A stretch of 44,005 bases of DNA from Pirellulales bacterium. Lineage in GTDB: Bacteria > Planctomycetota > Planctomycetia > Pirellulales > JACPPG01. Position numbers and translations under genes: made by a program. Where the stretch lies: positions 1 through 44,005 of the forward strand of contig DASXEJ010000136.1 of assembly GCA_036490175.1 (NCBI GenBank), in the 5' to 3' direction. The notes beneath the pieces were generated by a model. That model did no database searches, was not told the DNA's origin, and saw only the letters and a list, made by a program, of their open reading frames with translations. Below, in pieces: positions 1 to 44,005 of the stretch (its first letter is position 1; each line of letters starts with the position of its first letter).

Positions 1-2922
1 ATCGCGCCGCTTTTGGCTGCCCGTTGTTTGGGTTGCCATAACGCGACTGACAAAAAGGGGGAACTCGACCTGACCCAGGCGGCGACAGCGGTGGCCGGAG
101 GGACCGCCGGAGCAGCAATCGTCGCCAGCCAACCAGACGAAAGCTACCTGTGGCAGCGCGTCCGCGACGACGAAATGCCCCCCAAGAAGCCGCTCGCCGC
201 TGCGGAAAAAGAACTGCTCCGCGGCTGGATCGAGGCCGGAGCTGCGTGGGGCACCAATCCGATCGATCGCTTTCGTTATACGAGCGATGTACGCGGTGGA
301 TATGACTGGTGGTCATTGCAGCCGGTCCGTCCGACCGAGCCTCCTGCCGTGCATGAACAGTCTTGGCCGCGGGGTCCGCTCGATCGATTCGTGCTAGCCC
401 GGCTCGAAGGCGCGGGGCTCAAACCTTCGCCCGAGGCCGATCGACGTACCTTGATACGCCGGCTGTCGTTCGATCTCACAGGTTTGCCCCCTGTGCCAAA
501 CGATGTCGCCGCATTTGTTGCCGACCAAGATCCGCAAGCCTACAAACGGCTGGTAGACCGATTGCTCGCCTCGCCGCAATATGGCGAGCGGTGGGCGCGG
601 CACTGGCTCGATTTGGCGCGATTCGGTGAAAGCAACGGTTTCGAGTATGACGAGCCACGTCGCAATGCATGGCCCTATCGCGATTGGGTGATTGACGCAC
701 TGAATCGCGATCTACCCTTCGATGAGTTCGCGCGCCAGCAATTGGCCGGCGATGTGTTGCTGCCCGGCGACCCGGACGCGATCAAGGCCACGGGCTTTCT
801 CACGGCAGGAGCCTACGACACCGCGGGCCAGAATCAGCAAAGCGCCGCCATGAAGGCCGTCGTTCGCCAGGATGAGCTGGAAGATCTGGTCGGCACGACG
901 TGCCAAACTTTTCTTGCTCTGACGGTCAACTGCGCACGCTGCCATGATCACAAGTTCGATGCCGTTCGACAGAGCGAATACTACCGGCTCACATCGGCGT
1001 TGGGGGGCGTACGACATGGCGAACGTGACGTCACGTCATCTGCTGAAAAATCGCTATTTGCGCTGCAGTCGGCCGACGCGTTAGGCCGCATCGCCCAATT
1101 GACCGAGCAGATCGTCGCGATCGACGAGCCGGCCCGCGCAGAAATTCTGCAGGAGCGGGAGGCCTCGAGCACCGTGACACGCCATGCGCCGACGCCATTG
1201 TCGTCATGGGATTTCTCGGTGGACACGCGCGACAAGATTGGCTTCCTACACGGCACCACGCATGGTGCGGCGGCAGTGGTTGATGGTGGCCTGATGTTGG
1301 ATGGAGCCGAGAGCTACGTGAGTACCATTCCGTTGAGCAAAGACCTGGGCGCCAAAACGCTCGAAGTATGGCTGAGGTTGTCCCATCTGCAACAAGCAGG
1401 CGGCGGCGTAGTGGCGGTCCAGAAATTAGACGGATCGGTCTTCGACGCAATCGTCTTCGGCGAGCGCGAGCCGGACCGCTGGATGGCTGGCAGCAATAAT
1501 TTCTTGCGATCGCAACCGTTTGGCGGTCCGGCTGAAACCATTGCTGACAAGGAATTTGTTCACATTGCCATCGTCTATGCCGAGGATGGAACCGTCACCG
1601 CTTACCGCAACGGAGTGCCGTACGGCAAGCCCTACTCCACCGCCGGGCCCGTAACCTATAAAGCGGGCGAATCGCAAGTGGTGATCGGCATGCGTCACGG
1701 ACCGCCGGGTGGTAATAGGATGCTCGCCGGCAAGATAGCGCGCGCCGCGCTTTACGAACGAGCGTTAACGGCTGAGGAAGTGGCCACTTCAGCGGCATCG
1801 AATTCGAACTTTGTCGCCGAATCCGCGATCCTCGCGCGGCTCTCACCTGACGCATTGTCTCAACGTCGGACCTGGAACAAAGAAATCGGCCAGTTACGTG
1901 CCGCAACGAGCTTGCCGCCGAGTGTAAAGTGCTATGCGGTTGCGCCACGGCAGCCCGAACCGGCTCATCTGCTGGTGCGCGGCGACATTCGTCAGCAAGG
2001 CACCGAGGTTACTCCGGGGGGAATCGCTGCGCTCGCGGGCTCGGACGCCAATTTCAGCTTGTCGGCCGATGCGCCCGAAGCGCAGCGAAGAGCAGCACTG
2101 GCACACTGGATCACGAGCCCGCAAAATCCGCTCTTCGCGCGTGTGATTGTTAACCGCGTCTGGCATTACCATTTCGGCATGGGACTGGTTGATACACCGA
2201 ACGATTTCGGTTTCAACGGTGGACGTCCAACCCATCCTGAGCTGCTGGATTGGCTAGCGGCAAAGTTTGTGGCCGACGGATTCAGCTTGAAGCAATTGCA
2301 TCGCACCATCGTGTTGTCAGCGACGTATCGCCAGGCGTCGACGTACGATGTCGCGGCGGTGCGGCAAGATGCCGAGAATAGACTGCTGTGGCGCAAGCGG
2401 CCGCAGCGTTTGGAAGCCGAAGCGGTGCGCGACGCCACCTTGGCGGTTGCCGGCGAACTGAATCCGGCCCGCGGCGGCGCCGGGTTTGCAGATTACAAAG
2501 TGGTGTTGAGATCAGGCACGTACACCTATCTGCCCGCCGACCCGATCGGCCCGGAATATAACCGCCGCAGCGTCTACCGCACTTGGACGCGGGGCGGTCG
2601 CAACGGGCTGCTGGATGCGTTCGATTGCCCCGATCCCTCGACTACGGCGCCGCGCCGCGCGCTGACAACCACTCCGCTGCAAGCCTTGGTCTTGCTCAAC
2701 AACTCGTTTGTATTGCGGATGGCAGACGCGTTCGCCTGCCGCCTCGAGCGCGAGGCTGGCGCGGAAGTCGATCGGCAGGTCCACCTGGCCTACCAGTTGG
2801 CCTGCGCGCGCTCGCCGGCTGACGACGAACTCGCCACCGCCCGCCGCGTGGTCAGCGAATTTGGGTTGCCCTCGCTGACCCGGGCGATCTTCAACAGTAA
2901 TGAATTCTTGTATGTCGATTGA
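1..2922 (+). CDS. PSCyt1-DUF1549-LamG-DUF1553 planctomycete protein, 5' partial
   Basis: The reading frame is open from the first base, so the true start lies upstream; 973 codons are visible. Domain order: a cytochrome-like PSCyt1 segment with CLGCH about nine residues in and a later EMPPKKP that could supply the axial Met; DUF1549 from about residue 125, including CARCHDHKFD near residue 310; a laminin-G/ConA-like insert at about 400-595; and DUF1553 from about 700 to the end. The family is expanded in planctomycetes and its members are presumed exported; the reaction is not established. The CxxCH motifs suggest haem attachment, which is inference. The gene overlaps the following DUF1501 gene by 23 bases, the usual pairing for these families, so the two are probably translationally coupled and work together. 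Family assignment is firm; function is unknown. Confidence 0.93.
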   Translation: MAPLLAARCLGCHNATDKKGELDLTQAATAVAGGTAGAAIVASQPDESYLWQRVRDDEMPPKKPLAAAEKELLRGWIEAGAAWGTNPIDRFRYTSDVRGGYDWWSLQPVRPTEPPAVHEQSWPRGPLDRFVLARLEGAGLKPSPEADRRTLIRRLSFDLTGLPPVPNDVAAFVADQDPQAYKRLVDRLLASPQYGERWARHWLDLARFGESNGFEYDEPRRNAWPYRDWVIDALNRDLPFDEFARQQLAGDVLLPGDPDAIKATGFLTAGAYDTAGQNQQSAAMKAVVRQDELEDLVGTTCQTFLALTVNCARCHDHKFDAVRQSEYYRLTSALGGVRHGERDVTSSAEKSLFALQSADALGRIAQLTEQIVAIDEPARAEILQEREASSTVTRHAPTPLSSWDFSVDTRDKIGFLHGTTHGAAAVVDGGLMLDGAESYVSTIPLSKDLGAKTLEVWLRLSHLQQAGGGVVAVQKLDGSVFDAIVFGEREPDRWMAGSNNFLRSQPFGGPAETIADKEFVHIAIVYAEDGTVTAYRNGVPYGKPYSTAGPVTYKAGESQVVIGMRHGPPGGNRMLAGKIARAALYERALTAEEVATSAASNSNFVAESAILARLSPDALSQRRTWNKEIGQLRAATSLPPSVKCYAVAPRQPEPAHLLVRGDIRQQGTEVTPGGIAALAGSDANFSLSADAPEAQRRAALAHWITSPQNPLFARVIVNRVWHYHFGMGLVDTPNDFGFNGGRPTHPELLDWLAAKFVADGFSLKQLHRTIVLSATYRQASTYDVAAVRQDAENRLLWRKRPQRLEAEAVRDATLAVAGELNPARGGAGFADYKVVLRSGTYTYLPADPIGPEYNRRSVYRTWTRGGRNGLLDAFDCPDPSTTAPRRALTTTPLQALVLLNNSFVLRMADAFACRLEREAGAEVDRQVHLAYQLACARSPADDELATARRVVSEFGLPSLTRAIFNSNEFLYVD

Positions 2923-4420
2923 TCATCATTACATCACGCGTCCTGTAAAGGCGCGCTCTAACGAACGACTTACCATCGACATGGCACTGCCGCCGGTCGA
3001 TCGGCGCGGGTTTTTGTCGTGGGTGGCGTCAGGCCTGGGGGGAGTGGCCTTGACCAACTTGCTCGCGCGCGGTGGCTACGCCTCGGCCGCGCCGGTGCCC
3101 GGCGAGGCTGACGATCTGCCGCCGCACCGTGCCCCTCGGGCCCAACGCGTAATCCATATCTGTCTATGCGGCGCGCTGAGCCATGTCGATTCGTTCGATT
3201 ACAAACCAGCGCTCGCCAAGTATCACGGTCAGCCGTTGCCTGCCGACGAGAAGCCGGACGTGTTTTTTGGCCAGGTTGGCCTGCTGCGCAAGAACGACTG
3301 GGATTTCGCCCAGCGAGGGCGCAGTGGGCTGTGGGTCTCGGAGCTGTTTCCGTGCATTGCCGAGATGGCCGACGAGCTGACGATCATCAATTCGATGTAC
3401 GCCGAAACGTCGAACCACACGCCCGCCACATTTCAAGAGAACAGCGGCTTTCGCCTGAACGGATTTCCTGTGCTCGGTTCCTGGCTGTCATACGGCTTGG
3501 GGGCCGAGACGGATGATCTCCCCTCGTTCGTCGTTATTCCCGACGTGCGTGGCATGCCGGCCGGCGGCACGATCAATTGGACCAATGGTTTCTTGCCTGC
3601 GCGGCACCAAGGTGTCGTGTTCCGCAGCACGGGCACCGCAATCGACGATCTCACGCCGGCGCAACCCATCGACAGCGCGCATGAACGGGCAACGCGCGAC
3701 CTGTTGAATGCCATGAACCGCAGGCATCTCGAACAACGCGGCGCCGACGACGCCCTATCTGCCCGGGTGCGAAGCTACGAGTTGGCGGCAAAAATGCAAC
3801 TCGCCGTTCCCGAGGTTACGACGCTCGACGGCGAGACCGCGGCCACACACACGTTGTACGGGCTCGATCGTGCGGAGTCTGCCGATTTCGGGCGAGGTTG
3901 CTTACTGGCAAGGAGACTACTCGAACGCGGCGTGCGATTCGTGCAACTCTTTTCCGGCGGGTCGTTCGGGAACCCTCGCATCAACTGGGACGGTCACGAA
4001 GACATGGTCGCTAATCACGGCCAGGAGGCGCCACGCATCGATCGGCCCGTGGCCGGTTTGCTGCGCGACTTGCGGCAACGTGGCATGCTGGACGACACGC
4101 TGGTGCTCTTTACCACGGAGTTCGGGCGAACCCCTTTCACGCAGTCCGCTGCCGACATTATCGGAAAAGGGCGCGATCACAATCAATATGGGTTCTCGGT
4201 TTGGATGGCCGGCGCAGGATTACGGCCTGGCACTTCTTATGGTCGCACGGATGAGTTCGGCTACAAGGCTGTGGAGAACCGCGTGCACTGGAACGACTTC
4301 CACGCCACAGTGCTACACCTGTTGGGCATCGATCACGAGCGGCTGACGTTTTACCACAATGGCATTCGCCGCCGCCTGACGAACGTACATGGTGAAGTGA
4401 TACCGACGATCCTGGCCTGA
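2900..4420 (+). CDS. DUF1501 domain-containing protein
   Basis: A 506-residue protein of the DUF1501 family, which belongs to the alkaline phosphatase/sulfatase-like fold group. A twin-arginine-like export signal follows DRRGFLSW, about 35 residues into the longest frame, with a hydrophobic glycine-rich stretch after it. Family landmarks include NWDGHEDM, TTEFGRTPF, GRDHNQYG and HATVLHLLGID near the C-terminus. The called ATG overlaps the preceding DUF1549/DUF1553 gene by 23 bases; ATGs at 2912 and 2981 are alternatives, and 2981 would put the twin-arginine motif closer to the N-terminus. The partnership with DUF1549/DUF1553 proteins is well known from planctomycete genomes. The substrate is unknown; a role in breaking down sulfated or complex polymers is speculative. 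Confidence 0.92.
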   Translation: MNSCMSIDHHYITRPVKARSNERLTIDMALPPVDRRGFLSWVASGLGGVALTNLLARGGYASAAPVPGEADDLPPHRAPRAQRVIHICLCGALSHVDSFDYKPALAKYHGQPLPADEKPDVFFGQVGLLRKNDWDFAQRGRSGLWVSELFPCIAEMADELTIINSMYAETSNHTPATFQENSGFRLNGFPVLGSWLSYGLGAETDDLPSFVVIPDVRGMPAGGTINWTNGFLPARHQGVVFRSTGTAIDDLTPAQPIDSAHERATRDLLNAMNRRHLEQRGADDALSARVRSYELAAKMQLAVPEVTTLDGETAATHTLYGLDRAESADFGRGCLLARRLLERGVRFVQLFSGGSFGNPRINWDGHEDMVANHGQEAPRIDRPVAGLLRDLRQRGMLDDTLVLFTTEFGRTPFTQSAADIIGKGRDHNQYGFSVWMAGAGLRPGTSYGRTDEFGYKAVENRVHWNDFHATVLHLLGIDHERLTFYHNGIRRRLTNVHGEVIPTILA

Positions 4421-4436
4421 GCGATGATCTTCGCTC
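4419..4436 (+). terminator. Hairpin overlapping the DUF1501 stop codon
   Basis: GAGCGA and TCGCTC form a perfect 6-bp stem around a 6-base loop, beginning inside the TGA stop. It lies between two convergent genes, so it may end transcription. There is no T-tract, so this is a weak call. Confidence 0.3.
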
Positions 4437-4528
4437 TGTCGCGCTCCAGCGATCGCGGATTCTACAGGATCGAACGGGTCGCGTTGCCCGCAGTGCGTTA
4501 CACAAAGCGGCGCGAGCACGCACTACGT

Positions 4529-6055
4529 TTAAAATCCGCCGCGCTCAAGTATTTCAAAATCGTACAGCTGCGCGATATCGCTGGCAGATTTCTCGGTCAG
4601 AGCTGTAAACCTCTTGTAGAGTTGGTCGACGTCGCGCACGCCAAGTCCGGCGAGCAGTCGGAATTTATGGGCAAGCAATTGGTCCAGCTGCCCGCCGGAA
4701 TTGCGCGCATGTCCTTGGGGATACATAACCAAGCCGCTCGACAGGCGGCCCAAGGTCGCATGCTCGATTTCCAGTGATGTAGGAATGCCGTCCGGGTATT
4801 TGGCGTCGTATTCGGAGCCGCCGTGCGCGAACTCGATACGCTGCATGATTCCGCGGGTCAACGGATGAAACAAGCTTTGCTGGTTGTAGTCCTCCGGCAC
4901 CAGCATCAACTCTTGCCAGCCCGAACGCCGCTGCTCGAAGGCCTTCCGCAACAGCGTCGCGATGATATAGACCATCGAGTGGTCGGCGCTTTGTCTGGTA
5001 TGTGGATCTCGCTTGGCTGGGTCGCCGATGATATGGAATGCCGGCTCATAGATCGCGATGCGCACACGTTTGAGCTGACTTTCGTCGGCCAAGATTTGCG
5101 GGTGCTTCGCCAGCAAATCCATGACACCCTGAATGGCGCCAGCTGACTGATGCTCGTACAGCCCGAGCTTGAAGTGCATCCCCATCACCGCGAAATCGTC
5201 ACCCGAGGTGCTGAGCGTCAGGTCGAAGGGACTTGTATGACGCGTCGACGGCTTTTCAAACAGGCAGAAAATGCCCTCCGGATTCCGGAAGATATCCGCT
5301 GGCCCGACAAATCCGCGCATCGCGCGGCGCATCGAGAGGATGGCAGCTTCGGTGCTGATAGCGGCCGATGCTCCCTTCGAATCAGACAATTGGTGCCCGG
5401 CGCGGATCGCACGGAAGGGAATGTAATGGGCCACTACCAGCCCGATGGCCGATTCGATCTGGTCGACATTCGCGCCCAGGATGGCCCCATAGACCGCGGC
5501 CGAGGCGATGGCACCGTGTACGACGTGGTCGATCTTGTAATTCTTGAGGGCAAAGACCTCGGCCAATCGTCCGCGAATCTCGTCGATCGCAATCATGGCC
5601 CTTAGCGTTTGCCGGCCATCGAGCCCTCGCAACTGGGCACCTGCCACGGCAACCGGATAAAAATCGTTGTGACCGAATTCGCCCTTGGTGTAACCACGGG
5701 CCGGATTAAAGCCGAAGTTGGTGCCATTGGCGTCCCACTCGCGTACTGCCGAACTATTGGCCAACACCGCCTTCTCCGGCATGACGCGCTCGGTCGAGCC
5801 GAAGCAGGGCACACCCAGGTGCGGGTCCGGACAAGTGTATTCCAGTGCTTCGCGCCTGAGCACGGTGGGGGCATTCGCACCGCAGGCCAGCGCCGAGACT
5901 CCGCACGCGATGCTGTCGAGATGAAACCGTTCGACCATGCGATAGACCGAATCCGCAGGCCCCACAGACCGGCCGGCCAGGAAATCAATCGCGTATTGGG
6001 CAATGCCCCGGGCCTGATTTTCGTTGCGTGCGAGCGTCAGATATTCGTTGGCCAC
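4529..6055 (-). CDS. MmgE/PrpD family protein
   Basis: A 508-residue protein of the MmgE/PrpD family, whose best-known member is 2-methylcitrate dehydratase of propionate catabolism; others include cis-aconitate decarboxylase and iminodisuccinate-epimerase-like enzymes. Matching features are the all-helical N-terminal half with REWDANGTNFGF and GHNDFYPVAVAG, then KIDHVVHGA, GHQLSDSKGASAA and ATLLRKAFEQR. The start is GTG at 6055 with AAGGA upstream (GGACAAGGACATTC). No prpB, prpC or acnD lies next to it, so the methylcitrate pathway cannot be claimed from context and the substrate is open. It is convergent with the first DUF1501 gene and divergent from the kinase gene. Family assignment is strong; naming it prpD would be overreach. 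Confidence 0.88.
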   Translation of the reverse strand: MANEYLTLARNENQARGIAQYAIDFLAGRSVGPADSVYRMVERFHLDSIACGVSALACGANAPTVLRREALEYTCPDPHLGVPCFGSTERVMPEKAVLANSSAVREWDANGTNFGFNPARGYTKGEFGHNDFYPVAVAGAQLRGLDGRQTLRAMIAIDEIRGRLAEVFALKNYKIDHVVHGAIASAAVYGAILGANVDQIESAIGLVVAHYIPFRAIRAGHQLSDSKGASAAISTEAAILSMRRAMRGFVGPADIFRNPEGIFCLFEKPSTRHTSPFDLTLSTSGDDFAVMGMHFKLGLYEHQSAGAIQGVMDLLAKHPQILADESQLKRVRIAIYEPAFHIIGDPAKRDPHTRQSADHSMVYIIATLLRKAFEQRRSGWQELMLVPEDYNQQSLFHPLTRGIMQRIEFAHGGSEYDAKYPDGIPTSLEIEHATLGRLSSGLVMYPQGHARNSGGQLDQLLAHKFRLLAGLGVRDVDQLYKRFTALTEKSASDIAQLYDFEILERGGF

Positions 6056-6386
6056 GTGGGAATGTCCTTGTCCGAATGGGTAACGTGAGCAGGTTCTGTC
6101 GTGTCAAAGTGCCACGGCAGCCTTGCGGCCGCAGGGCACTGGCCGCACACACGAAAACAAGCGCGGCTCGCCGGCAAGACGTGGCGATTATCCGACTGTG
6201 GCCGCAAACTCGCAAGGACTCTGTCCAGGGTCGTCAAACCAGGGGCCTAAGGGGATCGGCGGCTGGCCTCGTCCGGCGATCGGGGCTAGATTAGCAAGAG
6301 GGTGATTTTCGCTGTCGATGGACCTGTTTGCGGTAACAATCCGGCCGCCTCCCCGCTCACTCCTTACCGCTCGTCGTGGTCGCCAA
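6056..6386. other. Divergent intergenic region with an inverted repeat
   Basis: This 331-base stretch separates the divergent MmgE/PrpD and kinase genes and must hold both promoters, but I see no convincing -35/-10 pair. It contains an inverted repeat at 6108-6140: outer arms AGTGCC/GGCACT and an inner perfect palindrome TGCGGCCGCA at 6124-6133. The arms are placed asymmetrically around the centre. It could be an operator or a structured leader. I found no gene in it. Confidence 0.5.
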
Positions 6387-8261
6387 ATGCAAATCGAGCA
6401 ACTCGGACCATACCGGATTGGCCGCAAGCTCGGGCGTGGCGGCATGGGGACCGTCTTCGAGGCCACGCTCATCGAAACGGGCGAGCTCGCCGCCATCAAG
6501 CTTCTCTCGGCGACGCTGGCACATGACGATGGCTTTCGCGATCGCTTCAAAGCCGAGATCGAGACCCTGCGCAAGCTCCGCCATCCAAACATCGTGCGGC
6601 TTTTCGGGTTCGGTGAGCAAGAAGAGTACTTGTACTATTCGATGGAACTTGTGGACGGGCGAAGTCTCGAGGACGAGTTGCAAACCGGCCGTCGCTTCGC
6701 GTGGCGCGAGGTGACCGACTTCGCCGTTCAGACTTGTCGAGCACTGAAACATGCCCATGATCGTGGCGTCATCCACCGCGACATCAAACCCGCTAATTTA
6801 CTGCTGACGCCGGAAGGACAAATCAAGCTCTCGGATTTCGGCATTGCCAAGCTGTTTGGATCGGCTGGCATGACGGCCGTGGGAGGAGTGCTAGGGACGG
6901 CTGAATACATGGCACCTGAGCAGACCGATGGCCGGCCGATCACTCCCCGCTGCGATCTGTACAGCTTGGGTGGCGTCATGTACACGCTGTTGGCCGGGCG
7001 GCCCCCGTTCAAGGCCGCCACACTGGTCGAGATGCTGCAATTACAGCGCTATGCCGAACCCGATCCGGTGCGCCGCTATGCCCCGGATGTGCCCGAAGAG
7101 TTGCAGTTCATTGTGGCCGATTTGCTGGTGAAGGATCCCGAACAGCGCATCGCCACGGCGATGGTGCTGTCGCGGCGATTGGAAGCGATGCGTCATGGGC
7201 TGTCGCAGCGCATTGATCCGATCTTATCAGCCCCCACGCAGGCCGCGGACATCCCTCCGGACGTCAGCGTGTCCAGCGCCACCATGACGGCCCCAGGTCC
7301 GCCGCCCGCGCCGCTCAAGCCAGGATCGGCCAACATTTCGCCCGAGCAATACGAACTAGCGGCGCCCGTCTCGCCGCACGAAGTCACCGCCGCCATACGG
7401 CGCGAACGCGCGCTCGGCGTAACGATCGACCTGGTGTCGTCGACGGCCGCAGAAAAGAAGATCGCGGACAAGCTGCCCGAGGTCCCGCCGGAAGAGCCTG
7501 CCGCAAGTTTTGTGAAAGTCTCGGAAGAGGAACATCGGCGACGCGAGGCTACCGTCGAAGAGCCGTCGCACTGGCGTGGTTTGCAGACCGCGGTACTACT
7601 CGGCGCCGGAGCTTTGTTGGGCCTCGGCACCTGGTATCTCATGCAGCCGGCCTCGGCAGACCGTTTGTACGCGCGCGTCGCGCAGGCGGCCAGGACGGGC
7701 GAGATATCCACGCTGCAGTCTGTCGATGGAGAAATCAAGGCTTTTTTGCAGCACTATCCGAACGATTCTCGCGCCGCGGAAGTGCGCCAATATCAGGACG
7801 AGGTCGAGCTGTATATCGCCGGGCGGCGGGCGGAGTGGCGGGCGAGGTCTGCCGCGAATGTCGATTCTGCCTCGCCTCTGGAGCGCGCCTATCTGGAGGC
7901 GATGAGCCACGCTCGGTTGAATCCCGAAGTGGCCGAACAGCGATTGCAGGCCATCGTCGCTTTGTACGACGGGACACAAAGCCTCGACGTTTCAGACCAA
8001 GAAACTCTGCGACTGGCACGCAAACAATGGGAATTGCTGCGTGGTCGGATCCAACAACAATCCAGCGAGGTGCTGCAAGTGCTGACACAGCGATTGGATA
8101 CCGCCGACCAACTGCAACAGACCGATCCTACGGCCGCTCGCGCCATTCGCGAAGCCGTGGTGAAACTTTACGGCGACAAACCCTGGGCGGCGCGGGCCGT
8201 CGATCGCGCCACGGCTGGCTTAGCGGCGCGCACGGCGGCGGAAGCTTCTTCGGTCCAATAA
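6387..8261 (+). CDS. Membrane-anchored Hanks-type Ser/Thr protein kinase
   Basis: A 624-residue eukaryotic-like Ser/Thr kinase. The catalytic domain (about residues 8-275) has every key element: glycine loop GRGGMG at 16-21, the ATP-binding AIK lysine at 38, HRDIKPAN with Asp132, DFG at 150-152 and YMAPEQ. A long linker rich in Pro and Ala leads to one transmembrane helix at about 399-419. The roughly 205 residues beyond it are predicted to be extracytoplasmic and helical, with no PASTA, WD40 or other named sensor domain that I recognise; a TPR-like or coiled structure is possible. The frame extends upstream to an ATG at 6318, but the methionine just before the kinase domain is the better start because the extra 23 residues look unrelated to the family. 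hemB follows in the same direction after 34 bases; there is no evident functional link. Confidence 0.93.
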   Translation: MQIEQLGPYRIGRKLGRGGMGTVFEATLIETGELAAIKLLSATLAHDDGFRDRFKAEIETLRKLRHPNIVRLFGFGEQEEYLYYSMELVDGRSLEDELQTGRRFAWREVTDFAVQTCRALKHAHDRGVIHRDIKPANLLLTPEGQIKLSDFGIAKLFGSAGMTAVGGVLGTAEYMAPEQTDGRPITPRCDLYSLGGVMYTLLAGRPPFKAATLVEMLQLQRYAEPDPVRRYAPDVPEELQFIVADLLVKDPEQRIATAMVLSRRLEAMRHGLSQRIDPILSAPTQAADIPPDVSVSSATMTAPGPPPAPLKPGSANISPEQYELAAPVSPHEVTAAIRRERALGVTIDLVSSTAAEKKIADKLPEVPPEEPAASFVKVSEEEHRRREATVEEPSHWRGLQTAVLLGAGALLGLGTWYLMQPASADRLYARVAQAARTGEISTLQSVDGEIKAFLQHYPNDSRAAEVRQYQDEVELYIAGRRAEWRARSAANVDSASPLERAYLEAMSHARLNPEVAEQRLQAIVALYDGTQSLDVSDQETLRLARKQWELLRGRIQQQSSEVLQVLTQRLDTADQLQQTDPTAARAIREAVVKLYGDKPWAARAVDRATAGLAARTAAEASSVQ

Positions 8262-8295
8262 GCGGACTTCTTCTAATTCGTGATTCGACGCCATA

Positions 8296-9315
8296 ATGAA
8301 CGCACCGCGCTCTTTTCAAACTGGTTTTCCCACCACGCGCTTGCGACGTCTGCGACAACATCCGCGCCTGCGCGAGATGATTCGGGCCACGCGCGTCGAA
8401 ACAAATCGCTTGATCCAACCGTTGTTCGTGCGACCTGGGCGAGGCGTGCGACAGGCCATCGACGCCATGCCTGGCATTTTCCAATTGTCGGTCGATGAGG
8501 TGTCGCGTGAAGCGGCGGAATTGGCCGCTGCTGGAATCTCGGGTGTGATCTTGTTCGGTATCCCTGCCGAAAAAGATCCGCTCGGCAAAGACGCCTATAG
8601 CGACGAGGGGATTGTGCCGCAGGCGGTGCGGGCTCTGAAACGAGCAACGCCTGACTTGCTGGTGATCACCGACGTTTGTTTTTGCGAGTACACGGATCAC
8701 GGTCACTGCGGGGTCGTAGGCCAGGTGGCTGGTCGGACAGACGTCGATAACGACGCCACCCTCGGACTTCTCGCACGCCAGGCGATTACCCACGCCCGCG
8801 CGGGTGCAGACGTGATCGCACCCAGCGGCATGATGGACGGCATGGTCGGGGCCATCCGCCGGGCGCTCGACGAGAGTGGCCACTCACATCTGCCGATCAT
8901 GAGCTATGCCGCCAAATTTGCCAGCGCGTTTTATGGCCCCTTCCGCGAGGCGGCTGAAAGCGCACCGGCCTTCGGAGACCGCCGCAGCTACCAGATGGAT
9001 CCGGCTACCGATCCAGGCCAGGCTTTGCGTGAGGTCGACCTCGACTTGGCCGAAGGGGCCGACATAGTCATGGTCAAGCCGGCACTCGCGTATCTCGACA
9101 TCTTGCGGAGCGTGCGCGATCGATTTCCGGGAGTCCCGCTGGCTGCGTACAACGTATCGGGCGAGTACAGCATGGTCAAAGCGGCCGCAGCACGCGGTTG
9201 GATCGACGAGCGAGCCGTCGTGATTGAATCGCTCACAGCCATGCATCGCGCCGGCGCGGATATAATTCTTACGTATTGGGCCAAGGACGTGGCCCATTGG
9301 CTGGCGACGACGTGA
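8296..9315 (+). CDS. hemB: Delta-aminolevulinic acid dehydratase (porphobilinogen synthase)
   Basis: A 339-residue enzyme that condenses two 5-aminolevulinate molecules to porphobilinogen, the second common step of haem and tetrapyrrole synthesis, in the cytoplasm. The Schiff-base lysines are in SYAAKFASAFYG (Lys207) and MVKPALAYLDIL (Lys261). The metal site reads DVCFCEYTDHGHCG with Cys128, Cys130 and Cys138 all present, which marks the zinc-dependent class, unlike enzymes whose cysteines are replaced by Asp. The length is normal for the family. The next gene is hemL, which makes the substrate of this enzyme, so the pair is functionally coherent. There is no strong ribosome-binding site before the ATG. 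Confidence 0.97.
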   Translation: MNAPRSFQTGFPTTRLRRLRQHPRLREMIRATRVETNRLIQPLFVRPGRGVRQAIDAMPGIFQLSVDEVSREAAELAAAGISGVILFGIPAEKDPLGKDAYSDEGIVPQAVRALKRATPDLLVITDVCFCEYTDHGHCGVVGQVAGRTDVDNDATLGLLARQAITHARAGADVIAPSGMMDGMVGAIRRALDESGHSHLPIMSYAAKFASAFYGPFREAAESAPAFGDRRSYQMDPATDPGQALREVDLDLAEGADIVMVKPALAYLDILRSVRDRFPGVPLAAYNVSGEYSMVKAAAARGWIDERAVVIESLTAMHRAGADIILTYWAKDVAHWLATT

Positions 9316-9435
9316 CCATTGCCGCATGATCTGTGAACCGCGGCATCCTTTTTGTCGCGAGTTCCTGGTGCATTCTGGGCCGAGCGGTAATCGTTCCACA
9401 CCGCAGCATCCCTGCTATTTCTCGGAGATCTTGCC

Positions 9436-10731
9436 GTGACGCGTGAGAAGAGCCAGGCCGCATTTGCCCGGGCAAAGCAGCTTATTCCCGGCGGCGTGAA
9501 CAGCCCAGCCCGCGCCTTCGGCGGAGTCGGAGGTGAGCCCATTTTCTTCGAGCGCGGCAAAGGGGCTTATCTATATGACATCGACGGCCAGCGATTCATC
9601 GATTACGTCGGCTCCTGGGGTCCGATGATCCTGGGACACTGCTATCCTCCGGTGGTCGCGGCGCTGGAGGAGACGATCCATCGCGGAACCAGCTTCGGTG
9701 CTCCGACATTGGCCGAAAACGAACTTGCTCAACTGATTATCGACGCCGTGCCTTCGGTCGAGAAGGTCCGTCTGGTGAGCTCGGGCACGGAAGCAACAAT
9801 GAGCGCGATCCGTTTGGCGCGCGGCTTCACAGGTCGAGATGTCATCATCAAATTTGCCGGCAACTATCATGGCCACGTTGACAGCTTGCTGGTGGCCGCC
9901 GGCAGTGCCGCCGCGACGTTGGGCGTTCCCAACTCGCCGGGAGTGACGGCGGGCACGACGCGCGACACGCTGGTGTTGGCCTACAACGACGTCGCAGGAC
10001 TTGAGCGCGCGTTTGCCGAACACGGTTTGCGCGTGGCGGGCGTAATTCTCGAGCCAGTCGTAGGCAATATGGGTTGCGTCATTCCTACTTCCGAGTTTCT
10101 GACGGTGCTGCGGCGGCTGACCAGTATTGCCGGTGCGCTGCTGATCTTCGACGAGGTCATGACCGGGTTCCGAGTGGCGTACGGCGGAGCGCAATCGATC
10201 TTCGAAATCACACCCGATTTGACGACTCTCGGTAAGATCGTCGGGGGCGGGTTGCCCGTAGGCGCCTATGGAGGCCGGGCCGATATCATGGATCGCATTC
10301 TGCCCGCCGGACCCGTATTTCAGGCTGGCACGCTCAGTGGCAATCCGCTGGCGGTTGCCGCCGGCATCGCCACGCTCAAATGCTTGCGAGACGACCCGCC
10401 CTATGGCCGGCTGGAACAGCTCGGCAGCCAATTGCAGGCGGGTTTTGCGGCAGCTGCTAAGCATGCCGGCATTGAGCATTCGATCACGCGCGTGGGAAGC
10501 ATGATGACGCTGTTCTTCAACGCTCAGCCGGTCGCGGATTGGGACGGTGCCAGCCGATCGAATACGCAGCGTTTCGCCCGTTGGTTTTGGGATCTCATTG
10601 AGCGCGGCGTCTATATGCCGTGCAGCCAATATGAGGCGCTGTTCATCTCGGCCGCGCATAGCGAACAGGATATCGAAACCACCGTTGGCGCCGCAAAGCA
10701 AATCCTGCCCATGTTGGCAAAATTGGCTTAA
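9436..10731 (+). CDS. hemL: Glutamate-1-semialdehyde 2,1-aminomutase
   Basis: A 431-residue PLP enzyme of aminotransferase class III that converts glutamate-1-semialdehyde to 5-aminolevulinate in the C5 route. Diagnostic segments are IPGGVNSPARAF at the N-terminus, SSGTEATMSAIRLARG, KFAGNYHGHVDSLL, DEVMTGFRV and TLGKIVGGGLPVGAYGG, whose Lys267 should form the internal aldimine. The start is GTG at 9436, preceded by CGGAGATCTTGCC, a good Shine-Dalgarno at normal spacing. It lies 120 bases after hemB in the same direction. Its presence indicates that this organism makes 5-aminolevulinate from glutamyl-tRNA and not from glycine and succinyl-CoA. It ends only 6 bases from the convergent PEP-CTERM gene. 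Confidence 0.97.
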   Translation: MTREKSQAAFARAKQLIPGGVNSPARAFGGVGGEPIFFERGKGAYLYDIDGQRFIDYVGSWGPMILGHCYPPVVAALEETIHRGTSFGAPTLAENELAQLIIDAVPSVEKVRLVSSGTEATMSAIRLARGFTGRDVIIKFAGNYHGHVDSLLVAAGSAAATLGVPNSPGVTAGTTRDTLVLAYNDVAGLERAFAEHGLRVAGVILEPVVGNMGCVIPTSEFLTVLRRLTSIAGALLIFDEVMTGFRVAYGGAQSIFEITPDLTTLGKIVGGGLPVGAYGGRADIMDRILPAGPVFQAGTLSGNPLAVAAGIATLKCLRDDPPYGRLEQLGSQLQAGFAAAAKHAGIEHSITRVGSMMTLFFNAQPVADWDGASRSNTQRFARWFWDLIERGVYMPCSQYEALFISAAHSEQDIETTVGAAKQILPMLAKLA

Positions 10732-10737
10732 AGCCAC

Positions 10738-11694
10738 TCAGTTTGCCGATCGTTTTCGATTTGCGCAGTTCAATGCACGCAGCCGTTGCGCGCTCGGGTA
10801 TAGCAAGAACAAGCCGACCATCATCCCCGCCAACAACGTGCCGCTCGTGGGCTCGGGCACCAGATGGTAACCGAGCACGTCGAGATAGGTCGTATCGACC
10901 GTCGTCAGACCATTCACCACGCCGGAGTTGGAGAAAGCGTTGAACGAATCCGGTCCCTGGTTTTTGGCCCAGTCGCCGCGATCGAACGAGTCATCGAAAT
11001 ATTTCAAGTTCGTGATGCCGCCATTAATCGAAAAGTATACGCTTGTATCGACGCTGCTGAGTCCACGCACACCGGGCGCGGTGTAGCGAAATAGGTCTGC
11101 CACATCGATGTAAGTGGGCGGGGAAACCGCAGCGATGCGTCCCAGGATGTGGGAAATCTCGTGCATCGCAATTCCTACGAAGTCGTACTCGCCGGGGACG
11201 GCACGATTGTTGGGATCAAACGTAAAACTCTGAACCGTGCTGAACGTAAACGTGCCGGTATTGTAGGGATCATTGGCACCAAGGAATCCTAACGCTTGGG
11301 CTTCGGCTCTGGGGATGAACATCGTGCTGCCGCCGGTTGGGTCCGCGGCGCTCAGACTGGCAATCGATGTGGCATCGTTCGCAGTCGTCGCACTCTTGAT
11401 GAGAGCATTGCGCACCTGGGTATAGTTGAAAGGTCCCAAAAAAATATCGTTTGCTTGCCCCAAAACCGGCGACGGCAGAGCAGCGGCGGCAATTGTGACG
11501 TTGATCGTGATCGGATCGGAGTACAGGTTCTCGAACTGTTGAATCGCGTAATTGGTCGCCGTCTCGACCTGACTCGCATAGGGAAGCGCCGTCACCGTAG
11601 GGTCGAACTTGGGCAAGATGATCAATGCTCGAGCGGGCACCGCGCTCGCCAACACGACAACGAGACCGATTATCGTTCGTAGCATCAAAGGCAT
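10738..11694 (-). CDS. PEP-CTERM-anchored NF038122-like metalloprotease
   Basis: A 318-residue exported protein. The start is placed at the ATG giving MPLMLRTIIG, because that yields a classical signal peptide of about 23 residues ending in ARA, with CTGGAGAAA upstream. The middle has AMHEISHILG with HEISH at 178-182, the HExxH zinc-metalloprotease signature, plus a further His/Asp-rich region. Near the C-terminus VPEPTSG (PEP at 280-282) is followed by a hydrophobic stretch and Arg/Lys residues. This is the PEP-CTERM sorting signal normally handled by exosortase. The NF038122 naming rests on general resemblance in length and order. The substrate is unknown; it is probably released at or attached to the cell surface. 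It is convergent with hemL. Confidence 0.85.
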   Translation of the reverse strand: MPLMLRTIIGLVVVLASAVPARALIILPKFDPTVTALPYASQVETATNYAIQQFENLYSDPITINVTIAAAALPSPVLGQANDIFLGPFNYTQVRNALIKSATTANDATSIASLSAADPTGGSTMFIPRAEAQALGFLGANDPYNTGTFTFSTVQSFTFDPNNRAVPGEYDFVGIAMHEISHILGRIAAVSPPTYIDVADLFRYTAPGVRGLSSVDTSVYFSINGGITNLKYFDDSFDRGDWAKNQGPDSFNAFSNSGVVNGLTTVDTTYLDVLGYHLVPEPTSGTLLAGMMVGLFLLYPSAQRLRALNCANRKRSAN

Positions 11695-11898
11695 TGACCG
11701 AGTTTCTCCAGCGAACCGATGCCTGGGACCAAACCAAGCTAACGGTGTCTGTCCGTATCCTAATCGGCCGCGCCGTGAGATGCCGCTTACGTGCGCGAGA
11801 ATTGCGGTTTCTGCCGAAAAACCGCGGCGGCACGGATGTAACGGCACTCGGGAACCGAATTGCGCGGGGCCCGCCTGCGATTCTTACGGTCCCGTGGT

Positions 11899-12582
11899 TC
11901 AGGTCGAACGAGCTTCCAACTTTTCTTCCGCCGCACTGCGCCTCAGATAGAGCGGTGCCAGCGACCAAAGGTCGTCCGCCATGCCACGCTGAATGCGCGC
12001 GGCCGCCAGCCGACCAACCGCGGCAGCATCAGGCGACCAACAAGAATGCGGGGCAACCGTGGCTTGCGGCGGCACTTGCTCTGCGAATTTCACGAGCGCC
12101 GGGCCCGTGACGACGACTCCTGGCGGCAGGCCGGCAAGCCAGGTCGCGGACTCGACGATTCGCACATCACTGGCGGCGATGAGTTGGCCTGCTTGGTCGC
12201 GCGAAAATAAACCGGCGTAGACTTCGCCACGTTGTGCATCAATCGCCGTAGCCACCAGGAGTGCCTCGGCCGGCGAGCGGGCGGCGATTGCCTCCAAGGT
12301 CCCAATGCCCACGACCTGCGCCCCTACAGCATAGGCAAAGGCCTTGGCCGTCATGACTCCTAGGCGCAGCCCTGTAAAAGAACCCGGGCCCACGGCCACA
12401 GCGACCAACTGCACGTCCCGTGGCGTCCATGCGACCTGGCGGAGCAACTCGCGAATACCAGGGGCCAAGGTGCGAGCACTTCGCCCGGCGGGGTCGAGCT
12501 CGATCTGGGTTAAAAGACTGCCAGCGTCGAATGAGGCAACACTGCCTGACGTACCGCTGGTTTCGATTGCTAGGATGCGCAA
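11899..12582 (-). CDS. tsaB: tRNA threonylcarbamoyladenosine biosynthesis protein TsaB
   Basis: A 227-residue ASKHA-fold protein that partners TsaD and TsaE in forming t6A37 on tRNAs that read ANN codons. The N-terminus ILAIETSGTSGSVA and the motif AVGPGSFTGLRLG (about residues 63-75) are typical, as is the KAFAYAVGAQVVGIGTLEA segment. As in other TsaB proteins the metal-binding histidines of TsaD are absent. The start codon appears to be TTG at 12582, eight bases after an AAGG; no ATG precedes the conserved N-terminus. No tsaD, tsaE or rimI is next to it. About 200 bases separate it from the downstream PEP-CTERM gene on the same strand; a shared transcript is unlikely but not excluded. Confidence 0.94.
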   Translation of the reverse strand: MRILAIETSGTSGSVASFDAGSLLTQIELDPAGRSARTLAPGIRELLRQVAWTPRDVQLVAVAVGPGSFTGLRLGVMTAKAFAYAVGAQVVGIGTLEAIAARSPAEALLVATAIDAQRGEVYAGLFSRDQAGQLIAASDVRIVESATWLAGLPPGVVVTGPALVKFAEQVPPQATVAPHSCWSPDAAAVGRLAAARIQRGMADDLWSLAPLYLRRSAAEEKLEARST

Positions 12583-12662
12583 TGGGAGGACCTTAGAATG
12601 TTGTCTTCAATTGAACGTCATGCTTTTTCAGCATCGACGCTACCGGATGAAAATATTCTAGC

Positions 12663-13886
12663 ATGGCCGGCACGACCCAACCGCTTCCCGCGACGCAGCA
12701 GCCCGTCCGCCATTGGCTCTCTTATAGCCTGCGTTCGCTCTTCGGTTTGATGACCGTATTTTGCATCCCCCTGGTTTGGATCACTTACGAACGGGCGCAA
12801 TCCCGGCACGAGCTGCAAGTTGTTGACCAAATAAAAGCGAGCGACCAGTCGACCGTGGTTAGGTTCGTGGGCCGATTCGATCGTCCGGATTTTGACCTGT
12901 CTGGAAAGCTAATAGCGCCGCCCTGGTGGCGTCGCGTTCTGTCAGTCTTGTGTGGACCGAGAGTCGAAGCGGTGCTTGCCTATCAGCATCGATCGTTGGA
13001 CGACATCTCGACGCTTGCCGCCCTAAAAAGGCTCGAAATGCTCAGCCTGGAGGAAACGCGAGTGACCGACCTCTCGCCGCTCAGCAGCCTCACTGGCCTG
13101 GTTGCAGTTTTCCTTAACGATACCCAAGTAAGCGACATTTCACCGATTGCAGGTTTCAAAGACCTGGAGAGACTCGACCTCGCACGTACAGGCGTCAGCG
13201 ATCTTCGGCCGCTCGCGAGACTGCCGCGACTATCCACGCTAGTTCTCGATGGTTGTCCGGTTCGCGATCTTGCCCCGCTCAGCGAAGCGAAGCAATTGGA
13301 CATGGTCTGCTTTGAGGACACCCCGGTTAGCGATCTGTCTCCGCTCGCCGGTCTAATGAATCTGCAAGCCCTCTACTTCAACGGCAGTCAGGTCGTCGAC
13401 ATTTCACCGCTGGCCGGGCTTTCGAAGCTGGGTAACGTTGGCCTTGCGCGTACGCCGGTGAGCGATTTTGCGCCGCTGGGCGCACTCACTGCGCTCGAGA
13501 TCCTGAACGTCAGCGGCACGCAAATCAGCGACCTCGCGCCTCTGGCCAGACTCACGAGCCTGCGGTATCTCCACTTTGACGATACCAAAGTCCGCGATCT
13601 CACTCCGCTAGCCGGATTCAAAAACCTTGGAACCGTGTCCTTCAGCGGCACGCCGGTTAGCGCCATCTGGCCGCTCGCCGGTCTCACTGGCTTGCAAGAA
13701 CTCTGGCTCGACCGCACGGCGGTTACCGACCTCACGCCGCTTTTGGGACTCAAGAGTCTCACCGAACTTCATATCCAAGGAATAGTGGTCAGCAAAGAAC
13801 AGGTCGAGCTCCTCCAAAAAACATTGCCAAACTGCAAGATCGCATCCGATCTGATTTCGCGGCCCATACCCATCGCCGGGCCGTAG
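12663..13886 (+). CDS. Membrane-anchored leucine-rich-repeat protein
   Basis: A 407-residue protein. One hydrophobic segment near the N-terminus (about residues 25-42, LRSLFGLMTVFCIPLVWITY) should anchor it in the cytoplasmic membrane. Residues about 115-378 are twelve consecutive leucine-rich repeats of exactly 22 residues, following the pattern xSPLAGLxxLxxLxLxxTxVSD. This is the internalin-like SDS22 subclass. The repeats probably fold into a curved binding surface; the partner is unknown. An N-terminal helix starting with LRSLFGLM is common in planctomycete LRR proteins. I see no lipobox or sorting signal. There is no good ribosome-binding site at the ATG, but no better start either. It is divergent from tsaB. 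Confidence 0.88.
   Translation: MAGTTQPLPATQQPVRHWLSYSLRSLFGLMTVFCIPLVWITYERAQSRHELQVVDQIKASDQSTVVRFVGRFDRPDFDLSGKLIAPPWWRRVLSVLCGPRVEAVLAYQHRSLDDISTLAALKRLEMLSLEETRVTDLSPLSSLTGLVAVFLNDTQVSDISPIAGFKDLERLDLARTGVSDLRPLARLPRLSTLVLDGCPVRDLAPLSEAKQLDMVCFEDTPVSDLSPLAGLMNLQALYFNGSQVVDISPLAGLSKLGNVGLARTPVSDFAPLGALTALEILNVSGTQISDLAPLARLTSLRYLHFDDTKVRDLTPLAGFKNLGTVSFSGTPVSAIWPLAGLTGLQELWLDRTAVTDLTPLLGLKSLTELHIQGIVVSKEQVELLQKTLPNCKIASDLISRPIPIAGP
13005..13796 (+). repeat. Twelve tandem 66-bp LRR-coding units
   Basis: Twelve units of exactly 66 bases encode the LRR array with no insertion or deletion in register. Units begin with codons for L/I-x-P-L, for example at 13071 and 13731. Sequences between units differ considerably, so these are old protein-level repeats and not a recent DNA expansion. 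Confidence 0.85.
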
Positions 13887-14202
13887 CGGCAATGGCGGTG
13901 TGGCCGCCGCGCGCCACTCAAATCGTGCCGGCTGCGTACAAGGGTCGTCCGGGCTTGCAGTGGGTTGTGGTCATCGCCATGTTCTGTCCGCCTCGGCCGC
14001 TGGCGTTATTTGCCGTATAATGGAGCGAGGCGGGCAGTTTTCCGCGGCCACCGGCGGCTGCCTGTGCGGTTTACGCGGCAAAATGCCTCGCCTTGACCAT
14101 CGCAAAACGCTAACTTACACTGCGATATTGGTTTGTGACAATCTCCTCGTCTGCTCGCTGCACGCATTTGCGTGACGCCTGGGCGACATAAGGTCTGCTC
14201 TC
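13887..14202. other. Intergenic region upstream of the phosphoesterase gene
   Basis: No convincing gene in 316 bases. A small GGCGG/CCGCC hairpin at 13894-13908 follows the LRR stop codon and could be a weak terminator without a T-tract. A perfect TATAAT at 14016-14021 has no matching -35. A better promoter lies at 14093-14121. Confidence 0.6.
14093..14121 (+). promoter_or_regulatory. Sigma70-type promoter candidate for the phosphoesterase gene
   Basis: TTGACC, a 17-base spacer and TACACT match five and four of six consensus bases. Transcription would start near 14128 and leave a leader of about 75 bases before the GTG start at 14203. This is inferred from sequence only. Confidence 0.5.
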
Positions 14203-14952
14203 GTGAAGCGTGCCCTGATCAGCGACATTCACAGCAACCTCGAAGCGCTCGAGGCCGTGCTGGCCGACGTCCGAGGACAGGGGATCCAAGAGATCTACTG
14301 CCTGGGGGACATCATTGGCTACGGCCCTAACCCCCGTGAGTGCATCGACCTGGTAATGACGTTGAACGTCTGCATTTTGGGCAACCACGACCAGGGCGCG
14401 CTCTTCGATCCAGAGGGATTCAACTCGGGTGCCGAGCGGGCTATTTTCTGGACGCGCGAGCAGTTGGAAAAGCCGCTGGGAAGTCCGACGGACAATGCCC
14501 GCCGCTGGGATTTTCTCGGCGAGCTGCCGCGTAATCGCCGTGAGAACGGCTTCCTTTTCGTGCATGGATCGGCCCGCAACCCGCTCAACGAATACGTGTT
14601 CCCCGAAGACATCTACAACCAGCGGAAGATGGAAAAGATCTTCTCGTTGATCGAGCATCATTGCTTTCAGGGGCACACCCACGTACCCGGCGTGTTCACT
14701 CAAAGCTTGAACTTCCTCAGTCCCGATGAGATTGGTTACCAGCACCATTTAGGGTCCGACAAGACGATGATCAACGTCGGCTCGGTCGGCCAGCCGCGCG
14801 ACGGAGACTCGCGGGCCTGCTACGTAGTGCTTGAAGACGACCTGGTAACGTTCCGGCGCGTCGAGTATCCGGTGGAGAAGACGATCGCGAAGATCTACGA
14901 GACGCCGGAGCTGGACAATTTTCTGGGCGACCGTCTGCGCGACGGCCGTTAG
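14203..14952 (+). CDS. Metallophosphoesterase family protein (YfcE-like)
   Basis: A 249-residue calcineurin-like phosphoesterase. The five-block dinuclear metal site is visible: ISDIHSN (Asp8, His10), [19 protein letters not shown], the His of VHGSARNP, and GHTHVPG. Family members hydrolyse phosphodiesters or phosphomonoesters; the substrate cannot be read from sequence. There is no signal peptide, so it should be cytoplasmic. The start is GTG at 14203 with AAGG nine bases upstream. yidC follows in the same direction after about 110 bases and could be cotranscribed. The C-terminal [15 protein letters not shown] segment resembles bacterial proteins annotated as protein phosphatase-like or DNA-repair-like phosphoesterases, without settling which. 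Confidence 0.9.
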
Positions 14953-15065
14953 CGACGCGCACGATTGTGCCGAGCGGCACCCACCCTATTGGCCGCAAAT
15001 GGCAGCGACTGCCGAATTGCACATAACGATCGCCAAGCTCTGACTGGCGATAAAGGATGCGGGGA

Positions 15066-17399
15066 ATGGATAAGCGATTTACGACGTTTTTGTTGGTGGC
15101 TTTTGTCGTCTTGATGGTGAACATGCAGCTGATGCGCTGGTGGCAGCAGAAGGCTGCACCCGCCGCACAGCAGGCCGCCCAGGAAAACGCCAAGCTGGCC
15201 GACAAGCCCGCGGCTGGTGCCGCTGACAAGCAGCCCGAACTCGCCGCAGTTGCGGCTGACGAGCCAGCCGACGAGAAGGCGGCTGCAGACGTCGGCGCCG
15301 AGCCCAAAAAGCCGGCTGTTCTGGCTCCTCCCCCGCAGTCCCCCGAACAACGATTAACCCTCGGTTCGGCTGATCCAAAGAGTGGTTTCCGCGAGCTCGT
15401 GACCTTTACTAGCGCCGGAGCGGCGGTTCAACGCGTCGAGCTCAACAGTCCGCAGTACCTCGATCAGGAAGACCGTAGCGGCTACTTGGGGCAACTTGAC
15501 CTGGGTGTAGTGCCTAATCACGAGCAAGGCGCGCTGGTGCGCGTGGTGGGCCCTGGAACGCCCGCGGACGAGGCCGGACTCAAAGTCGACGACGTGATCA
15601 CCGAGCTCAACGGGAATGCGGTCCTCGGGCCGATCGAGTTTCAAGAAGCACTCGAACAGACCGAACCGGGCGATGAGTTCACGCTCACGATCAATCGACA
15701 CACTCCCGACGGAGCCGTCGACGGCCGGAAACTAAACGGCACGCTGCGCCGCCGGCCGATGGAAGTCATTCGGCCCGAAGGGATCGACGCCTTGTCGTTC
15801 CTGTTAACGATCGACAGCCTCGACGGCGAACGCATCGCCAAGGATGCCGAAGAGTTACCCGGCATCATGATGCGCACGTCCCCTTGGCAAGTGCTGCCGC
15901 GCGTCGATCCGGACGAGATCGCGTTTCAGTATGATCTGGCCGAGGCCGGGCTGTCGGTGATCAAAAAGTTTCGCCTGGGCAAAGTCGATCCGGCCGAGGC
16001 CGATAATCCTTCGGCCAAGGCATATCACCTCGACTTCGCCATCGAGGTGCGCAACACCGGCGACAGAGAGCATAAGCTGGCCTGGCGCCTCGATGGTCCC
16101 ACCGGCTTGCCGCTAGAAGGCGCCTGGTATGCGATGAAGATCAGTCCGAACATGCGTGGCGGCGCCGGCATGCGCGACGTCGTGGTCGGGTTTCTGGCTA
16201 ATCGGCGCGAGAAGAATGGGTTGGTCAGCGCCTACACGATCGCCGAGGGTACGGACCTCCCCACCTGGCAAGACGATTGGTTGAAGTATATCGGTGTCGA
16301 CGCCCAGTATTTTGCCGTAGCCCTGCTGCCGGCGAGCGCCGAAGAGACGGACAATGGCGCTGCCGATGAGACAAATTACGGCCGCGCCGTGCCGATTCGC
16401 GTAGGCGATGTGCCGGCCGATCGTAGCAAGCTCAACCGCACGAACGTATCGTTCCGCCTGATAAGCAAAGTGGAAACCGTCGCTCCGCAAGGCAAGCCGT
16501 TTGCACAATCATTCAAGATCTTCTCAGGGCCGAAGAAGCCGGCGCTGCTTGCGCATTACGGCCTCGGCAACCTGGTCTACTACGGCTGGTTCGGTTGGGT
16601 AGCGCAACCGATGCTCGAAGTGCTGCACTTTTTCTACAGGATCATTCCCAACTACGGCATCGCGATCATCATGCTCACCGTGCTGGTGCGCTCGATGATG
16701 TTCCCGCTCAGCCGGCGGCAAGCGCTCAATGCCCAGAAGATGCAGGAGTTGCAACCCGAGATCAAGCGGATTCAGGAGAAATACAAAGGCAACATGGAAG
16801 CCCGCAGCAAGGCGCAGCAGGAGTTGTTTCGCAAGCACAAATACAACCCTCTGGCCGGCTGTCTACCTGTTTTTCTGCAATTGCCGATTTTCCTCGGTCT
16901 CTATCGTTCGTTGTCAGTTGACGTCGAACTGCGCGGTGCGCCGCTGATCAGCGAATCGATCCGCTGGTGCTCGAACCTGGCCGCGCCTGACATGCTATGG
17001 AATTGGCACAACTATTTGCCGGCGGTATTGGCCGGGCCGAGTGGTTGGCTGGGCCCCTATTTCAATCTATTGCCGTGCATCACGATCGGCCTGTTCATCT
17101 GGCAACAGAAGATGTTCATGCCCCCGGCGGCCGACGAGCAAGCCGCCATGCAGCAAAAAATGATGCAATACATGATGATCTTTATGGGCGTGATGTTCTT
17201 TAAAGTGGCTAGCGGTTTGTGTCTGTACTTTATCGCCTCCAGCTTGTGGGGCATTACCGAGCGCAAGTTACTCCCCAAGTCCACGGCACCGGCCGGCGGC
17301 GCGTCCCCAACCACCGCGGCGCGGGGAGCGGTGGCACGGACCGGGGCAAATGGCAACGGTTCGTCAGAAACCAAGAAAAAGAATCGCGGCCGCGCTTAG
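15066..17399 (+). CDS. yidC: Membrane protein insertase YidC with a PDZ-like insert
   Basis: A 777-residue YidC/Oxa1/Alb3 insertase that places proteins into the inner membrane, alone or with SecYEG. The N-terminal helix (TFLLVAFVVLMV) is followed by an Ala/Lys/Pro-rich linker, a large periplasmic region, and the conserved insertase core from about residue 498. The core contains LTVLVRSMMFP with the hydrophilic-groove arginine (Arg542), NPLAGCLPVFLQLPIF and the final helices. It ends in a basic tail, as expected for ribosome contact. Residues about 143-228 (LGVVPNHEQGALVRVV, GTPADEAGLKVDDVI) read as a PDZ domain embedded in the periplasmic region; E. coli YidC (548 residues) has none. An ATG at 15057 is also in frame, but the AAGGA just before it is too close; it is well placed for the ATG at 15066. 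rnpA and rpmH, the common neighbours of yidC in other bacteria, are absent. Confidence 0.95.
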   Translation: MDKRFTTFLLVAFVVLMVNMQLMRWWQQKAAPAAQQAAQENAKLADKPAAGAADKQPELAAVAADEPADEKAAADVGAEPKKPAVLAPPPQSPEQRLTLGSADPKSGFRELVTFTSAGAAVQRVELNSPQYLDQEDRSGYLGQLDLGVVPNHEQGALVRVVGPGTPADEAGLKVDDVITELNGNAVLGPIEFQEALEQTEPGDEFTLTINRHTPDGAVDGRKLNGTLRRRPMEVIRPEGIDALSFLLTIDSLDGERIAKDAEELPGIMMRTSPWQVLPRVDPDEIAFQYDLAEAGLSVIKKFRLGKVDPAEADNPSAKAYHLDFAIEVRNTGDREHKLAWRLDGPTGLPLEGAWYAMKISPNMRGGAGMRDVVVGFLANRREKNGLVSAYTIAEGTDLPTWQDDWLKYIGVDAQYFAVALLPASAEETDNGAADETNYGRAVPIRVGDVPADRSKLNRTNVSFRLISKVETVAPQGKPFAQSFKIFSGPKKPALLAHYGLGNLVYYGWFGWVAQPMLEVLHFFYRIIPNYGIAIIMLTVLVRSMMFPLSRRQALNAQKMQELQPEIKRIQEKYKGNMEARSKAQQELFRKHKYNPLAGCLPVFLQLPIFLGLYRSLSVDVELRGAPLISESIRWCSNLAAPDMLWNWHNYLPAVLAGPSGWLGPYFNLLPCITIGLFIWQQKMFMPPAADEQAAMQQKMMQYMMIFMGVMFFKVASGLCLYFIASSLWGITERKLLPKSTAPAGGASPTTAARGAVARTGANGNGSSETKKKNRGRA

Positions 17400-17431
17400 T
17401 TCCACCGCCATCACGCCTGAGCCAGATCCCG

Positions 17432-21022
<3,591 letters not shown>

Positions 21023-21417
21023 CGTGTCCTCGAGCCTGTGAAGAATCCGTCCGCGCAAAAAAATCGACTGCAAGGAAACTTATCGCGACGGGAAAACGCT
21101 TGCAGCCGACAGGAGGTCCTCTGGGCCACGCCCGCAAATACGTCGGGATGTGGCCAAGCTAGCAACCGTTTGGATTCTAACAAACGCGCGTGCAGCGCGA
21201 CAGAGTGAGGCCGAGGGCTCGAGCACTTTCACATGACGACAAGACAATCGCAGTGGTGAGCCTGACGCGCGCAATAGCGCACGTAATGTACGCGTCTCGC
21301 GGTGGTTTGCACGGTCTGGTCTGCCAGCCGTAGCATCCAGAAAAGGCTCATTCCGGCGATTGGAAACGAATGGCGTGCGTGGCCTATCGTCCGTCGGAAT
21401 GTAGCTGCGACGAAGGA
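21023..21417. other. Intergenic region between the FHA gene and dnaE
   Basis: These 395 bases should contain the dnaE promoter on the minus strand. I could not pick a credible -35/-10 pair, and I see no gene, hairpin terminator or RNA gene in it. Confidence 0.5.
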
Positions 21418-22107
21418 CTATTCTTCCTCTTGCGGTCGCCCAATCGATCGCAAGTACGACGCCAGGCGAGATTGCAAATCCAAGAGGTTTTGCCACTGCC
21501 GCACGTCCAACGTCACGCGTTCCTGCTTATTGTCCTTGTTATCAATTTGCACCGACTCGAGCAGGGTGCGGATACGAATGTGAAGGTACTCGAGCAGTTC
21601 GGACAACTGGGCGGCCTGACAGGGCCCCAGACGCTCTGGAAGCTCAGGGGGCGACAGCCTGTGCAAGATTGCCTGCGAGCCGGTGGCGCCGCTCCAGCCG
21701 ACCTCGAAATCGAGACTGGCTTCATGCACATCGCCGTCGCCGAGATCGGAGCCTACCGTCCCAAGATTGTTGGCTTCTGGGTCGCGCAAGCTTGCCAGCC
21801 GTTGGGCAATCTGCTCCTGCGATCCGAACAGCAACACCGAACGACCCAACGTGATCATATCGCCGTAGCGCAAAATCCGCAGGTGCGTGTCGTCGCCGTT
21901 GACCTTCGTGCCGTTGGTGCTATCCAGATCGGTGAGCACCACTTTGTCCTGATCTTCTTGAATCTTCAGGTGAAAGCGGCTGACTCGTTCGTCGGCGAGT
22001 TGGATGTCGTTTCCTTCTTCGCGGCCGATCGTCACCGGAGTGGCTACATCCTCGTATAAACGGCCGCGATCAGCGCCGTCCAAGATACGAATGTTGACGA
22101 GGGCCAT
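21418..22107 (-). CDS. FHA domain-containing protein
   Basis: A 229-residue protein. Residues about 5-98 are a forkhead-associated domain, which binds phosphothreonine peptides. It shows TIGREEGNDIQL (Gly28-Arg29), VSRFHLKI (Ser43, His46) and DSTNGTKVNG (63-71), the conserved phosphopeptide-binding loops. The remaining 130 residues are of unknown function: an Asp/Gly-rich linker, then a predicted helical part with LSELLEYLHIRIRTLLE and RQWQNLLDLQSRLASYL, possibly a dimerisation module. The start is placed at the ATG giving MALVNIRIL, because the frame upstream encodes unrelated Pro/Ser-rich sequence. No clear Shine-Dalgarno is seen. The receptor-like Ser/Thr kinase at 6387 is a plausible type of upstream partner, but no link is shown. 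Confidence 0.9.
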   Translation of the reverse strand: MALVNIRILDGADRGRLYEDVATPVTIGREEGNDIQLADERVSRFHLKIQEDQDKVVLTDLDSTNGTKVNGDDTHLRILRYGDMITLGRSVLLFGSQEQIAQRLASLRDPEANNLGTVGSDLGDGDVHEASLDFEVGWSGATGSQAILHRLSPPELPERLGPCQAAQLSELLEYLHIRIRTLLESVQIDNKDNKQERVTLDVRQWQNLLDLQSRLASYLRSIGRPQEEE

Positions 22108-22832
22108 AGCACGCCAGCGAAGGTTGGGAGTCGGTCGCCGCGCCGGCGAACTTTCGCTCGATGGCTGCGCAGGCCCGCCAGCAGCGCACGGGCGGCCAAG
22201 GGAGCCGCCCTGTCGCACGCTTTGCCGGCCTTGGCGAAATGGAACGTAAACTATCGGCTCATCATTACTTATAGCATGCGACAGAAAGTGGGGTCAACGG
22301 GCCAAAAATCCAGTCTACCAACCCCTTATTCGGCCGGAAATCTGCCACTGCACTCCCATCCCCCGCGGGACCTTCCCAGCATATGCCTTACTGCCAGACT
22401 GCTTTTTCTGGGAAGAACCCCGCTGTGAAACATGCGGCGGAAACCACATTGGGAGGATTTTTGGATTTTTTTTACTTGGATTATTGCAACGGACGCAATG
22501 ATCGGCGAAGATGTGGTAGCGACGCACATGGACACACCGTCCGTGGCAACTTCCTATGCGGCATCTTTGACGACGCTAATGACCTGAATCGAGAACCTAT
22601 TTGCTAGCTGAGTTGAGCCGTCTGGCTCCTCAGGGGTTCTCTCATCGCGTCGTCCCTCCAATCAGTTTTTCTCCTGTTTTCGTGCGCGCTCTTTGCGGCA
22701 CTTGATGGGCGAAGGCCTCATTGCAGCGATGACGCTCATCACCGTTCGTTGGCGTGCCGTTATCCACGCGGAGCGCGAACTCGGAACAATGCTCACGAAC
22801 TTAACATCAAGTTAGACCACAAAGAGGCGCAA
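22108..22832. other. 725-base intergenic region with one imperfect hairpin
   Basis: Divergent spacer between the FHA gene and the PEP-CTERM gene. A 10-bp stem with a two-T bulge (CTGAG-TT-GAGCC, loop GTCT, GGCTC-CTCAG) lies at 22608-22633. AT-rich tracts occur near 22460-22490. The short frames here show no family features and no good ribosome-binding sites. A small RNA or a long regulatory leader cannot be excluded. Confidence 0.5.
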
Positions 22833-23516
22833 ATGACCGCAAAGAGATCTCTGCTCGCGTGCGCACTAGCCGCAATTGCTTCTTGTAGCGTCTTGCCGAC
22901 CACGGCATCTGCGACGCTTCTTTCCACCCTCACCGCGGGAGGGACGATCACCGTTGGCGATCTTGTCTTCGGTAGCTTCTCTTACCTGAATACCGGGGAC
23001 ATGCCCAGCGATACGGGAGTGAACGTCGTCACCTATGTTGACGGCGCAGGGGATGTAGGCCTGATGTTCCAAGGCGCCTTTATCGACTTCCTGGGCGGAG
23101 CCGGATCGGACGCCTTGATTGGATTCAGCGTCACCGAGCTCGACGCCACTAAAAATATCAGTGGGGCAACGCTCACTGGGAATCCCTCGGTGCTGGGCGG
23201 CAGCGGAGTGGCCAGCGTCACCGAGACGTTCCTGCCCACGGACACGAATTTGAGCTTGAGCATCTTTTCGATCTCACCGGGGACTACCAAGCTGTCCGAT
23301 TCCGGCACTTTCGCAGTGGGACACTCGCAAGTGATCGTGCAGAAGGACGTCCTGGCCCTGTCGGCGACGGTGGGCGGAGGCGTTCCGACGCTCTCGTTTG
23401 TCACGCAGACGTTTCACGAGTCGAAGAACAATATTCCCGAACCAACCGGCATCGCCTTGATGGGCACCGCCTTGGCCGGTTTGTGGATCGTACGGCACCG
23501 GCGGCGACGCCGTTGA
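22833..23516 (+). CDS. PEP-CTERM sorting-domain protein, function unknown
   Basis: A 227-residue exported protein. The ATG at 22833 has AAAGAGGCGCAA directly upstream, a good Shine-Dalgarno, and gives a signal peptide with cleavage expected near TASA, about residue 27. The body is rich in Gly, Ser and Thr with alternating hydrophobic residues, suggesting a beta-sandwich surface protein. The C-terminus is a textbook PEP-CTERM tail: IPEPTGIALMGTALAGLW followed by basic residues. Exosortase processing is inferred from the tail; no exosortase gene is in the window. I recognise no catalytic motif. A strong terminator follows, so it is probably a single-gene transcript. Confidence 0.85.
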   Translation: MTAKRSLLACALAAIASCSVLPTTASATLLSTLTAGGTITVGDLVFGSFSYLNTGDMPSDTGVNVVTYVDGAGDVGLMFQGAFIDFLGGAGSDALIGFSVTELDATKNISGATLTGNPSVLGGSGVASVTETFLPTDTNLSLSIFSISPGTTKLSDSGTFAVGHSQVIVQKDVLALSATVGGGVPTLSFVTQTFHESKNNIPEPTGIALMGTALAGLWIVRHRRRRR

Positions 23517-23601
23517 GTGCCGGGCAAGGCCCTCCCGGCCGTGATGGCTTTTGTCAAAGGCCACACAGGGCCGAGGGCTGAGCAAGCATGCCAATTAATG
23601 A

Positions 23602-23640
23602 CCACTGCTGGCCTTCTAACGGGCCGGCAGTGGTTTTTTT
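23602..23640 (+). terminator. Rho-independent terminator after the PEP-CTERM gene
   Basis: A 12-bp stem (CCACTGC-T-GGCC pairing with GGCC-G-GCAGTGG, one T-G wobble) around the 8-base loop TTCTAACG, followed at once by seven T residues. This is a textbook intrinsic terminator on the plus strand, 85 bases after the stop codon at 23516. Confidence 0.9.
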
Positions 23641-23872
23641 ATTGGCCGTGCGGAGGTTCCGAGTCTGGATCTGAGCCGGAAGCCCCCGACAAACAAGGCT
23701 TATGCCTTCTGCGCGGCATAGACCACCTGTCATCATTCGCCGGGCGATCCCGCTAGCCAGTGGGGACAGGCTCGATCCTGCCAGCTTTCCCCCGAATGAT
23801 TTGGGTCATCGCGACCGGTCGTGCGGGGTCTTCTCATCGCCATCGGCAGACAAAAGTTTTCCGCACGGCGCA

Positions 23873-23900
23873 TTGACACCCGCTCTTTACCACATAAAAT
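23873..23900 (+). promoter_or_regulatory. Near-consensus sigma70 promoter for the DUF1559 gene
   Basis: TTGACA (perfect -35), a 16-base spacer and TAAAAT (five of six for -10). The expected start near 23907 leaves a leader of about 75 bases. It is the best promoter match I saw in the window. Confidence 0.7.
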
Positions 23901-23982
23901 CAGGCTCCAAGTACATGATACTGAGTCTCATTATCTGTGAAAAACGAAAGCTTACTCTACCCTTTGAGATCGGATTACAGAA

Positions 23983-25002
23983 ATGACTGCGGCAAAGCGA
24001 TCGGGCTTCACGCTAGTAGAACTGTTGGTAGTCATCGCAATTATTGGAATTCTGGTGGGGCTGTTGTTGCCGGCCGTGCAGGCAGCTCGCGAAGCGGCCC
24101 GGCGCAGCCAATGTTCTAATAACCTCAAGCAGGTGACGTTGGCTCTACACAACTATGAGTCGAGCTTTGCCGCATATCCGCCTGCCATGTACTGGAGCGG
24201 GGTGCTGAACGACAAGACGAACGACATTGCGGTCTGGTCTCGGTTGCTGCCGTACCTGGAGCAAGGAGCGCTCGGCGCGAACTACACGGCGTTGAGCACC
24301 GAGGACCAGACGATGGGGGACGGGACGCCGGTGATGGGACTGCGTATCGCAGCCTACATGTGTCCGTCGGAAATCAATGACACGGCTAAGCTCAATACCG
24401 ATGGCTCATTGAATTCGTACCCCGGAACCTACGGGGTGAACCTTGGTCCCTGGCTGATCTTCGATCCGACGCGTCTAACGACCCCGCCTGGTTCGTTCTA
24501 TGTCAACAGCCGCCTGCGACCGGCCGACTTCACAGACGGATTAAGCAACACGCTGATGGCCATGGAGGTCAAGGCCTGGGGTTCCTATTACAGCGGGTCA
24601 ACCACCGCGACATCCACGCAACCTAACGTGCCTAGCGATCTTTGCGGCTTGGGCGGCACAGCTAAAATGGGCCCCAATCAAACGGACAACAAAGAACATA
24701 CGGAATGGGGCGACGGCAAGAGCAACCAGACGGGCTGCACGACGACCTTCACCCCTAATAGTGCCGCCTTGTGTACCTTCAACGGTGCGAGCTACGACGT
24801 GGACTTCGTGGGCGTCACCGAGGCGTCTTCGGCCACGGCCGTGACCTATGCCGCCATCACTTCCCGCAGCTACCACCCAGGGTGCGTCAACGTATCGCTG
24901 ATGGACGGCTCGGTTCGCACGGTTGTTAACAGCATCGACAGAAACATCTGGCAAGGAGCCTCGACCAGGACCGGCGGCGAACCCATGACTCTGAACCAGT
25001 AG
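23983..25002 (+). CDS. DUF1559 domain-containing pseudopilin-like protein
   Basis: A 339-residue protein of the DUF1559 family, present in many copies in planctomycetes. The N-terminus is a type IV prepilin/pseudopilin signal: [18 protein letters not shown], with peptidase cleavage expected between Gly8 and Phe9 and the conserved Glu at position 5 of the mature protein. The characteristic [17 protein letters not shown] follows. The C-terminal part has [17 protein letters not shown], the H-x-G...DGSVR signature of the family. It probably assembles with a type II secretion-like or pilus machine, or stays anchored in the membrane; the role is not known. No machinery genes are adjacent. A strong promoter precedes it, suggesting high expression. 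Confidence 0.93.
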
Positions 25003-25309
25003 CTCCCCGAGGCCAAGAGTCCTAGCGGTCGCCTGCACAGAGTAGTGTCCATGGATCCGCGACCCTATATCCGGCATATCTTGTCGGCCCGGTGACAGCA
25101 GGATTGTCGAAGTTACACGCGCGTACTCCTCAGCCGGGGCCCAGTGGCTTCCAGTGCCGAAATCTTGGGTGATTCACAACCCATTGCTGTCGTGTCATTT
25201 GCGTCTTGAAAAAGCCATTTGCAGCAGGGCAACAGCCGCGCGTCTGGCACGCCACGTGCTTCTCAATTCCGCGGGCATTCGAGCGAAACAGCTCTGGGAG
25301 TGGCAAGGA
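25003..25309. other. Intergenic region after the DUF1559 gene
   Basis: 307 bases with nothing I can identify. The reading frame of the small protein at 25310 runs back to a GTG at 25154, but that extension lacks a ribosome-binding site and looks like random high-GC translation. Confidence 0.45.
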
Positions 25310-25501
25310 ATGGATCAGCACACCAAGTTTCTCTGGATGAGAGAGTTGCTCGACCGGCTGCAAGTCTGTCACGAACAATTGCAGACTGCCGCTGGCGCCT
25401 CGGAACGCTATTTTGCTCGGGCTATCGAGCGCGATCTGGGTGAGTTCCGCAATCTTTGCCAGTCGCTTAGACACGAACAGTTATCCGGCACGGCATCTTA
25501 A
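25310..25501 (+). CDS. Small helical hypothetical protein, 63 residues
   Basis: A compact, probably all-helical protein beginning MDQHTKFLWMRELLDRL and ending in DLGEFRNLCQSLRHEQ. The ATG has GGGAG nine bases upstream, which is why I prefer it to the longer GTG form at 25154. Charged and Leu/Phe residues alternate as in a two-helix hairpin. From memory it resembles short conserved hypothetical proteins of Pirellulales, but I cannot check this. No signal peptide or membrane segment is seen. Cysteines at two positions could bind metal or be incidental. It stands alone between the DUF1559 gene and folC. Confidence 0.6.
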   Translation: MDQHTKFLWMRELLDRLQVCHEQLQTAAGASERYFARAIERDLGEFRNLCQSLRHEQLSGTAS

Positions 25502-25825
25502 CGCGACCACATCGATTTCGTTCTAGCGCGTCGGGGGGCGTGCTAGGAACGCAGCCCGCGCGCAGCGGGACAGCCCTACCAAATTCCCTACCTTACATCC
25601 TGCCTTGATCCCCACACAACAGGGCCGGAAGGGTCCCGCACCCTTTCGGCCCTCCCGCATGCGCGGCCCGCATTTGGACCATCCTGATCCAATGCACATT
25701 CAGAGACGGTAGGGTCGCCAAGGGCAACATAGCCAACATGACGACCCTGGCAGACGATTGGCCCGTTTGACGTTAGACTTGCGTCTCACAGCCGAATTCA
25801 CAGATTCTCGCTGCCGGGACGCAAC
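25502..25825. other. Intergenic region with two inverted repeats
   Basis: 324 bases before folC. It contains a strong 14-bp hairpin (25621-25653) and, further on, an inverted repeat AGGGTCG/CGACCCT with a 24-base loop at 25711-25748. No promoter for folC could be picked out, and I see no gene. Confidence 0.5.
25621..25653. terminator. 14-bp hairpin between the small gene and folC
   Basis: AGGGCCGGAAGGGT pairs with ACCCTTTCGGCCCT around the loop CCCGC, with a single G-T wobble. No T-tract follows on either strand. It may be a terminator that does not need a T-tract, a transcript-stabilising end, or part of a dispersed repeat. Confidence 0.4.
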
Positions 25826-27235
25826 GTGGGTTCCACCGACTACGAACGTGCAACGGCCTACCTGTTCGACCGTATCAACTACGAACGCGCGCCCTCGGTG
25901 ACCTATGGGGCACGACAGTTCAAATTGGAACGGATGCACGAACTCTTAGAACGGGTTGGCAACCCTCAAACCGGGATGCCCATCGTCCATGTCGCCGGGA
26001 CCAAGGGAAAAGGATCCACCTCGGCCATGATTGCCGGCGTGCTGACAGCCGCCGGATATCGCACGGGCCTCTTTACTTCCCCCCACCTCGAAAGTCTGGA
26101 AGAACGGATCGCGGTCGACGGCCGCGCCTGCTCGGCCGATGAGCTCGTGGCGTTGATCGAGCGTCTCAGACCAGAAGTCGACGCAATGGACCAGGTGGCG
26201 GCCCGCTATGCGGACGAGTGTGGTCCCACCTACTTCGAGTTGACCACCGTCATGGCGCTGCTCTCGTTCGCCGCCTGCGGGGTACAAGCCGCGGTGCTGG
26301 AAGTCGGGTTGGGCGGTCGTCTCGACTCGACGAACGTTTGCGACCCCCTGGTATCCGTAATCACCAGCATCAGCTTCGACCACACCCGCCAGTTGGGCAA
26401 CACGTTGGCAGCCATCGCCTACGAAAAGGCGGGTATTGTCAAACCCAGCGTACCGCTGGTGTCGGGCGTGACCGAGGATGAGCCGCGTCGCGTGATCGAG
26501 CAGATTTGCCACGAGCGCGATAGCCGCTTGATCCAGCTGGGACGCGATTTCCATTACCAGTATCACCCGCCGCACGGCGTGGATAACCATCCCCGCCCCG
26601 GACGGATGGATTTCAGCTTCCCCGCGGCGCCTAGCCGCTCTTATCAGGACGTGCTGCTGGGATTGCTCGGCCCGCACCAGGCCGCTAATGCCGCGGTGGC
26701 CCTGGCAACGCTCGCCCAGTTGCAGGACCGTGAGTGGTCGATTGCCGAAGCCCATTTGCGCAGCGGACTGGCCCACGTTCACTCGCCGGCGCGCATCGAA
26801 GTGGTCGGCCGTCGTCCGACCATCGTCGTCGACGCTGCGCATAATGTGGCGTCTGTCGCGGCGCTGGTGGAGACTTTGGAAACTAGTTTTGCTACGCAGC
26901 CGCGAATATTGATTTTCGCGACAACTCAGGACAAAGACGTGCGCGGCATGATGTCAATATTGTTGCCCAAGTTCGACGTCGTTCTTCTCACGAGGTATGG
27001 TAACAACCCGCGTGGCGTACCTACGGAAGAGCTGCGCGAGATCGCCCGCGACCTACGAGCAGACCACTGCCAGACGTTTGCCGACCCGGCGAGCGCATGG
27101 GACGCCGTACGAATGCTCGCCACGCCAGAGCACCTTTTGTGCGTGACCGGGTCCTTTTTCATCGCGGCCGAGATTCGCGCCCAAATGGCGATGCGACCTC
27201 TCGCCTGGCCGCAGCATCTGATGCGGCCAGCATGA
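25826..27235 (+). CDS. folC: Folylpolyglutamate synthase/dihydrofolate synthase
   Basis: A 469-residue Mur-ligase-fold enzyme that adds glutamate to dihydropteroate and/or to folates, in the cytoplasm. The P-loop is VAGTKGKGSTSAM at about 56-68, preceded by RMHELLERVGNPQ, a typical FolC N-terminal motif. Other markers are LFTSPHLESLEERI, EVGLGGRLDSTNV, SFDHTRQLGNTLAAIAYEKAGI and VDAAHNVAS. Whether it has both activities cannot be told from sequence. The start is GTG at 25826; no ATG lies before the conserved segments. No accD, dedD or folP neighbour is present. The small exported-protein gene follows 68 bases later in the same direction. Confidence 0.96.
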   Translation: MGSTDYERATAYLFDRINYERAPSVTYGARQFKLERMHELLERVGNPQTGMPIVHVAGTKGKGSTSAMIAGVLTAAGYRTGLFTSPHLESLEERIAVDGRACSADELVALIERLRPEVDAMDQVAARYADECGPTYFELTTVMALLSFAACGVQAAVLEVGLGGRLDSTNVCDPLVSVITSISFDHTRQLGNTLAAIAYEKAGIVKPSVPLVSGVTEDEPRRVIEQICHERDSRLIQLGRDFHYQYHPPHGVDNHPRPGRMDFSFPAAPSRSYQDVLLGLLGPHQAANAAVALATLAQLQDREWSIAEAHLRSGLAHVHSPARIEVVGRRPTIVVDAAHNVASVAALVETLETSFATQPRILIFATTQDKDVRGMMSILLPKFDVVLLTRYGNNPRGVPTEELREIARDLRADHCQTFADPASAWDAVRMLATPEHLLCVTGSFFIAAEIRAQMAMRPLAWPQHLMRPA

Positions 27236-27303
27236 CGCAGACGCGCAAACAACAGCCGGCACCGAGCACGCCGGTCGAATAACTAGAATCGGAGAATTCC
27301 CCG

Positions 27304-27783
27304 ATGTTCAGGGAAGGTGCCTGCGGTCTTGTCTGGTTGAGCCTTGCGCTGACCTTTACTTGCGCTGTCGCAGATGCTCAGGTGTCAGAAGAAAGTCCGG
27401 TCGTTAGCGAACTGCGCGAGCGTCTGACGAATTTCTTCGGCAATCTCAGAGACCATCGAACTCAGGAAGCGTACGCAGTTTTGCTGGTCGACAGCCAATT
27501 GGCCAAGCCTGAAAGGCAAAATCAGCGAGAGCAGTTGGTTAAGAAGACGGCCGAGTTGGAGTCAGTCTATGGACGGGCAAGGGGGTACGAACTAATCCAA
27601 GCCCGCAAGGTAGGCGCGGATTTAGTCCTCTTCAAGTACCTATATAAGTGCGAAGAATATCCCGTCGTGTGGTACATCGCCTTTTATCGAGACGCACGTA
27701 GCGTTGAGACAGGCAGCGCCTACGGCAACTGGAAGGTCATTTCCGTGCGATTCGACACCGATCTGGAATCGCTTCTGAAATAA
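27304..27783 (+). CDS. Small exported hypothetical protein
   Basis: A 159-residue protein with a clear signal peptide (GLVWLSLALTFTCAVADAQ, cleavage near residue 26) and a good ribosome-binding site (CGGAGAATTCCCCG before the ATG). The mature part starts with a helix (VSELRERLTNFFGNLRDHR) and ends in beta-rich sequence (VVWYIAFYRDA, NWKVISVRFDTDLESLL). This layout is like NTF2-fold/DUF4019-type exported proteins, but the match is only by general shape. The product is presumably periplasmic. The base composition here and in the following kilobase looks lower in GC than the flanking housekeeping genes; this is a visual impression, not a measurement. Confidence 0.75.
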   Translation: MFREGACGLVWLSLALTFTCAVADAQVSEESPVVSELRERLTNFFGNLRDHRTQEAYAVLLVDSQLAKPERQNQREQLVKKTAELESVYGRARGYELIQARKVGADLVLFKYLYKCEEYPVVWYIAFYRDARSVETGSAYGNWKVISVRFDTDLESLLK

Positions 27784-27856
27784 GAAGACTCATCTTGCGT
27801 TTCCAGCAAACGCTAGAGACGTGCTATCAACGCATCGATCCCAAGGGTCAGAACTC

Positions 27857-28159
27857 CTACCAAGGCCACGAATCGACCGATGGTGGGCAATCATCAATGG
27901 TCGTCGTGAACCGACTCCCACGCGGACGCCTCGCTTCGGGCAATTGGGTCGGCTGGCACTCAGCGTATGACGCATCGGTTTGGAGGAACCGTAAGGAATC
28001 GTCCAAGGCCGCCCGCAGGCGGTAGCGTGCGACCAGCCGAGCGATGAAAGGGTCGGCCCATGGCGACAACTCCCTCTCCGCTGGGACGAATGAATCGCGA
28101 CCGGCAGTCTGGTCGCAGACCGTCTCGATAACCTTGCAGTGGACTTTAGACATTGGCAT
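27857..28159 (-). CDS. Small hypothetical protein with PWADPFIARL motif
   Basis: A 100-residue frame on the minus strand. It is supported by a perfect Shine-Dalgarno: AGGAGG ends ten bases before the ATG. The central segment ELSPWADPFIARLVARYRLRA is not what a shadow frame usually looks like. It resembles a PWADPYIAxL motif that I recall from short planctomycete proteins of unknown function; this is from memory and unchecked. No signal peptide or membrane helix is seen. The C-terminal third is Pro/Ser/Thr-rich and may be disordered. It lies downstream of the S41 protease gene on the same strand, about 400 bases away. Several other frames overlap it, so the call remains moderate. Confidence 0.5.
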   Translation of the reverse strand: MPMSKVHCKVIETVCDQTAGRDSFVPAERELSPWADPFIARLVARYRLRAALDDSLRFLQTDASYAECQPTQLPEARRPRGSRFTTTIDDCPPSVDSWPW

Positions 28160-28554
28160 GGCAATTCACCCTCCTGTGCTCCCCTCGGACCGTACAACTA
28201 CCGCCGACCTATGTCCTGAACTCTTCCCACTCCCCTCGCGTGAGTGGGGCCAAGGACTGCCAGGTCGGCAGAGCGGCGGAGTATGTAGCAACTCCAGCGC
28301 CAAAGTTTGAAAAAAGCAACGTCATACCGCCGCTCACCGACGCTGCGCATTTTCTCATAACGACTTAGCGACAATTCTGATCCCGACGTAAAGTACCCGA
28401 CCTGGCGCCACACGGCGCAGTCTGCGAGCAGCAATTGCAAACACTTTGGCAAGTGCATGTTAAGCGGGTAGGCATAGTTGGATCGTGACAGGGAACCGTG
28501 TCGGGCGCTATTGGCAAGCCGTATTGTCCGGTTCGTCGCCAACTAATTGAGCTT
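28160..28554. other. Intergenic region between the protease and the small gene
   Basis: 395 bases. The Shine-Dalgarno of the small minus-strand gene is at 28170-28175. A CCCACTC/GAGTGGG hairpin (28226-28248) would lie in its leader. A 114-codon frame at 28198-28542 lacks support. No promoter could be assigned. Confidence 0.45.
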
Positions 28555-29892
28555 TTACGGTGGGTCCGTCGACTGGCGAGTGGCAAGCTGCGACGTAAGT
28601 GCGGCGACGGCTTTCTGCAGTTGGACGTCCGATTGCAAGGCAGCATCCGCCAACCCCTCGGATTCACCGGCCGGCACGGTGGGGCTTGAGCGGATGACGT
28701 CCCCCTCATGCCGTTTGCGAACCAGATCGGCGTACTGGTCGTCGTCAATGGGCACGTCGAAACCGGGGTCGGGCTGGACACCCCAGGTTTCCTGATCTTT
28801 CACGTCGGGATGGCGGTGAATGTCGCGGCCATTGGGACGCCAGTAACTGGCCGTGGTGAGTTTCAGCAAGCTGGTCCCCCCCTCGAGCCGAATCACGTTT
28901 TGAACCGTACCTTTGCCGAAAGTACGTTGCCCAACAATGATCGCACGGTGTTGATCTTGCAGCGCGGCCGCTACGATCTCGGCTGCGCTGGCGGTCCGCT
29001 GATTGACGAGCACGACCAGGGGCAATTGTGCGTAGGGGGCCTTTCCCGAGGCATCCCAACTCTCGATTTCATCGCCATTGCGACCGCGCGTGCTGACAAT
29101 TCGACCGCCGCGCAGAAACAGGTCGCAGGTAGCAATCGCTTGCTTGAGTACGCCGCCGCTGTTGTTGCGCAAATCCAGAATCAACCCTCGGGCGTCTCGC
29201 GCTGTAACATCGGCGAGCGCGGACTTGAGCTCATCGACCGTATTCTCGCCGAAATTCGTCACTCGCACGTAGCCGATGCGATCTTGCCCGGGCAGAAAGA
29301 AGTCCCAGCGGGCCCTTTCGTCGCGCTTGCCCCCCAGAACCGACGCCACCGGCACCACGCCGCGGCTGATGGCAATCTCGGTTGGTTCAGTCTCCCCTTT
29401 GTGAAGCACGGTCAATTGGACAACTCCTCGCGACCCGCGCAGTCGGCCGACGACGTCGTTGATCTCAAGGCCTTGCGTGCTTTCGCCATCGATGCTGAGA
29501 ATGACGTCCCCCGCGCGGATTCCCGCGGCAAAGGCCGGCGAATCTGCGATTGGTGTTGTGACCGTCAGCACGCCCTTATCCGGATCTTGCGAGACCTCGA
29601 TGCCGATGCCCCCAAACTTTTGTTCCAGCGTGGCGACAAACTCGGCGTATTGCTCTGGGCCGATATAGGCGGAATAGGGATCGAGCGTGCTCATCATCCC
29701 CTGCAGCGCCCCTTCGAATAACTGGCGACTCTCCACCTTGCGAAGATACTTCTGGTCGACCTCGCTGAGGACCTCGTTGAAGGTGTCGAACATGCGACCA
29801 CGTTCGCTACGATGGGCATTGTCTGCCTGCCGATAGCAAACGACCGACAGAATCGAGACGATCAACAAGATAAAGAGATTTTGTCGCGGCAT
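28555..29892 (-). CDS. S41 family C-terminal processing peptidase
   Basis: A 445-residue carboxyl-terminal protease (CtpA/Prc type). An N-terminal hydrophobic segment (LFILLIVSILSVVCY) anchors or exports it. A helical N-terminal region with LDPYSAYIGPEQY is followed by a PDZ domain at about residues 85-165 (PAFAAGIRAGDVILSIDGE). The protease core has the catalytic dyad: Ser302 in RTASAAEIV and Lys327 in TFGKGTVQ, 25 residues apart as in E. coli Prc. It cleaves near the C-termini of periplasmic or envelope proteins; targets are unknown. The ATG at 29892 has GAGGGAACTTCG before it; the longer frame adds 18 residues without a ribosome-binding site. It is divergent from the thioesterase gene. Confidence 0.95.
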   Translation of the reverse strand: MPRQNLFILLIVSILSVVCYRQADNAHRSERGRMFDTFNEVLSEVDQKYLRKVESRQLFEGALQGMMSTLDPYSAYIGPEQYAEFVATLEQKFGGIGIEVSQDPDKGVLTVTTPIADSPAFAAGIRAGDVILSIDGESTQGLEINDVVGRLRGSRGVVQLTVLHKGETEPTEIAISRGVVPVASVLGGKRDERARWDFFLPGQDRIGYVRVTNFGENTVDELKSALADVTARDARGLILDLRNNSGGVLKQAIATCDLFLRGGRIVSTRGRNGDEIESWDASGKAPYAQLPLVVLVNQRTASAAEIVAAALQDQHRAIIVGQRTFGKGTVQNVIRLEGGTSLLKLTTASYWRPNGRDIHRHPDVKDQETWGVQPDPGFDVPIDDDQYADLVRKRHEGDVIRSSPTVPAGESEGLADAALQSDVQLQKAVAALTSQLATRQSTDPP

Positions 29893-30099
29893 CGAAGTTC
29901 CCTCAGGACTTACCGAGCGCCAGGGTCGCGGGCCCACGACAGCCAACGCTCTGCTTCATTCTAGCGGCGCATGTACTCCCGACACAGCGGGCAGCTTGGC
30001 CTTAAGATAGTGGCACTCCTTCCGTAACGCCGGATGGCGCCGCATAATTACCCGGTCATTGCCGGCGGCATTCGGCCCTTGCACAACAGGATCGACACT

Positions 30100-30498
30100 A
30101 TGAAAAGCACGCTCGTTCCAGGAATTCGCGGCGAGGCTTCGCGACGCGTTGTCTCGGCCGACCTGGTGAGTCACTACGATCCTGCCGGGCCCCCCGTGTT
30201 CGGTTCGCCCTTTATGCTGATGCTTATGGAGTTTGCCGCCTTCAAGGCGATCATCCCGCATCTCGACGATGGCGAGCAGTCACTGGGCGTCGGTTTTGAA
30301 TTTGAACATCTGGCCGCCACGCCGGCCGGCGCCATGGTGATCGCGCGGGCCGAGGTGCTGGCCGTTGACGGACGGCGTGTTTCGTACGCTATCGAAGCAC
30401 ACGACGAGCACGAGCTCATCGGTCGCGGAAAGCACGTCCGGCACGTGGTCGAGATGGAGCGCTTCCTCAAGCGACTCCGTAGAAAAACGGATCGTTAA
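30100..30498 (+). CDS. Hotdog-fold thioesterase (FlK-like)
   Basis: A 132-residue single hotdog domain. FGSPFMLMLMEFAAFKAI and VGFEFEHLAATPAGAMV fit the acyl-CoA thioesterase group that contains fluoroacetyl-CoA thioesterase FlK, where a Thr/Ser, a Glu and a His form the active site; the Ser and Glu of GSPFMLMLME and the His of EFEHLA are the likely equivalents. VDGRRVSYAIEAHDEHELIGRGKHVRHVV completes the family pattern (written in part). Most members act on small or housekeeping acyl-CoAs; fluoroacetate resistance should not be assumed. The ATG at 30100 is preferred over 30034, which adds unrelated residues. Convergent with the membrane protein gene downstream. Confidence 0.85.
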   Translation: MKSTLVPGIRGEASRRVVSADLVSHYDPAGPPVFGSPFMLMLMEFAAFKAIIPHLDDGEQSLGVGFEFEHLAATPAGAMVIARAEVLAVDGRRVSYAIEAHDEHELIGRGKHVRHVVEMERFLKRLRRKTDR

Positions 30499-30680
30499 CC
30501 AGGGAATGCCGCTCGACGACGCAGTTCTGCAGATTTCGTAGATTGCGCAAAACGAGATGGATACGGAAGTTCTCGGACCACGGTCCCTCTTCGCGTCCAT
30601 GAAATCTGTGGATCATTTCGTAGCTTGCGACGGGCACGGTCTCGCATATCGCGATGCCGATTCCGCCGCAGCTGGATTTG

Positions 30681-31907
30681 CTACAGACCGAGGAAGGGGA
30701 CCGGCACCAGGAAGGCGTGCTGCTCGTACAAGCTAGCGATCCCATACCAGCTTGTGAATTGGGTGAAATACACCACTGCCACGTATGCCAGTGCCACTGG
30801 AAGCATGGCCAGGCGGGCCACGGTGCGAAATACCCAGTGCCGCGGGGATTCACGGCGCCGCGCCCGCGCATAGGCCCAGCCGGTCAGCAGACGCGCCGGG
30901 CCGATGAAGGCCACAAAGACCAGGCTAGGCAGCCAAGCGGCCTCGCGAGGGATGATTTCGATCTTCAGAAGATACAACGGCACCGCGAATAGCAATGTAC
31001 CGACCAGCGCCACAAAAAACGCGATGGGTGCCCGACGAAAGTGATCGCGCAGTGCGCGTACTTCAAACATGGCCCGCAGGCGATTCTCGGCCGCGAAGTG
31101 TACCTGCGCAAAAGGGAGATAAAGCACCACCACCGCCAGTAGCAAGCCCCCGGCGAATCCTGCCACAGGCGCACGGGCGCCGGCGGCTAGCAGGGTGATC
31201 GGCACCACGAGCCAGGCCAGTCCACCGAGAAAGCCGCGCAAGCCCAGCCAAAAGTAATAAGGCAGGCGCAGGCCGACCACGAACATCCACACGGCATCGC
31301 GGGCGCGCCGGTAAGCGCCCGGTTGCGTAAGCTCGCGCACGAATCGAACTGGCCGCGGCCAGAAAAAACCACGGAGCCTTCCGCCCCGCCAGCAGGCACT
31401 CACAACGTGACAGGCAAAGAGCGCTGTCAGCACCCATAAGACAGCCGTCCAACCACGGTCGGCCACGCCGCCGGGTTCGATCAGTCGAGCCGAGTTCGCC
31501 AGCAACGACACGAAACGCAACGGCCATAGCAGCAACCACGTCCCCAGCACGATTCCGCCCAGCCGCGCCGCCTTGCGCACTCCCACAAAGCCTGTCGCCA
31601 GCCGCCCCTCGCGGGCAACACGCCCCGAGACCTCTAGCAAATATCCTAGGCTCAGCAATTGCAACGCGGGCAAAGTCGCCAACACCGCCAAGCCAATGAA
31701 GAGGGCCACGCAGCCGAACAGCCAGTCGCAGATCCGAAGTGCTTTGCCAACCAGTCGCCTTAGCCCGTGTATTTGGACCGCGCCAGACATCGGTGCGACA
31801 GGGTCGCAGAGTACCTCCACGGAATCCGACATCCCCGCATCTCTGAAGGTGCTTACGACGACAGACGTCGCATCGTGTGGAATCGCGGAGGTAACGGATC
31901 TCGACAT
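30681..31907 (-). CDS. Polytopic membrane protein, DUF4013-like
   Basis: A 408-residue integral membrane protein with about seven or eight hydrophobic helices, for example LFGCVALFIGLAVLATLP, LRGFLGGLAWLVVPITLL and FFVALVGTLLFAVPLYLL. Conserved-looking segments include LSLGYLLEVSGRVAREGRL, VGLRLPYYFWLGLRGF, LPFAQVHFAAENRLRAMFEVR and ARLLTGWAYARARRRE. I recall this architecture as a conserved planctomycete membrane protein sometimes labelled DUF4013; the function is unknown. The called ATG gives a hydrophilic N-terminus of about 50 residues; an ATG at 31832 is an alternative with GCGGGG before it. It is divergent from the second DUF1549 gene, with about 140 bases between them, so the two may be co-regulated. 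Confidence 0.8.
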   Translation of the reverse strand: MSRSVTSAIPHDATSVVVSTFRDAGMSDSVEVLCDPVAPMSGAVQIHGLRRLVGKALRICDWLFGCVALFIGLAVLATLPALQLLSLGYLLEVSGRVAREGRLATGFVGVRKAARLGGIVLGTWLLLWPLRFVSLLANSARLIEPGGVADRGWTAVLWVLTALFACHVVSACWRGGRLRGFFWPRPVRFVRELTQPGAYRRARDAVWMFVVGLRLPYYFWLGLRGFLGGLAWLVVPITLLAAGARAPVAGFAGGLLLAVVVLYLPFAQVHFAAENRLRAMFEVRALRDHFRRAPIAFFVALVGTLLFAVPLYLLKIEIIPREAAWLPSLVFVAFIGPARLLTGWAYARARRRESPRHWVFRTVARLAMLPVALAYVAVVYFTQFTSWYGIASLYEQHAFLVPVPFLGL

Positions 31908-32048
31908 ATCGGCCGATTCCCGGAGTACTACGCGTCGTGCGGGTTGCTCTCCACTATAAGCGGATTCGTTCAGAAAGGCTTCCGCTTACCCGCACCGGGC
32001 AAGAAATTGTCCCGGCTGACGAAGAACTTGCTGAGGTTGCGCGTTACG

Positions 32049-33719
32049 ATGGGGCTGACGAAAGACCGCCTCGATCAATCCGGCGGAGATACGCCCGTGT
32101 GGGGTCGGAATCTGCTCTTTATCGCAGTTTGCCTGGGTGGCGCCGTGGCATTGGCGGCGAGCCTGTCGCCGGTCCACACTCCGGCGGCTGGCCCTGACGC
32201 TCTTCGCGCACCCACTGCGGATTTGCATCCGAGCGTCGAGCGCTTGAATTCCAGTTTTCGCAAGGCGTGGGACGCCGCAGGTATCGAGCCTGCGCGGCGA
32301 GCGCCTGAGCTATTGATCGTGCGGAGACTGTCATTGGCGCTGGCAGGCACGGTTCCCTCGCTGGCGGAGATCCGGCAGCTCGAATCACACACGAACGATG
32401 GTCGTCTCGCCTGGTGGCTGAATCGCTTACTCGAAGATCGGCGCTCCAGCGACTACCTGGCCGAGCGGCTGGCACGCGCCTATGTGGGCACGGACGACGG
32501 CCCATTTCTGATTTATCGCCGCCGCCGCTTCGTCTCGTGGTTGGCTGACGAGATCCATGCCAACCGGCCGTACAACGAGATCGTCGCACAATTGATTGCG
32601 ACCGACGGCATTTGGACCGACAAGCCGGCGACGAACTTTGTCACAGTCACCGTGCAGGCCGACGCTGGCAAGGGGCCCGATGCCAACCTGCTGGCTGCTC
32701 GCGTTTCGCGTGCTATGTTGGGCGTACGGCTTGATTGCGCCGAGTGTCACGATCATCCGTTCCGGCCGTGGAAGCAAAGTGATTTTCAGGCGCTGGCGGG
32801 CTTTTTTGGCCAGACGGAGAATTCCCTGCGCGGCATTCGCGATCGGGAAGGCCCGGCCGAGATCGACGATCCCGTCAGTGGCGATCCTAAGATCGTCGTC
32901 GCTGGCGTTCCCTTCGCGGTCGACCTTCTTCCCAAGCAAGGAACGCCTCGGCAACGATTGGCTGACTGGGTAACGAACTCCGCCAACAAGGCCTTCGCGC
33001 GTGCCACTGTTAATCGTGTGTGGGCTCTACTCCTGGGGCGACCGCTGGTGGAACCGATCGACGATATCTCGTTCGACGTGGAAGCGCCGCGGGCCCTCAC
33101 CGTCCTGGCCGAAGATTTTGTCGCTCATGAATACGATTTGCGACGTTTGATCGAGGTTATCGCGTCGTCCGAGGCGTTTCAACTTGATAGCCGGATAGAG
33201 GGAGACACGCTCGACGGCGCCGCAGACCCTCTCCGGCCCGACGCATGGTCCAAGTTTCCCATTACGCGACTGCGACCCGAGCAAGTGGTGGGCAGTCTGC
33301 TGCAAGCTTCGTCACTGGCGACGCTCGACTACCAGTCGCATATCCTGGTGCGCGCGGCCCGCGCGATTGGACAGGCAGAATTCCTGAAACACTACGGCGA
33401 TCTGGGGGCCGATGAGTTCGCCTTGGAGGGGGGCACGGTTCCGCAGAGGCTGCTGCTGATGAACGGGACTCTGGTCAAAGAGAAAACCAAGGAGAACCTG
33501 CTGGGAAACGCCGCGACGCAGATCGCGGCACTCGCGTCTACCGACGAAAAGGCCATCGAAATCGCTTATCTGGCTTGCCTTGCGCGGCAACCCACAGCCC
33601 AAGAGCAGCAGCACTTCGTCGCCAAACTGTCCGACAGCCGCGGCTCTATTCGGCGTCAACAGATGGAGGATATCTATTGGGCGCTAGTGAACAGCGCGGA
33701 GTTCTCATGGAATCATTAG
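32049..33719 (+). CDS. DUF1549/DUF1553 protein without PSCyt1 domain
   Basis: A 556-residue member of the DUF1549/DUF1553 group. The ATG at 32049 is chosen because it gives a short basic N-terminus and then an export or anchor helix (LLFIAVCLGGAVALAASL); the frame runs further upstream but encodes unrelated sequence across the divergent promoter region. DUF1549 spans about residues 65-255 and includes CAECHDHPFRPW (Cys230, Cys233, His234), a CxxCH motif. DUF1553 follows from about 300 (RQRLADWVTNSANKAFARA). Unlike the protein at the start of the window it has no N-terminal cytochrome domain and no LamG insert. It overlaps the following DUF1501 gene by 13 bases. Export and partnership are inferred from the family; the reaction is unknown. 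Confidence 0.9.
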   Translation: MGLTKDRLDQSGGDTPVWGRNLLFIAVCLGGAVALAASLSPVHTPAAGPDALRAPTADLHPSVERLNSSFRKAWDAAGIEPARRAPELLIVRRLSLALAGTVPSLAEIRQLESHTNDGRLAWWLNRLLEDRRSSDYLAERLARAYVGTDDGPFLIYRRRRFVSWLADEIHANRPYNEIVAQLIATDGIWTDKPATNFVTVTVQADAGKGPDANLLAARVSRAMLGVRLDCAECHDHPFRPWKQSDFQALAGFFGQTENSLRGIRDREGPAEIDDPVSGDPKIVVAGVPFAVDLLPKQGTPRQRLADWVTNSANKAFARATVNRVWALLLGRPLVEPIDDISFDVEAPRALTVLAEDFVAHEYDLRRLIEVIASSEAFQLDSRIEGDTLDGAADPLRPDAWSKFPITRLRPEQVVGSLLQASSLATLDYQSHILVRAARAIGQAEFLKHYGDLGADEFALEGGTVPQRLLLMNGTLVKEKTKENLLGNAATQIAALASTDEKAIEIAYLACLARQPTAQEQQHFVAKLSDSRGSIRRQQMEDIYWALVNSAEFSWNH

Positions 33720-35014
33720 CCAATCCCGCGACTGTTTATGGTGGTCCACGCCACAGCATCAGCCGCCGCCGCCTTCTGCAGGCGGCTGGCCTGGCGGGCA
33801 TGGGCTGGCTAACACCCCTGGCTCACGCGCTGGCTCGCCGCGCCGAGCAACAGTCTCCACGCGAGCCAGCACAGTCAGTGGTCCTGCTTTGGCTGGCTGG
33901 CGGCCCAAGCCAGCTGGAAACGTTCGATCCGCACCCCGGCACAGCCATCTCCGGCGGGACAACGGCAATTCCCACGGCGGTTGACGGTATCCAGCTGGCC
34001 GACGGGTTTGCACGTCTGGCGGAGCAGATGTCGCACGTGTCGCTCGTGCGGTCGCTGGTCAGCAAAGAGGGAGATCACGAACGGGGCACCTACCTGGTCA
34101 AGACCGGGTATCGGCCCGACCAGTCGATCCTCCATCCTTCGATTGGCGCGATCTGCTGCCATCAACTGCCCGTCGGCGATACGGAGATCCCACGGCACGT
34201 GTCGATATTGCCCAACCAGTGGCCATCTCGCGGTGGATTCTTGGGCAATCAGTACGACGCGTTCAAGACGTTCGATCCGGCCGAACGGCTGTCCGATGTC
34301 ACCAATCGGGTTTCGAACGAACGCCACGAAGCACGCGTGCGCGACCGGAATATTGTTGATCAATCGTTCGCGACGGGGCGCCGGCGGCAAGTCGCGGCCA
34401 CGCAGCACGACGAGATGGTCAAGCGCGCTCTGGTGATGATGAGCTCAGAGCAATTGCAAGCATTCGAGGTCGCAGGCGAGCCGGCGACCGTGCGCGGCAG
34501 CTACGGCGATACACCATTCGGGCGCGGTTGCCTAGCCGCGCGTCGACTGATCCAGCAGGGCGTCCGCTGCGTCGAAGTGACGCTCGCCGGCTGGGACAGC
34601 CACACGAACAATCACGAGACCCACAGCGAGCTAGTGCGCACGCTCGACCCGGCACTGGCGGCGCTGGTGGCCGACCTCCGCGAACACGAACTGTTGGATC
34701 GCACGGTGGTGCTGTGCGGCGGCGAGTTTGGGCGTACGCCGCGAATTAATCCGCTCGACGGGCGAGATCACTGGCCGCACGGGTTTAGTATGGCATTGGC
34801 CGGCGGTGGCATCCGTGGCGGTCAGGTGATTGGCGCCACCGATCCTGAGGGCGGACGTGAAGTATCCGACCCCCGCAGCGTGGCCGACGTTCACGCCACG
34901 ATCCTGACGGCTTTAGGGATCGACCAGCGGCACGAAGAGATGTCGCCGGTGGGTCGGCCGATCAAATTCAGTGAAGGCGCGGTGATCGCGCCCTTGCTCC
35001 CGGCGGAAGCATGA
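33707..35014 (+). CDS. DUF1501 domain-containing protein
   Basis: A 435-residue DUF1501 protein. Its ATG overlaps the stop region of the upstream DUF1549 gene by 13 bases with GGAG just before, so translation is probably coupled. A twin-arginine-type signal, SRRRLLQAAGLAGMG, starts near residue 20. Family motifs are WLAGGPSQLETFDPHPG, GDHERGTYLVKTGYRP, GWDSHTNNHETH, CGGEFGRTPRIN, GRDHWPHGFSMALAGGG and DVHATILTALGID. It differs clearly from the DUF1501 protein at 2900 in these loops, so the two pairs are not recent copies. The predicted location is outside the cytoplasmic membrane. It is convergent with rpsI. Confidence 0.92.
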   Translation: MESLANPATVYGGPRHSISRRRLLQAAGLAGMGWLTPLAHALARRAEQQSPREPAQSVVLLWLAGGPSQLETFDPHPGTAISGGTTAIPTAVDGIQLADGFARLAEQMSHVSLVRSLVSKEGDHERGTYLVKTGYRPDQSILHPSIGAICCHQLPVGDTEIPRHVSILPNQWPSRGGFLGNQYDAFKTFDPAERLSDVTNRVSNERHEARVRDRNIVDQSFATGRRRQVAATQHDEMVKRALVMMSSEQLQAFEVAGEPATVRGSYGDTPFGRGCLAARRLIQQGVRCVEVTLAGWDSHTNNHETHSELVRTLDPALAALVADLREHELLDRTVVLCGGEFGRTPRINPLDGRDHWPHGFSMALAGGGIRGGQVIGATDPEGGREVSDPRSVADVHATILTALGIDQRHEEMSPVGRPIKFSEGAVIAPLLPAEA

Positions 35015-35052
35015 CCATCGAAGGCCACGCCAGAGTCCAGTACTGGCGGCGC

Positions 35053-35068
35053 CGATTTCCGGAAATCG
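35053..35068. terminator. Palindrome between convergent DUF1501 and rpsI genes
   Basis: CGATTTCCGGAAATCG is a perfect 16-base palindrome in the 88-base gap between convergent stop codons. Its position suggests a two-way terminator, but the stem would have almost no loop and there is no T-tract. A chance palindrome is possible. Confidence 0.3.
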
Positions 35069-35102
35069 CGGGGATCCTGGAACCGTGCCGATGGCTTCCG
35101 GG

Positions 35103-35528
35103 CTACCGCTTGGAGAACTGAGTGCCACGGCGGGCACCGCGGAGACCGTAGTGCTTGCGCTCTTTCATGCGGCTGTCACGCGTCAGCATGTGTTGTTGGC
35201 GAAGCGGTTCTTCCAACGTCACGTCATACTTCTTAAGCGCCCGAGCAATGCCCAGCTTGCAGGCACCGGCCTGACCGGTAATGCCGCCACCGTGAACGTT
35301 GATGTGCAGATCGACGCTCGTTACGCGATCAGTTTGCACCAGTGGGGCCAGCACGGCATTGCGGTCTTGCTCGCGGACAAAGAAATGGTCCAACGGACGA
35401 CCGTTGATTGTAACGGTGCCATTACCCGGTCGCACGCGAACTCGCGCCACCGACGTCTTGCGCCGCCCTGTGCCCAGGACATCTCCGTTATTCTTTTTCG
35501 CAGCGGCGGGAGTCTCGACGGTGGACAT
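35103..35528 (-). CDS. rpsI: 30S ribosomal protein S9
   Basis: A 141-residue S9 protein of the small ribosomal subunit. It has GTGRRKTSVARVRVRPGNG near residue 20, then the usual DLHINVHGGGITGQAGA and a basic C-terminus ending in GTQFSKR; the final Lys-Arg is the tail that reaches the P-site tRNA. The N-terminus carries an extra Ala/Lys-rich segment of about 18 residues compared with E. coli. GAGG lies six bases before the ATG at 35528; a TTG codon directly upstream is not needed. It follows rplM with 89 bases between, the classic rplM-rpsI operon. Confidence 0.98.
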   Translation of the reverse strand: MSTVETPAAAKKNNGDVLGTGRRKTSVARVRVRPGNGTVTINGRPLDHFFVREQDRNAVLAPLVQTDRVTSVDLHINVHGGGITGQAGACKLGIARALKKYDVTLEEPLRQQHMLTRDSRMKERKHYGLRGARRGTQFSKR

Positions 35529-35620
35529 CAACTACCTCGTAAAATTTGCAGTCATGGTCGGCCACTGAATCGATTGGCCGAGCACGTTATGGCAGCGTTA
35601 GTTATTGATTTCTGTGTGAT

Positions 35621-36067
35621 CTACTTCAGCACGAATTCTTTTGGCTCGGGCATTTGTGCCTGGTGCGGATGATCGCTCCCCACGTAAATCTTGAGTTTCG
35701 AGAGCATCTTGGCCGCCAGCTTATTCTTGGGGAGCATGCGTCGCACGGCCTCGCTGAGGATTAGCTCAGGCCGACGGTCGCGTCGGTGTTCAGCCGTCTC
35801 GGTGCGCAGGCCCGTATAGCCGGTGTAGTGCGTATATTTCTTATTCTGCCACTTGTTGCCAGTAAAGCTGATCTTTTCGACGTTGAGCACAATCACGAAG
35901 TCGCCCGTATCGACGTGCGGCGTGTACGTTGGGCGATGCTTGCCCATCAGGATCACGGCGATTTCGGCGGCCAAGCGTCCGACAACCTGATCGGTGGCGT
36001 CTACGAGCCACCACTTCTGCTCGACCTCGCCCGTCTTCGCCATGTAGCTTTTCATCGTGGCACTCAA
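35621..36067 (-). CDS. rplM: 50S ribosomal protein L13
   Basis: A 148-residue L13 of the large subunit. WWLVDATDQVVGRLA, YTPHVDTGDFVIVLNVEKISFTGNK and MLPKNKLAAKMLSKLKIYVG are typical. The start is uncertain. A TTG at 36067 has AGAGG five bases upstream, whereas the ATG at 36055 would have it 17 bases away; I used the TTG, giving four extra residues. It is first in the rplM-rpsI operon. A promoter candidate lies 50-80 bases upstream. The closing EPKEFVLK differs from E. coli but matches the variable C-terminus of the family. Confidence 0.97.
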   Translation of the reverse strand: MSATMKSYMAKTGEVEQKWWLVDATDQVVGRLAAEIAVILMGKHRPTYTPHVDTGDFVIVLNVEKISFTGNKWQNKKYTHYTGYTGLRTETAEHRRDRRPELILSEAVRRMLPKNKLAAKMLSKLKIYVGSDHPHQAQMPEPKEFVLK

Positions 36068-36117
36068 GAGAACCTCTTTATCCCCGGTGGCGGGGTTCTG
36101 GCAAATGAGAAACTGAC

Positions 36118-36146
36118 AATTTACTGCCTGTGACTTGTTCGATCAA
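36118..36146 (-). promoter_or_regulatory. Promoter candidate for rplM-rpsI
   Basis: Read on the minus strand: TTGATC, a 17-base spacer and TAAATT, each matching four of six consensus bases. Transcription would begin near 36111, leaving a leader of roughly 45 bases. A short CCCCGCCACCGGGG inverted repeat falls in the leader. Confidence 0.5.
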
Positions 36147-36343
36147 GGCTAGGAACCTAACCTGGACGCAATTCCTTCGCCAGCGGGGGAATCCAAGCAG
36201 TGTCCCGGCGGCAAGTCCAAGGTCGCCAGGGCCTTAGCTTCCTGCCTGCGGACGGACTACCGCCGTCGCTCCGCGGGACTGGTGATCCGTTGCGGCGATT
36301 TTCCCGTTTGCACCGACCCGGGCGGCCAGCGAGCAATCAAGTG

Positions 36344-37510
36344 ATGAAATGTGGCGTTGTCAAAGAGACCTATCCGGGCGAGCGTCGCGTGGCCCTGGTA
36401 CCGGCCGTGCTGGCCGCACTGGCCAAGGCTGGTATTAATTGCTTGGTTGAATCCGGCGCCGGCGAAGCCGCCGGATTTTCCGATCAGGCCTATCTGGATC
36501 AAGGCGCCGAATTGGTGCCGACCCGCGAACAGGTTTTTGCCGCGGCCGACCTCATGGTTCACGTCCGGGCCCTGGGGGCCAACTGCGAAGCCGGCATTAC
36601 CGATTTAGGCCTGGTGCGGCGGGGACAAACGCTGGTTGGGTTTTGCGACCCGCTGGGTGCTCCCGAAGCGCTTGTGCAATTCTCGGCGCGCGGCGTCACC
36701 GCGCTCTCTATGGAAATGATCCCGCGCATCACCCGCGCGCAATCGATGGACGCGCTGTCGAGCATGGCCATGTTGGCAGGCTACAAGGCCGTGCTGCTCG
36801 GCGCCTCTGCGCTGCCAAAAATGTTTCCCCTGATGATGACCGCCGCTGGTACGCTGCTCCCCGCCCGAGCCTTGGTGCTGGGCGTCGGCGTGGCCGGGTT
36901 GCAAGCCATCGCCACGGCGCGGCGCCTGGGTGCAGTTGTCGAAGCCTACGATGTGCGCCCGGACGTAAAGGATCAAGCGCAAAGCCTCGGGGCGAAGTTC
37001 CTTGATTTGCCGCTGGAGACGCAAGGCGCGCAGGATGCGGGTGGCTACGCCAAGGCTTTCGACGAGTCGTTCTATCGTCGCCAACGCGACCTACTGCTCG
37101 GCGCTTTGGGCAGGCAAGACGTCGTCATCACCACGGCCGCGGTTCCCGGTCGCAAAGCACCTATCCTGATCACAACCGAAATGGTCGAGGCCATGCACGC
37201 CGGCTCGGTGATTGTCGATCTGGCGGCCGAACGCGGCGGAAACTGCGAGCTGACGCGGCTAGGGGAAACGGTCGTGCATCAAGGGGTCACGGTCCTCGGC
37301 CCAGACAATTTGCCCGCCACCGTGCCCCAACATGCCAGCCAAATGTACGCCAAGAACGTGGCCAGCTTTCTCGCACTGCTGGTCAAGGAAGGAAAGCTGC
37401 AACTCGACCTGGAAGACGAGATCACACGCGAGGCTCTTGTCGTGCGCGAAGGAGAGATCCTCCATCCGAAGGTTCTCGAAGCTCTCGAGCGCAATGCGAC
37501 GCGCAGCTAG
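36344..37510 (+). CDS. pntAA: NAD(P) transhydrogenase subunit alpha, part 1 (PntAA-type)
   Basis: A 388-residue soluble NAD(H)-binding subunit of proton-pumping transhydrogenase, three-subunit type. KCGVVKETYPGERRVALVP opens the protein. RAQSMDALSSMAMLAGYKAV is the family hallmark that separates it from alanine dehydrogenase, together with GVGVAGLQAIATARRLGA (Rossmann loop, about 178-195), EAYDVRPDVKDQ and VDLAAERGGNCELT. It lacks membrane helices, as expected for PntAA. The ATG at 36344 is chosen because homologous sequence begins exactly there; the frame upstream to 36200 is unrelated. The partner genes pntAB and pntB, which normally follow directly, are missing here; the next gene is a flippase. 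They may lie elsewhere in the genome. Confidence 0.92.
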   Translation: MKCGVVKETYPGERRVALVPAVLAALAKAGINCLVESGAGEAAGFSDQAYLDQGAELVPTREQVFAAADLMVHVRALGANCEAGITDLGLVRRGQTLVGFCDPLGAPEALVQFSARGVTALSMEMIPRITRAQSMDALSSMAMLAGYKAVLLGASALPKMFPLMMTAAGTLLPARALVLGVGVAGLQAIATARRLGAVVEAYDVRPDVKDQAQSLGAKFLDLPLETQGAQDAGGYAKAFDESFYRRQRDLLLGALGRQDVVITTAAVPGRKAPILITTEMVEAMHAGSVIVDLAAERGGNCELTRLGETVVHQGVTVLGPDNLPATVPQHASQMYAKNVASFLALLVKEGKLQLDLEDEITREALVVREGEILHPKVLEALERNATRS

Positions 37511-37668
37511 CGCTCGGAGGCAATTCTCATTCCTTGCGCGAGTCTCGGTGTACGCTGTCGCGGCGAGCAGCTTCAGGTCCCGCCAGTGACTATAGTTGAA
37601 CGTGAACTCGCGTGGCGCCAGGGCGTTCCACGACCTCGCCACTTCCTTTATCGCGAAGTCTGCATTTC

Positions 37669-39177
37669 ATGCCGATCTCCGGTCAAACTGGTCCGACCGA
37701 TTCGCTGAATGCGACGTTCTCTGCGGAGCGACTGCGTCAGGCAGTGCGCCATGGTAGCCGCCGGACGGTGGTGGCCCAGGTTGCCTCACATGTCGTTTCG
37801 TTGATCGTGCTGGCCAGCTTATACCACCTGATTGCGCCGCAGGACTTTGGTCTGATGGGCATGGTCCTGCCGGTGATCATGTTCCTGCGGATCTTCACGT
37901 CGCTGGGCATGAACATCGCTACCGTACAATCTCGCGAGTTGACGCCCGCTCTGGTGTCAACCCTGTTCTGGGCACACTTGGCGTTGGGTTTTGCAACGGC
38001 GTTGGCGGCAGTTGTGATCGCGCCGGCGGTGGCCTGGTTCTACGGCGAACCCGACGCTACCACGGTCACCGTGGCACTTTCGGCCACGTCGATTGCCAGC
38101 GCGCTGGGGCTGCAACATATTGCCCTGCTAGAACGAAACCTGCGGTTGGGTAGCGCCGCCGTAAGCCGCTTGGTCGGACAATTCGCGGGCGGAGTGCTGG
38201 CCATCGGCATGGCAGTTGCCGGATACGGTGTGTGGGCGCTGATCGTACAGCAATATGTGGAGTTGGTGGCTCTGGCGGCGGTCGCATGGTGCTTGGAGCC
38301 GTGGAGGCCACTTCGGCCTCGTGACGGTGAACCGGTGGGCGGTACGCTGCGGTTCGGCGGCTACTTCACGGCCAGCCAGATCGTGCTGCACTTATTGGGA
38401 AACATCGACAAGATCCTGGTCGGCTTTTTGCTAGGGCGCGAAGCGCTTGGTTTCTATAGCCAGGCGTTCACCGTGATGATGAAACCCGTCGTTGTGCTTA
38501 CCACTCCGTTGAGCAGCGTGATGTTGCCGGCGCTATCGCGCAGCGTTCACGACCATCCGCACTATGCCCAGATCGTGTTGGCGTTTCAGCGACTGCTGGC
38601 GGTAGCCGGCTTTCCCGCGGGCGTCGGGCTGATGATCGTTGCCCGCGATACGATGGTCGTATTGGGAGGGGAGAAATGGGCCCCCGCTGGTCCGTTACTG
38701 ACGGCGCTGGCGGCCGCGATTCTGGTCCAGGGATTCGTCATGATGGCAGGTAGCATTTTTATTTCGGCCGGCCATTGGCGCGCCATGCTGATCGGATTGC
38801 TCGCGATGCTCTTGGTGGTCGTGCCGGGTGTGCTCGTCGGCCTGGCCGTCGGACGTGCCTGGGGACACGCGACGCTGGGCGTCGCTTGGGGATACTCGCT
38901 CACCACCTGCCTGGTATTATTCCTTCCCTACATGCTTTTATGCTTGCGGTTGGTCGACGTCTCGGTCGTCGCCTGGGCCAAACAGCTCGTTCGACCGGCG
39001 CTGGCGGCGGTTGGCATGGGCGCCATCGTGCTCGCGGCGCGGCAGGCACTGGTCGGCATTTCCTGGCTGCCCCCCGCGGCGGTGCTGATCTTGGAAATCG
39101 CGGTCGGCGGAGTGGCCTACCTGGTGCTGGCCTGGAGCGAGATCCGCTGGTGCCTGGATCGTCTGCGGCGTTTCTGA
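37669..39177 (+). CDS. Lipopolysaccharide/oligosaccharide flippase (MOP superfamily)
   Basis: A 502-residue polytopic membrane protein with about twelve to fourteen hydrophobic segments, of the Wzx/RfbX-like polysaccharide exporter group. Typical features are a cytoplasmic N-terminus followed by VAQVASHVVSLIVLASLYHLIAP (in part), LGMNIATVQSRELT, FGGYFTASQIVLHLLGNIDKIL, LGREALGFYSQAFTVM and TPLSSVMLPALSR. It should flip lipid-linked sugars across the inner membrane for capsule, exopolysaccharide or O-antigen. No glycosyltransferases are adjacent, so the substrate is unknown. The ATG at 37669 is preferred over 37612 because it leaves a short hydrophilic leader before the first helix. It is convergent with purU. 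Confidence 0.9.
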   Translation: MPISGQTGPTDSLNATFSAERLRQAVRHGSRRTVVAQVASHVVSLIVLASLYHLIAPQDFGLMGMVLPVIMFLRIFTSLGMNIATVQSRELTPALVSTLFWAHLALGFATALAAVVIAPAVAWFYGEPDATTVTVALSATSIASALGLQHIALLERNLRLGSAAVSRLVGQFAGGVLAIGMAVAGYGVWALIVQQYVELVALAAVAWCLEPWRPLRPRDGEPVGGTLRFGGYFTASQIVLHLLGNIDKILVGFLLGREALGFYSQAFTVMMKPVVVLTTPLSSVMLPALSRSVHDHPHYAQIVLAFQRLLAVAGFPAGVGLMIVARDTMVVLGGEKWAPAGPLLTALAAAILVQGFVMMAGSIFISAGHWRAMLIGLLAMLLVVVPGVLVGLAVGRAWGHATLGVAWGYSLTTCLVLFLPYMLLCLRLVDVSVVAWAKQLVRPALAAVGMGAIVLAARQALVGISWLPPAAVLILEIAVGGVAYLVLAWSEIRWCLDRLRRF

Positions 39178-39229
39178 TGAGCCTGATCGGCACGTTGCGA
39201 AGACCGAGCGACGGGGTGGCCTTCCGTAC

Positions 39230-40105
39230 CTACTTCGCGGCCACGACCCGGTGAAAGTGCAGCCGTACCTCTCGATCGACCACGCGCCTCACTCCCTCGA
39301 CCAGGCAGTGCGGTTCGTTGTCTTCCTGACCGAGCCGGATGATGTCATCCAGCGGCATGCCCGGCGGCACGGTGAACGTCGATTGGTAGATGATTTGATT
39401 GCCGGCGTCCAAGTCGGGCACGATGAAGTGGCACGTACAGCCGTAAGTGAGCATGCGGCTGGCGTAGGCCTCGTGGTAAGGACGCATACCCGGAAAGCTG
39501 GGGAGCAGTCCATGGTGCAAATTGATAATTCTTCCGCCGGCATATTTCCAGCAACTCGAGGCAGGCAGAATGCGCATGTAGCGAGCCAGGATTATGTAAT
39601 CGATCTGGTACTCGTCACAAAGCTCGATCATCCGATCGTCGTCGACCGCGCCCTGCTCATTGCCGATATGATGCCAGTCGACGCCGAATTGCTCCCCCAA
39701 CGAGCGACAGTTAGCCCGGTTGCCGATCATCAGCGGCACCTCGGCCTTCACGCGCCCGTCGCGTACGGCGCGCAACACCGCGAGGGCCGGCTCCGGTCGA
39801 ATCGTGGTGCAAATGGCCAATCGTGGTCGCGCCGCGCGTTCCTCCGGAGACCAGACCCGAATCGATAGCGCCGTACGCTGCCCAATTTCGGCCATGGCGG
39901 CGCGCAAATGGGGGAAACGATCCGCCGGCAATTCGATCCGTAGCAGCATCGCAAAGACGCGCTGCTCATCGTGGTCGTACATCTGGATTTCGGAAATATT
40001 CGCACCCTGTCCGGTGACGTAGTGCACGATCGGATCGGCGAGTCCGCAATTATCGGGGCCGACGGCGGTGATGTTGACCTGCATATCAAGCTGTGGGGCT
40101 GACAC
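39230..40105 (-). CDS. purU: Formyltetrahydrofolate deformylase, divergent
   Basis: A 291-residue protein with an ACT domain (about residues 9-85, VGPDNCGLADPIVHYV) and a formyltransferase-fold domain (about 95-285). It should split 10-formyl-tetrahydrofolate into formate and tetrahydrofolate, supplying formate for PurT and balancing one-carbon units. Catalytic candidates are Asn195 and His197 in INLHHGLLPSFPG and Asp233 in DLDAGNQI. The latter reads GNQI where E. coli PurU has GPI, and LLPSFPGMRPYHEAY is closer to glycinamide-ribonucleotide transformylases, so the enzyme is a divergent subgroup. The start is GTG at 40105 or the ATG at 40084; neither has a good Shine-Dalgarno, and the ACT domain is complete with either. 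Confidence 0.88.
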   Translation of the reverse strand: MSAPQLDMQVNITAVGPDNCGLADPIVHYVTGQGANISEIQMYDHDEQRVFAMLLRIELPADRFPHLRAAMAEIGQRTALSIRVWSPEERAARPRLAICTTIRPEPALAVLRAVRDGRVKAEVPLMIGNRANCRSLGEQFGVDWHHIGNEQGAVDDDRMIELCDEYQIDYIILARYMRILPASSCWKYAGGRIINLHHGLLPSFPGMRPYHEAYASRMLTYGCTCHFIVPDLDAGNQIIYQSTFTVPPGMPLDDIIRLGQEDNEPHCLVEGVRRVVDREVRLHFHRVVAAK

Positions 40106-41067
40106 GATTTGGTAGTAATAAAAACGGAGCCGCTTGGTCGATCAGACGGTAAGGCCGCGGCCGGCAGCAAAGCTAACAAGCTGGCCACCCCGCCGAACTG
40201 GCCCCCCAAACGACATACGCAAGCTTAGCACCGTGTTAAGCGAGCAGAAGAGCCGGTCCGGTGTGGCTCGAAGCAAGTTTTGCTCGCCGCGGCGTTCCGC
40301 GCCACGGTATGTGCTGACGGCGCGCGAGGAAACATTGTAGTGACGCTGGCGGGTGTGCAATTCGAGCCGACAGCGGCACGTGCCAGCAGCAAAATGGAAA
40401 GGCGCGCGAAGCCTTGACTGCGGTCCCGGCGGGAATCCGGTAGCGCTCTGGCATTTAGTTGGAGCCGCGCGCGCCTGGTGTCGAGAATACCGTTATCGGC
40501 CGCGGAACCGGCGCATGCGCTCCGTCAAAACGGATGCGGCGCTCATGCGACGGCAACTTATCACCTTGCGGGCTGTCGGCCCGCGTAGCTTGAGCCTGCT
40601 GGTCCATCCGTGGACCCTTCCTTGCATTCTTTTGAAATTCGTTACCAAGACTGCCGTAACAATAATCGCCGCACGTTGTCCGGAACAAGACAAGTTCCCA
40701 CCCGAGCGATTTCCCGCCAATCGACACGACAATGCTAGCAATGCCATGCTAGCCGCCGTCGCTATGAATCGAAGCTGCGATCGATTGACTAAAAATGGCC
40801 TTTTCGACTAAACATAGGCCGCCTTGCGGCCACCCTTTTGAGCGGTAGGCAGATTCCGTTTCACAACGCCTATTCCTCTGCGCCAGACGACCCGTAATGC
40901 ACATCTTCTTTAGTCTGGCATCGAACGAATCAACGAGGTCCTGCTAGCAGCGACTTGGCAGAGTGCGAACTGTCCAGCGCTAATGAGTCCTGAACATTCA
41001 AAGCTCTCTACGCGCGGGGCGGCCGGCGTTGGCACGCTTTTCCAAGACTTGGCCCAGGTGACATGAC
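40106..41067. other. 962-base region without a recognisable gene
   Basis: The longest gene-free stretch in the window, between the divergent purU and desaturase genes. It has small hairpins: GCGGGC/GCCCGC at 40568-40584 and GGCCGC-CTT-GCGGCC near 40817-40832, the latter followed by CCCTTTT. A near-duplicate TGCTAGCAATGCCATGCTAGC lies near 40732. The longest plus-strand frame (40353-40811) has no family features or ribosome-binding site. I recognise no tRNA or other RNA gene. The desaturase ribosome-binding site (AGGTG, 41056-41060) is at its right edge. Confidence 0.55.
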
Positions 41068-42135
41068 ATGCAGTCTGAAATTGCACCAACACGGGTACGT
41101 GCGGGCCGTCGGCTAATTGTTCCGCACGATGCCCAGTCTGGTGCATCGACCGTGCTGGGCCTGCCCCACGCGGCGCCCGCGCCGTCGGCCGATCGATCAC
41201 TCGCCTACCCCTCGACGGCGGCCGGCAGCCGCGTGATGTGGGGCAATGTGGCCGGCGTCGCTGCCTACCATGGCGTGGCGCTGTGCGCCGTGGTGCCTTG
41301 GTTGTTCAGCTGGACGGGGGTGGCCGCCGCTGCGTTGGGACTGTATGTGTTCGGGACGTTGGGGGTGAACCTGTGCTTTCACCGATTACTGACACATCGC
41401 AGCTTCGTCTGTCCGCTGTGGCTGGAACATGCCCTTTCGGTACTGGGCGTTTGCTGCCTGCAGGATACTCCGGTCCGCTGGGTCGTCGCACATCGTGTAC
41501 ATCATCAACACTCGGATGAGCAGCCCGACCCCCATTCGCCGCTCGTCAATTTTCTGTGGTCGCACATGGGTTGGCTGTTTGTCGAAAACCGAGGGCTGAA
41601 TTCCATCGCCGCCTACGACCGCTATGGCCGCGACCTGCTGCGCGATTCGTTCTACATGCGTTTCGAGCGCAATCATTTCTGGCTTTGGGTCAATATCGCC
41701 CAGTTCGTCGTGTTCTATATCGCCGGGGCATGCCTGGGCGGAGCACTGACGGGCACCTGGGCTGGTGCGACACAAATGGGGGCGAGTCTGCTGGTATGGG
41801 GCGTGTTCGTTCGCACTGTGGCCGTCTGGCACATCACCTGGAGCGTCAACTCTGTTACCCACGTATGGGGCTACCGTAATTATGCAACCGACGAAAACAG
41901 TCGGAACAATTGGCTGGTGGCCCTCATCTCTAACGGCGAAGGTTGGCACAACAACCATCATGCCGATCAGCGCAGCGCCGCCCATGGTCATCGTTGGTTT
42001 GAACTGGATGTTACTTACTTGACGATCCGGGCACTTGTTGCCGTGGGCCTGGCGCACAGCTACATCGCGCCAAATCAGCGGACGCTGGATCGCGTCACGG
42101 CGGACGGCATTCCCGCCGACATCGGAATTGACTGA
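41068..42135 (+). CDS. Acyl-CoA/fatty acid desaturase (delta-9 type)
   Basis: A 355-residue membrane di-iron desaturase. All three histidine boxes are present: HRLLTH (105-110), HRVHH (142-146) followed by QHSDEQPDPHSP, and HNNHH (294-298). Helices lie between them (VAAYHGVALCAVVPWLF, ALGLYVFGTLGVNLCF, FVVFYIAGACLGG). It should introduce a double bond into saturated acyl chains, using ferredoxin or cytochrome b5-like electron donors. About 55 mostly hydrophilic residues precede the first helix, longer than in most bacterial homologues. AGGTG lies seven bases before the ATG; an ATG five bases upstream is out of frame. The cold-response regulation common for desaturases is not evident from sequence. 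Confidence 0.95.
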   Translation: MQSEIAPTRVRAGRRLIVPHDAQSGASTVLGLPHAAPAPSADRSLAYPSTAAGSRVMWGNVAGVAAYHGVALCAVVPWLFSWTGVAAAALGLYVFGTLGVNLCFHRLLTHRSFVCPLWLEHALSVLGVCCLQDTPVRWVVAHRVHHQHSDEQPDPHSPLVNFLWSHMGWLFVENRGLNSIAAYDRYGRDLLRDSFYMRFERNHFWLWVNIAQFVVFYIAGACLGGALTGTWAGATQMGASLLVWGVFVRTVAVWHITWSVNSVTHVWGYRNYATDENSRNNWLVALISNGEGWHNNHHADQRSAAHGHRWFELDVTYLTIRALVAVGLAHSYIAPNQRTLDRVTADGIPADIGID

Positions 42136-42364
42136 GCGCAGGTTGCCGCCGTCATCGCACAGGTGGCTAGCCCTATCTTCGGCAAACGCCTTGCCCATCT
42201 GGGACTGAGGCCATCGTGGGTCACGGCTGCTAGCCGCGCGCGGCCCATTTTGCTACCCTAGACGCACCGTGGACTCTGCCGATGACGCTCGCGCCAGCGA
42301 GCCATGCTTGGCAATTCCCCGGCAAGGGCTGTTCCTGGTGTACGATTGAAAAAGGGATGCGTCG

Positions 42365-42808
42365 ATGGAAGCGACCGCCAAACGCAAAATCCGCCGCGAA
42401 GAGCTGCCGGCGGGAGAATGTCTGTGCGATCATTGTCCGGCCAAGTGCTGTCATTATTTGGCCGCGCCGATCGATACCCCGACGACGCACGAGGAATTCG
42501 ACTACATCCGCTGGTATCTGTTGCACGCCGACGCGACGGTGTTTGTCGAAGATGGGAGCTGGTATCTGCTGGTTCACACGACCTGCAAGCACCTGCTGCC
42601 GGACAATCGCTGCGGCATTTACGAAACCCGGCCGCAGATCTGCCGCGACTACTCGACGGATAACTGCGAATACGAGGACGACTGGGTTTACGAGCATTAC
42701 TTTGAGACGTCCGAGCAGGTCGACGAATATGTCGAGGCGATCCTGCCAGACAAAAAGCGGCACAGCTTCCGCAGCCGCAGGCCCCCGCTGCTGCCCATTA
42801 TTGGCTAA
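42365..42808 (+). CDS. YkgJ family cysteine cluster protein
   Basis: A 147-residue protein of the YkgJ/CxxCxxxCC family. Cysteines fall at 19, 21, 24, 28 and 29 (ECLCDHCPAKCC) and again at 74, 83, 93 and 101 (TTCKHLLPDNRCGIYETRPQ, CRDY, NC). The pattern suggests binding of zinc or an iron-sulfur cluster; which is not settled for the family. The function is unknown. The C-terminus is acidic and then basic. A modest GGGAT precedes the ATG. It lies about 100 bases upstream of hisS in the same direction; this neighbourhood could be cotranscribed but I know of no functional tie. Confidence 0.9.
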   Translation: MEATAKRKIRREELPAGECLCDHCPAKCCHYLAAPIDTPTTHEEFDYIRWYLLHADATVFVEDGSWYLLVHTTCKHLLPDNRCGIYETRPQICRDYSTDNCEYEDDWVYEHYFETSEQVDEYVEAILPDKKRHSFRSRRPPLLPIIG

Positions 42809-42914
42809 CGTGAACTGCAGTCGTGGCGCTGTTTGACGGACTGCCCTAAGTGGTAGGGGCGGGCCGCCCTGCATCGAAACCGGCCGCGGCGGCCATCTCT
42901 CAGGACCGACGAGC

Positions 42915-44005
42915 TTGAACCGACCGACACGCATCGAACCGCGCACGCTAAAAGGCTTTCGCGATTATCTGCCCGCCTCGATGATTCCCCGCGAACGGAT
43001 CATCGACACCGCACGGCGCGTGTACCGCTCATACGGTTTCAGTCCCATCGATACGCCGGCCTTGGAATATCTCGACATCCTCACCGGCAAGGGGGGGGAC
43101 GAGACCGATAAACAGCTCTACCGCTTTCAGGACCCGGGCGAGCGTTGGGTGGGCATGCGTTTCGATCTGACGGTGCCCCTGGCGCGGTTCGTGGCGCAGC
43201 ATGCCCACGAATTGGGGATGCCGTTCAAGCGCTACCACATCGCCACGGTGTGGCGCGGCGAGAATACCCAACATGGCCGCTATCGTGAGTTCATGCAGTG
43301 CGACTTCGACACGATCGGAACCCGCAGCGCGGCGTCCGATATCGAGACGATACTGGTGATGCACGATCTCCTACGTGCCATCGGCTTCGAACGCTTTCAC
43401 ATCCATGTCAACAATCGCATGGTGTTGCGCGGATTGCTCGAACGCACAGGACTGACCGAGCAGGCCGTACCGGTGTTGCGTGCGATCGACAAGCTGGCCA
43501 AGATCGGGCCCAATGCCGTCGTGAAGGAAATAATGGAAACCGCAGGAGCGTCGTGGGAGCAAGCTGACACGGTATTGCACTTCGCAACGCTCGCAGGCGG
43601 CGACGAAAAGGTTCTAGCTGAATCAAAAATCCTTGTCACGGGTAGCGAGGTCGGTGAAGCTGGCGTCGACAGACTCTACGAAGTTGTACTGGGCGCTGCT
43701 GCAGGTGGTGTTAGGCGCGAGAATTTGAAGGTTGACGTCTCGATCGCCCGCGGTCTGGATTACTACACCGGTGTGATCTTTGAAACCTTTCTCGACGATC
43801 TGCCGAGCCTAGGCAGCGTTTGCTCCGGTGGACGGTACGATAATCTGGCCGAGCTTTATACGAGCCAGGAACTGCCCGGCGTGGGTGCCTCGCTGGGATT
43901 GGATCGATTGCTCGCCGGCATGGAAGAGTTGAAGATGATCGACCAGGTATCAACGCCGGCCGAAATCTTCATGCCATATTTCGACGCGGATCAATTGCAT
44001 TTTTA
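42915..44005 (+). CDS. hisS: Histidine--tRNA ligase, 3' partial
   Basis: A class II aminoacyl-tRNA synthetase charging tRNA-His; 363 complete codons are present and the frame runs off the right edge. The N-terminus has RTLKGFRDYLP, the usual HisRS opening. It is followed by KGGDETDKQLYRF, RFDLTVPLARFVA (motif 2 region), WRGENTQHGRYREFMQCDFD and the histidine-specific ARGLDYYTGVIFE, then SVCSGGRYDNL and GASLGLDRLLAGM (motif 3). The start must be TTG at 42915, since no in-frame ATG or GTG precedes the conserved segment; AGGACCGACGAGC lies before it. A run of eight G (43091-43098) falls in the KGGD codons, a place prone to sequencing or replication slippage; the frame is intact here. The anticodon-binding domain lies beyond the window. 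Confidence 0.96.
   Translation, partial: MNRPTRIEPRTLKGFRDYLPASMIPRERIIDTARRVYRSYGFSPIDTPALEYLDILTGKGGDETDKQLYRFQDPGERWVGMRFDLTVPLARFVAQHAHELGMPFKRYHIATVWRGENTQHGRYREFMQCDFDTIGTRSAASDIETILVMHDLLRAIGFERFHIHVNNRMVLRGLLERTGLTEQAVPVLRAIDKLAKIGPNAVVKEIMETAGASWEQADTVLHFATLAGGDEKVLAESKILVTGSEVGEAGVDRLYEVVLGAAAGGVRRENLKVDVSIARGLDYYTGVIFETFLDDLPSLGSVCSGGRYDNLAELYTSQELPGVGASLGLDRLLAGMEELKMIDQVSTPAEIFMPYFDADQLHF

Follow-up and report, generated by a model that had tools for sequence, protein, structure and literature searches.

The window analysed here, a stretch of 44,005 nucleotides from a Pirellulales bacterium (assembly GCA_036490175.1, contig DASXEJ010000136.1), carries a yidC gene on the forward strand at positions 15,066–17,399. 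The gene encodes, without internal stops, a protein of 777 amino acids. We placed its start at 15,066 (MDKRF), the same as in the relatives, with the motif AAGGA about 10 bases upstream; a second in-frame ATG lies at 15,057. This is the genome's only copy. A profile search of the 7.6 Mb genome returned a single PF02096 protein, which rules out a second yidC paralogue serving as the ordinary copy. Pfam recognized 60KD_IMP (PF02096) at residues 530–733 (4.5e-46, 157 bits against a cut-off of 35) and YidC_periplas (PF14849) at residues 407–518 (2.1e-08, 34.9 bits against a cut-off of 24), and the NCBIfam model TIGR03592, which covers the core, scored 175.9 against a cut-off of 84.3.

To describe the layout of the protein, we used an AlphaFold2 (AF2) model of the full-length YidC built from 78 sequences, together with profiles and alignments of relatives. 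The N-terminal membrane anchor (residues 2–26, positions 15,069–15,143) is a helix in the model and is followed by an Ala/Pro-rich low-complexity linker (residues 27–92, 15,144–15,341), which has the lowest conservation in the protein and low model confidence across most of residues 31–80. The first part of the periplasmic P1 domain (residues 93–136, 15,342–15,473) contains strands at residues 96–100, 110–115, and 120–126, and the match to E. coli P1 begins at residue 92. Profiles and the predicted fold then reveal an inserted HtrA-type PDZ domain at residues 137–230 (15,474–15,755), near the beginning of which conservation among 124 relatives marks the carboxylate-binding loop GYLG (residues 139–142, 15,480–15,491). 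P1 resumes with the strand RRPMEVIRPE and its second part extends over residues 231–506 (15,756–16,583). The conserved insertase core (residues 507–740, 16,584–17,285) matches the B. halodurans YidC structure 3wo6 (Z 19.5) and holds the hydrophilic-groove arginine, Arg542 (16,689–16,691), assigned by aligning the relatives. The presence of this residue, which had been read from the sequence alone, was confirmed, and it is kept in 123 of the 124 relatives, the remaining one having a lysine.

YidC is essential and broadly conserved, the role of P1 is still unclear, and bacterial PDZ domains usually reside on proteases. The identification of a PDZ domain in this protein is supported by several profiles. 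In Pfam, PDZ_6 matched residues 158–211 (7.8e-12, 45.2 bits against a cut-off of 27) and PDZ_2 matched residues 148–212 (5.4e-11, 43.1 bits, also against 27), with the PDZ family PF00595 slightly below its threshold (23.0 against 23.2). NCBIfam models of DegP/HtrA matched residues 151–213, and a profile of the YidC PDZ matched DegQ at 1.6e-25. The predicted structure agreed: the AF2 model reached a pLDDT of 87 overall and of 93–98 across residues 91–240, and when the PDZ was modelled alone (pLDDT 92), its best matches were HtrA, DegS, DegQ, and DegP, at Z 13–15. The original prediction had placed a PDZ at about residues 143–228 and had suggested structure prediction as a check. A PDZ fold was indeed predicted, with Z scores of about 15 to HtrA-family PDZs in structural comparisons of the model: 15.3 over 87 residues at 1.1 Å rmsd for the HtrA-type PDZ 2z9i, and 14.8 over 91 residues at 1.6 Å for DegS with bound YQF peptide. 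The domain itself thus stood, but its extent proved larger, about residues 137–230, because the GYLG loop and the flanking strands are part of it.

The origin of this PDZ is HtrA-like, the domain being judged too short for a reliable tree. Pfam found no trypsin-family match in the protein, which is therefore not an HtrA protease. A fusion with an HtrA gene or a mis-assembly was ruled out both by this lack of a trypsin domain and by the same architecture in many independently assembled genomes. The architecture is also present in the cultured Bythopirellula polymerisocia.

We then located the insertion point. The PDZ had been expected to sit in the periplasm between the anchor and the insertase core; it is periplasmic, but it lies inside P1, not merely ahead of it or in its stead. 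Structural comparison splits the model into three units, P1, PDZ, and insertase core, so P1 is complete but interrupted by the PDZ. The P1 unit aligned with E. coli P1 (3bs6) over 246 of 260 residues (Z 20.9), with a model range of 92–506 that spans the PDZ, and replacement of P1 by the PDZ was thereby ruled out. When we removed the PDZ in silico, the flanks aligned cleanly with YidCs that have no PDZ. In the window's protein, the domain is found between the strand ELNSPQYLDQE and the strand with which P1 resumes, and it occupies the place of a short turn at about residues 87–94 of E. coli YidC (within AYPKELNSTQPFQLLE). The model thus shows the PDZ as an insertion into an early surface loop of the periplasmic P1. 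Separately, a second PDZ in a different P1 loop was observed in three YidCs of one Pirellulales family, f10 (L129, L130, and L231). In L130 it covers residues ~259–336, after the strand DPxSFLLTL, and in L129 it is degenerate.

Next, we examined how this architecture is distributed. The order of the relatives was assigned as Pirellulales by inference, the named ones being mostly labelled Pirellulales or Planctomycetaceae. In a profile search of the kind that the original prediction had suggested, PDZ_2 matched 58 of 59 Pirellulales YidCs, the exception (L127) beginning at a contig end, against none of 81 from elsewhere in the phylum (0/43 within the class but outside the order, 0/38 from other classes). 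A profile of the YidC PDZ matched 136 of 137 Pirellulales entries, which were pooled from two partly overlapping alignments and include some of the sequences used to build it; 135 of these scored 57–124 bits and one, truncated at its 5′ end, scored 29. The truncated L127 gave no match to this profile, and the best score among the 81 other planctomycete YidCs was 3 bits. By these profile scores, the separation of Pirellulales from other planctomycete YidCs is far beyond chance.

A profile of the full PDZ-containing YidC extended the survey to 396 Pirellulales genomes, of which 387 matched and nine did not. Rechecking 30 low-scoring or split Pirellulales cases revealed the PDZ segment in all of them, within the gene itself or, where a gene was cut, within its other piece. 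Across 244 genomes of the phylum, all those among the listed matches that fall outside Pirellulales start at model position 246 or later, past the PDZ. In a tree of the core region, from which the PDZ columns were left out, the PDZ-containing YidCs formed one clade (SH-aLRT 99), requiring one state change. Sporadic acquisition or frequent loss was ruled out by this single clade and by the apparent absences among the 30 rechecked cases, which were contig cuts. On this evidence, the PDZ was gained a single time, by the Pirellulales ancestor, with no loss seen in the sampled genomes, and it marks the lineage relative to the other planctomycetes sampled. Outside Planctomycetota, no PDZ was seen in YidC in a thin sample composed of solved YidC structures, E. 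coli, and, from a plasmid collection, 54 records of several phyla with YidC matches; among the 30 of these matches that were listed, none reaches the PDZ. In one YidC from another order of the class, we observed a match to EF-hand_5 (5.3e-6).

The surroundings of yidC are ordinary, and a special neighbourhood was ruled out. With gene names assigned by reading the neighbours' sequences, a metallophosphoesterase gene lies upstream in 71 of 81 loci and mnmE lies downstream in 50, the usual order being tsaB, metallophosphoesterase, yidC, mnmE. In the window, the place after yidC that mnmE occupies in most relatives is taken by dnaE (DNA polymerase III alpha; 17,432–21,073, reverse strand). The window also encodes, at 12,663–13,886 on the forward strand, a 407-residue leucine-rich repeat protein (LxxLxxLxxLxLxxTxVxDLxPL) with an N-terminal membrane segment.

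We also inspected the other PDZ proteins of this genome, which is rich in them, with 29 PDZ_2 matches (L253–L281). The proteins that could be assigned are trypsin-like HtrA, S41, M50, and M28 proteases, PDZ-only proteins, YidC, and Lgt, the prolipoprotein diacylglyceryl transferase. Since the assignable matches other than YidC are proteases, PDZ-only proteins, and Lgt, the PDZs of the genome mostly belong to envelope proteostasis. One protein (L257) combines three PDZ domains but lacks a protease domain.

The Lgt (L280:730–2037, corresponding to G000:C275:4323–5630, forward strand) matches PF01790 at 1.3e-51 and carries its PDZ within the periplasmic part, between FP.GSPP.E.QV and SLPVHPTQLYSA. 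Among its relatives (L282–L311 and L342–L358), a PDZ family match was found in at least 23 of 30 Pirellulales Lgts scanned and in 10 of 10 chosen Lgts from families f23–f26 of the class. The inserted domain occurs in several planctomycete orders; it was absent from the examined Lgts of families f21 and f22 and from two f8 members. Our literature search found no description of a PDZ in Lgt. Given its presence in both YidC and Lgt, PDZ insertion into inner-membrane biogenesis enzymes therefore occurred more than once in planctomycetes.

Conservation within the YidC PDZ is uneven. In 124 PDZ-containing YidCs, the GYLG loop is strongly kept (G139 94%, Y140 93%, L141 80%, and G142 100%), as is the motif GTPA...AG...D (96–99% at G164-T-P-A167 and 95–100% at A170, G171, and D176); the peptide-pocket helix at residues 189–197 is variable. 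Averaged over pairs of sequences, identity is 39% in the PDZ, 36% in the larger part of P1, and 62% in the core; the PDZ thus evolves much as P1 does. Across Pirellulales, identity to the window's PDZ ranges from 31 to 64%.

The protein is best explained as the housekeeping YidC of a Pirellulales bacterium, one of whose P1 loops received an HtrA-type PDZ in the ancestor of the order. Membrane insertion should proceed as in E. coli, because P1 and the insertase core are intact. As the carboxylate-binding loop and the fold are kept, the PDZ has most likely retained its capacity to bind peptides, whether C-terminal or unfolded and hydrophobic, on the periplasmic side next to P1. There, it would hold clients, or a quality-control partner such as an HtrA-type protease, a chaperone, or a translocon subunit, at the insertase. 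Taken broadly, a periplasmic peptide-docking or chaperone module serving clients or quality control is the role toward which the sequences and the model lead us to lean. In some members, the specificity of the groove may have shifted or the groove may no longer be used, given the variable pocket helix and a PDZ conservation that only equals that of P1.

A possible but less probable reading is that the PDZ binds one fixed protein and not clients, such as SecD, a protease of the HtrA or S41 family, or some other PDZ-linked enzyme of the envelope, and thereby assembles a translocon or quality-control complex specific to Pirellulales. The universal retention of the domain in this order would be consistent with such a partner, and the PDZ inserted in the Lgt of the same genome could mean that a docking partner is shared. 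In E. coli, P1 is the SecF-binding part of YidC; its contacts with SecDF and probably with nascent chains, and its chaperone-like cleft (PMC7618853), also fit the broader docking role that we favour. The variable pocket helix, in contrast, fits a single ligand less well, and the neighbours of yidC, mnmE and the metallophosphoesterase gene, are ordinary ones.

It seems improbable that the PDZ has ceased to bind peptide and acts as a structural spacer, affecting only how large or stable P1 is or what it contacts, as a neutral or near-neutral insertion fixed in the ancestor. According to PMC13174344, E. coli YidC remains functional when most of P1 is removed, so an insert in this largely dispensable domain might persist without mattering to the cell. 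The second PDZ accepted by one Pirellulales family in another P1 loop, and the P1-like conservation of the PDZ, point the same way. Yet the carboxylate loop and the core motifs are near-invariant across the order despite the divergence of the PDZ as a whole, and no loss was found in the sampled genomes; a kept function is therefore favoured. That the independent PDZs of YidC and Lgt form a planctomycete network, reading C-terminal peptides of one common class and coupling insertion, lipoprotein making, and PDZ proteases, appears very unlikely.

A natural fusion of P1 with a peptide-binding type of module, spanning an entire order, is a clue to the cellular surroundings of P1, and the PDZ ligand, once identified, would tell what Pirellulales bring to the insertase. 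The additional PDZ in Lgt suggests that planctomycetes tied PDZ recognition to several envelope-building steps, beyond proteases.

An expansion of PDZ domains in planctomycetes was reported in a survey of 7,852 microbial PDZ proteins, whose 12 families do not include YidC and whose text mentions neither YidC nor an insertase (PMC6411480). We found no description of a PDZ in YidC in a literature search that left subscription journals mostly aside, and the architecture may figure in domain databases as an automatic entry. The two outcomes that would have spoken against the original prediction, lack of a PDZ fold and an insert already widespread and described in other phyla, were not encountered in what was sampled. 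The PDZ-containing YidC is thus apparently an undescribed, fixed addition to core cell machinery.

Compared with E. coli YidC (6al2 and 3wvf; P1 3bs6 and 3blc), the Pirellulales protein has the same anchor, P1 beta-supersandwich, five-helix core, and groove arginine, is likewise single-copy, and in most loci shares the yidC–mnmE order, whereas the E. coli protein has its short turn in place of the PDZ. Other Planctomycetia YidCs (e.g., L094–L105) have the same P1, the same core, and the same P1 flanks around the insertion point, but all 43 are without the PDZ. The domain itself is closest, in both sequence and structure, to PDZ1 of the periplasmic proteases HtrA, DegP, DegQ, and DegS, with which it shares the fold and the type of carboxylate loop; HtrA-family proteases carry a trypsin domain, whereas the Pirellulales PDZ rides on an insertase that has none. 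Cyanobacterial YidC offers a parallel, since its P1 has undergone lineage-specific changes that include two helix-loop insertions (PMC13174344). There too, an addition to P1 is fixed in a lineage, but it consists of helix-loops, while that of Pirellulales is a folded domain of a peptide-binding type.
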